Of a stretch of DNA of 64,000 bases, positions 1-64,000 are shown piece after piece. The notes beneath the pieces were generated by a model that searched no databases, was not told the DNA's origin, and saw only the letters and a program-made list of their open reading frames with translations. Each line of letters opens with the position of its first letter. The first letter of the stretch is position 1. The stretch comes from an uncultured Bacteroidota bacterium. Lineage in GTDB: Bacteria; Bacteroidota; Bacteroidia; Chitinophagales; Chitinophagaceae. The translations under genes and the position numbers were made by a program. The stretch is from positions 1-64,000 of the forward strand of contig CAIKOJ010000180.1 of NCBI GenBank assembly GCA_903829015.1, written 5' to 3'.

Positions 1-24
1 AAAGCCCCGAAAATCGGGGCTTTG
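1..24 (+). terminator. Rho-independent terminator-like hairpin at window edge
   Basis: AAAGCCCCGA-AAA-TCGGGGCTTT perfect stem followed by GTTATTTTT. Confidence 0.7.
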
Positions 25-321
25 TTATTTTTGCGGCTGAAGTTAAAATCAGAAGTCGATCATTAACATTTTGACAATAAAGCAATTCCAAACACTTAGT
101 AGCCCCGACGTTTACGTCGGGGGACAGTTGTAGTAAGATTGGCTTTAGCCAAAATTCGTGTTAATGAGGATTGAATTTCTATTCAGAGTAATTGAAAGGC
201 TCTGTTAAGAGTCCAAGCTTTGTAGTATCCTTTATAGAATGTAAGTTGCACCCTGTAGGGGTGCAACGTGCGCTGTGTTCTCATTCTCATTGTTACTACC
301 AACTGGTATCGTTTTTTATTT

Positions 322-654
322 TCATTGCAGTTTCTCATTCTCCTTATGCCTCGTCGCATCCCTGATGTTCTTCTTCTCGAAGTTCTTTTGCAAAGCATCA
401 GTCAGGTCCACTCCGGTTTGATTAGCCAGGCACATCAGCACCCAAAGCACATCCGCCATTTCATCCGCCAACTCTTTGTTCTTATCGCTTTCCTTAAACG
501 ATTGTTCCCCATACTTACGCACCATCAGCCGCGATAATTCTCCTACCTCCTCCATAAGGATACCAAGGTTGGTCAATTCCCCGAAATACCGCACGCCTAC
601 TGTCTTTATCCAATCGTCTACCTGCTGCTGGGCCTCTTTTATTGTTATATCCAC
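322..654 (-). CDS. MazG-like nucleotide pyrophosphohydrolase
   Basis: ORF 322..762; likely start is GTG at 654 (VDITIKEAQQQVDDWI); EEVGEL and ELADEMADVLWVL motifs typical of the MazG fold. Confidence 0.8.
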   Translation of the reverse strand: MDITIKEAQQQVDDWIKTVGVRYFGELTNLGILMEEVGELSRLMVRKYGEQSFKESDKNKELADEMADVLWVLMCLANQTGVDLTDALQKNFEKKNIRDATRHKENEKLQ

Positions 655-756
655 TACAATTAAGTTTTTATATAGAATTTGTATTTGTTTCTTTACACAA
701 AATAATAGAACTTTCACGTTTATTAATAGTGAACCCGGGAAAAGTACTGAAAAACA

Positions 757-1722
757 ATGCATTCATTTTCAACAGATATTGAAGCCGCTGACGCGCTTAA
801 AGAACAGGTAAAGGTAATCAGCAAGGCAATTGGTAAAGTTATAGTAGGGCAGGACGATGTGGTGGAAAAACTGATCATCTCTATTCTATGCAACGGACAT
901 AGCCTGCTGGTAGGTGTGCCTGGGCTAGCAAAAACCTTGCTGGTGAAAACCCTCGCCGATGTACTTGATCTTTCCTTCAAGCGCATCCAGTTCACGCCTG
1001 ATCTGATGCCAAGTGATATTATTGGTGCAGAAATATTGAATGAAAGCAGGCAGTTTCAGTTCATCAAAGGACCGGTGTTCGCCAATATTATCCTTGCCGA
1101 TGAGATCAACCGTACGCCTCCGAAAACTCAGGCAGCACTGCTGGAGGCTATGCAGGAGCGCACTGTAACTGCTGCTGGTGTGTTATATAAGTTGCCCGCG
1201 CCTTTCTTTGTATTGGCCACTCAAAACCCTATCGAGCAAGAAGGTACCTACCCATTGCCCGAAGCGCAGTTGGATCGTTTTATGTTCCAGATAACACTGG
1301 ATTATCCAAGTTTTGAGGAGGAAGTGATGATCGTTAAGAATACTACAGGTTCCCGGGTTCCTGACCTCACGAAAGTGATGACGGGTGAAGATATTTTGTA
1401 TTTCCACGACTTGGTGAGGCGCGTACCGGTGCCTGATAACGTATTGGAATACGCAGTGGGACTCGTGCAAAAAACAAGGCCAGGTTCTAAAACTGCAGCA
1501 GCAGTTGCAAGCCAGTATATTGCGTATGGTGCAGGTCCCAGAGCTTCCCAGTATCTGATTTTGGGAGCTAAGTGCCATGCGCTGATCAACGGCAAGTATT
1601 CACCTGATATCGAAGATGTAAGAGCAATGGCATTGCCCGTGCTGCGCCATCGTGTATTACGTAACTATAAAGCTGAGGCAGAAGGAATAACTCAGGAATC
1701 ACTGATCAAACAACTGCTGTAA
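757..1722 (+). CDS. MoxR-family AAA+ ATPase
   Basis: GVPGLAKT Walker A variant, ADEINRTPPKTQAALLEAMQE, ATQNPIEQEGTYPLPEAQLDRF. Confidence 0.95.
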   Translation: MHSFSTDIEAADALKEQVKVISKAIGKVIVGQDDVVEKLIISILCNGHSLLVGVPGLAKTLLVKTLADVLDLSFKRIQFTPDLMPSDIIGAEILNESRQFQFIKGPVFANIILADEINRTPPKTQAALLEAMQERTVTAAGVLYKLPAPFFVLATQNPIEQEGTYPLPEAQLDRFMFQITLDYPSFEEEVMIVKNTTGSRVPDLTKVMTGEDILYFHDLVRRVPVPDNVLEYAVGLVQKTRPGSKTAAAVASQYIAYGAGPRASQYLILGAKCHALINGKYSPDIEDVRAMALPVLRHRVLRNYKAEAEGITQESLIKQLL

Positions 1723-1813
1723 TTATTACCGGGTATTACTCCCGGCGGCCGTTATTCCAATTGGTTGAATTGGGAATACTATTGTAATTGTTTAATGCAC
1801 ACCATTTTATTCT

Positions 1814-2284
1814 ATGGAAAACCTTCAACAGAAAGCTGATTTTCTCAGAGATCAATACACTAATATTCTTGCTGGTTTAGATGCCGGCACTCCTGCCAGA
1901 TGGGGCAAGATGAATGTGCAGCAAATGATTGAGCACATGAGTGATTATGTGCGCATAGCAAGTGGTAAGACGCTATTGGAATCAGTAACTCCCGAAGAGA
2001 AATTGCCGCGCGTCCGTGCTTTTTTAGAGAGCGAGAAGCCGTTTCCTGAGAATACTCCAAACGCGCTAATGCCCGAAACGCCACCGCCTACCCGCCATGC
2101 AACAAAAAGCGATGCTATAGCCGAGTTGCGCTCAGAACTTGACCATTTTTTTGCAGTACACGAACAGGATAAGAGTAAAACCACACAAAGCCCTTTCTTC
2201 GGTGTATTGGATTTCGACCACCAGGTACAACTGCTGCACAAACACAGCACACACCATCTAAGGCAGTTCGGATTGGATTATTAA
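1814..2284 (+). CDS. DinB-like/DUF1569-type protein
   Basis: WGKMNVQQMIEHMSDY and FGVLDFDHQVQLLHKHSTHHLRQFG motifs. Confidence 0.65.
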   Translation: MENLQQKADFLRDQYTNILAGLDAGTPARWGKMNVQQMIEHMSDYVRIASGKTLLESVTPEEKLPRVRAFLESEKPFPENTPNALMPETPPPTRHATKSDAIAELRSELDHFFAVHEQDKSKTTQSPFFGVLDFDHQVQLLHKHSTHHLRQFGLDY

Positions 2285-2356
2285 AACTGATTGATTAAAC
2301 GATTTTCTCGTTTTTTTTGAAGATATCTTCTTGTAAACTGGTGCTTATTTAAGTGC

Positions 2357-3151
2357 TTACCAGTCGCCGCTGGCACCGCCACCACCGAAGTCGCCACCAC
2401 CGAATCCGCCAAATCCACTGTCGCCGCCGCCGCCAAATCCACCACCGCCACCTCGGCCTCCTAGTAAATTGCCTATGATCATGCCGGTAGCGAAATTACC
2501 AAAACCGCCACCACTCATATAGTTGCCGCCTCCACCGCCACCTCTTCTGAAGATTTTGATGATAATAACGATCACCACTATTAGAATGATAAGAGCAGTC
2601 ATGGGTACGTGCTTCTCTTTATCTTTCGGGTCTGCTTTGTATTCGCCCTTGGTAGCTGCAATGATCGCATCTGCAGCTTTATTAAATCCGTTGTAATAAA
2701 ATCCGTTCTTGAAGAGCGGTCTCATTTCATTGCGTATGATTCGCCCGCAGGTGAGATCTGTCAATGCGCCTTCAAGTCCTTTACCTGTCGATATGTTGAT
2801 CTTATGTTCCTGTAGCGATGCAAGAACTACAACACCATTGTTTTTGCTGCTCTTACCCACACCCCACAACTTACCAAGCTGTATGGCGTAGTCTGATACA
2901 TCATACGCACCCAGGCTCTTAATGGTGATCACCACTATCTGGTTGGAAGTGGTCTTTTCAAACTCCACTAGTTTTGCTTCAAGTTGCCCCTGCTCTTGAG
3001 GGGTCATCATGTGGGCAAAATCATTTACAAGCTTAGGAGGGTTTGGGCGATCCGGAAAAACCTTATCCTCTCCAAAGGTTACAAGCCCTATGAGCAGGAA
3101 TAACATTGTTATTCCAAACCGGCGGAGGTGATAAGAAGTCAAATGGTTCAT
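2357..3151 (-). CDS. TPM-domain (YgcG-type) membrane protein with Gly-rich C-terminus
   Basis: PKLVNDFAHMMTPQEQGQLEAKL..TSNQIVVITI; TM segment; GGGGFGGGGDSGFGGFGGG tail. Confidence 0.9.
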   Translation of the reverse strand: MNHLTSYHLRRFGITMLFLLIGLVTFGEDKVFPDRPNPPKLVNDFAHMMTPQEQGQLEAKLVEFEKTTSNQIVVITIKSLGAYDVSDYAIQLGKLWGVGKSSKNNGVVVLASLQEHKINISTGKGLEGALTDLTCGRIIRNEMRPLFKNGFYYNGFNKAADAIIAATKGEYKADPKDKEKHVPMTALIILIVVIVIIIKIFRRGGGGGGNYMSGGGFGNFATGMIIGNLLGGRGGGGGFGGGGDSGFGGFGGGDFGGGGASGDW

Positions 3152-3606
3152 TTCCCAAAAACAATTTCGTCAGGTAATTCGTTTTTATTTATCGAAGGAT
3201 CATATGGGAAATGTGTAGCCAGCGCAAGTCCAAGTTCATTAACGCAGTTGCAGATTCCGTCAGCTATTTCATTATTCTTCAGGTGCCCCACAAGGCGTTC
3301 AGCTGCTTTCTTCCAGAATGCAGCACCGCCTGCTTTTTTATAGATTACCTTGTCGCCAAAAATTGCAAATTGCCGGTCTGTAAGCGCCACGTAAATAATA
3401 ATAGCATTACGTGCCTGAGTTTTTTCCATACCCAAACTGGCAAATATCTGCTTGGCTCTGTCCATTGGGTCCACGAGTTCGCAGTGGTGTTCCATAAACA
3501 CCCGTATCTCACCGCTGGTTTTGCTCTCAGCTTCTTTAATAGCAGCCACTATACGCTCTTGCGAGTGTTTATCCAGCATCTGCTTTTTACGGAAGAATGA
3601 GAACAT
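3148..3606 (-). CDS. TPM-domain protein
   Basis: RIVAAIKEAESKTSGEIRVFME...; 4-nt overlap with the start of the downstream TPM gene. Confidence 0.85.
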   Translation of the reverse strand: MFSFFRKKQMLDKHSQERIVAAIKEAESKTSGEIRVFMEHHCELVDPMDRAKQIFASLGMEKTQARNAIIIYVALTDRQFAIFGDKVIYKKAGGAAFWKKAAERLVGHLKNNEIADGICNCVNELGLALATHFPYDPSINKNELPDEIVFGK

Positions 3607-3624
3607 AGCTGCGTTTTAAAGTAG

Positions 3625-4203
3625 TTAGAACTGTACTTTAGGCGCACTCTGTGCACCGGCTTCTGCCTGGAACGATGGTCTTTCCTTCATATGGAAAATA
3701 CCAGCCAATATATTATTAGGGAAATTGGATACCTTAATATTGTAGTCTTTTACAGAAAGGTTGAACGCATCGCGTGATACCTTGATCCTGTTTTCAGTAC
3801 CTTCCAACTGATCCTGCAGCCCTTTGAAGTTATCGTTAGCCTTAAGCTGTGGATACTGTTCAGACACAACCATCAGGCGACCCAGCGCCTGGCTCAGTTG
3901 TCCCTGGCTAGCCTGAAACTGTTGCAATTTCTCAGGTGTCAGATCTTTAGGATCTATTTTGATCGAAGAAGCAGAAGCCCTTGCCTCAATAACCTGAGTA
4001 AGTGTTGTCTTTTCAAAATCTGCAGCACCCTTTACAGTAGCTACAAGGTTGGGTATCAGATCAGATCTGCGCTGGTAGCTACTTTGCACATCAGCCCATT
4101 TTTGATCCACATCTTTGCTGGAGCTGTTCATGCCATTGTAGCCGCAGCCTCCCCATAATACGAGTAACAGAATTACGCCTAAAGCGATATATAATCCTTT
4201 CAT
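3625..4203 (-). CDS. lemA: LemA family protein
   Basis: VDQKWADVQSSYQRRSDLIPNLVATVKGAADFEKTTLTQVIEARA; YNIKVSNFPNNILAGIFHMKERPSFQAE. Confidence 0.95.
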   Translation of the reverse strand: MKGLYIALGVILLLVLWGGCGYNGMNSSSKDVDQKWADVQSSYQRRSDLIPNLVATVKGAADFEKTTLTQVIEARASASSIKIDPKDLTPEKLQQFQASQGQLSQALGRLMVVSEQYPQLKANDNFKGLQDQLEGTENRIKVSRDAFNLSVKDYNIKVSNFPNNILAGIFHMKERPSFQAEAGAQSAPKVQF

Positions 4204-4429
4204 TGTTTGAAATTTTTCTCAAAAGTAGGATATGTAATCTGATTAATTAATAATTTGTCGGTGAGCTACGTTAAAAAATCGGTAATTCCTTGTTTTAAGG
4301 CTAAATCCGATACCCGTTGGTCGGTGAGCATGAATAATCCCCTTCACCTAATTATTATTAGGGTAATCTTACCCGAAGGACATTTTTTAAATTACATCAT
4401 GCTATTTTTGCGCAAATTCTGTTGAAACA

Positions 4430-5689
4430 ATGTCTTACGAAGCCAGTTTAGAATATGCAAGGGTACAGGACCAAAACGATAAGCTCAATTCTTACACGAG
4501 CAGGTTTTTCTTGCCTCAGCACAGTGGTAAGGATGTAGCGTACTTTTGCGGCAACTCGCTCGGGTTACAGCCCAAAAGCGTTAGTACGTACATGCAATCC
4601 GAATTGAACGATTGGGCTCAGTTCGGCGTCGAAGGCCACTTTCAGGCAGCTCATCCCTGGTTTTCGTATCATCATTTTTTCTCAGAGCGCCTGGCAAATA
4701 TTGTAGGCGCAAACAAAGATGAAGTAGTGGCAATGAATACGCTCACTGTGAATCTTCATCTGCTCATGCTCTCTTTCTACCGGCCAAAGGGCAGCCGTTA
4801 TAAGATACTCATGGAAGCTGGGGCATTTCCGTCCGACCAATATGCCGTAGAAACGCAGGTGCGCATGTATGGTTACGACCCTGAAGATGCCATTATTGAG
4901 ATAACACCTAAAGAAGGCTCCTACCTGATCGAAGACGCAGATATTATTCACGCAATTCAGGAAGCAGGAAATTCACTCGCCTTGGTTATGATAGGTGGCG
5001 TGAACTATTATACCGGTCAATTCTTTGATTTGCATAACATAACTAATGTAGCTCACAGTGTTGGCGCATATGCAGGCTTTGATCTTGCTCATGCTGTTGG
5101 TAATATTCCGCTAAGCCTGCACAACTGGAATGTCGATTTTGCCTGCTGGTGTTCTTATAAATATCTCAACTCAGGACCTGGCGGTGTGGGTGGTGCATTT
5201 GTGCACGAGCGCCATGGTAACGACCCTACTTTATTCAGGCTGGCAGGCTGGTGGGGAAATGACGAAAAATCCCGTTTCAAAATGCAAAAAGGTTTTGTGC
5301 CACAAAACGGAGCTGCCAGTTGGCAAATGAGCAATGCGCCTGTATTTAATATGGTGGCGCATAATGCATCCTTAGAGATTTTTGCTGAAGTAGGCGTGTC
5401 GGCCTTGCGAGAGAAAAGCCTTAGGCTCACCGGTTATATGGAGTTCTTATTGCATCAGGTGAGGCACCTGCCATTTGAAATAATAACGCCAAAAGAAACA
5501 CATCGCAGAGGCTGCCAGTTGTCACTGTTATTTGCAGACCGCGGCAGAGAAGTATTCGAAGCACTTACTGAAAAAGGTGTGGTTGCCGATTGGAGAGAAC
5601 CCAACGTGATCCGCATTGCGCCGGTGCCTCTGTACAATTCTTTCGAAGACTGCTTCAGGTTTTACGAGATTCTCTCCGGGTTAAAATAA
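4430..5689 (+). CDS. kynU: Kynureninase
   Basis: 419 aa PLP enzyme; FCGNSLGLQPKSV, CWCSYKYLNSGPGGVGGAFVHERH, GWWGNDEKSRFKMQ. Confidence 0.95.
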   Translation: MSYEASLEYARVQDQNDKLNSYTSRFFLPQHSGKDVAYFCGNSLGLQPKSVSTYMQSELNDWAQFGVEGHFQAAHPWFSYHHFFSERLANIVGANKDEVVAMNTLTVNLHLLMLSFYRPKGSRYKILMEAGAFPSDQYAVETQVRMYGYDPEDAIIEITPKEGSYLIEDADIIHAIQEAGNSLALVMIGGVNYYTGQFFDLHNITNVAHSVGAYAGFDLAHAVGNIPLSLHNWNVDFACWCSYKYLNSGPGGVGGAFVHERHGNDPTLFRLAGWWGNDEKSRFKMQKGFVPQNGAASWQMSNAPVFNMVAHNASLEIFAEVGVSALREKSLRLTGYMEFLLHQVRHLPFEIITPKETHRRGCQLSLLFADRGREVFEALTEKGVVADWREPNVIRIAPVPLYNSFEDCFRFYEILSGLK

Positions 5690-5702
5690 CCGGATTGAAA
5701 GA

Positions 5703-6752
5703 TCACATATTTGGTTGGTTCGCATCAGGTGCCGAGAATTCGTCGTAAACCAACTTTGATACTCGTGTAATAACTGTTGATAGATCTTTAGTATTGCTAC
5801 CCTTGGTCATCACAGTAAGCAGGTATGGTTTGTTGTTCAGATACACAACACCTGCTTCATGCAGTTCGTGCAGGCCTATACGGTTATCCCCCCATTCTCC
5901 AAATTTGTGTGCCACCTTCAGGTTAGCTGGTAATTCTTTAAGCATTCCATCCTTAAAATCGCATTCGCTCAGCAATTCCATGGCACGTTCAGAGTTTGCT
6001 TTCGATATGTAGGTAGCGTAGTATAATACCACAAAAAAATTGGAATAATTTTTGGCTGTTATCTGGTAGTTTCTGTCACTCACATTTGGTTCCGGAAGCT
6101 GAATGTCAGTGAATGTTTTTACAAAGTCTTTAATAACCACGTGTTCATTTAATAGCTTGGTAGCGTTGTTATCGGAGTTCGCTATCATATAGTGCAGCAG
6201 CTCATTTACCGTATAGCTGTTGCCTTTCTTTACAGAGGCTGATGTGAATGTTTGTGTAGGAATATTACCAGCCCCCTCAAAAGTGAATTTCCTGTTCAGC
6301 AATGCTGGATCATTTTCTGACTCTTTAAGGTAAGTGATCAGCATCGGTAACTTGATCAGTGAGCCGGGATTATATGATTCGTCAGGATTCACCGATAACC
6401 ATTTGCCATCATTGAAATTGTATAAGTATACCGAGGCAGAAGAGAGCACCGAATTTTTCTTGTTGTCTTCAATCAGATTCCCAATTTTCGCTTTAAGGGC
6501 TGTAAATCCACTGTATTCTCGCTCCTGGTTAGCCGACAAAAGTGGCTTAATCATTTTGTATCCCTGCTGGCAAGTAAGCTTATAATTGTTTTTCGCATTG
6601 CCTCCTGCATCAGAAGATGTTGCCATCTCAGTTGCCTTAGCCGCATTAATTAATTGGATCTTTTTTTGTTCCTGATGCTTGTAGTAAAAAAAAGTTCCGA
6701 CGACTAGAAAAGCACATGCGAGTCCGCGTAGTAGGATTTTTGGGTTTTTCAT
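5703..6752 (-). CDS. Secreted serine hydrolase, class A beta-lactamase-like
   Basis: N-terminal TM; NPGSLIKLPMLITYLK (SxxK), MIANSDNNATKLL (SDN-like), AHKFGEWG; start chosen at MKNPKILLRG. Confidence 0.75.
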   Translation of the reverse strand: MKNPKILLRGLACAFLVVGTFFYYKHQEQKKIQLINAAKATEMATSSDAGGNAKNNYKLTCQQGYKMIKPLLSANQEREYSGFTALKAKIGNLIEDNKKNSVLSSASVYLYNFNDGKWLSVNPDESYNPGSLIKLPMLITYLKESENDPALLNRKFTFEGAGNIPTQTFTSASVKKGNSYTVNELLHYMIANSDNNATKLLNEHVVIKDFVKTFTDIQLPEPNVSDRNYQITAKNYSNFFVVLYYATYISKANSERAMELLSECDFKDGMLKELPANLKVAHKFGEWGDNRIGLHELHEAGVVYLNNKPYLLTVMTKGSNTKDLSTVITRVSKLVYDEFSAPDANQPNM

Positions 6753-6982
6753 TTGTTCTTTGATAATGAATATAAAGCCTAAGTTAATCAAAATAGTATT
6801 AGCAAATCGCATGTCGTATAATTATCTCTATGTTATGCAAGCCGTTTTTGGATTATACGCAATAAAATAGCATATAAATTGAGTTTACAATTTCATGACA
6901 CATTAACTTAATAATTGTAGTTACAACATAAAAATTGACTGAAAAATTCTGTAGTATTGTATGCTATCTGTACCAATCGCAC

Positions 6983-8440
6983 ATGAACATAAGGAATTTA
7001 TTGATATGTTATTTGCAGTTTCCTTTACTGTTGTATGGGCAGGCTACTGTTTGTAAACTGCGCGGTACTATGCAGGTAAGGAACGGAAAAACTTTTCCTT
7101 ATCAGTTGGTTCTCAATGTGAAAGGAAATGAAGTGGCTGGTTATTCGCAGACAAAGCTATTTGATGGTACTGAGCCTAAAACAACCGTAACCGGGTTCAT
7201 TGACAAAAAGAAACACTCGGTAAAATTCAAAGAAAGTACAGCGGAAAATACCGTAGGCCATTCTATCTCTTGTTTTGCATCGGTGACCTTGTATTATAAA
7301 TTTGATAATGGCAGGTATGTCATGACCGGACCGTTTAAAGGTGCCGACGAGTATGATATGTACTGCGGTGAAGGTTTCGTTGTTTTCGATGATCCCGATA
7401 ATTTTAAAAGTATTTTTGGCACCGATTCATTAAAGTCCGGAGCATTTCGCGATAATCAATTCACAAAAGCTACGCGGTCTGGCGTATCCGACTATAGCAC
7501 GCCGGAGAGGGGTAGCGATTCCAGATACAAAAAAGGTAAAAATGGGAATTATGAAGATCTGCGTCCAACCAATCTGGCGCTCAACGGTCGCATAAATTCG
7601 GGGCAGCAATCCACTGGCCCTCAAAAAGACGGTTCCGGTTCCTTAGATCGTAGTCAAAAGTCTGGTAGCGAAAATAAAGTTGCAAATAAGCCTGTGCGTA
7701 GCGATTATACTACCGCCGAAAACAATGCCACTAAAGGGGCTTCTAGCGATGGGTCTTCAAATAATAGATCCGGCAAAAGAACTTTGCAGACTAATGACAG
7801 GGGCGTGGAAAATATAAAGTCGGAAAACCCTGACAAGCAAAAGTCTTCACTTGGCAGCAATAGCAATGTCGGTGCCAATTCCGGTCCGACAAACGGTAAT
7901 AAAAGCGGGAACAATGTATCGAGCGGTCAAAACACAAGAGTGAAAGACGGAGGTGGTTTCTCTGAAGGTAAACTGTCGGTTCAAAACAAAAATGAGAAAA
8001 CAAAAAATACCCCCGCTTCGCAAAATCAGAGACGAAGTACAAAGGAACTCGTAGTAAATAAACCGCAGCGCGAAATTGCCGATACTATCGAAGATGGTGC
8101 CGAATATGAGATCACCACTGGTGTAAAAAAGCAGTTCGACTGGAAAACTGACTCTTGCATAGTTGAAGTGTATGACGGTGGCGTGATCGATGGCGACATC
8201 ATTTCGGTTGCCTTTAATAATACAGAGGTGCTCACGCGATACGCACTTGTTATGAAAAAATACAAGTTTAAACTGAGCCTTAAAGAAAAGGTAAATAAGA
8301 TAGAGATTTTTGCCGAGAACGAAGGAAAATCACCTCCCAATACTGCCAATATTACTCTTACAGACGGTAACAGACACTACCGCTTAAAAGCCTACAATGA
8401 GATCGGCGAAAGTGCTGAAATACTTTTGAAAAGGAAATAG
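6983..8440 (+). CDS. Secreted hypothetical protein with long Ser/Asn/Gly/Lys-rich linker
   Basis: Signal-like N-terminus MNIRNLLICYLQFPLLLYGQA; disordered centre; C-terminal IVEVYDGGVIDGDIISVAFNN beta domain. Confidence 0.6.
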   Translation: MNIRNLLICYLQFPLLLYGQATVCKLRGTMQVRNGKTFPYQLVLNVKGNEVAGYSQTKLFDGTEPKTTVTGFIDKKKHSVKFKESTAENTVGHSISCFASVTLYYKFDNGRYVMTGPFKGADEYDMYCGEGFVVFDDPDNFKSIFGTDSLKSGAFRDNQFTKATRSGVSDYSTPERGSDSRYKKGKNGNYEDLRPTNLALNGRINSGQQSTGPQKDGSGSLDRSQKSGSENKVANKPVRSDYTTAENNATKGASSDGSSNNRSGKRTLQTNDRGVENIKSENPDKQKSSLGSNSNVGANSGPTNGNKSGNNVSSGQNTRVKDGGGFSEGKLSVQNKNEKTKNTPASQNQRRSTKELVVNKPQREIADTIEDGAEYEITTGVKKQFDWKTDSCIVEVYDGGVIDGDIISVAFNNTEVLTRYALVMKKYKFKLSLKEKVNKIEIFAENEGKSPPNTANITLTDGNRHYRLKAYNEIGESAEILLKRK

Positions 8441-8524
8441 CCCAATTTTGCTTCCTGGCTCCTTCTTTATTCCTAACTCAGGTAAGTTGTAAACAGCTTT
8501 CTTATTACCTTTGCGGCTCTTTTC

Positions 8525-9460
8525 ATGGCGATATTTGAAGATATAAAAAGTTTACCCCGGTTCAGGAATGCAGTTATCACTATCGGCACATTCGATGGGG
8601 TACATCTGGGGCATAGGGCAATATTGAATGAAGTAATATCCCATGCACAAAAGGTAAACGGAGAAAGTGTGCTACTCACTTTCGAACCTCATCCTCGGAA
8701 ATTGCTGTTCCCTAGCCAACCCTTGGGTATCATCACTCCTTTACGTCAAAAAATAAAATTCATTACAGAGGCTGGGATACAACATGTGGTTATAGTTCCC
8801 TTTACACTTGAATTTGCGGGGCTCTCCGCACACGATTATGTAAAAGATTTCCTTGTCGGAGTATTTTATCCACATAGCATTGTTATAGGGTACGACCATC
8901 GTTTTGGGCACGATCGCACCGGAGATATAAACCTGCTCGAGCAATACACTCAGGAGTTTGGTTTTGAACTAACAGAGATTGCCGTGCAGCTGATCGACGA
9001 TGCCGCCGTAAGTTCTACAAAAATAAGGAAGGCTGTACAGGAAGGACGGGTAAAGGATGCAGGTGAAATGCTCGGAAGGAATTATTCACTGTCCGGCAGG
9101 GTAGCACACGGCAATAAACTTGGCAGAACAATCGGCTATCCAACAGCCAACCTCACGCCACTCGATCACGATCAGATCGCACCGGCAAATGGAATATACG
9201 CCATCAGGGCATTGCACCACAACACCATGTATGACGGAATGATGAGCATCGGATTCAATCCAACCGTGAGCGACACCAAAGAACTGAAGATTGAAGCAAA
9301 TCTGTTTGGGTTTGATAGCGATATATATGGAGACGATCTTGAAATATTCTTCGTCGATAAACTGCGCGATGAACAAAAATTCGAATCCCTGGACGCACTG
9401 GTTCAACAACTGCACAACGATAAAATACACGCTGTCGCTTTACTAAAAAATACACAATAG
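8525..9460 (+). CDS. ribF: Bifunctional riboflavin kinase/FAD synthetase
   Basis: TIGTFDGVHLGHRAIL, FEPHPRKLLFP, GHGNKLGRTIGYPTANL-type riboflavin kinase motif (VAHGNKLGRTIGYPTANL). Confidence 0.95.
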   Translation: MAIFEDIKSLPRFRNAVITIGTFDGVHLGHRAILNEVISHAQKVNGESVLLTFEPHPRKLLFPSQPLGIITPLRQKIKFITEAGIQHVVIVPFTLEFAGLSAHDYVKDFLVGVFYPHSIVIGYDHRFGHDRTGDINLLEQYTQEFGFELTEIAVQLIDDAAVSSTKIRKAVQEGRVKDAGEMLGRNYSLSGRVAHGNKLGRTIGYPTANLTPLDHDQIAPANGIYAIRALHHNTMYDGMMSIGFNPTVSDTKELKIEANLFGFDSDIYGDDLEIFFVDKLRDEQKFESLDALVQQLHNDKIHAVALLKNTQ

Positions 9461-9509
9461 AGTTACCGGCTATTCTTTTTCAAACAACATAATCCATCAC
9501 ATTTCTCAA

Positions 9510-9788
9510 CCGCCCTGAAAGGGCATCATCCCCTAGCGACGGGCATCGCCCATCGAGACGCCATGCAGTGGATATCGCCCATTGAGACACCGTACGGCAT
9601 CGCCCATCGAGATGACATAGGGTGGGCATCGCCCATCTAGACAACGCACGGCATCGCCATCGAAATACAATACTCGATTCTTGCAATTCCCAACCGCCCT
9701 GAAAGGGCATCATCCCCTAGCGATGGGCATCGCCCATCGAGACAACATGGGTATCGCCCATCGAAACAATTTGGGCATCGCCCCTCGA
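9510..9788. repeat. Hairpin repeat cluster 1 (GCCCTGAAAGGGC / CGATGGGC-ATC-GCCCATCG units)
   Basis: Two about 49-bp copies (9511-9559, 9695-9743) plus about 6 further GGCATCGCCCATCGAGAC-type units between convergent ribF and exoIII. Confidence 0.9.
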
Positions 9789-10553
9789 CTACACATCCAA
9801 TTCCAGAAACACCGGACAATGATCCGAATGCCTCACATCTGGCATTATCTCAGCATGCTTCAGCGACTTTTTAAGCGGCTCACTTACATTGATGTAATCT
9901 ATGCGCCAGCCCTTGTTGTTAGCACGCGCACCGGCAAACTGGCTCCACCATGTATACTGGTGAGGCTCGGTATTGAACTGCCTGAAAGTATCCACATAGC
10001 CATTGTCAAATAGCTTATCCATCCATGCCCTTTCTTCCGGCAGAAAACCTGTGTAGTTCTTATTGCGCACAGGGTCATGAATGTCTATTGCTTTATGGCA
10101 AATGTTGTAGTCTCCGCAAACTATCAGCTTGGGTTGTTTTTTTCTCAGCTCGGCTAGATAATCAAAAAACTCATCCAGCCACTGGTATTTATAAGTCTGT
10201 CTTTCTTCGCCGCTTGTGCCGCTTGGGAAGTAGGCGTTAACTATTGTCACCTTTCCAAAGTCTGCCTGTATAACCCGACCTTCAAAATCACTTTGTTCAA
10301 TACCATGGCCAGTTACTACGTTCTTTAGTTTGATCTTGGTAAGAATTGCCACACCGCTATATCCCTTCTTCTGCGCAGAAAAAGAATATATTTCATACCC
10401 CGCTTCATTGATCTCTGCTTCCGGCACATCTTCTTTGTGGGCCTTTATTTCCTGCAGGCAGATAACATCTGCCGGGTCTGTTTTTAGCCAGTCAATAAAC
10501 CCCTTTCTTACCGCTGCGCGGATTCCGTTTACGTTATATGTAATGATCCTCAT
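9789..10553 (-). CDS. xth: Exodeoxyribonuclease III
   Basis: MRIITYNVNGIRAAVRKGF, CLQEIKAH, GDYNICHKAIDIHDP, RIDYINVSEPL, SDHCPVFLEL. Confidence 0.95.
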   Translation of the reverse strand: MRIITYNVNGIRAAVRKGFIDWLKTDPADVICLQEIKAHKEDVPEAEINEAGYEIYSFSAQKKGYSGVAILTKIKLKNVVTGHGIEQSDFEGRVIQADFGKVTIVNAYFPSGTSGEERQTYKYQWLDEFFDYLAELRKKQPKLIVCGDYNICHKAIDIHDPVRNKNYTGFLPEERAWMDKLFDNGYVDTFRQFNTEPHQYTWWSQFAGARANNKGWRIDYINVSEPLKKSLKHAEIMPDVRHSDHCPVFLELDV

Positions 10554-10606
10554 GGTTTCTTTTTTATTGTTGTGAAAATAGGCAAAATCCTGTAATCCGG
10601 AAGTCG

Positions 10607-11302
10607 TTATACCAACCCCTCATCGGCCAGGCTCAGATATTCAGATCCTGCAATGATCAGGTGATCAATGAACTTGATATCCATCACCTCTGCCGCTTCT
10701 TTGAATTTATAAGTCAGTTTCTTATCTGCCTCACTTGGCCTTTTATTACCTGATGGATGATTGTGGGCTACAATGATCTGGCTGGCATTGCATAGCAGGC
10801 AGTTTTTAAGTATCATCCGTATATCAGCAACGGTAGCGGTGAGTCCACCGCTGCTCACTTGTTCTTCCTTTATGAGTTTGCTGGCAGTATTCAGGTACAG
10901 CACATAAAATGCTTCGTGGTTCAGGTCCTGCAGGTGCGGCATAATTATGTCTGCCGCCTGCTTGCTGTTGGCTATGGTCGGTATGTCTCTTGCCGCACTC
11001 AGTTGTCGGCGGCGTCCCAGTTCCATTGCTGCTGTGATGATAATTGCTTTGGCATCGCCTATACCTTTAATGGCCTGCATCTGTTCCAGCGATAGCCTGC
11101 CCAACTCACGCAGGTCGTTATTGGCTAGTGATAATACGTCTCTCGATACTTCCACTGCCGACCGCTGCGGTGTCCCGTTTACTATCAGTATGGCCAGCAA
11201 TTCAGCATCAGTCAAAGCCGAGGCTCCTTTTTCCATCAGTTTTTCCCGTGGCTGATCCTGTGCCGACCAGTTTTTAATAGTGTTGGGCTCGTTCATCAGC
11301 AT
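10607..11302 (-). CDS. radC: RadC family JAB-domain protein
   Basis: PREKLMEKGASALTDAELLAILI, NHPSGNKRPSEADKKLT, IDHLIIAGSEYLSLADEGL. Confidence 0.95.
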   Translation of the reverse strand: MLMNEPNTIKNWSAQDQPREKLMEKGASALTDAELLAILIVNGTPQRSAVEVSRDVLSLANNDLRELGRLSLEQMQAIKGIGDAKAIIITAAMELGRRRQLSAARDIPTIANSKQAADIIMPHLQDLNHEAFYVLYLNTASKLIKEEQVSSGGLTATVADIRMILKNCLLCNASQIIVAHNHPSGNKRPSEADKKLTYKFKEAAEVMDIKFIDHLIIAGSEYLSLADEGLV

Positions 11303-11428
11303 GAAAATACATGAATTTTAGAGTCTCAAAAACAATTATAAGGATTTGTATTATGGTTATCAGTTTACACTATTGGTTAAATGCAGTATTTCTGCCCATA
11401 GCCTGTTAACTTCGCACTTTAATTCCTT

Positions 11429-13030
11429 TTGCCTGTGTCCAATACTTTTACATATGTGCCGTACAAGGAAACCGGTTACTTTTCTCAGCTCGTAACTGAT
11501 TATCTGTCCGGCAATCCTGATATAGCACCTTTTTTTCAGTATGCACCCGATCTCTCGGGTTTAGAGCAGGCAATTGCCAATCGTAGTAATTTTCCGGTTG
11601 ATAGGGGGCTTTTGGTAAATGTGCTGACAAGACAATACACTGGTTTGTCTGAACTGCCACCGGTAACGGCTAATATCAACGCACTGGCAAATGAAAATAC
11701 TTATACCGTTTGCACTGCCCACCAACCCAATCTGCTTACCGGTTACCTCTATTTTGTTTACAAAATTATCCACGCTATCCGTCTGGCAGAAGAGTTGAAT
11801 GCCCTTCATCCGGATAAGTATTTTGTACCAGTTTACTACATGGGTAGTGAAGATGCCGATATCGAAGAGTTAGGTACATTCAGGTTCAGAGGCGACAAAT
11901 ACATTTGGGACGGCGACGGGCAAAAAGGTGCAGTTGGCCGTATGGATACAAAGGGATTAAAAAAGATCCTCACTGATCTCTTTAAATTTTTCGGCCCTCC
12001 CGGTAAAAACTGCGACGATCTGCAGCAACTTTTGACGACAGCATACCTGAAACATAAAACCATAGGTCAGGCAACCCGTTACCTTGTGCATGAGCTGTTT
12101 GGCCGCTTCGGCCTCATTGTCATTGATCCTGATGATGCCGACCTGAAAAGAACATTTGTTCCGGTAGTGCGCGAAGATCTGCTGAAAAGCAATTCCATCG
12201 ATATTGTTTCCAGCCAGATCGAAAAACTGTCGGCCAAATACAAAATACAAGCGCATCCCCGCGCCGTCAACCTGTTTTATCTGGTCGATGGAATGAGAGA
12301 GCGTATTGAGAAAACTGGCGATAGCTGGGTTGTTGTAAATTCAGATATACAATGGTCTGAAGCGGCCTTGCTGATTGAGTTAGAGCAGCATCCCGAAAGG
12401 TTCAGTCCCAACGTAGTTCTGAGAGGATTGTTTCAGGAAACCATTCTGCCAAATGTGGCATTCATCGGTGGTGGGGCAGAAGTAGCCTACTGGATGCAGT
12501 TGAAGACGCTGTTTGCACATCACAATGTCTTCTATCCCGCTGTATTCCTTCGCCAGTCGGTGATGTGGATACCTCCTGCTTCGTCTGAATTGTACAAAAA
12601 GCTCGGCTTCACAGTTGCCGAAATATTCAAGCCCGAGTCAGAACTGCAGAAAGAATACCTCTCAAAAAATTCGTCGGTTATCTGGCACACCGACGATGAA
12701 GCCGCCGGCATCGAAAAAGTACTCAACGATCTCAAACAAAAAGCCATTGCTCTGGACCCTACTTTAGAAGGAGCAGTGGGTGCCGCAAACGCCAGAATAC
12801 AACATCAGTTCGATATGTTGGAGAAGAAAATGCTCCGTGCCGAAAAACGGAAAAATCAGGTGCAAATGGATCGGATAACCCGCCTCCGGGAAGCACTTTT
12901 TCCAAACAATAGCCTGCAGGAGCGGGTAGAAAACTTCCTGGAATATTACCTCACTTACGGGCCATCCTTTTTTGATGTGATCAAGCAGGGAATACGGCCA
13001 ACGAAAAATGAGTTTTTGGTGATCGAATAA
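11429..13030 (+). CDS. bshC: Bacillithiol biosynthesis cysteine-adding enzyme
   Basis: TAHQPNLLTGYLYFVYKIIHAIRLAEELNA, VYYMGSEDADIEELG, FIGGGAEVAYWMQLK; start TTG 11429 or GTG 11435. Confidence 0.95.
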   Translation: MPVSNTFTYVPYKETGYFSQLVTDYLSGNPDIAPFFQYAPDLSGLEQAIANRSNFPVDRGLLVNVLTRQYTGLSELPPVTANINALANENTYTVCTAHQPNLLTGYLYFVYKIIHAIRLAEELNALHPDKYFVPVYYMGSEDADIEELGTFRFRGDKYIWDGDGQKGAVGRMDTKGLKKILTDLFKFFGPPGKNCDDLQQLLTTAYLKHKTIGQATRYLVHELFGRFGLIVIDPDDADLKRTFVPVVREDLLKSNSIDIVSSQIEKLSAKYKIQAHPRAVNLFYLVDGMRERIEKTGDSWVVVNSDIQWSEAALLIELEQHPERFSPNVVLRGLFQETILPNVAFIGGGAEVAYWMQLKTLFAHHNVFYPAVFLRQSVMWIPPASSELYKKLGFTVAEIFKPESELQKEYLSKNSSVIWHTDDEAAGIEKVLNDLKQKAIALDPTLEGAVGAANARIQHQFDMLEKKMLRAEKRKNQVQMDRITRLREALFPNNSLQERVENFLEYYLTYGPSFFDVIKQGIRPTKNEFLVIE

Positions 13031-13065
13031 ACCTGTTTTATTTTATCAGCTTCACTTACCTTTGT

Positions 13066-13491
13066 ATGGTGAAAAAAATAAAGACCATTGCATCCGTTTT
13101 GTCCATTTCCAGTTTGCTGGCATTCAGCTTATTGCTGACCAACTGTAATAAAAAGGATTCAACTAGCCAGGTGTTTTCAGGCGATTGTGCCCATCGTATA
13201 GCCGGTATTTATTCTTGCAGCGACTATTGCTCGTCCTTCGGGCAGCCTACTTATCAGTCCACTATTACTGCTACTGATGCAGTCAACATTACATTCAGTA
13301 ACCTTGGCGGCTCTATGGTTACAGCTGTAGTGGATAGCGTTGCGGGTACCATTTCAATACCTACGCAAACGTTTCCCGGCAATTTTTCAATATCAGGTAC
13401 CGCCACATTTACTACCAATCGAATTATTGTCAACTGGAGTGGTTTGGCATACGGTGCGCCCATAACCTGCAGCACCACCCTCACCAGATAA
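13066..13491 (+). CDS. Putative lipoprotein of unknown function
   Basis: MVKKIKTIASVLSISSLLAFSLLLTNC lipobox-like leader. Confidence 0.65.
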   Translation: MVKKIKTIASVLSISSLLAFSLLLTNCNKKDSTSQVFSGDCAHRIAGIYSCSDYCSSFGQPTYQSTITATDAVNITFSNLGGSMVTAVVDSVAGTISIPTQTFPGNFSISGTATFTTNRIIVNWSGLAYGAPITCSTTLTR

Positions 13492-13493
13492 CA

Positions 13494-14945
13494 TCATTTC
13501 ATTAGTTCAGTGTACCCAATTGTTGTGTAAGGCGCCGACCAGTTAGGTCGGAAGTACGTTGAGTTGATTCTTGCTTTTGGCCATATTTCCCAGCAGCCTA
13601 TCAAAGTGTCGTTGCCGGTTTTCAGGGTAGTGGTCAGCAGGTTCGGATCAGCAAATAGAAAAGTTCTTTGCGGGTCATCTCCTTTTAGTTTTGATAAAAT
13701 GATGCTTTCCACAGGTGCTCCCCAATTCATGATCAATGCACTGTCGGCAAATGGCACCGGCTCGGGGATCGCTATTTTCGTCAAATTCTTTTCTTTCATC
13801 TTGTTGAGCATGCCATCCAGTATAGCCACGCGGTTACTGAATTTATGATGAGCTTGAAAAATAAACAGGACGCGGACGCAGAATATAACTGTGATCAGCA
13901 AGGTGCCTGTTCTAATATTTAATTTAGGTAGCAGGTAGTACACAAATGGCGCGCTGCAAATGATAGCCAGTGGCATATACTCGCTCTCTATATAAAATCT
14001 GTTGGTGTTAACGTCTTTGAAAACTATACCTAACAATAATAGGTAACCCATTGCGCATAAAACAGTAAATACGCTGAATAGATATTTCCCCTGCCTGATG
14101 GCATAAAATAGCCCTGCGGCAAAAATGGCAATGAACAACCAATAGTTGTTGAGGCAGCCCTCAAAAAAATATTTAATTACCGGAGATTGAAGAATTTCAC
14201 CAATGCCTGGCAACTGTGTTTTTGTGACCAGTTCAATTTTCGTGGCGTCATACCCGTGCTCATTGCCCTGTCTGAACTTTAGATAAGAAATTGTGAGCAA
14301 TAACAGTGAAAACACAATTGTTTGCACCTTGGAATATGGCCATTCTTCTTTACGTAGCCGTGCTGCTACCCAAAGGTACACTGCCACTATCATCACAAGC
14401 GGATGTGTCCATATAGCCAGTGCGAATGTCGCCGCAAAGATCAGGATGCCAACCAACAAAGGTTTGCTTCTTTCTGCAAAATAGGCGTTGAGCGCAAAAG
14501 CCAGAAAGAGCCACGTTATACCCTGGTGTACCTCGTTGTTCGGCCAATAATAAGTATCGCTTACAAATAGGGTAAAGTACAGCCCGAACAAAATAGCCAG
14601 ACCGTAGTTCTTAAATTTATAAACCAGTAGTAAAGCAACCGTTCCGTAAAAAATATAAAAACTCGCTGAGTATAAAACAACCAGCATACGAAAGGGTATA
14701 CCTAGTTTTGAAAACAGCAACGGAAACATCTGTGTGATAAACGAGCCTATTCTGTGCTCTTCAATGTGCAGCCTGCCATCATTTACCACTCTAAATAGCA
14801 CGTGCGGGCTATCAATAAAAAGCATACGCTCTTTGTAAAACAAAACCGCTCCTGCCAGCAAAAGGAAAAGTAACGCCGGCACTAATTGTGCTATAGCCTT
14901 CATCTCTTTAACTGGTAGTTGTATAACGGGCTTGTTTTCCGACAT
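13494..14945 (-). CDS. Polytopic membrane protein, possibly glycosyltransferase/EpsG-like
   Basis: About 10 hydrophobic segments; start chosen at MSENKPVIQLP. Confidence 0.65.
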   Translation of the reverse strand: MSENKPVIQLPVKEMKAIAQLVPALLFLLLAGAVLFYKERMLFIDSPHVLFRVVNDGRLHIEEHRIGSFITQMFPLLFSKLGIPFRMLVVLYSASFYIFYGTVALLLVYKFKNYGLAILFGLYFTLFVSDTYYWPNNEVHQGITWLFLAFALNAYFAERSKPLLVGILIFAATFALAIWTHPLVMIVAVYLWVAARLRKEEWPYSKVQTIVFSLLLLTISYLKFRQGNEHGYDATKIELVTKTQLPGIGEILQSPVIKYFFEGCLNNYWLFIAIFAAGLFYAIRQGKYLFSVFTVLCAMGYLLLLGIVFKDVNTNRFYIESEYMPLAIICSAPFVYYLLPKLNIRTGTLLITVIFCVRVLFIFQAHHKFSNRVAILDGMLNKMKEKNLTKIAIPEPVPFADSALIMNWGAPVESIILSKLKGDDPQRTFLFADPNLLTTTLKTGNDTLIGCWEIWPKARINSTYFRPNWSAPYTTIGYTELMK

Positions 14946-15074
14946 CTGTTGGTAAAAGTAAAATTTAATTCCTTTTATTTGCCCGTAGGCGGCGCTATAC
15001 AATAGTGCTTTAAATATCGTTGGTCATATGCGGGCATGATTTTTGTGCGTTATATTTGCTAAAAAAATAGTTAT

Positions 15075-15707
15075 ATGAAACATACACTCATCATTTTGGC
15101 TGTTGCTGTTTTATTTATCCCTAACAGTCTGCACGCTAAAACCCCTGTTATTGGTAAAGCGAAAAAAATTGTACCTAAGGCAACATTTGGTTTAAAAGGA
15201 GGGCTCAATCTCCAACAGACTTCCGGTTCCCTCGCCGACAATGCTTTCAATGCAGGTGCTTTGGGGGGCGTATTTGTAGGGCTTACCAAAAAGAAAATAG
15301 GTGTGCAGGTGGAAGGTTTGGTGAAGTCTGCTAAAGTTGATTATGTACCTTCATTTTCTCCGGGTACCGGAGCCTCGGTGAAATACCACGTAAAAACGGT
15401 GTCATTAAATGTCCCTGTTTTGTTTGAATGCAAACTTTTCTGGCGCATTTGGGGTCAGGTGGGGCCTCAGTTCAGTACTATTCTCACTGCCGAGGAAAGT
15501 TCTAAAGATGTAAAAAAACAATTCAACACTACCAACTTCGATGGTGTGATTGGTTTACAGGCAATGCTTCCGGCTCATTTCACACTGAGTGCCCGCTATG
15601 TTTTGGGTCTCACGAATATGAACAAAACAGCAGTTAATTACAACGGAGCGGTTGATACCTGGAACGAACGCAGTGTGCAGATAGCCCTTGGTTTCCGTTT
15701 TCTTTGA
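15075..15707 (+). CDS. Outer membrane beta-barrel (porin/PorT-like) protein
   Basis: Signal peptide; FGLKGGLNLQQ...VQVEGLVKSAKVDY...LNVPVLFECKLF; ends in F-L. Confidence 0.75.
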   Translation: MKHTLIILAVAVLFIPNSLHAKTPVIGKAKKIVPKATFGLKGGLNLQQTSGSLADNAFNAGALGGVFVGLTKKKIGVQVEGLVKSAKVDYVPSFSPGTGASVKYHVKTVSLNVPVLFECKLFWRIWGQVGPQFSTILTAEESSKDVKKQFNTTNFDGVIGLQAMLPAHFTLSARYVLGLTNMNKTAVNYNGAVDTWNERSVQIALGFRFL

Positions 15708-15737
15708 TTCTTCGTTTGAAAGCCCGTTGTAAAATAA

Positions 15738-16406
15738 TTGGTCTATTTTTGTACAGCTAAAACAACTCATTTGAAACAACACTTACTATCCGCATTCATC
15801 GCTACTATATTGCTGTGTTCATTCAACAGCCATGCCCAGTTATTTTCGGGCGACCCGGCAAATAGAGATTCTACTGCTCCAAAGGTTGAATTTGGCATTA
15901 AAGCCGGACTCAACCTGCAGAAAATGGCCAGCGATTCTACTTGGGAAGACAAGATGAATCCGGGTTTTGCCGGCGGTATTTTTATGCAGACAGGTAAGAA
16001 TAAATTTGGAGTTCGTGTAGAGGTGTTGGCATCTACTGCCCACTATACCTTTAAGTACATTACCGATTCATTAGGTACTAAAGGCGACTTTACTTCGCTA
16101 AGCATTGATATTCCATTGTTATTGGAGTACAAAGTTGTTCCGTTCCTTTGGATTCAGGCTGGTTTGCAATACAGCAGTATCATTTCCATACATAACAAGG
16201 CGGGTTTTGATGGCGATTCCAAATTGCTGTTCAAGAATGGCGGATTTGCAGCAACCGGTGGACTGGAAGCTAGATTGCCAATGAAGTTCATTGCCGGAGC
16301 AAGGTATTCATACGGGTTTACCAATCTCAACAACAACACCATATTTACAGCCGAACCCTGGAAGACCAGCGCAGTGCAGATATACGTAGGTTATATCATC
16401 AAATAA
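15738..16406 (+). CDS. Outer membrane beta-barrel (porin/PorT-like) protein, paralogue of upstream gene
   Basis: FGIKAGLNLQKMAS...FGVRVEVLAST...LSIDIPLLLEYKV, same layout as 15075..15707. Confidence 0.75.
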   Translation: MVYFCTAKTTHLKQHLLSAFIATILLCSFNSHAQLFSGDPANRDSTAPKVEFGIKAGLNLQKMASDSTWEDKMNPGFAGGIFMQTGKNKFGVRVEVLASTAHYTFKYITDSLGTKGDFTSLSIDIPLLLEYKVVPFLWIQAGLQYSSIISIHNKAGFDGDSKLLFKNGGFAATGGLEARLPMKFIAGARYSYGFTNLNNNTIFTAEPWKTSAVQIYVGYIIK

Positions 16407-16453
16407 CTACCAGGCAGAATTGGGTGTAATTAAAGCTTCCCTGTGGTGCCGGA

Positions 16454-16594
16454 TCAATGCAAAATAGAAATAACAGGAATCGATAAGTGATTCGGACAGC
16501 CGTACCTTTTTGAGCCGGTGCAGGAAGCGGCTAATAAAATTAATGAAATGGCTATAATAGGTGCAAAGCGCCTGATTTTCGATAATAGCTGCAT
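16454..16594 (-). CDS. Small lipoprotein (46 aa), below the ORF-track cutoff
   Basis: Manual translation MQLLSKIRRFAPIIAISLILLAASCTGSKRYGCPNHLSIPVISILH*; lipobox LAASC; divergent from 16655. Confidence 0.65.
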   Translation of the reverse strand: MQLLSKIRRFAPIIAISLILLAASCTGSKRYGCPNHLSIPVISILH

Positions 16595-16654
16595 ACGTTA
16601 CAATTATAAATAGTAAAAAGCTCGTTTAACTTTGTACGAAGTTAGCACAAAAAT

Positions 16655-18025
16655 ATGAAAAACATTCACTTCATAGCAATTGGCGGTGCAATTATGCATC
16701 AATTGGCACTCGCTTTACAACGGCAGGGATATACAGTTTCGGGCAGCGACGATGAGATCAACGACCCCGCTAAGAGCAATCTCGCCGCTGCTGGCTTGTT
16801 GCCGTCGCAATTTTGCTGGGACGCATCGAAAATCACAAAAAATATAGATGCGATTGTACTCGGTATGCACGCCAAAGGAGATAATCCCGAACTGCTGGCC
16901 GCAAAAGAAATGGGTATCCCTATATTTTCTTTCCCGCAATACGTGTATGAAGTAAGCAAAAACAAAAAGAGGGTAGTGGTTGCCGGCAGTCATGGCAAAA
17001 CCACCATCACTTCAATGATCATGCACATACTCAAGCATCAGGGAGTCGCTTTCGATTATCTGGTAGGAGCCAGGGTAGCCGGTTTCGATCAGTCAGTTCA
17101 GTTGACCGATGCACCCATCATAGTACTGGAGGGCGACGAGTATCCTGCATCTGTTGAAGAAAAAAGACCTAAAATATTCTTTTATCACCCGCACATCAGT
17201 GTGTTAAGCGGCATTGCCTGGGATCACATCAATGTGTTTCCTACCTACGAAAATTATTTCAGCCAGTTCGAACAATACCTGCACGGCATGGATGCTGGCG
17301 CAAAATTGTTCTACAACAAAGAAGACAGCGAGGTGAGCCGGGTAGTAACTACTTCCGCAAGTCATTTATCGGTTACCCCATACGTTACACCACCTTTTCA
17401 TTACGAAGATGGTACGCCTGTTATGGACACGGCAACCGGTCCTGTCAAGGTATCCGTATTCGGCAGGCACAACCTGCTGAACATGCAGGCGGCTATTGAT
17501 GTATGCATGGAACTGGGCGTATCAGAAGCAGATTGTTACAGAGCAATAGCCTCTTTTACAGGTGCTGCACGCAGGCTCGAGAAAGTAAAAGAAGAAAAGA
17601 ACCTGCTGGTGTACCGCGATTTTGCACATGCTCCCAGCAAACTGAAAGCCACGCTCAATGCTGTACGCGAGGCATATCCAACACATCATCTGGTAGCCTG
17701 TTTTGAGCTGCACACTTTCAGTAGCCTAAATGAGCAGTTCCTTTCTGAATATGCACATAGTATGGATGCCGCCGATGATGCAATTGTATTCTTCAGCCAC
17801 CATGCCCTGAGCATGAAAGGCTTGCCGCCGCTCGATCCCGCATCAGTCAAAAAATATTTTGATAAGGACGACGTAAATGTTATCGACGACAAAACAACGC
17901 TGGAAGCAACTGTAAGAAGAATGATATCAGCAGGCAATGGTGCAGATGGTAAACCCGTTTTTTTATTGCTGATGAGTTCAGGAACTTTCGATGGAATTGA
18001 CTGGAATACTGTAAGTTCGCAGTAG
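16655..18025 (+). CDS. mpl: Mur ligase family protein, Mpl-like (UDP-N-acetylmuramate--peptide ligase)
   Basis: IHFIAIGGAIMHQLALALQRQGYTVSGSDDEI, VVVAGSHGKTTITSMI, FTGAARRLEKV. Confidence 0.85.
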   Translation: MKNIHFIAIGGAIMHQLALALQRQGYTVSGSDDEINDPAKSNLAAAGLLPSQFCWDASKITKNIDAIVLGMHAKGDNPELLAAKEMGIPIFSFPQYVYEVSKNKKRVVVAGSHGKTTITSMIMHILKHQGVAFDYLVGARVAGFDQSVQLTDAPIIVLEGDEYPASVEEKRPKIFFYHPHISVLSGIAWDHINVFPTYENYFSQFEQYLHGMDAGAKLFYNKEDSEVSRVVTTSASHLSVTPYVTPPFHYEDGTPVMDTATGPVKVSVFGRHNLLNMQAAIDVCMELGVSEADCYRAIASFTGAARRLEKVKEEKNLLVYRDFAHAPSKLKATLNAVREAYPTHHLVACFELHTFSSLNEQFLSEYAHSMDAADDAIVFFSHHALSMKGLPPLDPASVKKYFDKDDVNVIDDKTTLEATVRRMISAGNGADGKPVFLLLMSSGTFDGIDWNTVSSQ

Positions 18026-18042
18026 AATTTATAAATACCGGC

Positions 18043-18825
18043 ATGCCAAAATTAGCGCTCAAAAGACCAATAGTATTTTTCGACCTGGAAACCACAGGTA
18101 CCGATCCTGTCAAAGACAGAATAGTAGAGCTTGCTTTTGTGAAGCTGATGCCCGATGGTAAACGTGACAAACAGGTCAAGCGCATCAATCCGGGTATACC
18201 AATACCACCTGAGGTAACTGCCATACATGGCATCTCAGATGAGGATGTGAAGGATTGCCCTACATTTAAACAGATCGCCCATGCTTTGTACGACTGGATG
18301 AAGGGCTGCGACATGGGCGGCTATAACTCCAGCAAATTCGATCTGCCGCTCCTTGCCGAAGAATTTCTTCGCGTGGGTACCAACGTAGATTTTACTGAGC
18401 GCCACATGATCGATGTGCAGCAAATATTTTTTAAAATGGAGGCCCGTACACTCAGCGCCGCCTATAAATTCTATTGCGACAAGCCACTAGATAACGCACA
18501 CAGCGCCGAAGCCGACATCAACGCCACAATTGATGTACTCGACGCTCAGTTGGAAAGATATGCCGATATCGGTCACGATGTGCCCACCCTGCATCAGTTC
18601 ACCCACAACGATGAATATGTCGATTTTGCCCGCCGAATCATGCTTAAAGACGGACAGCCGGTGTTCAACTTCGGCAAGCATAAGGGTAGGAAAGTGGAGG
18701 AGATATTCAACAGTGAGCCGCAGTATTACGACTGGATGATGCAGGCAGATTTTGCGCTGCACACCAAGCAGAAGATTTCTGAAATTCTGAACAGGATGAA
18801 ACTGAAAAAATCCGGACTAAAATAA
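18043..18825 (+). CDS. 3'-5' exonuclease (DnaQ/DEDDh family)
   Basis: IVFFDLETTGTDPVKDRIVELA, GYNSSKFDLPLLAEEF, HSAEADINATIDVL. Confidence 0.9.
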   Translation: MPKLALKRPIVFFDLETTGTDPVKDRIVELAFVKLMPDGKRDKQVKRINPGIPIPPEVTAIHGISDEDVKDCPTFKQIAHALYDWMKGCDMGGYNSSKFDLPLLAEEFLRVGTNVDFTERHMIDVQQIFFKMEARTLSAAYKFYCDKPLDNAHSAEADINATIDVLDAQLERYADIGHDVPTLHQFTHNDEYVDFARRIMLKDGQPVFNFGKHKGRKVEEIFNSEPQYYDWMMQADFALHTKQKISEILNRMKLKKSGLK

Positions 18826-18978
18826 TTCAATTGAATATGTTTTATTGGTATAGGGTGGTTTTAGTTTGCACACGGCAAACTAAAACCCTGTTTTACCCGT
18901 TTATTTAGAAACTTTAGCAAACAATTGTAGAGAAATTCATCACTTAATCATTATTTTGCCGCCTTATTTTTCGCCCGA

Positions 18979-19683
18979 TTGAAGAAACTAGTTATCATAC
19001 CAACCTATAACGAAAAGGAGAATATTGAAAATATTGCCCGCAAGGTATTTTCCCTGCCCGGCGATTACCATCTCCTTGTGGTAGATGATGGCTCGCCCGA
19101 CGGTACAGGCGCAATAGTAAAAGGGCTACAGCAGGAATTTTCAGGTAAGCTGCACATAATTGAGCGCAGCGGTAAGCAGGGTCTTGGCACTGCCTACATT
19201 GCAGGTTTTAAATGGGCTTTGCAGCGCGACTATGAATATATCTTTGAAATGGATGCCGATTTTTCTCACAATCCGGAAGACCTCAATCGGTTGTACCAGG
19301 CTTGTGTCAACGGTGCCGACGTAGCCGTAGGTTCCCGCTATGTAAAAGGCGGCGATGTGGTCGACTGGCCTTGGGAGCGCATACTCATCTCAAAAGGTGG
19401 GGCCCTCTATACCAAAATGATTCTCTGGATGCCGGTTAACGATCCTACTGCAGGCTTTATCTGTTACACCCGCAAAGTATTAAGCACCATTCCGCTCGAC
19501 GAAGTACACTTTATTGGTTACGCCTTCCAGATCGAAATGAAGTACCGTGCCTGGAAACTGAAATTCAAAATTGCCGAAGTGCCTATCTCCTTCAAAGACC
19601 GCAAAGACGGCGCTTCTAAAATGAGCCGCGGCATAGTTAAAGAAGCTATGTACGGCGTTTGGAAGATGAGAGGGTTTAAGTAA
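18979..19683 (+). CDS. Polyprenol monophosphomannose synthase-like GT2 glycosyltransferase
   Basis: TTG start; VIIPTYNEKENIENIARKV, VVDDGSPDGTG, EMDADFSHNPEDL. Confidence 0.9.
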   Translation: MKKLVIIPTYNEKENIENIARKVFSLPGDYHLLVVDDGSPDGTGAIVKGLQQEFSGKLHIIERSGKQGLGTAYIAGFKWALQRDYEYIFEMDADFSHNPEDLNRLYQACVNGADVAVGSRYVKGGDVVDWPWERILISKGGALYTKMILWMPVNDPTAGFICYTRKVLSTIPLDEVHFIGYAFQIEMKYRAWKLKFKIAEVPISFKDRKDGASKMSRGIVKEAMYGVWKMRGFK

Positions 19684-19734
19684 GCCGGCTGATAAGTTAT
19701 ATTCACAGTTATTTACGAATTTTTCCCCTATCCC

Positions 19735-19982
19735 ACTGATGCCATGGGCATCAAAGCTTTGTAGCCTAACACGTCGAAAATGAGAAAAGTACCGATTTAT
19801 CGGAGCAACTCACGCTTGAAATATTTCCTGCATTATTTCCATAATTTTAATTTAAACTACTGATGCCATGTGCATCAAAGCATTGTAGCCTAACACGTCG
19901 AAAATGAGGAAAGCACCGATTTATCAGTGCAACTCACCCTTGAAATTTTTCCTGCATTATTTCCAAACTTTTATCTTAATCA
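19735..19982. repeat. Tandem duplication, period 124 bp
   Basis: ACTGATGCCATGGGCATCAAAGCTTTGTAGCCTAACACGTCGAAAATGAG at 19735 recurs at 19859 with few mismatches through CTGCATTATTTCC. Confidence 0.9.
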
Positions 19983-20050
19983 GATCCCACTCTGTCAAAA
20001 ATTTCATCAAAACAGTTTGTTTTTGTAATAATATAAGTAGTTTCGAATTG

Positions 20051-20149
20051 TTATTGGATTTAATTTTCATTTTGCATGCTGGCAGCTAAATACTCACTAT
20101 AAATAACGAGGGTAAGGAAATCACAAACAAGAAATTTGTAAAGAATTAA
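20051..20149 (+). pseudogene. Relic of a T9SS C-terminal sorting domain
   Basis: Frame ending at TAA 20147: LHAGS*ILTINNEGKEITNKKFVKN*, matching LQTGNYILTLYNEGKEIANKKIVKN* at the end of the 24474..26165 protein; internal TAA at 20087. Confidence 0.75.
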
Positions 20150-20161
20150 ATAATCTGAAGT

Positions 20162-20192
20162 ACCCTGCAAGATTAACCACAGGGTGCTTTTT
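20162..20192 (+). terminator. Terminator hairpin after T9SS relic
   Basis: ACCCTG...CAGGGT then GCTTTTTAA. Confidence 0.6.
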
Positions 20193-20204
20193 AACTTTAT
20201 AGTT

Positions 20205-21578
20205 ATGAAAAAAGAAATTATTCTCCCGTTTATAACGGCTCTTGTTTTTTGTTCCTCGGTTTCGTTTGCACAACGAATAACTACTGTCGCAGGCAGCAGC
20301 GTATTCGGGTATGCGGGTGATGGAGGCGCTGCGACAGCTGCTAATTTTTACAATGTGGATTGTGTTGCCGTAGACCCCAAAGGGAGGATTTTCATTAGCG
20401 ACCGTGATGCCATGGCATTCAGCATTATTAGAATGATAGACACCAACGGTATTGTTCACACTTTTGCCGGCACAGGTGTTACAGGCTTCAGTGGCGATCG
20501 AGGGTCAGCAACGGCTGCACAAATCGATTTTCCATATGGCATAGCATTTGATAAGAAAGGCAATGTTTATTTCGTTGATGGAACCAACAAAAGAATTAGA
20601 AAAATAGATACATCTGGCGTTATTACCACGTTTGCAGGTACGGGTTCTTCAATTGTTAGCGGTGATGGAGGCCCTGCTACAATGGCAGGATTAGGGGCAG
20701 GCAGAGGAATCTGTTCAGACTCGGTAGGGAATATTTATTTTTCAGCCAGTTCGTACATTCGAAAAATAGATACTTTGGGAATTATTACAAAAATAGCTGG
20801 CACTGGAGTAGCAGGATATGGTGGGGATGGTGGGATGGCTGATACTGCGAAAATAGGTGGGGTTGATCAGATTGCGTTTGACAAATTCGGTAATTTATTT
20901 ATTTCGGATCTACAACGTGTCAGAAAAATAAGTACGTCAGGTATTATTTCAACAATTGCTGGTACCGGTGTAAGAGGTTTTAGTGGAGATGGAGGCTCCG
21001 CAACAGCATGCAAATTGGCTGAACCTGTAGGTGTTTTCCCAGACGATTTTGGTAATTTATATATCAGTGAAGCTACCAATCATAGAATTCGTAAAGTAAA
21101 TAACGCAGGAATAATCACAACTATTGCCGGCAGTGGTGCTACGGGTACTGGGATGGGAGGTTACGGCGGTGATGGTGGGCCGGCTACAGCAGCTAAATTG
21201 AGTGGTCCGGATGAGATATGGTTAACGAAGAATAGATACCTCTACATCGCTGATCATTTTAACTATCGTATCCGACGGATTGACCTCAAAGACACTGTCT
21301 TTGTAAACAGTGTCAGCGAACTTGCTGCTCAGGCAGAAGATGTACAGGTATACCCTAACCCCAGCAATTCAGGCAATGTGTTTGTGAACATGACAACAAC
21401 AACCGGAAGTGAGCCTGCACAACTTGTAATAACGGATATAGCTGGTACGGTGGTAAAAGAGTGTGCAATAAAAACCAACACAGAAACCGAACTGAAGCTG
21501 CAACTACCGGCTGGGCTATACTTTATAAATGCCAGTGCCGGAAACAAACGGTGGGTCAAAAAAGTAGTGGTGGAGTAA
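20205..21578 (+). CDS. NHL-repeat secreted protein with T9SS type A sorting domain
   Basis: Repeats of GxSGDGGxATAAxL..GNLYISDxxNxRIRKV..GIITTIAGTG; C-term VYPNPSNSGNVFVNM...GLYFINASAGNKRWVKKVVVE. Confidence 0.9.
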   Translation: MKKEIILPFITALVFCSSVSFAQRITTVAGSSVFGYAGDGGAATAANFYNVDCVAVDPKGRIFISDRDAMAFSIIRMIDTNGIVHTFAGTGVTGFSGDRGSATAAQIDFPYGIAFDKKGNVYFVDGTNKRIRKIDTSGVITTFAGTGSSIVSGDGGPATMAGLGAGRGICSDSVGNIYFSASSYIRKIDTLGIITKIAGTGVAGYGGDGGMADTAKIGGVDQIAFDKFGNLFISDLQRVRKISTSGIISTIAGTGVRGFSGDGGSATACKLAEPVGVFPDDFGNLYISEATNHRIRKVNNAGIITTIAGSGATGTGMGGYGGDGGPATAAKLSGPDEIWLTKNRYLYIADHFNYRIRRIDLKDTVFVNSVSELAAQAEDVQVYPNPSNSGNVFVNMTTTTGSEPAQLVITDIAGTVVKECAIKTNTETELKLQLPAGLYFINASAGNKRWVKKVVVE

Positions 21579-21604
21579 TGAGCAATTCCCCTATATTAGT
21601 TTTT

Positions 21605-21640
21605 AAATAAGCTGCACCTTACCCGGTGTAGCTTATTTTA
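21605..21640 (+). terminator. Rho-independent terminator
   Basis: AATAAGCTGCACC-TTACCC-GGTGTAGCTTATTTT. Confidence 0.75.
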
Positions 21641-21706
21641 TTTATCTGGTCATTCAATTTTATTTGTTTGCCTATCCCGCCCACTTTCCCTCTCCCAATA
21701 ACAATT

Positions 21707-21826
21707 CAACCAATCAACTACTCAACTACTCAACTACTCATCCACTCAACCACTCATCCACTCAACTACTCAACTACTCATCCACTCAACCAATCAACTA
21801 CTCAACTACTCAACCAATCAACCACC
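21707..21826. repeat. Octamer tandem array, 15 units of CA(A/T)C(T/C)A(C/A)T
   Basis: caaccaat caactact x3 catccact caaccact catccact caactact x2 catccact caaccaat caactact x2 caaccaat caaccacc. Confidence 0.95.
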
Positions 21827-22404
21827 CCCGGTCCCTCCGAGAACAGCAGATCAAGAATGCTCAGATCAGGTACAAAGCCTATCCGGTCCTCAAATACCTG
21901 GTAATATTTTTTGAATGCTGGCGCGTATTTTTTTAATGCGCGCAGGTCAGTTACCTCATCACCGTATTCTTTCAGATACACACTCGTTTCTTCAGTTGTA
22001 AAGCCCGGTTTCAGCTGCCGCAACACCCATTGCATCCCCGCCCGGTTAAAATCCAGGAGGCGCGTAAATTCCTGTTCATACAATCGCTTTAGTTCAGGCT
22101 CATAATGCTCAAAGTACGGACTGCGTTTATACACCGACACGAGGGTGCGCCAGTGTTGCACTTGCCAGTGTTCCGCATTATGTATCAGCACCTCCGCCAT
22201 TGGGGTGTGTTGGTTTCTACCATTCACCAGCGGCACGGTAAGCAGTATGCTGTTGTTGGCTCCGCTGATACGGTACCTGTTGCGGTAGCTCATTTTATCA
22301 AAATGCTCTGCTGTATCCAGTATTACCTTGTCTGCCTGCAATACTTGCATCCACCAGCCAATATTCGGAAAAGTGAGAAAAGAAGAAACTACCGTCATTA
22401 CCAC
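21802..22404 (-). CDS. WbqC family protein
   Basis: FPNIGWWMQVLQADKVILDTAEHFDKMSYRNRYRI, LTVPLVNGR, WQVQHWRTLVSVYKRSPYFEHY. Confidence 0.9.
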   Translation of the reverse strand: MVMTVVSSFLTFPNIGWWMQVLQADKVILDTAEHFDKMSYRNRYRISGANNSILLTVPLVNGRNQHTPMAEVLIHNAEHWQVQHWRTLVSVYKRSPYFEHYEPELKRLYEQEFTRLLDFNRAGMQWVLRQLKPGFTTEETSVYLKEYGDEVTDLRALKKYAPAFKKYYQVFEDRIGFVPDLSILDLLFSEGPGVVDWLSS

Positions 22405-22592
22405 AAAAATAGAAAAAGGGATGTAATAGCCGGACTATTCCGTAACTCATGGTAAAATATGCCGGAATAGAAACTGCGCTCATTACAGTCTGGGCGGCTG
22501 TAAATGTTTATACTGTGCTAATTTCTTGCTTCGTGTTCCGGTAGTAGACGGATACCCCTTAAATGAGATTATATTTGCAAAAACTGTTGCAA

Positions 22593-24098
22593 ATGGGTCG
22601 CCGGCTGGCTGTATTTTTTCTGGTTGTATTGTTTTCTGTTCGGGCCCTTGCTATAGAGGCTACCGTATCACATACCGTTTTTTATATGCCGGGTGTCGCC
22701 GAGAATGGCAAATTCATTCCCGGCATCGACCTCTATTGGCAGGTAAACCCCGCAACCCTCTATTACTCTACCATGTCCGACAACATGATCGTTGCCAATA
22801 TCAAAGCAGATATTACGTTCACCAACGATGCCGGCACTTTCATCCACGACAGGTACATCATGCAAACGGTACCACGTGCAACCATTGAAGAATTAAAGCA
22901 GCAAACAATATTGGAGCTGCGCAAATACAAAATGACCACAGGCCCGGTAAAAATGAAACTAGTCCTTACCGATATGGCCGATTCCGTTAAGCGGTTCACC
23001 TTTACCGACAGTTTTTTTGTCGCCCCCGCCCCCGACTCTGTCTTTTTCAGTGGTATCCAGTTGCTCGATACTTCTTTTGTATCAAATGCTGCAACCAAAT
23101 TTTCTAAAAACGGAAAGCAGCAAGTTCCGTTCTGTGCCAACTTCCTCGATGATGGTATGAACTCACTAAAGTATTACGCCGAGCTGTATGGCTCCGATAA
23201 ATTGCTTCCTGCATCATTCCCGCTCGTACGCAAAATGGTGATCTCAAAAAGCGAGACAAGTGGATTCTGGCATGGCTTTCAGAAGACGGATACCATCACT
23301 ACACCTTCGGCCATCTCTAGTCTTACAGGTAATTTCGACATTGCCCCACTCCCTTCCGGAAATTACTATTTGAGGTTAACACTCGAGACTATTAAAAATC
23401 AACCACTCGCACAAACTACTTTGTTTTTTCAGCGGCTCAACAAACATCCTGTTATATCAGAGGATACAGCTAAGAAGACAGCCGTTTCTGACACCGGTAT
23501 AGAAAATGTAACTGTAGTGAACCTGTCAAAAACTTTCCTGGCAAAATATAGTCTGGGGCAGGTGCGCGCAATCCTTAAAATGCTGCTGCCCTTTAGCGAT
23601 AACGAAGCTACCCGCACCATCAACGGCTTCCTCAAAAAGCCTGATGAGATGTACATGCGTTACTACATTTACAACTACTTCGCGGCCATCAATAAAAAAG
23701 ACCCTACTCATGCATGGAAAGAATTTTCACAGAAAATATCGGTTGTCAATAAGCTATACAATACGCACAATACCCCCGGTTACGAAACAGATCGTGGCTT
23801 TATGTACTTGCGCTACGGAGCACCTACAGAGGTTATTACTGTGGAGAACGAACAGGGTGCTCAGCCATATGAGATCTGGCAATACAATATGCTCACCCAA
23901 ACCGATCAAAAGGACGTGCCAAATGCATTGTTTTTGTTTTACAAGCCCAACCAGATGGTCGGTGATTTCAAACTGCTGCACACCACAATCACAGGTGAGC
24001 GTCAGGACAATCAGTGGCGAAATAGTTTGTACATAGGTACCAATGTGAGCGGTAATATCCGCGATTCAAGAGCCGAACAATACATCGGCAATAAGTAA
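22593..24098 (+). CDS. GWxTD domain-containing protein
   Basis: DRGFMYLRYGAPTEVITVENEQGAQPYEIWQYN; a TATATTTG -7 box inside the longer ORF supports start at 22593 (MGRRLAVFFLVV). Confidence 0.85.
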   Translation: MGRRLAVFFLVVLFSVRALAIEATVSHTVFYMPGVAENGKFIPGIDLYWQVNPATLYYSTMSDNMIVANIKADITFTNDAGTFIHDRYIMQTVPRATIEELKQQTILELRKYKMTTGPVKMKLVLTDMADSVKRFTFTDSFFVAPAPDSVFFSGIQLLDTSFVSNAATKFSKNGKQQVPFCANFLDDGMNSLKYYAELYGSDKLLPASFPLVRKMVISKSETSGFWHGFQKTDTITTPSAISSLTGNFDIAPLPSGNYYLRLTLETIKNQPLAQTTLFFQRLNKHPVISEDTAKKTAVSDTGIENVTVVNLSKTFLAKYSLGQVRAILKMLLPFSDNEATRTINGFLKKPDEMYMRYYIYNYFAAINKKDPTHAWKEFSQKISVVNKLYNTHNTPGYETDRGFMYLRYGAPTEVITVENEQGAQPYEIWQYNMLTQTDQKDVPNALFLFYKPNQMVGDFKLLHTTITGERQDNQWRNSLYIGTNVSGNIRDSRAEQYIGNK

Positions 24099-24473
24099 TG
24101 TCAAATTGGCTTCAATTCCGTACAAAAATCAAGAGATGCCCAGATGGGGGGTGTATAGAACGTCTTGTGCCGTAGTGGTTGCTATCGCGCAGAAATTGTG
24201 ATTCGTTAGTAGGCTATCGCTATGTCTTGTGACTCGGTACACTGATATCTTCCTTGCAGAAATTTCCGAAAACAGTTTGTTTTTAAAAATAATTTAAGTA
24301 GATTCGTAAAACAAACTCCCTTCTCATATGATTACATGCACTGTTCAATTCCTTTTTGCGCTCCGAAAACGGTAAACCCATTAATCCCTCACAACGACTT
24401 TCGGAAAAAATTCTTAACTTTAAAAATAGTCGCATGAAAAAAAAACATCATTTTAAAACTATGCCTTAGCATA

Positions 24474-26165
24474 GTGTCGATTTCAATTATGGCAGAAGTA
24501 TCTTTTGCGCAAGTCCTCGTTGGAGGACCAACAAATCCAGATCTGCTTTGGTTTTCAACACCAGGTACAATAAACGGCATCAATACAGCACTCATAGATT
24601 ATCCTGGTACAGCTGCATCGAGCGGACAATTGGGTGCATGCGCATATGGCGCAAGACCAGGTACTTTTGGTGCCACCAATGGTGGAGTAGTCCTTACTGA
24701 TTTTGGTTCTGGTTTTACTATCAACATTCCGTACCCGGCAGCAAGTGGAACCAGCATGTATTCTGTGCCTGATGTGATCATAGGTGATAACATTCAGTAT
24801 AAAGGTCAGTACATTATGGCGGTAGGATTTGTTAACGGCGCAGGCAACGTGCAGATTGACTACTACGATATTGCCTACATAGCACCGGGTATTTTTACAG
24901 CTACCTACCACAGCAACACTGTCGTTCCGCTGGGCTGGTACGTATGCCACGGTACAGTGCATTTGGACGTTATAGCCGAGCATGACAACATTTACCTCGG
25001 CAGGCCAATTTGCAATCGTTTTTTTGTAACTTTTGATGTGGCATTTGGTCCGTTCTTAGGCACGTTTGATGTTTATGCCGCAGAGGGGAGTCTCTCAACT
25101 TACGGGCTCATCAGTGCCGTAACAGATGTTACCACTGCCGCCACACACCCTATAGATAACTGGGAACCTGATGTAGCAGCTATAGAATATACTATTGGCG
25201 GCGTAAATTATGATGTAGCACGGATAACCTGGGTGTCGCAGGGCAATGATGGTGTGTTTGAAGTAAACTGGGCACCTGCACTTGGTTTGTTCGGTGGCGG
25301 CATCATTGCCTATGCCCCAGGCGGTACAGACTATTATTATGCGCCACGTATTGATGCAGATGACGACTACACCACAAACTTTCTTGCCTCAAAATCAAAT
25401 TATAAAACAGTATTCATTCACAAGTTTGGAGGAATCCAAAGAATAGAATCTCACGACGATGGCCCAGGTGGTTTCCTGAATGTGCCTTCCAATTGGGTTG
25501 ATTTACAAACTTATGATGTAACATACGCCCCCGTACCTTACTTACATTATTCTCCTGCGGTAGCATATGGAACAAATGGCCCAGTTAGTGTGCAATTCAT
25601 GGTTACGGAAGGATTGTATGAATCCTCGGCAACAAATTCCGATTTTTTTCTCTTGACTCCAATTGATGAAACTAATCCAACTACTGTATCAACAGATCCT
25701 TTCCCAAGTGTTTTACAGTCTTATTTTAAGACAAATACTAGTTCCATTTTGTCGTCAGCTTCCGAATATGCAAATGCGGTCAGTACACCAGTGAATGAAA
25801 TATCAGGCGCATCGCTGGTGGCTTGGACATCTTTGAACGCAGGGAATTATGAAATAAGTTATAAACGTTGCGCATACTCAAGTTCATCTACGCACGGTTA
25901 TGCGTATAGAAATAGTAAAAATGTAACATCCTCGGTCGACGGCGAAATAAATATTGTACCCAACCCCGCTACCAATTCTATTACTATCACAAATGCCGCA
26001 GGCAGGTATTGTATTAAGAATGTGCTGGGGCAAATAGTTTTGGATGGCAATATAACTGCCGGCCAGCAGGTGGCTGATATATCTGGTTTGCAGACAGGTA
26101 ATTATATACTTACGTTATACAATGAAGGTAAGGAAATAGCAAACAAAAAAATCGTGAAAAATTAA
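24474..26165 (+). CDS. Secreted protein with T9SS sorting domain; signal peptide out of frame owing to A9 tract at 24437-24445
   Basis: C-term INIVPNPATNSITITNAAGRYCIKNVLGQIVLDGNI...NYILTLYNEGKEIANKKIVKN; removing one A gives MKKNIILKLCLSIVSISIMAEVSFAQ in frame. Confidence 0.85.
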   Translation: MSISIMAEVSFAQVLVGGPTNPDLLWFSTPGTINGINTALIDYPGTAASSGQLGACAYGARPGTFGATNGGVVLTDFGSGFTINIPYPAASGTSMYSVPDVIIGDNIQYKGQYIMAVGFVNGAGNVQIDYYDIAYIAPGIFTATYHSNTVVPLGWYVCHGTVHLDVIAEHDNIYLGRPICNRFFVTFDVAFGPFLGTFDVYAAEGSLSTYGLISAVTDVTTAATHPIDNWEPDVAAIEYTIGGVNYDVARITWVSQGNDGVFEVNWAPALGLFGGGIIAYAPGGTDYYYAPRIDADDDYTTNFLASKSNYKTVFIHKFGGIQRIESHDDGPGGFLNVPSNWVDLQTYDVTYAPVPYLHYSPAVAYGTNGPVSVQFMVTEGLYESSATNSDFFLLTPIDETNPTTVSTDPFPSVLQSYFKTNTSSILSSASEYANAVSTPVNEISGASLVAWTSLNAGNYEISYKRCAYSSSSTHGYAYRNSKNVTSSVDGEINIVPNPATNSITITNAAGRYCIKNVLGQIVLDGNITAGQQVADISGLQTGNYILTLYNEGKEIANKKIVKN

Positions 26166-26172
26166 TTAACAT

Positions 26173-26208
26173 AAAGCCGCCCAGTAATGGTAGTTACAGG
26201 GCGGCTTT
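26173..26208 (+). terminator. Rho-independent terminator
   Basis: AAAGCCGCCC...GGGCGGCTTT. Confidence 0.8.
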
Positions 26209-26221
26209 CAATTTCATTTTT

Positions 26222-27601
26222 ATGTCAAGAACCTTAATGATCATTTTTTTAATAGCCGATCTATGCAGTTGTGAAACTTCATTTGCTCAGCGCATAACTA
26301 CTGCGGTCGGTAACGGTATTTTTGGCTTTGCGGGAGACGGTGGGCAAGCCACGGTTGCTAGTTTGTATGCTCCCGAGGCTATTGCAATTGATGCCAAAGG
26401 AAGGATGTTTATTACCGACAGAGATGCCACACCGCTGACCTATAGTTCCGTTAGAATGATAGATACCAATGGCGTCATTCGCACGTTTGCAGGCACTGGG
26501 GTTGTAGGGTTTAGTGGAGATAGCGGACAAGCAACTGCAGCGCAGTTGAATTTTCCACACGGTATCACTGCTGATAAAAAAGGCAATCTGTATATTATGG
26601 ACGGAGGCAACAGGAGGATAAGAAAAGTAGATACCAACGGTATCATTACAACATTCGCAGGCAACGGGTCAATGACAGTTTCCGGCGATGGTGGTCCAGC
26701 TACGGCTGCCGGGCTGGGTTCTGGTAGCGGATTATGTGCAGATTCGGTAGGCAATATTTATATTGGTGCAGGCTTTTTCATTCGCAAAATAGATACACAA
26801 GGAATAATTACGAAAGTTGCAGGTACGGGCGTATCCGGATTCAGCGGTGATGGCGGTAAAGCAGATACATCGAAAATCGGAGGCTATAACCAAATTGCTT
26901 TTGACAAAAACGGAAATTTGTACTTTACGGATGTGCAAAGGATCAGGAGAATAAATTCTAGTGGATTTATATCAACTATTGCCGGCACCGGTATTAGTGG
27001 TTACAGTGGCGACGGTGGTCCGGCGACGGCAAGCAAGCTAAATGGTCCCCAAGGAGTATTTCCTGACGATTTCGGCAATCTATATATCAGTGAAGCTACC
27101 AATCACAGAATACGTAAAGTGAATGTTGCAGGTATAATCAGTACTATTGCCGGCAGTGGTGCAACTGGAACTGGCTCAGGAGGGTATGGTGGCGATGGTG
27201 GCCCCGGAACTGCCGCACGGTTAAGTTCCCCATTTAGCATATGGATTGATAAGAACAGGTACTTATACATTGCCGACCATTCAAATTCCCGCGTTCGCAG
27301 AATAGACCTCAAAGATACCGTCTTTGTAAACGGTGTAAACGAACTTACAACTCAGGCAGAAGATATGCAGGTGTACCCTAACCCCAGCAATACAGGCAAT
27401 GTGTTTGTGAACATGACAACAACAACCGGTAGTGAGCCTGCACAACTGCTAATAACCGACATTGCCGGTACGGTGGTAAAAGAGTGTGCAATAAAAACAA
27501 ATACAGAAACTGAATTGCAATTGCAACTGCCCGCCGGGCTGTATTTTATAAATGCCAGTGCCGGAAACAAACGGTGGGTTAAAAAAGTAATGGTGGAGTA
27601 A
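26222..27601 (+). CDS. NHL-repeat secreted protein with T9SS sorting domain, paralogue of 20205..21578
   Basis: Same repeat architecture; nearly identical C-terminal domain at DNA level. Confidence 0.9.
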   Translation: MSRTLMIIFLIADLCSCETSFAQRITTAVGNGIFGFAGDGGQATVASLYAPEAIAIDAKGRMFITDRDATPLTYSSVRMIDTNGVIRTFAGTGVVGFSGDSGQATAAQLNFPHGITADKKGNLYIMDGGNRRIRKVDTNGIITTFAGNGSMTVSGDGGPATAAGLGSGSGLCADSVGNIYIGAGFFIRKIDTQGIITKVAGTGVSGFSGDGGKADTSKIGGYNQIAFDKNGNLYFTDVQRIRRINSSGFISTIAGTGISGYSGDGGPATASKLNGPQGVFPDDFGNLYISEATNHRIRKVNVAGIISTIAGSGATGTGSGGYGGDGGPGTAARLSSPFSIWIDKNRYLYIADHSNSRVRRIDLKDTVFVNGVNELTTQAEDMQVYPNPSNTGNVFVNMTTTTGSEPAQLLITDIAGTVVKECAIKTNTETELQLQLPAGLYFINASAGNKRWVKKVMVE

Positions 27602-27630
27602 TGAGTAATTCCCCAATATGTATTTTTTAA

Positions 27631-27660
27631 AAAGCTGCACCCGGCCGCGTGCAGCTTTTT
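27631..27660 (+). terminator. Rho-independent terminator
   Basis: AAAGCTGCAC-CCGGCCGC-GTGCAGCTTTTT. Confidence 0.85.
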
Positions 27661-27707
27661 AAATATTGCATGGTTAGTGATTTTTAACCAACCGTTCGTT
27701 ATTCAAT

Positions 27708-28712
27708 CTACATCACAAGTTCCTTGCCGTGCTTAGAATCTGTCCATACATTTTCCACGTCCCACACTATTCTGTCTTTCAACTCGTGTTTTCTTTCAGG
27801 GCAGTCAGCCAGTGCGCATAGCTTGCACTGATAATTTTTGCACCCGTCTATATGTATGAATAACTCTACTTGATGGTCCCAGTGTTGTTTTATAAGGTCT
27901 TCCATTCTATGGATCTCTTTGTCGGCATCGGCCACGCTGTAAAACCAGGGCAGTGTCATATGTGCATCCACATGCATCATACTGCCATATTCAATTACCC
28001 TCAGGTTATGAAGGTCTACCCATTGAGGTTCCCGTTTTTCCTGCAGCAGACCTATCACTTTATTCAGCAGCTTCATATCCATTTCGTCCATGATCCCCGA
28101 AACTGATCTTCTGATCACCCTATATCCGGTGAACATAATGATCATGGCAAAACAAAGTGCCACTATGCTATCCAGCCACAAATATTTGTTGTGTGTAAAG
28201 TAGATAAGTCCCAGGCCGGTAAGAATTGCAATGGTCGAATAGGCATCGGTTTGCAAGTGCTTTCCTGCCGAAATAAGGACCAGTGAATTGTGTTTTTCTC
28301 CCGATTTTTCGGCATACACGCCTGCCAGATAATTGATCCCTCCGGCCGCTGCAACAATAAGCAAGCCAGTATCCAGCCTTTCCAATTCGTGTGGTACTAT
28401 CAGGTGCTGTATTGCCTCATATACGATCACAACCCCGGCTACCATTATCAGGGTTCCTTCCACAGCAGAAGACAGGAATTCTGCCTTCCCATGTCCGTAG
28501 GGGTGGTTGGTGTCTCTTGGCCGCGATGCTAGTATAATACTATACAATCCCAGAAATCCCGCCGACATATTCACTATACCCTCCAGAGCATCAGTAAGCA
28601 CCGTCACAGAATGAGTAATGTACCATGCGAGCATTTTGCCCAGAAAAAGCACTATTGAGAGGAAGGCAATATTTCTCTGGATGCTGATTGGCTTCATAAT
28701 TACGAATGCCAA
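27708..28712 (-). CDS. Cation diffusion facilitator (CDF) family transporter
   Basis: LTDALEGIVNMSAGFLGLYSIILASRPRDTNHPYGHGKAEFLSSAVEG; C-terminal Cys-rich tail. Confidence 0.95.
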   Translation of the reverse strand: MAFVIMKPISIQRNIAFLSIVLFLGKMLAWYITHSVTVLTDALEGIVNMSAGFLGLYSIILASRPRDTNHPYGHGKAEFLSSAVEGTLIMVAGVVIVYEAIQHLIVPHELERLDTGLLIVAAAGGINYLAGVYAEKSGEKHNSLVLISAGKHLQTDAYSTIAILTGLGLIYFTHNKYLWLDSIVALCFAMIIMFTGYRVIRRSVSGIMDEMDMKLLNKVIGLLQEKREPQWVDLHNLRVIEYGSMMHVDAHMTLPWFYSVADADKEIHRMEDLIKQHWDHQVELFIHIDGCKNYQCKLCALADCPERKHELKDRIVWDVENVWTDSKHGKELVM

Positions 28713-28809
28713 AGATAAAACTAAAGCAATGGAATTTAACCAGCCTTCTTTTTTATTTAATCAGCTCTTTAGTTAAAATAAGATTATTTTTGTTGTAAAT
28801 ATCCAGTTT

Positions 28810-29646
28810 ATGAAATCAGTTGCATTATCAATATTTGCTTTGGGTGCTGTTTTGCTTGCCTCTTCATGTGGAAGCGAGGGCTCAAACAACAAAGAAATTA
28901 AGGATTCTGTGGTAGTAGTTCCGTTGGCGCCGGTTAGTATTGGTACTGTCAGTCCGTCTCCCGATTTTCCGGGTGCAACATTGGCAATCAACTCTGTTAA
29001 AGCTGAAAAAGTAGGCAAAGATTCGGCAAAAGTTACATTTAAGTTTGATGTGAAAAACTACGAACTCAAACTGCAAACCACCGACAACGGCACAAAAATG
29101 TGCAACAATTCAGATAAAGGACAGCACATTCATTTTATTCTTGATAATGCTCCTTACAAAGCATTGTATGAGCCTACCAACGATGTAACGCTGCCCAACG
29201 ACGGCAAAGAACATTACCTGGTGGCATTCCTCTCGCGCTCATATCATGAATCTATAAAGTCAAAAGGCGCCGCATTAGTATATCATTTTAAGATCGATGA
29301 AAAAGGAAATCTGAAGAAACTGGAAGACCCTAAAACGCCTATGATAACCTATAGCCGTCCAAAAGGCGATTACGTAGGAAAAGATACGGCCAACATCTTG
29401 CTCGATTTCTATGTGTGGAATTGCGAACTGGGTGTTAACAGTTATAAAGTAAGAATTGACGCTACGAATGAAGACCGTAGTACCCAAAGGCTAAATGTAC
29501 TTCAGACCGAATGGCACCCATATTTCCTACAGAATCTCGGAACCGGTAAGTGTAAGGTGGTACTCACTCTGCTGGATAAAGACAACAAACCTGTGGAAGG
29601 CCCAATGACATCAGCCACCAGAGAATTTAATTTGAAAGCCCAGTAA
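28810..29646 (+). CDS. Putative lipoprotein of unknown function
   Basis: MKSVALSIFALGAVLLASSCGSE lipobox; TATTTTTG -7 box just upstream. Confidence 0.7.
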   Translation: MKSVALSIFALGAVLLASSCGSEGSNNKEIKDSVVVVPLAPVSIGTVSPSPDFPGATLAINSVKAEKVGKDSAKVTFKFDVKNYELKLQTTDNGTKMCNNSDKGQHIHFILDNAPYKALYEPTNDVTLPNDGKEHYLVAFLSRSYHESIKSKGAALVYHFKIDEKGNLKKLEDPKTPMITYSRPKGDYVGKDTANILLDFYVWNCELGVNSYKVRIDATNEDRSTQRLNVLQTEWHPYFLQNLGTGKCKVVLTLLDKDNKPVEGPMTSATREFNLKAQ

Positions 29647-29666
29647 AAAAGACCAGTTATATAGGT

Positions 29667-29765
29667 ATGAGAAAATTCACAAACAAATCACTTTTCATGA
29701 TCCTGCTCGGCGTTGCGTGCATGGCAGGGGCTATTTATTTCTTCATAAATATGATTTCTAATTAG
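29667..29765 (+). CDS. Small single-pass membrane protein (32 aa)
   Basis: Manual translation MRKFTNKSLFMILLGVACMAGAIYFFINMISN*. Confidence 0.45.
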   Translation: MRKFTNKSLFMILLGVACMAGAIYFFINMISN

Positions 29766-29837
29766 GTCCCCCAAAAATTCAATGCCCTACCTCCGCCAGA
29801 ATCAACACACACACACACGCACACACACGCATTCCCA

Positions 29838-30165
29838 AAGCCCTGAAAGGGCGCAATTCCCCAGCATAGGGCATCGCCCTATGAACTCGCACCCTATGAA
29901 TCGCACCATGGGCATTGCCCTACGAGACCACACGCCACCATCCCACACAAGCCCTGCAAGGGCGTAATCCTCCAGCATAGGGCATCGCCCAATGAATCCA
30001 CGACATATTTACAGCACCCAAGCCCTGCAAGGGCGTAATCCCCCAGCATAGGGCAACGCCCTATGAACTCGCGCCGATGAATCGCACCCTATGAATCGCA
30101 CCCTATGAATCGCGCCATGGGCATCGCCCTATGCCCACACGCCACCACGCACCACGCACCACGCA
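29838..30165. repeat. Hairpin repeat cluster 2 (GCCCTGAAAGGGC / CATAGGGC-ATC-GCCCTATG units)
   Basis: Three about 48-bp copies starting near 29838, 29949, 30020, plus ACCCTATGAATCGC and CACCACG tandems. Confidence 0.9.
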
Positions 30166-30348
30166 TTATATTTCCCTCCACAATCAATTTCGGAAAATAA
30201 AACCGCACCATTTTCGTTTATACACAAACGTGTATTTCAGCAACGTTTCCGAAGAGAAAATTTTTAGTATTAACACAGTATTAAGTAAACACTTAGTCGA
30301 ATTATTAGAACTTTGTATCAATTTCGCATTACACACCAAAACATAAAT

Positions 30349-31200
30349 ATGCAGATCAAACAAATTTTATTTCTTGCGCTGGCCTCAGTATCGGTTGTAT
30401 CCTGCGCACCTACTAAAAAGAACCTCAAAAAATGTACAGAAAACTATAACCACCTCGATAGCACCTACAAAGTGCTGCAGGGCGACTATAACTTCTGTAA
30501 AGAACAACATGCGGTCGACATGGCCAAAATTCAGGCACTCGAAAACCAGTTGGCTGATGCAAAAAGCAACAACAGTCAGTTGCTGAATCAAATGAAAGAC
30601 CTTTCTATCATTTCTGGTTCACAGGCCGAGAGCATTAAGAAATCGCTCGACAATATTGGCGTGAAAGATCAATACATCAACGAGCTGCAAAGAGCAATTA
30701 CCCGCAAAGACTCTATGAATATGGCACTGGTCATAAACCTGAAAAGTGCTGTGGGCAACCTCAATGATAAAGACATAAACATAAAAGTAGACAAGGGCGT
30801 TGTGTATGTTGATATCTCAGACAAAATGCTGTTCAAGAGCGGAAGCTGGGATGTAACAGAGCAGGCAAGCGAAGTATTGGGCAAAGTGGCTAAAGTGCTT
30901 ACCGCTCAACCTGATATCGAATTCATGGTAGAAGGCCATACAGATAATGTTTCCTTCAAAAAAGGCGAACTGGACGACAACTGGGACCTGAGCACTAAGC
31001 GTGCAACATCAGTAGTGAGAATTTTGCAGCAGAAGTACGGAGTGCCTCCGGCTCACATGACCGCTGCTGGTAGGGGAGAGTATCTGCCTATTGCTCCTAA
31101 CGATTCTAAAGATGGTAAGGCTACCAACAGAAGGACTAGGATCGTGATCCTTCCTCAGCTTGATCAGTTCTTTAAGTTGTTAGAGAAACCAAGAAACTAA
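30349..31200 (+). CDS. OmpA family lipoprotein (peptidoglycan-binding)
   Basis: LALASVSVVSC lipobox; coiled coil; EFMVEGHTDNVSFKKGELDDNWDLSTKRATSVVRIL, NRRTRIVILPQLDQ. Confidence 0.95.
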   Translation: MQIKQILFLALASVSVVSCAPTKKNLKKCTENYNHLDSTYKVLQGDYNFCKEQHAVDMAKIQALENQLADAKSNNSQLLNQMKDLSIISGSQAESIKKSLDNIGVKDQYINELQRAITRKDSMNMALVINLKSAVGNLNDKDINIKVDKGVVYVDISDKMLFKSGSWDVTEQASEVLGKVAKVLTAQPDIEFMVEGHTDNVSFKKGELDDNWDLSTKRATSVVRILQQKYGVPPAHMTAAGRGEYLPIAPNDSKDGKATNRRTRIVILPQLDQFFKLLEKPRN

Positions 31201-31222
31201 GGGTAAAAACATTCTAATACGG

Positions 31223-31257
31223 AGCCCCGACAGTCGCAAGATTGCCGGGGCTTTTTT
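31223..31257 (+). terminator. Rho-independent terminator
   Basis: AGCCCCG...CGGGGCTTTTTT. Confidence 0.85.
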
Positions 31258-31378
31258 AATTACACTATTTGGTACCCAGTATCCAATAGTTTGTTCTGCA
31301 CTGCCAAAACAACCCTGCTAAAGTTTGTTCGTATCTTTATATTTTTATGCAGAGAAATAACTTCAATTAAGCGCTAAT

Positions 31379-31852
31379 ATGGACCAGTACAATGTCTTTT
31401 ATAACAAAACGATGAATATTGTTCTGGCGCTGATACTTCCATCGTTCGTAATTCCTCCCTTCATTTATTTAATGGCACACTACCTGCCAAACCTGCCCGA
31501 CTGGGTGATTGTGCCCTGTATTTTTTTATTATTGGGTATTGTAATTCTGCTCTCATTCAGGCTCGTAAAAAGTTTGAACAAACAGGCGATGCTCACCCTC
31601 AACAACGACGGTTTCGTCATCGATTTTGTAGAAACTAATAAGGCAAATCCTCCTTCGTTCGAAGTGAAGTCTTATGAAATAGTAAAGTGTAAGCCGGTTA
31701 TCAAGAGCAATAACATTTACATGAGCCTCGAAACCTCCGTTGCGCCTTATACTTTCAATATCTGTGCTACCAGCCGTGAGCAGGACGATATCGTGAATTT
31801 CTTAACTCTAATGCGTAAAATATCAGAAATGTGCGGACAGGAAGCATCCTGA
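31379..31852 (+). CDS. Hypothetical protein with two TM segments
   Basis: 157 aa ORF starting MDQYNVFYNKTMNIVLALILPSFVIPPFIYLM. Confidence 0.6.
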   Translation: MDQYNVFYNKTMNIVLALILPSFVIPPFIYLMAHYLPNLPDWVIVPCIFLLLGIVILLSFRLVKSLNKQAMLTLNNDGFVIDFVETNKANPPSFEVKSYEIVKCKPVIKSNNIYMSLETSVAPYTFNICATSREQDDIVNFLTLMRKISEMCGQEAS

Positions 31853-31863
31853 GAGCCCCGTCA

Positions 31864-33918
31864 TTACTCCTGGTTACGCATTTTCACCATCGTCAGTATC
31901 GTTGCTATTGCTACAGTTTCACCTGTCTCGTCATATACGTCCACAAGCCATTTTACAATGCCCTTGGCAATGTCTTCTGGTGTGCGTTTTTCCTGGGCCA
32001 CTTTTTCTTTTACAGTAAGTTTCACACCAATGGTCATGCCTGGGTACACCGGTTTAGTAAACCTGCACTCGTCTATACCGTAGTTGAGCAGCACCGGTCC
32101 TTTCTTGGCGTCCACAAATAATCCCGCTGCTTTCGACAGGATAAAATATCCGTGCGCTACTCTCCTTTCAAAGATGGTTCCTTCCAGCGAAGTCGCATCC
32201 ATATGCGCATAGAAGTTATCGCCGCTCACGTTGGCAAAATTGGTTATGTCTGTTTCTGTTACAGTGTGCTTGGCGGTTACCAACGTTTCACTGATCTCCA
32301 GATCTTCAAAATATTTCTTGAACGGATGCACATCTGTTTCATGTTGCTTGCCGCCTTGCTGGTATACATTGGTGATCTTGCTGATAGTGGTCGGTGATCC
32401 CTGTATCGCTGTCCGCTGAAGATAGTGCAGTACGCCACGCTTACCGCCCATTTCTTCACCACCGCCGGCACGGCCTGGCCCTCCATGCACCAGCAACGGC
32501 ATCGGCGATCCGTGACCAGTGCTTTCCTTTGCACAATCACGGTTCAGCACCAGTATGCGGCCATGCATGCTTGCAGTACCCAGTACTATCTCCTTTGCTA
32601 TTTCATCGTTGTACGTCACCACCGAGCTAACCAGAGACCCCTTGCCCATTCTCGACAAAGTAATAGCATCGTCAACGTTGTTGTATGGTATGATGGTTGA
32701 TACCGGTCCGAATGCTTCAATATCATGGCAGTCAGTTTTATGGAACGGATCGGTATTAAGGAAGATAAGTGGTGGCAGAAACGCGCCTTTTTCTTTGTCT
32801 GCGCCCATCACTTCAAAATGCTCCATATCACCTATCACTATCTCCTGCGACCTCGCAAGCAGCTGCACTTTTTCACGCACTTCATTTCTTTGCGCTAAAC
32901 CTGCCAAAGGCCCCATACGCACTTCTTTGATCGATGGATCACCAATGGTAGTGCCCTTCAATCGCTTGCCTAGTGCTATTTGCACATCTTCCACTTTATC
33001 TGCAGGCACAATAATCCTGCGTATGGCCGTACATTTTTGTCCTGCTTTAGTGGTTACTTCTCTTACTACCTCTTTTATAAACAGGTCAAACTCCGGCATA
33101 TCGGTTGTTACATCTGGTGCCAGTATACAGCAGTTAAGCGAGTCGGCTTCCATATTGAAGGACACCGCTTCTGATAATATCCTTGGATGCGCCTTAAGCA
33201 TTCTACCTGTAGATGCCGAACCTGTAAACGTAACAACATCCTGCGTTTCAATACTGTCAAGGATTCCCCTCGCCGAACCACATATTAGTTGCAGCGATCC
33301 TTCCGGCAATATCCCTGACTTGATGATCTCTTCAAATACCGCTTCCGTGAGATAAGACGTCAGCGTAGCGGGTTTTACGATAGCCGGAACACCCGCCAGC
33401 AGATTTACCGCTATCTTTTCCAGCATTCCCCATACCGGGAAGTTGAACGCATTGATGTGTATAACCACACCTTCGCGTGGCACCATAATGTGCTGGCCAA
33501 TAAATGTATTGCCCTTCGATAATTTAGCAGTATCGCCGTCCACGTAAAAACGCTCGTCCGGAAACTGGCGCCTGAGGCTCGCATTGGCAAACAGATTACC
33601 AATCCCACCTTCAATATCCACCCACGAGTCAACTCTTGTAGCACCGGTATATGCACTGATTGTATAGAAATACTCTTTGCGCTCCATCAGGTACATGGCC
33701 AGCGCCTTCAGCATACGCCCACGCTCCTGAAACGTTAGTTTCCTCAATGCAGGGCCTCCCACTTTTCGCGCATATTGCATCATGCCCCCAAAGTCCAGTC
33801 CATCACTGCCTGCGGTATATATTGCCTCACCGGTTACGGCATTGTACAGTGTTTCATTGGTTTTGGTGCCTTTTACCCATTTGCCCTCAGCGTAGTTTTT
33901 CAGTTGTGTCAGCGACAT
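31864..33918 (-). CDS. paaZ: Phenylacetic acid degradation bifunctional protein PaaZ (ALDH plus MaoC-like hydratase)
   Basis: LKNYAEGKWVKGTKTNETLYNAVTGE, INAFNFPVWGMLEKIAVNLLAGVPAIVKPAT, C-terminal hydratase domain. Confidence 0.95.
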   Translation of the reverse strand: MSLTQLKNYAEGKWVKGTKTNETLYNAVTGEAIYTAGSDGLDFGGMMQYARKVGGPALRKLTFQERGRMLKALAMYLMERKEYFYTISAYTGATRVDSWVDIEGGIGNLFANASLRRQFPDERFYVDGDTAKLSKGNTFIGQHIMVPREGVVIHINAFNFPVWGMLEKIAVNLLAGVPAIVKPATLTSYLTEAVFEEIIKSGILPEGSLQLICGSARGILDSIETQDVVTFTGSASTGRMLKAHPRILSEAVSFNMEADSLNCCILAPDVTTDMPEFDLFIKEVVREVTTKAGQKCTAIRRIIVPADKVEDVQIALGKRLKGTTIGDPSIKEVRMGPLAGLAQRNEVREKVQLLARSQEIVIGDMEHFEVMGADKEKGAFLPPLIFLNTDPFHKTDCHDIEAFGPVSTIIPYNNVDDAITLSRMGKGSLVSSVVTYNDEIAKEIVLGTASMHGRILVLNRDCAKESTGHGSPMPLLVHGGPGRAGGGEEMGGKRGVLHYLQRTAIQGSPTTISKITNVYQQGGKQHETDVHPFKKYFEDLEISETLVTAKHTVTETDITNFANVSGDNFYAHMDATSLEGTIFERRVAHGYFILSKAAGLFVDAKKGPVLLNYGIDECRFTKPVYPGMTIGVKLTVKEKVAQEKRTPEDIAKGIVKWLVDVYDETGETVAIATILTMVKMRNQE

Positions 33919-34059
33919 AAAAAATGTTTTAATGTTATTTCCTTATCCCCCTATTAATGGTTTGCAACGAGGATGCAATTTAGATTTTTTGACTGGGTTA
34001 TAGAACTTTTATAGAATGGCAAATTGTGTTTAATTTATTTCCCATATCTTTGAATACTA

Positions 34060-35037
34060 ATGTATTTTTTCAAAAAGCTGATCCTTATCGTAGTACTGGC
34101 TCTGGGTGTCTTTCCCGCGTCCGGTCAGAAAATTCATTTTGGCAACATCACCAACGTTTGGTCTAACCTCGATAGTACCCTTGGCTGTTGTGTACTGGCT
34201 CCACGCAACTACAAGCCTGCCTGGTACGATAGCGTGACTCTCGATTACAACGGGCATACCTGGCAATATCTCCACTGTACAATGCAGTCATTTCTGGTTC
34301 GCGAAGATGCTAACAAAGTCTATTTCACTGGCGCCCTGGATTCAGTTGAAAGGCTGGCGTACGATTTTAACATCGGTCTTGGCGATACCATGAGGCTCAT
34401 CTATCCTATGGATACCTTTATTTCATGGGTTACTAACGTCGATTCTACTCGCCTCCAGGGAATAACTTACAAGGTTTGGCATTTTAACGGCAACGCTTAT
34501 TCGGGCTATTTTCCCGATTCAGTCCGCCCGTTCCAGTACAATGTAATTGAAGGTATTGGTTGCACCAATGGGGTTTACTATCCGGCCAGCCCCTATTCGC
34601 TTACCGCATTTTCTCAGCATTTAATGTGTTTCAACAATAACTCCAACATCAATACAGCACTTTCTAATCCCGTAGTAGCTTACTCTTCGGGCTACACTTC
34701 GGTATACGACAATGATTCTAGTTGTATTGAATACTACACCGACCATACACACCATCTAATAGATCGTACAGGTGTAAATCAATTGACTGGCAATTCAAAC
34801 AGCGTAGTCGTTGCCCCCAATCCTGTTACCATAGCAAGCAATTTTATACTCCCTTACCGCATTAATTCCGGCTCTTTGACCATCACCAACATCGCCGGAC
34901 AAACCATAGAACACAGCATCTTTGAAGACAAAGACTTATTGCCTGTGCCACAAAAATTTACGACCAGTGGCATCTATTTCTACCACATAACAGATATCCA
35001 ATCCGGCAAAGTTTTCTCAGGAAAATTCCAATATTAA
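34060..35037 (+). CDS. Secreted protein with T9SS-type sorting domain
   Basis: Hydrophobic leader; C-term VVVAPNPVTIASNFILPY...TNIAGQTIEHS...GIYFYHITDIQSGKVFSGKFQY. Confidence 0.75.
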   Translation: MYFFKKLILIVVLALGVFPASGQKIHFGNITNVWSNLDSTLGCCVLAPRNYKPAWYDSVTLDYNGHTWQYLHCTMQSFLVREDANKVYFTGALDSVERLAYDFNIGLGDTMRLIYPMDTFISWVTNVDSTRLQGITYKVWHFNGNAYSGYFPDSVRPFQYNVIEGIGCTNGVYYPASPYSLTAFSQHLMCFNNNSNINTALSNPVVAYSSGYTSVYDNDSSCIEYYTDHTHHLIDRTGVNQLTGNSNSVVVAPNPVTIASNFILPYRINSGSLTITNIAGQTIEHSIFEDKDLLPVPQKFTTSGIYFYHITDIQSGKVFSGKFQY

Positions 35038-35789
35038 ACCTCCACAAGCACACCATCTTTGTAACTGATCTGCTCAAGGTACAGCCCAAACCCTGCCACA
35101 TCAAAAAAAGCCTTAGTGCAATCCTTGGCCTCAATGATCTGCCTGAAATCCGCCACAGTGCCCCTTCCTCTGGCTATATACAGTTGTGTACCCACCAGCC
35201 CCCGCACCATACCCCGCAAAAAACGGTTACCCTCTACCACATAATGCAGTTCATCTCCCACCACTTCCCAGTACGACTTTTCAATACTACAGACAAACGT
35301 TTTCGACTGTGAGTTACGCTTCGAGAAAGATTCAAAATGCGTGTACTCTTTAATGATATCCGCTGTCTGATTCAGCAACCCCATATCCAGCTTGAACGGG
35401 AAGAATAAACCCCTTTCCAGCTTAAACGGATCCTTTTTATGATAAATACGGTAACGGTACCTTCTCGAGGTTGCATCAAATCGTACATTAAAATCATCGC
35501 TAGCTTTATACACTTTCTTCACAGCGAGTTCACCGGGCAGTATGGCATTGCATCTATAAGCCAGGTCAAAATCAAATGCAACTTCTACATCAAAGTGGTA
35601 AAAGTTACACAGTGCATGAACCCCCTCATCAGTGCGGCTAGCACCGTAGGTAACAACAGGCTTCCGGAAAATCGTACTCAAAGTATTGTTCAGCGCAAGC
35701 TGCACCGTTGGCTGCTCACCCTGTATCTGAGAGCCGTTAAACTTTGTTCCATAATACATTACTTCCAGTACATATCGGGGCATACACAA
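35034..35789 (-). CDS. truA: tRNA pseudouridine synthase A
   Basis: YVLEVMYYGTKFNGSQIQ, YGASRTDEGVHALCNFYHF, GNRFLRGMVRGLVGT. Confidence 0.95.
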   Translation of the reverse strand: MCMPRYVLEVMYYGTKFNGSQIQGEQPTVQLALNNTLSTIFRKPVVTYGASRTDEGVHALCNFYHFDVEVAFDFDLAYRCNAILPGELAVKKVYKASDDFNVRFDATSRRYRYRIYHKKDPFKLERGLFFPFKLDMGLLNQTADIIKEYTHFESFSKRNSQSKTFVCSIEKSYWEVVGDELHYVVEGNRFLRGMVRGLVGTQLYIARGRGTVADFRQIIEAKDCTKAFFDVAGFGLYLEQISYKDGVLVEV

Positions 35790-35821
35790 AAGTACGTTTC
35801 AATCGTTTAATCCACTATTTA

Positions 35822-36325
35822 TTAGCCATTCGTCTTACGAGGTATTTCCATCACCTCACATTGCTTCATATCCTTCCCGTCTATCACAAACCTGATCAAC
35901 GTCTTTACCTTGTGCCAGCCGCTGTTACCTGCCGCTCCGGGGTTCATGTGCAGGCATTTAATTTTCTCGTCGTACATCACCTTCAGTATGTGCGAGTGAC
36001 CGCATATAAATAACTGCGGCGGATGCGACAGCAATTCTGTTTTTATCTGCGGTGCATACCTGCCCGGATACCCACCGATATGCGTCATCAGCACCTCCAC
36101 TTCTTCACACTTCCACCTCATTGTTTCCGGGTACTCCGCTCGTATATCCGCACCATCTATGTTGCCATACACACCCTTCAGCGGTTTAAACGCTTTTAGT
36201 TTGTCCGCAACCTCCTTAGTCCCGAAATCTCCCGCATGCCATATTTCATCACATTGCTCAAAATACTGAAACACTGCGTCATCCAGGTAACTGTGCGTAT
36301 CAGATATCAGGCCTATACGGGTCAT
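35822..36325 (-). CDS. YfcE-like metallophosphoesterase
   Basis: RIGLISDTHSYLDD, DEIWHAGDFGT, GVYGNIDG, ICGHSHILKVMYDEKIKCLHMNPGAAG. Confidence 0.9.
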   Translation of the reverse strand: MTRIGLISDTHSYLDDAVFQYFEQCDEIWHAGDFGTKEVADKLKAFKPLKGVYGNIDGADIRAEYPETMRWKCEEVEVLMTHIGGYPGRYAPQIKTELLSHPPQLFICGHSHILKVMYDEKIKCLHMNPGAAGNSGWHKVKTLIRFVIDGKDMKQCEVMEIPRKTNG

Positions 36326-36329
36326 AGGG

Positions 36330-37061
36330 TTACTTTATGTAGTTAGTGAGTACAAGTATGGTTTTTGCAGCCACACCAATAAAAGGGATAAGTATCCACC
36401 AGAGTTTGCGCTGAGTGCCCGGTGCCATCTGCCGGTTGTTTCTCAGCGCAATGATCGACCACAACACCGCCCCCATCAACACCGGACCAGTAATGCCAAT
36501 AATCACTTTATCGTTGGTATTCAAAAAGACAAGGAAAATCACCGTTGTTATAATGATCAGGTACTTGCCGTACGTCGTCAGAAAAGTTTTTTGCACTTCC
36601 AGTACCGGCGATATTTCATTGAGCCTTTTTATCAGTTGCTCCTTATTTTCTACTTGTGCTGGCACGGTAATAATTGCATTATTCGCACCACCATGAATAA
36701 GAATACTCCCGTCCGCATTTTTCACTATCCTCGTTACTTCCAGCCACGTAAAATCTATAGCTTCTCTCAGCAATGGAGTGCAACTAATGCTGTTGTCATC
36801 CACAGTCAGCACGAAATTATCGTATAGATGCCTTTTCTTCTTAAAAATCCGGAAAAGACTTACCGGTGTAAACACTGCCATCAGTCCTATTACAATTAGC
36901 AGTTGCTGTTCATCTATCGGATTGGCAGTTTCTCCCGCAAAATAATGTGGCACCACAAACGCCAGTACCATGATGATGAACATCGGAATCGTACCCAGCA
37001 GCAACCGTTTTCTGGCAACGATAAAAGCCTCCGGTTTCAATCTGTATTGTACACTCGCCAT
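36330..37061 (-). CDS. Hypothetical membrane protein
   Basis: 243 aa with several TM segments and central soluble domain (YcxB-like layout). Confidence 0.6.
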   Translation of the reverse strand: MASVQYRLKPEAFIVARKRLLLGTIPMFIIMVLAFVVPHYFAGETANPIDEQQLLIVIGLMAVFTPVSLFRIFKKKRHLYDNFVLTVDDNSISCTPLLREAIDFTWLEVTRIVKNADGSILIHGGANNAIITVPAQVENKEQLIKRLNEISPVLEVQKTFLTTYGKYLIIITTVIFLVFLNTNDKVIIGITGPVLMGAVLWSIIALRNNRQMAPGTQRKLWWILIPFIGVAAKTILVLTNYIK

Positions 37062-37080
37062 TCACAAATAAGTATTACTT

Positions 37081-37214
37081 CAAACTTCCAATTGCCGCAT
37101 GTTCAAACTTCCAATTGCCGCATGTTCAAATTATCAAATTGCCAAATTGCCAAATTGCCAAATTGTCAAATTGTCGAATTGCCCCATTGCCCCATTGCCA
37201 AATTGTCAAATTGC
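37081..37214. repeat. 23-mer x2 followed by octamer array (CAAATTGC-type x11)
   Basis: CAAACTTCCAATTGCCGCATGTT at 37081 and 37104, then eleven 8-nt units 37127-37214. Confidence 0.95.
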
Positions 37215-38210
37215 CTCCACACCCGCATAATGCGCCTCAATTTCCTGCAGTATCTCTTCTATAGCAGCAACGCCATCCGTTACAACTAGCCGGTTCCTGA
37301 ACTCCTTCACATGCGATAGCCCTTTTAGGTAGCTGGCATAGTGCCTGCGCATCTCCAGTATGCCCGCCTTCTCGCCCTTCCAGCTCACAGATCCATGCAG
37401 ATGTTTGCGGCATGCCTGTAGTCGTTCTGCGAGGGTAGGGGAGTCCATGATCTCGCCCGTTGCAAAGAAATGTTTGATCTCTCTGAATATCCATGGATAA
37501 CCTATTGCTGCCCTGCCTATCATGATCCCGTCCACACCATATCTGTTTTTATATTCCAGTGCTTTTTGCGGAGTATCAATATCTCCGTTGCCAAAAATGG
37601 GTATGTGTATTCTGGGGTTGTTCTTGATTTTCCCAATCAAAGTCCAGTCTGCGTCTCCTTTATATAACTGGGTCCGTGTCCTACCGTGTATGGTTAGGGC
37701 TTTTACACCAATGTCCTGCAGCCGCTCGGCCACCTCTTCAATGTTCTTTGTGTTGTTGTCCCAGCCCAGCCTTGTCTTTATGGTCACTGGTAGACTGGTC
37801 GACCTGATACAAGCCTGAGTAAGCCGTATCATCAGCGGTATGTCTTTCAGCACGGCAGCACCCGCCCCCTTGCACACCACCTTTTTTACAGGGCAACCAA
37901 AGTTAATATCCAGCAAGTCCGGATTGGTAGCATCAACGATTTTTGCCGATAATGCCATGGCATCCTCATCGCCGCCGAATATCTGTATTCCGATAGGCTT
38001 TTCATAATCGAAAATATCCAGCTTTTGCCTGCTCTTCATCGCATCCCTTATCAGCCCCTCGCTCGATATGAACTCAGTATACATCAGGTCGGCACCGTTT
38101 TCCTTGCATACAGCCCTGAACGGAGGATCACTAACATCCTCCATCGGTGCCAGCAGCAGCGGAAAATCTCCCAGATCTATATCTCCTATTTTCGCCATTT
38201 GAAGCTGCAA
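37206..38210 (-). CDS. dusB: tRNA-dihydrouridine synthase
   Basis: LAPMEDVSDPPFRAVCKENGADLMYTEFISSEGL, DINFGCPVKKVVCKGAGAAVLKD, GRTRTQLYKGDADW, GIMIGRAAIGYPWIF. Confidence 0.95.
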   Translation of the reverse strand: MQLQMAKIGDIDLGDFPLLLAPMEDVSDPPFRAVCKENGADLMYTEFISSEGLIRDAMKSRQKLDIFDYEKPIGIQIFGGDEDAMALSAKIVDATNPDLLDINFGCPVKKVVCKGAGAAVLKDIPLMIRLTQACIRSTSLPVTIKTRLGWDNNTKNIEEVAERLQDIGVKALTIHGRTRTQLYKGDADWTLIGKIKNNPRIHIPIFGNGDIDTPQKALEYKNRYGVDGIMIGRAAIGYPWIFREIKHFFATGEIMDSPTLAERLQACRKHLHGSVSWKGEKAGILEMRRHYASYLKGLSHVKEFRNRLVVTDGVAAIEEILQEIEAHYAGVEAI

Positions 38211-38393
38211 AGGTAAGGCTTATACCAATTGGACATAAAAATCAGCCTTCACCTAATTATGAACATCTCATTAATTGCATGACACCTATAGGGGTCCAAG
38301 CTTTGTAGACTTCTTATTGTTTACAGCTCGCACCGCATCGGGGTGTAACTTTTTGTTCAACAGCCCAAAGCTCTCCTCTAAACCCTAACCCTC

Positions 38394-38448
38394 CCCAATC
38401 CCAATTCCCAACCCCCAATTCCCAATCCCCAACCCCCAATTCCCAATA
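38394..38448. repeat. Heptamer tandem array CCCAA(T/C)(T/C/A)
   Basis: CCCAATT CCCAACC CCCAATT CCCAATC CCCAACC CCCAATT CCCAATA. Confidence 0.9.
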
Positions 38449-38644
38449 AACTTATCCACAATTTTTCATCCCGCCGAAACCCTTACTCCTCCTGCATTAC
38501 AGTCCCTTTTTTGCAAAAAAATGTTGGTAAGTGCGATTTTTTCTTAATATTTTCTCCCCTAGTTTTACTGCCCGATTTTTTTTAACTGCCCCCAATTCGC
38601 CGGAAAGCAACACTGTAGCGGATTTGGGGTTTAAATTGTAAGCT

Positions 38645-39442
38645 ATGAAACTAGATCAAATGCAGCAGGCACAGCGCCTGTTCTTCCAGACAGATCTCAC
38701 CAAAACAGAGATCGCACAAACTATTGGCGTTAGCCGCAGCACCCTCCACTACTGGGTGCAGCAGCAAAACTGGGAAAAACTGAAAAGGAGTGCAGAGTGC
38801 ATCCCCGTTTTCCTTGCCGAGAATTGTTACCAGATACTGGGCAACTACACAAACTACTTACTGTCCGAGGAGCGTTGGGATACTCCACCTTCGCCACAGG
38901 AGGTTAATTCCATGTACAAGCTCACGCTCATCATCAACAAACTAAAAAAACGCAGCACCCTCAACGAAAGCATGGAGAGTTTTGCCTTGCTTACAGACAG
39001 TATTTATGACAGTGATCCTGAGCTCGCCGCAAAAGTGCAGCCATACGTAGATAATTTCATTACTGCCCGTGCCGCACAAAACCCTTATCAATACCGTCCT
39101 TCCAAAATAAACGAGCACGGCTTTATACCCGCCACCGACCCGGATATTGCAGAAAAGGAAGCACACCTCGATGCCGCCGATCGGCTTGCTTGGGCGAAAG
39201 AGCAAAAGGCGAAATCTCAGACTCCGCCACCAACTGAAAATGTATCTGCAACTCCTGTAGCTACAGCCGGCCAGTCCGCAGCACCTTCCCGGACATCGAT
39301 GCACACACCACCGGCATATGCCGTTAGTCAGCCCGTAATTCCTGTTGGTACTCCCAAAGTAGATATCCGCAAACAGTTACGAGGCACAGCAACTTCCGGC
39401 CCCACCAAAAACCTCAGAAAAACACACCCGGTTGCGGCATGA
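38645..39442 (+). CDS. HTH protein resembling phage terminase small subunit
   Basis: N-term ARLFFQTDLTKTEIAQTIGVSRSTLHYWVQQQNW-type HTH; Pro/Thr/Ala-rich C-terminus. Confidence 0.55.
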   Translation: MKLDQMQQAQRLFFQTDLTKTEIAQTIGVSRSTLHYWVQQQNWEKLKRSAECIPVFLAENCYQILGNYTNYLLSEERWDTPPSPQEVNSMYKLTLIINKLKKRSTLNESMESFALLTDSIYDSDPELAAKVQPYVDNFITARAAQNPYQYRPSKINEHGFIPATDPDIAEKEAHLDAADRLAWAKEQKAKSQTPPPTENVSATPVATAGQSAAPSRTSMHTPPAYAVSQPVIPVGTPKVDIRKQLRGTATSGPTKNLRKTHPVAA

Positions 39443-39576
39443 TAGGAAATCTGACAACTACTCATACAAATTGCCTCGGTGTATTGTTTTGAACAAATAA
39501 ATTGCTGATAATCAATGTAAAGGTGTGCAACAATTATTTTTGGGAAGTATGAAACAGCTTCCTTCGGAAATTAAAA

Positions 39577-39610
39577 AAAGCCGCACTTAATTGAGTAAGT
39601 ACGGCTTTTA
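39577..39610 (-). terminator. Terminator hairpin downstream of 39627 gene
   Basis: AAAAGCCGcACTTA-ATTGAG-TAAGTaCGGCTTTT with A7 on plus strand (T-tract on minus strand). Confidence 0.7.
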
Positions 39611-39626
39611 CGGAACGAGAATTTAA

Positions 39627-39959
39627 TTAGTGACCATATACCAACACGTCAACATTGGCATTGCCCACACCAGCATTAGCCTGTGCGCTTATTGTGAGTT
39701 TTGTTCCAGGTACATCATATACTCGTGTTGTCTGAGCATGTGGTGCCAGTACAATTGTGTCCAGGAATGCTACCAGTTCGGCGCCTTCTGTTATGGTAAG
39801 CATAATGGTAACACCTACACCTGACCCTGTGCGTTCATCGCATACCACTCGGATCTGTCCGCTGTTGGTTACGTCAGCTGTGCCAAGTGTTTTCAGAGTG
39901 CCTGCAGGAATTGGTACTGATCCTTGTGTAGTGCGGAATAATAATGTTGTTGCGCTCAT
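39627..39959 (-). CDS. Small hypothetical protein, predicted beta-rich
   Basis: 110 aa MSATTLLFRTTQGSVPIPAGTLKTLGTADVTNSGQIRVVCDERTG...; terminator at 39577. Confidence 0.65.
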   Translation of the reverse strand: MSATTLLFRTTQGSVPIPAGTLKTLGTADVTNSGQIRVVCDERTGSGVGVTIMLTITEGAELVAFLDTIVLAPHAQTTRVYDVPGTKLTISAQANAGVGNANVDVLVYGH

Positions 39960-40307
39960 GTTGTTTGAGTTTAATTTTTTTTGCCTACTCTAAACCCTTT
40001 TCGGCTACCGGGTGCATACTCTTTTTAGGATTTTCTGCTAGCTCCTATACTTTCCGGAAGTATGATTTGTTTGAGTGATGCAAACGTACTATTGGCCTGT
40101 GCCCCTTGCAATAACCATTTATGGGTATGCGCATATCGGCTTTTTTTCGATTAAACACTTTTTGTTGGAGGCAGCAATGTTAGGGTTAAATAATACCGCA
40201 CTGATCCGTGGGTCGCAGGTAACAGCAAAGCTGAACTTGATTCAGCAAGCTGTAGAACAAACAGTTTTCATTCCGTAAGAGACGAATGTTAATTTGATAC
40301 TACTTGA

Positions 40308-40493
40308 AAATCATTAGGAAATGAACGGACTTTTGATATTACAGTTTATAGTGATGAAAAATTTGCCGGTTACGAAAGTTCTTTGAGTGCACCTGTGCCA
40401 ATTTGTGATGTTCTGTATAAAGTTGGCAAACAAATTATTTTGAAATATTTGATGGGAGCGTATCCTAAATTTGAATATGAGTGGACTGCGTAA
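40308..40493 (+). pseudogene. Start-less coding fragment (gene remnant)
   Basis: Open frame KSLGNERTFDITVYSDEKFAGYESSLSAPVPICDVLYKVGKQIILKYLMGAYPKFEYEWTA* with no start codon; protein-like composition. Confidence 0.45.
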
Positions 40494-40541
40494 ATTATTC
40501 ACCGCAGCTCAGGAATTACCCGCAAATAGTTTTTTTGAATT

Positions 40542-42569
40542 TTGATATTCTTTATTCCTAACTTTGTCGCCACTTCCACCACTTATTTTATACAAAAGAG
40601 CTTGGCACACAATCTGAATAAGGCATCTTTCGCCGGGGTAATCATAGCTTTAGGTATTATTTACGGAGACATAGGTACTTCTCCGTTGTATGTAATGAAC
40701 TCCATCTGCAATGGCAGGGAGATCAGCGAGTTGCTGATCATAGGCGCACTCTCTTGCATCATTTGGACGCTCACACTACAAACCACTGTCAAATACGTAA
40801 TGCTCACACTGCGGGCAGATAATAAAGGTGAGGGTGGAATATTTTCTCTGTTTGCATTAGTGCGCAGGCACGGCAGGTGGACGGTGTTCCCCGCAATGGT
40901 AGGCGGGGCGGCTCTTTTGGCCGATGGTATGATTACGCCACCCATCTCGGTTACTGCTGCTATAGAGGGATTGCACAACATACCGCATTTGGAGCATATC
41001 GGCATTATGACGATTGTTTACATCGTTATCGGTATTCTTACTTTGTTGTTCTTTTTCCAGCAGTTCGGCACCAGCAATATTGGTAAGGCGTTTGGCCCTA
41101 TCATGATGGTTTGGTTCCTTATGCTGGCAATACTCGGTATCCACCAGTTAAATGTTTCGCACGACTGGCGTATTCTCCGGGCTTTGAATCCCTATTACGC
41201 CATAAAAATATTAACGGTATACCCCAAAGGTTTCTGGATTCTTGGCGCGGTCTTCCTCTGTACTACCGGTGCAGAGGCGCTTTATTCCGACCTCGGTCAC
41301 TGTGGTCGCATAAATATCAGGGCTTCATGGATATTCGTAAAGTCGTGCTTGATTCTCAATTATCTGGGTCAGGGTGCATTTTTATTAAGTATCAAAAATC
41401 AGGTTTGGGATGCCGGGCATAAGAATCCGTTTTTCGAATTGGTACCTGAGTGGTTCACAATACCGGGCATCATTATAGCAACCGTCGCCGCAATTATTGC
41501 CAGCCAGGCGTTGATCTCAGGTTCATTTACATTGATCAGCGAAGCCATGAAACTCAACCTGTGGCCGAAAATGAAGATCAGTTATCCTACTGTCGAGAAG
41601 GGGCAGTCATTTATACCGGGTATTAATACTTTGCTGTTTGTTGGTTGTACTGCCATTACTTTATACTTCAAGCAGTCATCTAATATGGAGGCGGCATACG
41701 GTCTCTCCATCACCATTTGTATGATCATGACCTCAACGCTTTTTGCATACTATATGTTTGTGAAACGTGTGCCTATAGTTTGGATTGCAGGTTACCTGAT
41801 CGTCTACCTCACTATCGAGCTTTCTTTCCTCACCGCCAACCTGGTCGAAAAGTTTGCTGAGGGTGGTGCGGTAACTGTTGTAGTGGCCGGTGGTCTTTTT
41901 ATGACCATGCTGGTTTGGTTCAAATCTCGTAAGATCAAGAATCGATATGTGGAGTTTGTAAGGCTGGAGAATTATATACCTATTCTTCAGGAGCTGAGCA
42001 ACGATAATAGTATTACCAAGTATTCTACACACCTCGTATACCTTACCAGTGCCAACAACCCCAGGGAGATAGAGCATAAGATTTTGTATTCAATTTTGTA
42101 CAGCAAGCCCAAAAGAGCTGATATCTATTGGTTCGTACACGTAGACGTATTGGATGATCCTTATACTACTGAATACGCGGTGCAAACGATAGTACCCAAC
42201 GAGATCATCAGGGTCGAGTTCAGGCTGGGCTTCAGGGTCGATCACAGAGTGCAGTACATGTTCAAGAAAGTAGTGGAGGAGATGGTGCAGAACAAGGAGG
42301 TGAACGTGGTAAGCCGCTATGAGTCGTTGAGTAAAAACAACGTCATGGGCGATTTCCGTTTTATAGTTATGGAGAAGTTCCTCTCTCGCGATAATTCTTT
42401 GCCTATGTGGGAGCGCCTGATGATGAGAGGCTACTTCATTCTCAAAAAATTCAGCTTGTCAGAAGAGCGCGGCTTTGGCCTCGATCCTTCCGATGTGACA
42501 TTGGAAAAGTATCCGATATACGTTTCAGCAATACCGGATTACAATCTTAAAAGGATAGTTGAGAACTAG
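40542..42569 (+). CDS. kup: KUP/HAK family potassium transporter
   Basis: ALGIIYGDIGTSPLYVMNSI, LTLRADNKGEGGIFSLFALVRR, GAEALYSDLGHCGRINIRASW; likely start TTG 40602. Confidence 0.95.
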   Translation: MIFFIPNFVATSTTYFIQKSLAHNLNKASFAGVIIALGIIYGDIGTSPLYVMNSICNGREISELLIIGALSCIIWTLTLQTTVKYVMLTLRADNKGEGGIFSLFALVRRHGRWTVFPAMVGGAALLADGMITPPISVTAAIEGLHNIPHLEHIGIMTIVYIVIGILTLLFFFQQFGTSNIGKAFGPIMMVWFLMLAILGIHQLNVSHDWRILRALNPYYAIKILTVYPKGFWILGAVFLCTTGAEALYSDLGHCGRINIRASWIFVKSCLILNYLGQGAFLLSIKNQVWDAGHKNPFFELVPEWFTIPGIIIATVAAIIASQALISGSFTLISEAMKLNLWPKMKISYPTVEKGQSFIPGINTLLFVGCTAITLYFKQSSNMEAAYGLSITICMIMTSTLFAYYMFVKRVPIVWIAGYLIVYLTIELSFLTANLVEKFAEGGAVTVVVAGGLFMTMLVWFKSRKIKNRYVEFVRLENYIPILQELSNDNSITKYSTHLVYLTSANNPREIEHKILYSILYSKPKRADIYWFVHVDVLDDPYTTEYAVQTIVPNEIIRVEFRLGFRVDHRVQYMFKKVVEEMVQNKEVNVVSRYESLSKNNVMGDFRFIVMEKFLSRDNSLPMWERLMMRGYFILKKFSLSEERGFGLDPSDVTLEKYPIYVSAIPDYNLKRIVEN

Positions 42570-42958
42570 TAACGGTTGTTATTGAAATCGCCGCGGCTGT
42601 TATAATCCACGCGATTGGCATTAACTTCACCACGGTTACTGTTGTAATCGCCGCCAGTGCGGGGTCTCGGTGTTCTGGGTCTGAATGATTTGTTGCCAGA
42701 TGGTCCTCCTTTGGTGTTGTTTGCTTTCGCTTCTTTTACAGAAATGATATTGCCTTCAAAAAAAGTGCAATCCAGATTGTCGATAGCATCCATGGCATGG
42801 AACTTATCAGCCATCTCTACAAAGCCAAAACATTTAGACATTCCGGTTGCATTGTCGTAAATAATTTTTGCAGAAACTACTTCGCCGAACTCTACAAAAA
42901 GTGGGCGCAGGGTGGTTACATTAGTGTCCGGATTCAGATTGCCTATAAAAAGATTCAT
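42566..42958 (-). CDS. RRM-domain RNA-binding protein
   Basis: MNLFIGNLNPDTNVTTLRPLFVEFGEV (RNP2), KCFGFVEM (RNP1), Arg/Gly/Asn-rich tail. Confidence 0.9.
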   Translation of the reverse strand: MNLFIGNLNPDTNVTTLRPLFVEFGEVVSAKIIYDNATGMSKCFGFVEMADKFHAMDAIDNLDCTFFEGNIISVKEAKANNTKGGPSGNKSFRPRTPRPRTGGDYNSNRGEVNANRVDYNSRGDFNNNRY

Positions 42959-43305
42959 GACTATAATTAAATTTATTGCATTTCAATGGAGATAGAGTAG
43001 GTAAAAATGCATGGCAAGATACTGATTTCTTCCAAAAGTTATTTTGTTGCAACCCAGAATTAATTTTTCTGTTCAATGGAATAATTACCACATTGCAAAA
43101 AAAACACAAACGATTTGCTGCTACAAGGGGGCATTAAAGCTTAAAATTCACGTGTTTTTTTGCAAATGTTATCATTGCAAGTTAATTAATCGTATTTTTG
43201 CACTCAAATTGCAATGAATGTAATTTGTTTATATTCGAAAACTGGTCGCAAAACGGTTAGTTAGCAATTTTTGTAAGTACTTAGTCAAATTTTAAATATT
43301 AAAGC

Positions 43306-46300
43306 ATGAGAAAGATTTATTTATTGGTTGTCCTTTGTTTGCTAGGATTTGCAGGTTTCGCACAGACTGCGGCATCTTATTCATTTTCAAGAACGTTGGG
43401 TACTTTTACCTCTATAATAGGAGGAGCAGGAACTGTTGCTTTAACAGGATCTACGATCAGTTCAGATGATAGTGCTGTCACAAACATTCCAATTGGATTT
43501 ACGTTTTCTTATTGCGGTGCAAATTATACTGTGTTGTCGGCCAATGCCAACGGATATCTTTCCCTGGTGAATGATTCTTTAAGTGCAGAGCCGGATTATA
43601 TAAATCTCGACACTTCTATATCTTATATTTCGAATGGCGTTGGGTTAATAATGGCGTTCTGGAAAGACTTATACGGTAGTGCTAAAACTGCTTATTACCA
43701 GACTTCTGGTACAGTTGGTAGCAGAGTATTTACATTCGAATACGCTGATTGGAGCGTTTGCTGCAGCTCTGGCGCAGCTTCAATGAATATTCAGGTTAGA
43801 TTGTATGAGGGTACAAATATTGTTGAATTTGATTATGGCACTTCTGCTGGTTCAGTTCCTACGTCAGCTACAATTGGTATTTGTAATGGCCTTACTGATT
43901 ACCAGACTCTGCCGGTTGAAACTTCTACGAGCAGTAACACTACATTTAATAGCACCTGTACTTTCCCGGCTAACGGAACAGTGTTGACTTTTTGCCCTCC
44001 ACCCGCAGCGATCGGTGGAAACGTTCCCGTTTGTGTTGCACAGACCATCACTTTGACTGAAACTGTAACAGGTGGTAACTGGAGTAGTGCCGACAACGGT
44101 ATTGCAACTGTCAATGCTTCTACTGGCGTTGTAACAGGTGTTGCAGATGGTATCGTTGATATTACTTACACTACTTATTGTGGTGGTTACATTATTACTT
44201 CAGTTACCGTTAATCCTCTACCTGCGTCAATAGTAGGATATAATCACGTTTGTATTGGTTCTACGTTAACATTGACCGACGCTACCCCAGGTGGTGCATG
44301 GAGCAGCAGTACAGGCGTTGTTACTGTAAGTTCGGGTACAGTTACCGGCGTATCTGTAGGTACTTCTAATATCATTTACACATTGACTGCTACAGGTTGT
44401 TCAACTTCATTCCCTGTAACAGTTAATCCTTTCCCAACCGTAAGTGGTGGCTCAAATGTGACAATTTGTTTAGGCGATGCAACAGGTTTAACTGCAAGCG
44501 GTGCTGATACGTTCTCTTGGTCTCCTGCAGCAGGGCTTTCTTGTGCAAATTGCCGCAACCCAATAGCTTCTCCAACAGTTACAACTACTTATACTGTTAC
44601 AGGTAAAACGCTTCTTCCAATAGTGTATAGCGAAATGTTCTACAACGGAGTTACGCCGACAACGCAGTCTACAAACTGGGACTTATATCGCGCATCATTG
44701 GTTGGTACAATAAATTATACTGGTTTCAGGATCAGGGGCAGTAGGAACACTACCGGTATCAGCTGTACCGATCCCGTTATTGCAAATGCAGTTGCAAATG
44801 CACTACGGACAGGAACAGCATACGCAGGAGTATCTGATGGAGAGACTTGGTTAGTAGGCATAGGTTGCGGACCAAGTGGTTCTGTTGAGTTATCGAATCA
44901 GGGTTCTTGCACATGTGCTAACGGATACACCATACGTCCAAATATTGGTAATTATAATTGGGGTTGTATTGACGGTTATACGTGCTCGGCACCTGACCAG
45001 ACTATGGAAGTGATTTTCTATACAGATGGTTGCTCTAATACTTCTACAGTAACTGTAAGTGTTAATCCTTTACCGAACGTTTACAACGTAACAGGTGGTG
45101 GCAGCTATTGCGCAGGTGGCGCAGGTGTTGCTATTGGTTTGGATAGTTCAAACGCAGGAGTGCGCTATCAGTTATACATGGGTGCTACACCAATGAGCGC
45201 TCTGTTAAATGGTACGAACGCGCCAATTAGCTTTGGAATGGACACAATAGCAGGTACTTATACAGCAGTTGCAACAGATACTACAACTGGTTGTATGAGC
45301 AACATGGCAGGTAGTGCTAATGTAACAATAATTCCTGTTGTCGTTCCGACTGTTAGTATTTTCAGAAGCACAAGCGATACAATTTGCCAGGGAACTCATA
45401 CAGCGTTTAGCGCGGTAACCAGCGATGGTGGTTCACATCCTCATTTTATGTGGAAAGTAAATGGTGTACTTTCAGGTCCTGATAGTATTATATATGACTA
45501 CCCACCTGCAACTGGCGTTAACAGGGTAAACGTTGTGATGATCAGCAACGCAGTGTGTGCTATACCTGATACCGTTACCAGCGATACTTTAACAGTAGTT
45601 GCTTTTGCAAATGGAGATCCAATTGTTAATCTGTCTGCAAGTCCTAGTGATACAATTTGCGACGGTAGGACAGTGACAATAACAGCAACACCTACATATG
45701 GTGGATACGGTCCAACATATATCTTTATAAAAAACACAGTGGTTGTGGGCAGCAGTTCTTCTTATACATATACTGCGGTTGACGGAGACAATATTTATGC
45801 TGTTATGACAGGTAACTATCGTTGCCCTATTTCAACCAATACTGCTTACAGTAATGTGATCACTATGACTGTAGAACCTCAGGTAGTACCATCGGTAGCT
45901 ATTACCGGTCGTCCTGGAATACTGATAGGACCTTCAACTCCCGATACTTTGACTGCTACAGTTACTAATGGCGGTACATCTCCATCTTACCAGTGGTATC
46001 TTAATGGTACAATTATTGCCGGTGCAACTTCAAATACCTTCATCAGAAGCAGTTTCAACAACAAGGATTCTGTAAGCTGTATGGTTACCCGTCACGATGC
46101 TTGCGGATTCTCAACTATTAATTCTGTAGTGATTGGTGTACATGGCGTAGGCACTCAGATCCTCACAAAGAATGGTGATGTTCAGCTTGTACCTAACCCG
46201 AATAAGGGCTCATTCTCACTGAAAGGAAATCTGGGTGTTGTCGCTGACGAAGAAGTAACCGTTGAGGTGCTTAATATGATTGGTCAGTCGGTTTATATGA

Positions 46301-46434
46301 ATACTTTCAAAACCAGCAACGGAAATATTGACGCATCTATAGAAACAGACAAAACGCTTGCGAACGGTATGTATCTGTTGAATCTGCGTTCATCAAAAGG
46401 AAACAATACTTTCCATTTCGTGATGGAGAAATAA
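43306..46434 (+). CDS. Large secreted protein with Ig-like repeats and T9SS type A sorting domain
   Basis: Signal peptide; VNPLPxxxGGxxVCxGxTxTLTxxTxGGxWSS repeats; C-term LVPNPNKGSFSLKGNLG...GMYLLNLRSSKGNNTFHFVMEK. Confidence 0.9.
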   Translation: MRKIYLLVVLCLLGFAGFAQTAASYSFSRTLGTFTSIIGGAGTVALTGSTISSDDSAVTNIPIGFTFSYCGANYTVLSANANGYLSLVNDSLSAEPDYINLDTSISYISNGVGLIMAFWKDLYGSAKTAYYQTSGTVGSRVFTFEYADWSVCCSSGAASMNIQVRLYEGTNIVEFDYGTSAGSVPTSATIGICNGLTDYQTLPVETSTSSNTTFNSTCTFPANGTVLTFCPPPAAIGGNVPVCVAQTITLTETVTGGNWSSADNGIATVNASTGVVTGVADGIVDITYTTYCGGYIITSVTVNPLPASIVGYNHVCIGSTLTLTDATPGGAWSSSTGVVTVSSGTVTGVSVGTSNIIYTLTATGCSTSFPVTVNPFPTVSGGSNVTICLGDATGLTASGADTFSWSPAAGLSCANCRNPIASPTVTTTYTVTGKTLLPIVYSEMFYNGVTPTTQSTNWDLYRASLVGTINYTGFRIRGSRNTTGISCTDPVIANAVANALRTGTAYAGVSDGETWLVGIGCGPSGSVELSNQGSCTCANGYTIRPNIGNYNWGCIDGYTCSAPDQTMEVIFYTDGCSNTSTVTVSVNPLPNVYNVTGGGSYCAGGAGVAIGLDSSNAGVRYQLYMGATPMSALLNGTNAPISFGMDTIAGTYTAVATDTTTGCMSNMAGSANVTIIPVVVPTVSIFRSTSDTICQGTHTAFSAVTSDGGSHPHFMWKVNGVLSGPDSIIYDYPPATGVNRVNVVMISNAVCAIPDTVTSDTLTVVAFANGDPIVNLSASPSDTICDGRTVTITATPTYGGYGPTYIFIKNTVVVGSSSSYTYTAVDGDNIYAVMTGNYRCPISTNTAYSNVITMTVEPQVVPSVAITGRPGILIGPSTPDTLTATVTNGGTSPSYQWYLNGTIIAGATSNTFIRSSFNNKDSVSCMVTRHDACGFSTINSVVIGVHGVGTQILTKNGDVQLVPNPNKGSFSLKGNLGVVADEEVTVEVLNMIGQSVYMNTFKTSNGNIDASIETDKTLANGMYLLNLRSSKGNNTFHFVMEK

Positions 46435-46460
46435 GACGTTTGATAGTACTATAAATAACG

Positions 46461-46488
46461 AGAGAGGCAGCCGGTTGGCTGCCTCTCT
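46461..46488 (+). terminator. Rho-independent terminator
   Basis: AGAGAGGCAGCC-GGTT-GGCTGCCTCTCT 12-bp perfect stem. Confidence 0.8.
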
Positions 46489-46547
46489 TAGTATTACTCG
46501 TTTTTGGTTTATTTTCTATCGAAAGTGAATAGTGACAATACGGTGAA

Positions 46548-47951
46548 CTAGAGAATTGTTTCCTTAACGTCTTTCAGGATGTCGTGTGTTTCTTCTTTGC
46601 TGTTTCCTTCGGCATACACGCGCAGCAGTGGCTCGGTACCAGAAGCCCTAAGCATTATCCAGCCACCATTGTCTAAGTGATACTTGATGCCGTCTATGGT
46701 CTCAATACGGTTGAAAGAATATTTACCAAACTTAGTGTATCCACCATCAGATGCTTTCTTGATAATGGCGTTCTTTTTATCGTTATCAATATGCAGGTCG
46801 TGGCGGTCGTAGTAGAAAGTACCAACGATATCGTAAACCTCCTGACAAAGCTCTTTCATGGTCTTACCGGTAGAGGTCATAAATTCGTAAATGGCTAAGC
46901 CGTCATATATACCATCGCGCTCAGGGATGTGACCCTTTACCGCAATGCCGCCGCTTTCTTCACCACCCACCAGTACATCATCAGTAACCATTATTTCGCT
47001 GATGTATTTGAAGCCGATTGCAGTTACTTCTACCGGCAGTCCGTAATGTTCGCATAGTTTCTTCACCCTGTCTGTAACCGAGAATGCAATGACCACTTTG
47101 CCATTCATTTTCTTGTACTTATGCAGATAGTGGATAAGTAATAAGATGATATTGTGGGCATCAACAAAATTGCCATCCCCGTCATACAGCCCAATTCGGT
47201 CGGCATCTCCGTCGGTAGCAAGACCAATCTTGATTTCAGGAGTAGTAGCTACTGTACGTGCGAGTTCCTTTAAGTTCTTATCCAGGGGTTCCGGCGCCTG
47301 ACCCAAAAAGCCGGGGTTGTCGTAACAATGGATGAGTACCGCTCCCGGCAGCAGTCGTCTGATCACATTCTGCCCTGCTCCGAACATGGCATCGTATGCC
47401 ATCTTGAACGGTGATTTCGACAAAGCCTCGAAATCGAATTTACCCTTTAGGTAATCAACGTAAAGGTCTTCGAGATTGATGTACTCGAGGAGTCCTTGTT
47501 CTTCCCAATAGGCTAGAGACTGTGATGGTATTTCTACTTCGTCGGGTATCAAAGCCTCTACAGCTGCAATATCTTTCGGGCTGGATGGTCCGCCATGTGC
47601 GCCCTTTAGTTTGTAGCCGTTGTAAGATGGTGGATTGTGAGAAGCTGTGATAACTACACCCTGATTGGCTTTAAGCTGCAACACACCCAAAGAGATCATA
47701 GGTGTACTAATGAAACCTTTTGCCATCAACACTTTTACGCCGTTTGCACAAAATACCTTGGTGCTTGCATCGGTAAATAACTGACCACCAAAGCGGCAAT
47801 CGTGACCAATCACTACAACGGGCTTATCTGTTTTCTGTAGCAGCCAGTCGGCAAGCCCCTTGCTCACGCGGCTTACATTATAAACGGTAAAGTCCTGGGC
47901 AATTATAGCACGCCACCCATCGGTGCCGAATTTTATTTTCTCTGTAACCAT
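46548..47951 (-). CDS. Phosphoglucomutase/phosphomannomutase family protein
   Basis: KFGTDGWRAIIAQDFT, VVITASHNPPSYNGYKLKG, ATDGDADRIGLYD, GGEESGG, LRASGTEPLLRVY. Confidence 0.95.
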   Translation of the reverse strand: MVTEKIKFGTDGWRAIIAQDFTVYNVSRVSKGLADWLLQKTDKPVVVIGHDCRFGGQLFTDASTKVFCANGVKVLMAKGFISTPMISLGVLQLKANQGVVITASHNPPSYNGYKLKGAHGGPSSPKDIAAVEALIPDEVEIPSQSLAYWEEQGLLEYINLEDLYVDYLKGKFDFEALSKSPFKMAYDAMFGAGQNVIRRLLPGAVLIHCYDNPGFLGQAPEPLDKNLKELARTVATTPEIKIGLATDGDADRIGLYDGDGNFVDAHNIILLLIHYLHKYKKMNGKVVIAFSVTDRVKKLCEHYGLPVEVTAIGFKYISEIMVTDDVLVGGEESGGIAVKGHIPERDGIYDGLAIYEFMTSTGKTMKELCQEVYDIVGTFYYDRHDLHIDNDKKNAIIKKASDGGYTKFGKYSFNRIETIDGIKYHLDNGGWIMLRASGTEPLLRVYAEGNSKEETHDILKDVKETIL

Positions 47952-48063
47952 TTGCTGATCTGTTAAAAATGGGAAGTAATGATTGTTAAATATAGTGAAA
48001 CGCAAATTTATAAAACGTTTCGATTGGTTTGAGTTATTTAATTTTACAACAAATATCAGGAAC

Positions 48064-49437
48064 ATGCCAGATCGCTTAGTATCGGTGAACCCGGCAACGG
48101 GTAAAGTAATTAAAAGTTACAAGGTTGATAGTGAACGCAGGGTTGAGGCGGTACTCAGGCAATCGGTGAATACTTATGAGGCATGGCGATTACTAACGTT
48201 AGCCAAGCGGGCAGTGGTGCTGAAGAATATAGCGAAGGAAATTAGGAAGGAAAAACACAGGCTAGTGGCGCTGGCCGCAACAGAGATGGGTAAGCCAATA
48301 CAGCAGGGATACTATGAAGTTGAAAAGTGTGCTGCAACCATGGAATTTTATGCAAAGGAAGGAGCTGGTTTTCTGAAAGATGAAGTTATTGCCACGAATG
48401 CATCAAAGAGTTACGTTTCATTTCAACCTATTGGCACCATACTCGCTGTCATGCCCTGGAACTTTCCTTTTTGGCAGGTATTCAGAGCCATGGCACCGGC
48501 AGTAATGGCTGGTAATGTGATGGTGTTGAAACATGCATCAAATGTAAGTGGCTGCGGACTTGCAATAGCTGAACTGATTGTTAGAGCAGGCGCACCTGAG
48601 GGATTGTTACAGACGTTGCTGCTGCCATCTTCCAGAGTAGAGGGTTTGATCAATGACAGTAGAATTGCTGCCGTGACACTTACCGGCAGCACCGCAGCCG
48701 GCAGCAAGGTGGCAGAAGCCGCCGGGCGCAACCTTAAGAAAGTAGTATTGGAATTGGGCGGTAGCGATCCCTACGTAATTCTGGCAGATGCGGACTTGGA
48801 TATAGCGGTGGAAATTGCAGTTCGGGGCAGGCTTGTGAACAGCGGGCAAAGTTGTATTGCGGCTAAAAGGTTTGTAGTAGTTAAGTCTGTGAGAAAGGAG
48901 TTTGAACAACGTTTTTTGCAACAAATGAAAGAAGTGATATTTGGGGATCCATTCGATGAGAAGAGCCGTATTGGCCCCATGGCCAGGGTTGATCTGAGGG
49001 ATGAACTGCACCAGCAGGTGCAGAAGAGTATTGCTAAAGGAGCGAAATTGCTATGCGGTGGATTTATACCGGAAGGGAAGGGTGCATTCTATCCGGCAAC
49101 GGTACTGACCAATGTGAAGAAAGGTATGCCTGCATACGATGAGGAAATGTTTGGACCAGTCGGGGTGATCATTGAAGCAAAAGATACAGCAGACGCCATG
49201 CGTATAGCAAACGATAGTTTGTATGGGCTGGGCGGGGGTATCATTTCAAGGAATATCAAAAAGGCTGAAGCGCTTGCTGCTATTGAATTGCAGGCAGGTA
49301 ATTGTTTTGTAAATGACTTCGTGCATTCCGATCCTCATCTACCATTTGGAGGTATTAAACAAAGCGGGTATGGCAGAGAATTAGGGTCTTACGGGATACG
49401 GGAGTTCGTGAATATTAAGACTGTGTTTATCAAATAG
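48064..49437 (+). CDS. NAD(P)-dependent aldehyde dehydrogenase (succinate-semialdehyde dehydrogenase-like)
   Basis: PWNFPFWQVFRAMAPAVMAGNVMVLKHAS, VLELGGSDPYVILADADLDIAV, NSGQSCIAAKRFVV. Confidence 0.95.
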   Translation: MPDRLVSVNPATGKVIKSYKVDSERRVEAVLRQSVNTYEAWRLLTLAKRAVVLKNIAKEIRKEKHRLVALAATEMGKPIQQGYYEVEKCAATMEFYAKEGAGFLKDEVIATNASKSYVSFQPIGTILAVMPWNFPFWQVFRAMAPAVMAGNVMVLKHASNVSGCGLAIAELIVRAGAPEGLLQTLLLPSSRVEGLINDSRIAAVTLTGSTAAGSKVAEAAGRNLKKVVLELGGSDPYVILADADLDIAVEIAVRGRLVNSGQSCIAAKRFVVVKSVRKEFEQRFLQQMKEVIFGDPFDEKSRIGPMARVDLRDELHQQVQKSIAKGAKLLCGGFIPEGKGAFYPATVLTNVKKGMPAYDEEMFGPVGVIIEAKDTADAMRIANDSLYGLGGGIISRNIKKAEALAAIELQAGNCFVNDFVHSDPHLPFGGIKQSGYGRELGSYGIREFVNIKTVFIK

Positions 49438-49489
49438 GTCGTCAATAAACAGCAACTCTAAAACAAAACAGCTAAAATTTATGGACTAG

Positions 49490-50176
49490 ATGAAGCAGCA
49501 TAAGGGAGTGTTCAGGTTTTTTTGTTTTATTTTGTTGTTCTGTTTTTTATCTGCCACAAAACCACAGAAGCCAATGTACTCATATCTTGCAATAGGAGAC
49601 TCATATACAATAGGAGAGCAAGTGCCCGGGAAGGAGAACTTTCCGCATCAGGCTGTAGATATACTCAGGAAGCAACACATCGATGTTGCAGACCCGGTGA
49701 TCATTGCCACCACAGGCTGGACTACCGATGAGTTAGCTGCATCGATCAGGGAGCATAATCTCAAAGAAACCTTTTCGTTTGTAACCTTACTGATAGGGGT
49801 GAACAATCAGTACAGAGGCAGGAGTGTTGAGAACTACAAGGAAGAGTTTTTACAACTGCTGAACACAGCTATCGCTTATGCGGGCGGACATGCTACGCGT
49901 GTTTTCGTACTGTCTATCCCCGATTGGGGTGCAACCCCTTTTGCTGAGGGTAGGGACAGGCATAAGATAGCCACTGAAATTGATGCTTATAATGCCGCCT
50001 GCAAAGAGATTTCAATTACGCACAAATGCTCGTTTATAGAGATCACCGAAAGCACCCGTCAAAACGGCCAAAACCCTGAGTACCTTGCCACCGATGGCCT
50101 GCACCCATCAGGGAAGGAGTATGGTATATGGGCTGGCCGGCTGGCGACCGAAGTGGCGAAAGCGCTGAAGCAGTAG
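49490..50176 (+). CDS. SGNH/GDSL hydrolase
   Basis: YLAIGDSYTIGEQV, TLLIGVNNQYRG, DGLHPSGKEYGIWA. Confidence 0.9.
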   Translation: MKQHKGVFRFFCFILLFCFLSATKPQKPMYSYLAIGDSYTIGEQVPGKENFPHQAVDILRKQHIDVADPVIIATTGWTTDELAASIREHNLKETFSFVTLLIGVNNQYRGRSVENYKEEFLQLLNTAIAYAGGHATRVFVLSIPDWGATPFAEGRDRHKIATEIDAYNAACKEISITHKCSFIEITESTRQNGQNPEYLATDGLHPSGKEYGIWAGRLATEVAKALKQ

Positions 50177-50398
50177 AAATTGTATTAGAAATTTTGAGGA
50201 AGATTTTTGACGCAAACCACCCAGACACTCAAAGATGTATTCAGTTCCTAAAAAAACTGCTTCGGGATATAAACTCCTGAAGTACACTTTGCAGGTTTAT
50301 TTTCAAGTTTCGCCTTGCAATTAAAAACACCCGTTTTATTATAGTAAATCACTTTCGCGGGAAAAAAAATTATGTTATATTTGACCAAATAATCCGTA

Positions 50399-51745
50399 AT
50401 GAAATATAAATTTATCTTATCTGTCTTTGCTTCAGTTGTTGTTTCTGTATCTGCTATGGCGCAGGGGCAGAAAATTATGACCCTTGCAGGTACAGGAATA
50501 TTAGGGTTCAGTGGCGATGGTTACACTGCTTCGGGTGCCAATTTTAATGGTCCAACAGAGGTAGTGCTTGACAAAGCTATGAATCTGTATATCCTTGACT
50601 ATAATAACTACAGAATTCGTAAGGTAAATACAGCTGGAATAGTTACAACTGTAGCTGGTAACGGAATACCCGGTAATACAGGAAACGGGTCGCTGGGCAG
50701 CACTGCAGAAATCGCGGCGATCAGCATTGCGGTAGACAAGCGTAACAATCTTTATTTTACTGATCAGAGCAATGCAATCATCCGCAAAGTGAATGCGCTG
50801 GGCATCATATCGCATGTGGCAGGTACGGGCACAATGGGTTATTTTGGTGATGGTGTAAGTGCTACTCTTGCGAAGTTCAAACAACCACAGGGCATTGCTG
50901 TAGACGATACCGGTAATATTTTTATAGCTGACGCTGGCAACCATGTAATTCGCAGGATAGATACTTTTGGTAAGATTACAACGATTGCCGGAACACCTGG
51001 TAGTGCAGGTTATTTTGGAGATGGAGGTTTGGCTATATATGCACAACTTGACTCGCCGTGGGCAGTGAAAGTAGACCACAAAGGCAACATTTATATCAAC
51101 GACTTCAGGAACAATGTGATCCGTAAAATTGATACAGCGCACATTATTACTACGTTTGCCGGTTCTGTTGGTGTATTTGGCTATGCAGGTGATCTGGGTC
51201 TTGCGAGCATGGCTTCGCTAAATATGCCACGTGGCCTTGGCGTTGATACTTTTAATAACCTTTATATCGCTGACGCACTGAACAATGTGATCAGGAAAGT
51301 AGATACATTTGGCATCATCAGCACTGTGGCAGGAAACGGTTGGTTTGGATTTGGAGGAGACTACGGTTATGCTTTGGGTGCGAACTTCAAGAACCCTTAC
51401 GGTGTTGCAGTTGATGTGTATGGAAGCATTTATATAGCTGATGCAAATAACCAAAGAGTACGTAAAACTTTCTCGACAAACGGAGTTGAAAATATTTCGT
51501 TATCAAATGGTGTAGCTGCTTATCCTAACCCATTCAGCGGGCAGATCATGGTGTCGGGTGTAGAAAAAACTGACAAAGTGGAAATGTATGATGTGCTGGG
51601 AAGACAGATAAATGGCAGCTGGGAAGTTGTTGCTGACGACAGCAGGACTTTTACTGCCAGCCATATTTCATCAGGTATGTACCTGCTGAAAGTAGCTGAC
51701 AAGACAGGTGCTAACAAAGCGACTTTGAAAATAGTGAAGGAGTAA
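50399..51745 (+). CDS. NHL-repeat secreted protein with T9SS sorting domain
   Basis: Signal peptide, IITTIAGTPGSAGYFGDGG-type repeats, C-term AYPNPFSGQIMVSGVEKTDKVEMYDVLGRQI...GMYLLKVADKTGANKATLKIVKE. Confidence 0.9.
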   Translation: MKYKFILSVFASVVVSVSAMAQGQKIMTLAGTGILGFSGDGYTASGANFNGPTEVVLDKAMNLYILDYNNYRIRKVNTAGIVTTVAGNGIPGNTGNGSLGSTAEIAAISIAVDKRNNLYFTDQSNAIIRKVNALGIISHVAGTGTMGYFGDGVSATLAKFKQPQGIAVDDTGNIFIADAGNHVIRRIDTFGKITTIAGTPGSAGYFGDGGLAIYAQLDSPWAVKVDHKGNIYINDFRNNVIRKIDTAHIITTFAGSVGVFGYAGDLGLASMASLNMPRGLGVDTFNNLYIADALNNVIRKVDTFGIISTVAGNGWFGFGGDYGYALGANFKNPYGVAVDVYGSIYIADANNQRVRKTFSTNGVENISLSNGVAAYPNPFSGQIMVSGVEKTDKVEMYDVLGRQINGSWEVVADDSRTFTASHISSGMYLLKVADKTGANKATLKIVKE

Positions 51746-51765
51746 TTAATTACTTGTAAATAAAA

Positions 51766-51809
51766 GAAGTCCGGCAGAAAACTTGAATCAAGTTCATCTG
51801 CCGGACTTC
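51766..51809 (+). terminator. Terminator-like perfect hairpin
   Basis: GAAGTCCGGCAGA...TCTGCCGGACTTC plus inner ACTTG-AATC-AAGT. Confidence 0.7.
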
Positions 51810-51831
51810 GACATTTAGATCAGTTGGTTGG

Positions 51832-52260
51832 TTACCCTATTGAAACAAGTTCCAGATCAAATATCAGATCTTTTCCTGCCAGCGGATGGTTGGCATCCAG
51901 CATAACTGTTTCCTCATTTACTTCAACAATTACTACAGGGAATATATTGCCAGAATTGTCGCCCATTTGAATTTCCATGCCGACTGCAGGTTGCATTTCA
52001 GGTGGGAATTCAGTTATGGGGTATTCCATCATCATGTCATCATTCCTGTGACCATAACCTTCTTCAACCGGAATGTTGATGGTTTTCTTGTCGCCTGGTG
52101 CCATATTCATTATGGCATCATCAAAGCCTTTTATCACTTGTCCGGCACCTAGAGTGAAAGATAATGGATCACGTCCTTCACTGCTATCGAAGGTAGTGCC
52201 GTCTGTTAATTTACCATGGTAGTGGACATTTACTATGTCTCCTGTTTTTGCTTGCTGCAT
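51832..52260 (-). CDS. FKBP-type peptidyl-prolyl isomerase, SlyD-like
   Basis: GDIVNVHYHGKLTDGTTFDSSEGRDPLSFTLGAGQVIKGFDDAI. Confidence 0.95.
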   Translation of the reverse strand: MQQAKTGDIVNVHYHGKLTDGTTFDSSEGRDPLSFTLGAGQVIKGFDDAIMNMAPGDKKTINIPVEEGYGHRNDDMMMEYPITEFPPEMQPAVGMEIQMGDNSGNIFPVVIVEVNEETVMLDANHPLAGKDLIFDLELVSIG

Positions 52261-52428
52261 GCTATTGTTTTGAAAAATAAATAAAGCATGCAAGTTAGTC
52301 GAATATATTTGAGTTTTCGGTAAAACTTTCATTAACAAATTAACATTTATAGCTATTTTATTTGCCTCTCACACTCGATGGAGTAGTGTAGGCAGGATCA
52401 GGGCGTTTAGTTTGCATAGATTATCTTT

Positions 52429-53631
52429 ATGAAAAAAGGAAACATGAAGTATTTGTTTTTTTGGCTCGTTATGTTCACGGTATGTACTGGTAATGCGCAG
52501 CAATTGTACGATGGTTCCATCAAACCGGCTGATGCAACGCCAGCGAAATACCTGCACCTACTACAAGGCAAAAGTGTGGGGCTAATCATTAATCAGACCT
52601 CCAGAATTGGCGATAAAAACTTGCTGGATCTTTTGCTGGAGCGCAAAGTAAACGTTCGGAAAATATTTGTGCCTGAACATGGATTCAGGGGAAAGGAGGA
52701 CGCAGGAGCGAAGGTGGACAATTCTACAGATAGCGCAACCGGATTACCTGTTATCTCACTTTATGGAAAGCACAAACAACCAACTGCTGAAGATATTAAA
52801 GATATTGATGTGCTTGTTTATGATTTGCAGGATGTGGGCGTTCGGTTTTATACCTACATATCGACAATGGAATATTGCATGACTGCGTGCGCAGAAAATC
52901 ATAAACAGTTCATAGTGCTAGACCGCCCGAATCCGAATGGATTTTATGTAGATGGACCAGTACTTACGAAAGATAATAAGTCGTTTGTAGGTATGCAATG
53001 TGTACCTGTTGTGTATGGTATGACCGCGGGTGAATACGCAAGAATGCTAAAAGGTGAGAACCTTGCTGACAAACTTAAAACGCTTGATCTGCAGGTGGTG
53101 AAATGTATCAACTACAATCACAAGAAGAAATACGAATTGCCGGTAGCACCGAGTCCGAACCTAAGGACGATGGCGGCTGTGTATGCATATCCATCGCTGT
53201 GTTTGTTTGAAGGTACGCCGATAAGTGTGGGCAGGGGAACGCCACTTCCGTTTCAACGATTTGGCTGCCCGGAATTTGAGGGGAAGTTTGCTGATAGTTT
53301 TATTCCGAAAAGCAGCGAAGGTGCCAAGAGCCCGCCATTTGAAAATAAGGTATGCTATGGTGAGGTGATAGGAAAGGACGCAAAGGAGGTGCTGGAGAAG
53401 TTAGGGTCACGATTTAAATTGAATTGGCTGATCAGTGCATACAATGCATATCCGGTTAAAGACAAATTTTTTACTGGCTTTTTTGTGAAGCTTTGTGGTA
53501 CTGCAACTCTGCAGCAACAGATAACCAGCGGCGTAAGTGAAGACGCGATCAGGGCAAGCTGGAAATCCGATATCAAAGCTTTCAAGCAAGTGCGTAAAAA
53601 GTACTTGCTGTATGAAGACTTTGAAAAGTAA
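52429..53631 (+). CDS. DUF1343 protein (NamZ-like exo-beta-N-acetylmuramidase)
   Basis: GLIINQTSRIG, FVPEHGFRGKEDAGAKV, LPVISLYGKHKQPT, DLQDVGVRFYTYISTM, EGTPISVGRGTPLPFQRFG; start may be 52444. Confidence 0.9.
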   Translation: MKKGNMKYLFFWLVMFTVCTGNAQQLYDGSIKPADATPAKYLHLLQGKSVGLIINQTSRIGDKNLLDLLLERKVNVRKIFVPEHGFRGKEDAGAKVDNSTDSATGLPVISLYGKHKQPTAEDIKDIDVLVYDLQDVGVRFYTYISTMEYCMTACAENHKQFIVLDRPNPNGFYVDGPVLTKDNKSFVGMQCVPVVYGMTAGEYARMLKGENLADKLKTLDLQVVKCINYNHKKKYELPVAPSPNLRTMAAVYAYPSLCLFEGTPISVGRGTPLPFQRFGCPEFEGKFADSFIPKSSEGAKSPPFENKVCYGEVIGKDAKEVLEKLGSRFKLNWLISAYNAYPVKDKFFTGFFVKLCGTATLQQQITSGVSEDAIRASWKSDIKAFKQVRKKYLLYEDFEK

Positions 53632-53862
53632 TAAACGATTGAAAGCGCAAATAAAAGGACTGTCGGGACATCTAAAAATATTAACTGTAAATTGAAATGA
53701 ACCAACAGCGCATAAATTGACATCAAGCCGGAATGTATTGATAGGAGCGGGTTTCGGGCGATGGGCACAATGCAAGGGAAATTTTTTGATTACTTTAGCC
53801 TTTAATTGCGATAATTGACTTAATTTAGTATTTCAAATTTTAAACCAATCAAATACATAAAT

Positions 53863-54255
53863 ATGAAAAAGCTAATCATTACCTGTGCATTGGTTACATT
53901 GGGTTCAATGGTATCGTTTGCACAAAGTGCCAGGAAAATCCATGCGGGTTCAAACGCTAATGTTTCTTCAGGACAGACCCAAAGTGTGTCGATAGAAAAA
54001 AGTGCAGAAGCGCGTGCAAAAAAATTACAGAAAGATCTGGGACTGAACGCAACTCAATACAAGGGCGTGTACGAAGCTCAACTGGAACATGACAAGCAAG
54101 GCCAGGCAGCAAAAGCAAACGGCAGTGAAGGTCCGGGACAGGCAATGCAGTTGCAGATGATGCTTGATCAGAAATTTAAAGAAGCAATGACGCCGACGCA
54201 ATACACAAAGTATGAGCAGATGAAGGCAGCACCTTCTACGCAAAAAGCACACTAA
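53863..54255 (+). CDS. Secreted hypothetical protein, weakly Spy/CpxP-like
   Basis: Signal peptide; LGLNATQYKGVYEAQL and MTPTQYTKYEQMK (LTxxQ-like) motifs. Confidence 0.6.
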   Translation: MKKLIITCALVTLGSMVSFAQSARKIHAGSNANVSSGQTQSVSIEKSAEARAKKLQKDLGLNATQYKGVYEAQLEHDKQGQAAKANGSEGPGQAMQLQMMLDQKFKEAMTPTQYTKYEQMKAAPSTQKAH

Positions 54256-54274
54256 GTAAAATGAAATTTACCAG

Positions 54275-54300
54275 CGCCCCGGAGTTCCGGGGCGTTTTTT
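54275..54300 (+). terminator. Rho-independent terminator
   Basis: CGCCCCGGA-GT-TCCGGGGCG TTTTTTT. Confidence 0.9.
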
Positions 54301-54316
54301 TATTGTATCAACTCCG

Positions 54317-55618
54317 CTAAGATGGCTTACGGTTTTTGTTGGCAAGCAAGCTGCCAATCCAGAATATGCAGCCGGTGACCAACAAAATACTTAAGGGGGA
54401 AATCACAGAATCATAATCTCCGTTACGCAGGATTATTTGGTTCACCGCTTCGAGCGACCAATGTAACGGTGAAACTACAGCCATCATCTGCATAGAATGT
54501 GGCAAAATGTCGAGAGGTACCCAAATGCCGCCCAATGCCGAAAGAATAACAATAGAAACCGAACCGAAGGGTAGTGCCTGATTCATAGTTTTGAAAATAG
54601 TGCCGACAAAAAATCCGAACGAAGTTGCGGCAAAGCCTATAAACAGTGAAACAGGGAACAACAGCCATGAGTGAGCGCCCGGGTAGAGCGGTGGCAAATC
54701 AAATAATGGAATGACCCAGAAGCCGATGCACAACATGAGCATGAACTGCATGGAGCAAATGAAAGTATAGAACAGTATTTTGCCTATAGTTACAAATCTA
54801 TGGGCATTTGGTATGAGTGCAACCCTCAATTCACTGCCATCTTCCCGCTCCTTGATGAGGTGACCTGCAATAGGGATAATGATAAAGAACATGCCGAAAA
54901 TGGCCCATGCGGGCACATTGTGCTGCACAGAATTTAAGTTTTGTGAGAACTTGGCCTTGTCGTTTAAAGGTTCTTCTTTTACGCCTATGCCCTTCATTAC
55001 CTGCATCAGCTTGTCCTGATTGGCGGTATCCGGAGCCGCATCGGGGTCTTTGCCCAGGGCAGACAGCCGCTGCATCAAAATATCGGAGCAGGAGTAGGTG
55101 ATGTATTTATCCAGTGCAGAGCTAATGGCGTTACGAAACGTAGGTTTAGAGACCGGGTCGAAAAAGATGTGCACATATATCTGGTCGCGTACTTCCCGTG
55201 CAGGCAAGTGAGCATTCATGTTTGCCTTCTTCCAAATGTCATTTACGACAATGTTCGCAGAGTTAACGATCTCGGCTGTAACCCCAGCAGGTATAACTAT
55301 GCCTATTTTATATTTGCCATTGTTCAGGTAATGTTTCAGCTGCTCTTCTGATACTGGTTTGCCATCCAGGCTGTCGATGATCCGGAAGGATTTACTTTTT
55401 TTGAGTCCGGCAGTTATTTGATGCGCGGCACTGCCTTTGTCGTTGTCAGAAAGCAGGAGGTCGAAACGTAGTTCCTGATAATCTTTGAAGGGGGCATCCT
55501 GAATCAATGCCATGACAATAATGAGCGCAGCCGGCATAACCAGCAACAACAACAAGCCGGAGATGTCGCGCCGCATAAGCTGCCACTCCTTTATGATCGT
55601 TGCTGTTATTTTGTTCAT
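54317..55618 (-). CDS. ABC transporter permease (ABC-2 type)
   Basis: N-terminal TM, large extracytoplasmic loop, C-terminal TM bundle; adjacent ATPase. Confidence 0.9.
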   Translation of the reverse strand: MNKITATIIKEWQLMRRDISGLLLLLVMPAALIIVMALIQDAPFKDYQELRFDLLLSDNDKGSAAHQITAGLKKSKSFRIIDSLDGKPVSEEQLKHYLNNGKYKIGIVIPAGVTAEIVNSANIVVNDIWKKANMNAHLPAREVRDQIYVHIFFDPVSKPTFRNAISSALDKYITYSCSDILMQRLSALGKDPDAAPDTANQDKLMQVMKGIGVKEEPLNDKAKFSQNLNSVQHNVPAWAIFGMFFIIIPIAGHLIKEREDGSELRVALIPNAHRFVTIGKILFYTFICSMQFMLMLCIGFWVIPLFDLPPLYPGAHSWLLFPVSLFIGFAATSFGFFVGTIFKTMNQALPFGSVSIVILSALGGIWVPLDILPHSMQMMAVVSPLHWSLEAVNQIILRNGDYDSVISPLSILLVTGCIFWIGSLLANKNRKPS

Positions 55619-55639
55619 TGTGTATGGTTCTTTTATTGC

Positions 55640-56434
55640 TTAATCTCTTAGTGAACGGCCGGTGAAATGCAAAAAGACATCTTCCAGCCTTGTGCAGTTT
55701 TCGGTTTCGCTTATTAGTTTAGCCGGTGGACCCGAGGTGATGAATTTTCCATTGTCTATAATGATCACTTCATCGCAAATTTGTTCTGCTTCATCCATAA
55801 GGTGAGAAGTGTACAGAATTGTTTTACCCTGTGCCTTGTAGTCTTTTAAAAAATCGAGGATCATTGCACGCGATTGAACATCCACCCCTGCTGTGGGTTC
55901 GTCTAGCAGCAGCAACTCAGGTTCGTGAAGCAAAGATGCTATGATATTTGCTCTCCGCTTCATACCGCCGCTATATGCGTTGATGCGTTTGTCGGCATGT
56001 TTATCCAAACCTAGCCTTTCGAGTAGCTGCCCGGTGCGCGAGGTAATTGTACTATCTGATAGTCCGTAAAGCCGACCAATGTATCGGAAATTCTCCATTG
56101 CCGTAAGATTGCCAAATAAGGCAATTTGCTGTGGCACCATGCCCATTATTGATCCAATGACTACCCGTTCAGTGGTACAGTTTCTTCCGGCAATCAGTGC
56201 CTTACCGGTATCGGGTTTAACCATACCGCAAAGTATATTGAAGCATGTAGTCTTGCCTGCACCATTGGGGCCTAACAAACCAACAATAAGGTTTTGCTCT
56301 ACGTGACATGAAAAACCGTTTAGTGCAGGTGCGATGGCACCTGCATAATTTTTACGGAGTTCATTTATCTCAATAGTATATGCCATTGTGGTTGCAGTGT
56401 TTGCCAAATGGCAAGCAGGAAAACGGAAATTCAA
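55640..56434 (-). CDS. ABC transporter ATP-binding protein
   Basis: GLLGPNGAGKTTCFNILCG, YSGGMKRRANIIASLLHEPELLLLDEPTAGVD. Confidence 0.95.
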   Translation of the reverse strand: MNFRFPACHLANTATTMAYTIEINELRKNYAGAIAPALNGFSCHVEQNLIVGLLGPNGAGKTTCFNILCGMVKPDTGKALIAGRNCTTERVVIGSIMGMVPQQIALFGNLTAMENFRYIGRLYGLSDSTITSRTGQLLERLGLDKHADKRINAYSGGMKRRANIIASLLHEPELLLLDEPTAGVDVQSRAMILDFLKDYKAQGKTILYTSHLMDEAEQICDEVIIIDNGKFITSGPPAKLISETENCTRLEDVFLHFTGRSLRD

Positions 56435-56484
56435 TTAGTTACTACGCGTGCAAAGTTACCAACTCGCCCCATTGCAATGCTGGA

Positions 56485-57516
56485 TTATCTATGAAAGCTC
56501 ATATTGCTGATCATTTTCTCAGGCAACGCAGGGAGTGAATGTCTGGGCAACAGGAATGATGTAAGCTCAGATAACTCTTTAAACACATAGTGACTGTCGG
56601 CGGCTCCGCGCAGATATTCGGCACCGCTGCTGCCTCCCGTACCCACTCTTTTTCCAATCGTACGCTGTACCAAATGAATATGCCTGTGTCTCCACATAGA
56701 CAGCATCTGGTCTATTTCCAACAAAGTACTCAGTAATTCGTATGGTAGCTGTAGCAATGGCAGATCGCGGTAGAGCATGATGAATAAAGCGTTTTTGCCG
56801 GCATCTGCTGAGAAGGAGCGCCCCTCGGGATATTCACTGCTGTTGATGAACAGTGAGTCGAATACAGATAAATTCTTCTGCTCTAAATCTGAAAGGCTTG
56901 CAGCGTAGGCATCCCTATAAATACTCCAAAAAGACTTTTCGGTATTGCCCCAATAAGACTGGTCTTTTATGTATGGCATTCTTTCCAGCCATTGGTTGAT
57001 GAGCACCAAAAGAGATTGTTCCTGTTCTGCATTTTTTACTCTTGCTATGTCGGCTTCGTTGAGCTGAGAGAGATAGTAGGCTTTGCCGTGTCGCTGGTCG
57101 TATTTAAGGCCTAACAACGCCTCAATAATTTTGAACTGTATACTCTGGAATCCGGAGGCAGGCCGCAGCAAGTCGCGGAAGTCCAGAAAATCAAGAGGGG
57201 TCATTGTTTCGAGAATGCCCATTTGCTGCACAGCTACTTCAAGTATAGTACCTATACGCTTAAGGCGATGCACACTATTGTAGATGTCGGGTGTGTTGTC
57301 GTGGATATTTGGTTTCTTGAAAACCTCTCTAACTATTGAAAGCTCATGAATTATTTGCTTGAACCAAAGTTCGTATGATTGATGGATGATAATGAAAAGC
57401 ATTTCGTCATCAGCTTTGATTCCTTCTTTATCACTTTCGGGTTGCTGCGCATCGAGTAATTTATCTAATTGGAGGTATTCACCGTAATATACTGGCTTGC
57501 GTTGTTTCATTTCCAT
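56485..57516 (-). CDS. kynA: Tryptophan 2,3-dioxygenase
   Basis: YGEYLQLDKLLDAQQPES, FIIIHQSYELWFKQIIHEL, MWRHRHIHLVQRTIGKRVGTGGSSGAEYL. Confidence 0.95.
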   Translation of the reverse strand: MEMKQRKPVYYGEYLQLDKLLDAQQPESDKEGIKADDEMLFIIIHQSYELWFKQIIHELSIVREVFKKPNIHDNTPDIYNSVHRLKRIGTILEVAVQQMGILETMTPLDFLDFRDLLRPASGFQSIQFKIIEALLGLKYDQRHGKAYYLSQLNEADIARVKNAEQEQSLLVLINQWLERMPYIKDQSYWGNTEKSFWSIYRDAYAASLSDLEQKNLSVFDSLFINSSEYPEGRSFSADAGKNALFIMLYRDLPLLQLPYELLSTLLEIDQMLSMWRHRHIHLVQRTIGKRVGTGGSSGAEYLRGAADSHYVFKELSELTSFLLPRHSLPALPEKMISNMSFHR

Positions 57517-57690
57517 GGGGTTAAATTACAAAATGTTGTACGAGGCAGGAAATTTAGTGATAGATAAATAAAATCCTAACCTCGAAAATCAGTTTTACGG
57601 AAGGAATAGTACTGATAATTTATACCCGTGGTTAAAATAGTGGTTTGGATTTTTTTTGGAATTTGGCTGTTCAAATTTGAGATTTGCAGC

Positions 57691-58149
57691 ATGGGATACA
57701 AGGAAGTGCCACAGGGAAGTGTGCTCAATTACATAAAAGAGAATTACTTGGGTAGGTTGGTGACTGATTCGAGGTCAGATGCAGGGAATTGGCTGGGTTT
57801 TACTCTTGAGCACATAGATAAGGGGCATGCGGTACTTAGCTTACCTGTGCGTAAGGAAATGACGAATCCGTACGGAAATATACACGGGGGGATGATGAGC
57901 CTGGTAATTGATGAGGCTATTGGCTGGGCGGTAGTGAGTCTGGACGCGGAGCAACATTATACCTCGATGACGTTGAATCTGGATTTTTTGTACGCAATAA
58001 AGGAGGGAGAAACGCTAAAAGCTGAATCGAAAGTGCTGCGGGTAGGGAAGAAGATCATTAATGTAGAATGCCATGTATATGACCTGAAAGGAAGGATTCT
58101 GGCGAGAGCAAACAGCAATCTGATCGCCACTCATATGGAATTTAATTAA
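57691..58149 (+). CDS. PaaI-family hotdog thioesterase
   Basis: MTNPYGNIHGGMMSLVIDEAIGWA. Confidence 0.9.
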   Translation: MGYKEVPQGSVLNYIKENYLGRLVTDSRSDAGNWLGFTLEHIDKGHAVLSLPVRKEMTNPYGNIHGGMMSLVIDEAIGWAVVSLDAEQHYTSMTLNLDFLYAIKEGETLKAESKVLRVGKKIINVECHVYDLKGRILARANSNLIATHMEFN

Positions 58150-58218
58150 CAAACAAATAAGGATAATCTCACGGACCATTAGATATTAGCCTATTAATAT
58201 TACTTTTGCGCCAATAAT

Positions 58219-58968
58219 ATGCTTAACGGTAAGAGAATAGCGGTGGTACTGCCTGCATATAATGCAGCCCGTACACTTGAAAAGACCTATAAGGAGATCC
58301 CATTTGATATTGTGGACGATGTGGTGCTGGTAGATGATAACAGCAGGGATGATACCGTGGCCGTAGGCCAAAGGCTGGGTATAAAGCATATTATTAAACA
58401 CGAGGTGAACAAAGGCTACGGGGGCAACCAGAAAAGCTGCTATAAGAAAGCGCTGGATATTGGTGCGGACATAGTGATCATGCTGCACCCGGATTACCAA
58501 TACACTCCACTGCTCATTCATTCAGTTGCATCAATAATAGCCATGGATGTTTATCCGGTTGTATTAGCATCGAGGATACTTGGAAATGGCGCGCTGAAAG
58601 GGGGTATGCCTTTGTATAAATATATTTTCAACCGCTTCCTTACATGGTTTGAGAATGTGATGCTGTGGCAGAAACTGAGCGAGTACCACACAGGCTACAG
58701 AGCTTTCAGCGCAGATGTGATACGCTCAATAGATTTTACACACAACAGCGATGATTTTGTCTTTGACAACGAAATGATCTCGCAGATATTTATGAATGGC
58801 TTTGACATTGCTGAGGTAACTTGTCCTACAAAGTACTTCGAAGAAGCATCGAGTATCAACTTCACCCGCAGCATGAAGTATGGGCGTGGTGTATTGAGAG
58901 TATCACTTACCCACAGGTTTCATAAATGGGGATTACTGAAGAGTAAATTGTACGGCAAGCCTGCGTAA
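58219..58968 (+). CDS. GT2 family glycosyltransferase
   Basis: RIAVVLPAYNAARTLEKTYKEIP, VVLVDDNSRDDTV. Confidence 0.95.
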   Translation: MLNGKRIAVVLPAYNAARTLEKTYKEIPFDIVDDVVLVDDNSRDDTVAVGQRLGIKHIIKHEVNKGYGGNQKSCYKKALDIGADIVIMLHPDYQYTPLLIHSVASIIAMDVYPVVLASRILGNGALKGGMPLYKYIFNRFLTWFENVMLWQKLSEYHTGYRAFSADVIRSIDFTHNSDDFVFDNEMISQIFMNGFDIAEVTCPTKYFEEASSINFTRSMKYGRGVLRVSLTHRFHKWGLLKSKLYGKPA

Positions 58969-59147
58969 GACCAATAGTAGCCAGGGGGCTTACCTAGCTT
59001 TTAGAAACTTGACAAGCCATTACTTGTTTGCATCTTTGAGTTTAATCCATTTTAGTGTATGTCTCTGGCGCCAATAAATTACTAAATTAGGTTGCTAAAT
59101 AGATTTTAGTTTAATACATTTACTGTGTTATTTTAAAACCCTATTTT

Positions 59148-61271
59148 ATGAGATATATTTTATCCGTTCTCCTAATATTCTCTCTCTCTTTCAATCAAGA
59201 AAAAGTTTTTGGCCAAGGCTGGCAATCTGCTGTTTTTATCAAAAGTTATGATGGATTATCTTTTGGTACTAATGTTACTACTGATAGATTCGGGAATGTA
59301 TTCATGGCGGCAACTTATGATGGGAGAGGGGTATTTTTAGATAGCTTCTTTTTTCCTGGAATTTCGAATAGTTATTTTGTAATTGCTGCAAAGTATGATT
59401 CGTCAGGCAGACTAATTTGGGGAACATCAAATTGTCTTGGTACTGGATATCCGATTAATATGGCCACCGACAGTTACGGCAATTTATTTATTCTGGGTAT
59501 GTGTGATAACGCATTTAAATGGCAGGCGCATTTTGTTGAAGACACGGTTCCATACATGTATTTCATGGCGAAAATAAATCCATATGCTGAAGTACAGTGG
59601 GTAAAACCGGTTGCTCCTGTTGTAAATCATGTTGCTCCATCGACACCTCTAATTTCCGGCTGGCTGGCTATTGATAATAACGATAACGTAATTGTTACCG
59701 GAGGCTTGGTAGACACAGTAAATAATATTGCTGGTCATATTTTGAGAGGTAGAGGCGGCGCAGATATTTTTATCAATAAGTATGATAACGACGGAAATCT
59801 AATTTGGACTAAGGGTTTTGGTGGTGGAGGTGATGATCTGGCATATGGTCTGTCGACTACTGTTTCAGGTAATTTTTATGTTACAGGCTCATTTCTTTCA
59901 GATACGTTGGCGTTTGATTCCGTTTTGTTGTGCCAGCACGGAGGTGGGTATGGACAGGGAAACGTATTTCTTGCGAAATTTAATGCGGCCGGGAATGTAT
60001 TGTGGGCGAAGTCATCAGTAGGATATGGAATAGGAGTTGCCGTTGGTGCAGATTTAGGCGAGAATGTTTACATCACTGGAATGGCTGACAGCATAAGGTT
60101 TGACACAATTGGATATGCTCATTCAGGTAGCTGTGTCTGTACAGATGAGACTTTCATTACAAAATATAATTCTGTCGGCGCTGTTGAGTGGGTAAGGAAG
60201 TTAGATAATACCGGGCCCGAATATTTAAATGGAATAGCTGTTGATGGCTGCAACAATGTGTGGATTTCGGTAGATGTTTCCGGATTGTCATCTACTGTAT
60301 TCCCTTCTATTCTCGTAGAATATGCTCCTGATGGAATGCTGCTGGAGCGTGCAACATTAAGCAGTGCAGTTTTTGGGAATCAGATTGCAATTGACCCATA
60401 TCGTAACGTTTATTTCGCAAGTAAATATTATCTCAATATGATGTATGGCGGTACTTATTTGACAATTGGACCGTCAAGGTACTATGTGTCAAGTAATGGG
60501 GGAGATGGATATGTTGCTAAGTATAAGCCATCCACCATGACTATGGGAACAACCTTCGGGCATTCAGATACTTCATTTTGTTCTGCGGCTGTCAAAGCTC
60601 TTAATCCACCAAGAGGGTACCTTGCTTATAGTTGGATTGATGGAACTTGGGGCGATTCGCATCCTGTTGCGGATGCAACCCCATTTGTGGTAACATGCTA
60701 TCCAACCGATTGTTCAATGCCAATGCTAGTAGATACTTTCGGTATTACTATTGACTCATTTCATTCGTTTTCTTTAGGAGCAGATACCTCGAGTTGTGTA
60801 CCGTTTTATTTACAAGCACCTTCCTGGCCGGGTGCTAATATGTGGCAAGACAGTTCGGTTACAGATAGTTATTTTGTGTCTTCATCAGGCACTTATTTTC
60901 TTACCAGAACAGAATTGAGTTGCATATTTACAGATACAATAAATGTTACCATCGATAGCATTCCCTGTGTAGGTCCGGCGCATCGCGATTTAGCTGGGAT
61001 GGTTCCGTCAGCATTTACTCCGAACAGTGATGGTGTCAATGATATTCTAACCCCTGTTTTTGAACATGGAGTGCATGTTTCTGATTACGCCTTTAGGATA
61101 TTCGATCGGTTTGGTAAATTGGTTTATAGCTCCAGCAATCCGGTAGAAGGCTGGGACGGAAGCGTTGGCGGAAGAGCAGCCCCAATGGGTGTGTACATCT
61201 ATTTTCTGACTTATAAAACCTCGAATGGGAATCGGCGTAATTCCAATGGGAACATTACTATAATTAGGTAG
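59148..61271 (+). CDS. SBBP-like repeat secreted protein with T9SS type B / gliding-motility-type C-terminal domain
   Basis: FITKYNSVGAVEWVRKL-type repeats; C-term VPSAFTPNSDGVNDILTPVFEHGVHVSDYAFRIFDRFGKLVYSS. Confidence 0.9.
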   Translation: MRYILSVLLIFSLSFNQEKVFGQGWQSAVFIKSYDGLSFGTNVTTDRFGNVFMAATYDGRGVFLDSFFFPGISNSYFVIAAKYDSSGRLIWGTSNCLGTGYPINMATDSYGNLFILGMCDNAFKWQAHFVEDTVPYMYFMAKINPYAEVQWVKPVAPVVNHVAPSTPLISGWLAIDNNDNVIVTGGLVDTVNNIAGHILRGRGGADIFINKYDNDGNLIWTKGFGGGGDDLAYGLSTTVSGNFYVTGSFLSDTLAFDSVLLCQHGGGYGQGNVFLAKFNAAGNVLWAKSSVGYGIGVAVGADLGENVYITGMADSIRFDTIGYAHSGSCVCTDETFITKYNSVGAVEWVRKLDNTGPEYLNGIAVDGCNNVWISVDVSGLSSTVFPSILVEYAPDGMLLERATLSSAVFGNQIAIDPYRNVYFASKYYLNMMYGGTYLTIGPSRYYVSSNGGDGYVAKYKPSTMTMGTTFGHSDTSFCSAAVKALNPPRGYLAYSWIDGTWGDSHPVADATPFVVTCYPTDCSMPMLVDTFGITIDSFHSFSLGADTSSCVPFYLQAPSWPGANMWQDSSVTDSYFVSSSGTYFLTRTELSCIFTDTINVTIDSIPCVGPAHRDLAGMVPSAFTPNSDGVNDILTPVFEHGVHVSDYAFRIFDRFGKLVYSSSNPVEGWDGSVGGRAAPMGVYIYFLTYKTSNGNRRNSNGNITIIR

Positions 61272-61288
61272 AAAGTACTTACAGAATA

Positions 61289-61654
61289 TCATTTTCCTAA
61301 CACCTCTTTGCGGTGTGTTCTTCCCCATATCCGCATTTCATTGATGATTCGTTCCAGAGTATGGCCGTGTGGGGTGAGTTCATATTTAACGGTGACGGGG
61401 CGCGTTTCCATGACAGTTCTTTTTACTAGCAGGTTTATTTCCAGATCCTGTAACTCCTTAGAGAGCATTTTCGTACCAATACCATCCACAGTGCGCATGA
61501 TGTCCATGAACTGCATTGCGCCTCCGCAGCTAAGCGTAGTGATAAGCTGCAGCTTCCATTTTCCACTAAGTATAGCAATGGTATCTTTCGCTGCCAGGAG
61601 TTCGTCGTCTTTGGTACAAGACCTGTCGAGTACAATTGGTTCTTTCTTTTTCAT
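61289..61654 (-). CDS. HxlR family transcriptional regulator
   Basis: ILSGKWKLQLITTLSCGGAMQFMDIMRTVDGIGTKMLSKELQDLEINLLVKR. Confidence 0.9.
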   Translation of the reverse strand: MKKKEPIVLDRSCTKDDELLAAKDTIAILSGKWKLQLITTLSCGGAMQFMDIMRTVDGIGTKMLSKELQDLEINLLVKRTVMETRPVTVKYELTPHGHTLERIINEMRIWGRTHRKEVLGK

Positions 61655-61827
61655 TAGTTCAGGTCTGGGTTGTAATGGGCAAAAATAATGAAATGCAGTT
61701 ATCAGGGTGAGTTATAGTGCAGTCAGTTTCCCACAGGAAACCAGGTTCCGCGGGTGAAGTGGTGAAGTAAATCGATTATGTTGTTGGTAGCTTTGATTTT
61801 TTAACAACCACAAACAACTTTAAGACT

Positions 61828-62175
61828 ATGTCAATCGTGCTCACCGATAACAATTTCGAAGATCAAATAATAGGTTCAGACAAGCTCTCGATAATAGACT
61901 TCTGGGCAACATGGTGCTCACCTTGTGTAGCGCTGGGACCAACAATAGATTCTTTGGGTAGAGATTATGAAGGTCGTATCAATGTGGGCAAGCTCAATGT
62001 AGATGAGAACCCCAACGTTTCAATAAAATACGGAGTAACGAATCTTCCGTGCGTATTGTTTATCATGAATGGCAAAGTAGTTGACCGGCATGTAGGATTG
62101 GCGCCGAAAACTGTTTATGATAAGAAAGTGAAAGCTTTGTTGGATAAAAGTGTTTACGGCTCGAACAAAGTCTGA
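61828..62175 (+). CDS. trxA: Thioredoxin
   Basis: IDFWATWCSPCVALGPTIDSLG. Confidence 0.9.
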   Translation: MSIVLTDNNFEDQIIGSDKLSIIDFWATWCSPCVALGPTIDSLGRDYEGRINVGKLNVDENPNVSIKYGVTNLPCVLFIMNGKVVDRHVGLAPKTVYDKKVKALLDKSVYGSNKV

Positions 62176-62285
62176 TTTTGACATTAGCTGAAAGCAATTG
62201 TTGTGTGAACAGCGAGGGATGTACATAGTTTTACATTATGCAGCCTAATATCATTGAAAGTATATATTTTTGTAAAAAACGACCA

Positions 62286-63707
62286 ATGAATATAAGACTA
62301 CTTCCGTTAACGCTTGCTGTTGCTTTTTTTGTGAATGTTTGTGGGGTAAGAGCCCAGTACATTAGCACAATAGCAGGGCAGGGGTTTATTGCAGGCTATG
62401 CAGGTGACAATGGCATGGCTACTGACGCAACGATGTACTCGCCAACTGACATAGCGTTCGACAAAAAAGGGAATTTGTACATCACTGATTTCATCAATAA
62501 TGTGATCCGCATGGTTGATACCGGCGGAATTATAACTACGGTAGTTGGGACAGGTGTAGGTGCAGGCTCTGCAGGCGCAGGCGCGTATTCAGGCGATTTT
62601 GGTCCGGCTACGGCGGCCAATCTTAATGGTCCGTTTGCCCTGGCGTTAGATACGAATGACAACATCATTTTTGCCGATGGCTATAACCATGTTGTTCGCA
62701 AGGTGACCCGAAGCACCGGGATTATTACAACGATTGCAGGTAAGACAACTGCGGGTTACTCTGGTGACGGCGGACCGGCAACAGATGCTGAGCTTAATAA
62801 CCCTGTGGGCATAGCGATAGACAATGCGGGCAATATTTATATTGCAGATGACCACAATAATGTGATCCGCAAAGTGAATCCCGCTGGAATTATCTCCACC
62901 ATTGCTGGTAATACCACTGCTGGTTTTTCGGGAGATGGGGGGGCTGCTACTGCAGCCTCAATGGATCTGCCAATTGGCATTGCTTTTGATGTGGAACAAA
63001 ATCTATTTATTGCAGATGTTCGGAATAATAAGATCCGTAAGGTAAACATGACTACAGGAATCATTACTACGGTTGGAGGGAGAGATAGTGCGGGTTATTC
63101 GGGTGATGGAGGCCTGATATCAGCGGCCAAACTAGACTCGCCACAACGTATCAATTTTGATGACTCGAATTATATGTATATCTCTGATTTTATGAATAAT
63201 GTGGTGAGGAAAGTGCACCCCGTAACAGGGATCGTTACAACTGTTGCCGGGAACGGTGTTGGCGCAGGCACCACTCCGGCCGCAGGTAGTTATTCGGGTG
63301 ACGGAGGTCCGGCAACCAGTGCAGGAATGTACTTTCCGCATGGTGTGGCTTTTGATAAACAACATAATATGTATATCTGCGACAGGGGAAATGATGTAAT
63401 TCGGAAGATATCGACGCCATTGCCGGTTGATCATACGGTGGTGCATTCAGTTAATTCCTCGCAGAACGGGACTTTCAGCGTTTACCCAAATCCTGTAAAA
63501 GCTGGTGTGGTTACAATCAATCTCACAACTCAGGCTACTGAACGTATGCAGGTGACGGTAGTAAATGTATTGGGTGCGACTGTGCTTACTATGCAAGGAA
63601 CGACAAATGTACCTGCCACATTAACGCTGAGCCAACCTGCTGGAGTTTATCTGATATCTGTTACATCTGCAACAGGTAGATGGATAAAACGAGTTATTGT
63701 AGAGTAG
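62286..63707 (+). CDS. NHL-repeat secreted protein with T9SS sorting domain
   Basis: Repeats TTAGYSGDGGPATDAELNNPVGIAIDNAGNIYIADDHNNVIRKVNPAGIISTIAGN; C-term VYPNPVKAGVVTINLTT...GVYLISVTSATGRWIKRVIVE. Confidence 0.9.
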   Translation: MNIRLLPLTLAVAFFVNVCGVRAQYISTIAGQGFIAGYAGDNGMATDATMYSPTDIAFDKKGNLYITDFINNVIRMVDTGGIITTVVGTGVGAGSAGAGAYSGDFGPATAANLNGPFALALDTNDNIIFADGYNHVVRKVTRSTGIITTIAGKTTAGYSGDGGPATDAELNNPVGIAIDNAGNIYIADDHNNVIRKVNPAGIISTIAGNTTAGFSGDGGAATAASMDLPIGIAFDVEQNLFIADVRNNKIRKVNMTTGIITTVGGRDSAGYSGDGGLISAAKLDSPQRINFDDSNYMYISDFMNNVVRKVHPVTGIVTTVAGNGVGAGTTPAAGSYSGDGGPATSAGMYFPHGVAFDKQHNMYICDRGNDVIRKISTPLPVDHTVVHSVNSSQNGTFSVYPNPVKAGVVTINLTTQATERMQVTVVNVLGATVLTMQGTTNVPATLTLSQPAGVYLISVTSATGRWIKRVIVE

Positions 63708-63900
63708 GGGCGACACTCTGTTACTGAAATATCGCGGACATGCAGCTTGGCGAGAGAGTAATATTCCTTAGAGCCATCTTTGCCCGCAAATAAAACCAGA
63801 CTTAATATTCCTTGGAGCTATTCTTTTGCAAATCAGTTTGGCTTTGATGTAGAAGATCATGAAAAACTAACTATACTGGTGACATTAATTCTAAAGCAGG

Positions 63901-64000
63901 ATGAAGCGGAAGAAAATACTTACTGATCCGGGATTTTGGGTGCTCATTGGTATCAATGTCTATCTTACAATTCATTATTACAACAACCCTGCAATTTTTA
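63901..64000 (+). CDS. 5' end of a hypothetical CDS truncated by window end
   Basis: ATG open frame MKRKKILTDPGFWVLIGINVYLTIHYYNNPAIF with TM-like segment. Confidence 0.45.
   Translation, partial: MKRKKILTDPGFWVLIGINVYLTIHYYNNPAIF

Follow-up and report, generated by a model that had tools for sequence, protein, structure and literature searches.

Two hairpin arrays in the window

The window analysed here is a stretch of 64,000 nucleotides, positions 1 to 64,000 of contig CAIKOJ010000180.1 (C180), from the genome assembly GCA_903829015.1 (G000) of an uncultured member of the Chitinophagaceae. Two clusters of short hairpin repeats lie within it. Cluster 2 spans 29838-30133 and comprises three 48-nt units together with degenerate copies of the second hairpin of the unit. 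Its neighbours are a gene without a Pfam match (28810-29646), followed by a short ORF, and, on the other side, an OmpA-family gene on the same strand. A CA-rich microsatellite, ACACACACGCACACACACG, is located at 29808-29830, immediately ahead of the first unit. Each unit is composed of hairpin 1 (GCCCT-GMA-AGGGC, with a GAA or GCA loop), a 12-nt spacer and hairpin 2, which has an 8-bp stem and a 3-nt loop (ATC or AAC). The features of cluster 2 are as follows.

29838..29885, + strand: unit 1; hairpin 1 at 29840-29852, hairpin 2 at 29865-29883, CATAGGGC-ATC-GCCCTATG; 70.3 bits with model R1
29907..29924, + strand: degenerate hairpin-2 copy without hairpin 1, imperfect arms, CATGGGCATTGCCCTACG
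29949..29996, + strand: unit 2; hairpin 1 at 29951-29963, hairpin 2 at 29976-29994 with one pair mismatched (CATA/AATG); 67.3 bits
30020..30067, + strand: unit 3; hairpin 1 at 30022-30034, hairpin 2 at 30047-30065 with loop AAC; 70.6 bits
30082..30111, + strand: tandem duplication of the hairpin-2 tail with a 14-nt period, CCCTATGAATCGCA near 30084 (repeat family D2, spacing 14)
30116..30133, + strand: degenerate hairpin-2 copy without hairpin 1, imperfect arms, CATGGGCATCGCCCTATG

The units start at 29838, 29949 and 30020, and their sequences are as given in an earlier, sequence-only reading of the region. That reading had assigned an ATC loop to every unit of the cluster, which does not hold for unit 3, where the loop is AAC. 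Folded as single-stranded DNA, the cluster 2 units each formed exactly hairpins 1 and 2 (z of -2.3 to -3.9). The 14-nt duplication at 30082..30111 is a sign of local tandem growth.

Cluster 1 spans 9510-9794, with a ribF-like gene on one side and an exonuclease III-like gene on the other, and contains the following features.

9510..9557, + strand: unit 1; hairpin 1 at 9512-9524, hairpin 2 at 9537-9555 with a mismatched pair (CGAC/ATCG); 64.0 bits
9568..9645, + strand: three hairpin-2 copies with tail, in tandem and diverged (family D1)
9694..9741, + strand: unit 2; hairpin 1 at 9696-9708, hairpin 2 at 9721-9739, perfect CGATGGGC-ATC-GCCCATCG; 67.1 bits
9747..9794, + strand: two hairpin-2 copies with tail, in tandem and diverged (family D1)

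Tandem periods of 14 nt and 24-29 nt were found within the clusters. Allowing up to one mismatch, GGGCATCGCCC occurs 11 times in the window, with six occurrences in cluster 1 and five in cluster 2, against a shuffled expectation of 0.62 and a shuffled maximum of 3.

Dispersed subfamilies and paired stem variation

In hairpin 2, cluster 1 has the outer stem CGAT/ATCG and cluster 2 has CATA/TATG, a change that the sequence-only reading had described as occurring on both arms together. The difference between the clusters was confirmed, but not the matching of both arms in every unit; cluster 1 unit 1 and cluster 2 unit 2 carry mismatched pairs, so pairing is strong rather than perfect.

A genome-wide catalogue was built from pattern and covariance-model searches, with a model made from 19 units. 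The covariance model yielded approximately 24 strong-scoring units at 11 sites in the genome, 19 of which were already in the model, leaving only five independent finds. The unit-bearing contigs were C43, C58, C66, C72, C120, C151, C180, C219 and C220. The CATA/TATG subfamily was present on at least three contigs (C180 cluster 2, C72 and C220), usually with a GCA loop in hairpin 1, and the CGAT/ATCG subfamily was found in C180 cluster 1 and on C43, C151 and C120, usually with a GAA loop. The paired change between CATA and CGAT separates two dispersed subfamilies, and the copied entity is the whole 48-nt unit. The earlier suggestion that a stem variant spreads locally was not borne out, as both types are dispersed over several contigs. 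At G000:C25:7682, 9116 and 10550 we observed an identical 14-mer with a 1,434-base period, which suggests a long tandem repeat, perhaps within a large gene.

Homogeneity within a cluster, also proposed from the window, proved to be a tendency and not a strict rule. In the unit's own genome, an arm was shared by 10 of 19 within-locus unit pairs, compared with 33 of 152 between-locus pairs. Across Bacteroidota, the stem was shared in 61% of same-locus unit pairs and 13% of pairs between loci. Homogeneity within loci is thus general, and the arms co-vary both in this genome and across Bacteroidota. Among own-genome units, 95.1% of cells were paired, and both-sided changes occurred in 24 cells compared with 10.5 after shuffling; the covariation score of 0.241 (0.106 shuffled) was destroyed by sliding the partner. 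For Bacteroidota, a single hairpin 2 was taken from each of 60 loci, with the GGG..CCC core as the sole criterion of choice. The four pairs beyond the core were Watson-Crick in 77, 88, 87 and 78% of these loci (38, 32, 41 and 69% after shuffling), and a perfect 4-bp outer stem was found in 37 of the 60, compared with 7.1 after shuffling. The outer stems included CACA, CGAT, CATA, CACC, CGTC, CCCA and CGAG, each with its complement. Hairpin 1 is invariant, whilst in hairpin 2 the core is fixed and the outer stem is free to change while remaining paired.

A Y1 transposase flanked by the units

Three Y1_Tnp genes were identified in the genome. One of these, at C120:35373-35822, encodes a Y1 (HUH) transposase of 150 aa with the motifs DHVH and YIANQHEHH, and is flanked by units that face inward: upstream there are two full units and a solitary hairpin 1, and downstream there is one inverted unit. 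The stems at this locus are CGAT and CACA, and the CATA subfamily is absent there. The enzyme scored 69.5 bits on the NCBIfam IS200/IS605 model (cut-off 55), and fell below the cut-off of the NCBIfam REP transposase model (TnpAREP/RAYT, NF047646) at 28.6 versus 80 bits. Its closest solved relative is the ISHp608 transposase (first match in a profile search, E 2e-12). Residues H55, H57, Y115, Q119, H122 and H123 are invariant in 11 orthologues and 10 diverse members. TnpAY1 subclass 1.2 has been described as a low-copy group of approximately 150 aa with a Y---Q--HH signature, found in Bacteroidetes and Cyanobacteria (PMC6006769), and we classify the C120 enzyme as a putative member on the basis of its signature motif and profile scores, rather than the published class HMMs. 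Stop codons were absent from 90 of 94 full-length relatives. The median dN/dS was 0.05 in the five of 45 pairs for which it could be computed, which is weak evidence because synonymous sites are saturated.

The other two Y1 genes have hairpins of their own. A second subclass 1.2 transposase at G000:C72:16206-16550 (L009) has its own hairpin family, GCCCCATCGGGGCTATCTGTTTGTAG, copies of which also lie near C220:80470-80550 and C72:42338-42430, beside arrays of the first family. The third, at G000:C141:21152-21703 (L011), scored 98 bits on the REP_Tyr_transpos model, carries YIHYNP and is bracketed by a long repeat, present in inverted copies, that contains GCCAGTCGGGAGACTGGC and GTCCGTATGTCTCCGACTACGGA hairpins.

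Relatives of the C120 gene were picked by protein similarity alone. They comprised 11 from the family sample, counting the one in the own genome, plus 80 named loci that come from Bacteroidota apart from a few differently labelled bins; at least two of the loci are duplicates (L190 and L202 duplicate L046 and L047). Hairpin 1 was found within 700 bp of the gene in 88 of these 91 loci, at a density of 3.17 per kb near the gene and 0.11 per kb farther away. The nearest upstream hairpin 1 was on the + strand in 62 of 71 loci, often 21-30 nt ahead of the ATG, and the nearest downstream copy was on the - strand in 61 of 69, most commonly at position +7 after the stop. A logo of 458 units showed a conserved A 5' of hairpin 1 and GNNATA 3' of it, with no GTAG. 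In the Roseivirga bin L191, hairpin 1 alone forms a dense array of 24-nt period next to the gene. At 31 loci of distant subclass 1.2 genes (35-42% identity), repeated hairpins flanked 27, compared with one of 31 for far flanks, and their sequences differed from the hairpin 1/2 family; the association therefore seems to belong to the subclass in these bacteria, rather than to a single gene.

The linkage was also seen between genomes. Within the family, units were present in 11 of 11 genomes with the orthologue and 12 of 139 without it (Fisher p 9e-11), in a unit count that includes the copies flanking the transposase gene. Within the genus, all 12 genomes with the orthologue carried units (9-82 each); among the 23 without a detected orthologue, eight were unit-free and 15 held 2-103 units, and unit numbers were higher where the orthologue was present (p 0.002). 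Some of the orthologue-free, unit-bearing genomes are nearly complete (G177, G168 and G164); in such carriers the gene may have been lost, or may have been missed in assembly at repeats. Genome G123 contains five diverged subclass 1.2 transposase copies and many units. At G081:C3:554627-555075 (L213, L218), a subclass 1.2 gene is split over two frames and adjoins a tandem array of AACCCCGAAGGGGTGA; G081 was considered as a unit carrier with a decayed transposase and rejected, since the split gene is another member of subclass 1.2, associated with the AACCCCGAAGGGGTGA hairpin family, and so cannot account for the units of G081. The hairpin-2 stem type tracks the transposase tree beyond shuffled labels, yet with frequent switches (13 changes; mean of 18.5 for shuffled labels, with none of 300 shuffles as low).

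Origin of the arrays and their relation to known systems

At the site of cluster 1, the same two genes are adjacent in the eleven genus relatives that were compared. In ten of these the site is unit-free, nine having gaps of 34 to 247 bp and G176 a longer unrelated stretch. The nearest relative, G175 (~80% identity), carries one unit at this site; in the window the site holds two units, along with five additional copies of hairpin 2. The pattern is consistent with an element that arrived and then grew in tandem, with the G175 state as the presumed earlier one. Around cluster 2, no units were found in nine relatives near the downstream OmpA-like gene, which is conserved in the genus; the other flank is not syntenic.

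We consider it highly likely that each of the two clusters is an array built from a non-autonomous, REP-like mobile DNA element that belongs to a Y1 subclass 1.2 transposase, within a REPtron-like system, and that the arrays grew by tandem duplication. Against this count the units in genus genomes lacking a detected orthologue, and the absence of the CATA subfamily of cluster 2 from the C120 transposase locus. The two-hairpin repeat is probably copied around Bacteroidota genomes by this small single-strand transposase. The earlier proposal of either selection on structure or a copying mechanism was broadly right, with arm covariation supporting the former and the unit-flanked Y1 transposase the latter. 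The hairpin elements would be mobilised in trans as single-stranded DNA. The enzyme would bind the folded single strand, probably through hairpin 1 and the conserved flank TATNNC, which lies directly 5' of it on the other strand. By analogy with the biochemistry of IS608 and TnpAREP (PMC8266576), it would cut beside the folded hairpin and join the strand elsewhere, with TATNNC, in the place of GTAG, helping to choose the cut. After arrival, the array would grow by tandem duplication, which would explain why units at one site are alike.

Ordinary tandem duplication, without any enzyme, would explain much of this local homogeneity, and an account in which the clusters are plain local tandem repeats arising from slippage, with the transposase uninvolved, gains from the 14-nt and 24-29-nt periods within the clusters and from the single unit of G175 where the window has two. 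Slippage does not, however, account for the spread of one 48-nt unit over many contigs or for its position next to a single gene family at 88 of 91 loci, and it does not make new paired stems. As a complete account it is disfavoured by linkage and dispersal and we regard it as very improbable, though it is retained as the array-growth part of the best explanation. We give equally little credence to the units being the ends of an IS200/IS605-like insertion sequence, in which the entire cassette would be mobile and the arrays would derive from it by internal deletion. The NCBIfam placement of the enzyme with IS200/IS605 transposases (above the cut-off of 55 bits) and the five gene copies in G123 point in that direction; those copies match the query at 53-62%, and so do not appear to be recent duplicates. 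The ends of IS200/IS605 elements carry their hairpins on one strand, unlike the innermost hairpins here, which face each other. In addition, the own genome has one copy of the gene, as do 10 of the 11 family genomes in all, and near-identical multi-copy cassettes were not found there.

The remaining alternative is that the unit is a structured RNA, either the Rfam 'sRNA' Acido-Lenti-1 (RF01687) or a cis-regulatory RNA, and that selection acting on a transcript accounts for the paired changes. Read on the opposite strand, the unit has the same order and sizes of parts as RF01687, namely an 8-bp hairpin, a 12-nt linker with UAUNNC, a 5-bp hairpin with a UUC loop and a trailing U. Most of the Bacteroidota units examined score under the Rfam cut-off of 37 bits, including window units 1 (36.2 bits, - strand, 29839-29883) and 2 (22.0 bits); C72:43757-43801 of the same genome exceeds it at 40.5 bits, as do transposase-adjoining units at L046, L142 and L208. 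In a sample of the phylum, 29 of 297 genomes had matches over the cut-off, and none of 14 control genomes had any match. Acido-Lenti-1 was described from Acidobacteria and Lentisphaerae and rated 'probably' RNA, and not cis-regulatory, by Weinberg et al. 2010 (PMC2864571), and a 2026 paper proposed that copies downstream of Tannerella proteases are regulators (PMC13298647). Beyond Weinberg et al., the family is mentioned in just two papers of the literature covered. Against an RNA stand the tandem, dispersed and patchy distribution of the copies and the identity of their consistent neighbour. When the best Rfam match was taken from each of 30 genomes, the surrounding ~3-kb loci encoded this transposase in six cases, compared with none of 28 control loci and a chance expectation of ~0.2% per locus (assuming 2.5 genes per 4 Mb). 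A scan of cluster 2 for promoters and terminators gave no match, which is weak evidence for Bacteroidota. Together these observations make a structured RNA improbable.

The mobile-element reading places the units beside the REP/BIME sequences and TnpAREP (RAYT) REPtrons of E. coli, Pseudomonas and Stenotrophomonas, which are likewise dispersed, intergenic short palindromes that form arrays, with a low-copy Y1 gene flanked by cognate palindromes in inverted orientation. Hairpin 2 matches REP_Sm in size, the latter being a perfect palindrome of 8 bp whose loop is 3 nt long (PMC8266576). In contrast to those systems, the units lack a GTAG/GTGG foot and combine two unlike hairpins, and the enzyme belongs by its scores to subclass 1.2, outside TnpAREP/RAYT in NCBIfam. 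The GT[AG]G foot is also lacking in TnpAY1 subclasses 2.6 and 3. In subclass 2.6 of Bacteroidetes, as here, the genes have atypical hairpins on their flanks that are also repeated elsewhere in the genome, but the Y motif is YIH[QN]NP, and in the present genome a different hairpin family accompanies the C141 gene with YIHYNP. IS200/IS605 elements (IS608, ISDra2) have the Y1 HUH transposase in common with the present system, but here we saw no mobile cassette with same-strand end hairpins, and the gene is mostly single-copy. In the 2018 survey, subclass 1.2 was recorded as 'REP: no' and generally without IS200 end structures (PMC6006769), whereas repeated hairpins flank 88 of 91 close and 27 of 31 distant members in our samples. 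The string GCCCTGAAAGGGC had no match in a text search of mostly open-access literature, and a 2025 survey of REP sequences (PMC12306157) contained no occurrence of transposase, RAYT or Rfam. The system is REP-like and of a known general kind; the subclass and the two-hairpin architecture are not so described in the mostly open-access literature covered, and earlier descriptions may exist in subscription journals.

We lean towards a broader interpretation, in which subclass 1.2 represents a separate, Bacteroidota-wide two-hairpin REP system; recognition of hairpin 1 would depend on its sequence and that of hairpin 2 chiefly on its shape, allowing the stem of the latter to drift in pairs, and Acido-Lenti-1 would be that DNA element and not an RNA gene. 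With an enzyme of 150 aa and a substrate of 48 nt, the idea is directly testable in vitro. The present results offer a mobile-element account of an intergenic repeat that is common in Bacteroidota, and attribute REP-like repeats to a transposase subclass for which none had been recorded. They also offer a possible explanation for an RNA family that has been without a function since 2010, and call into question the reading of Acido-Lenti-1 copies as regulators, as for those near Tannerella proteases, which may instead be transposase-linked DNA repeats.
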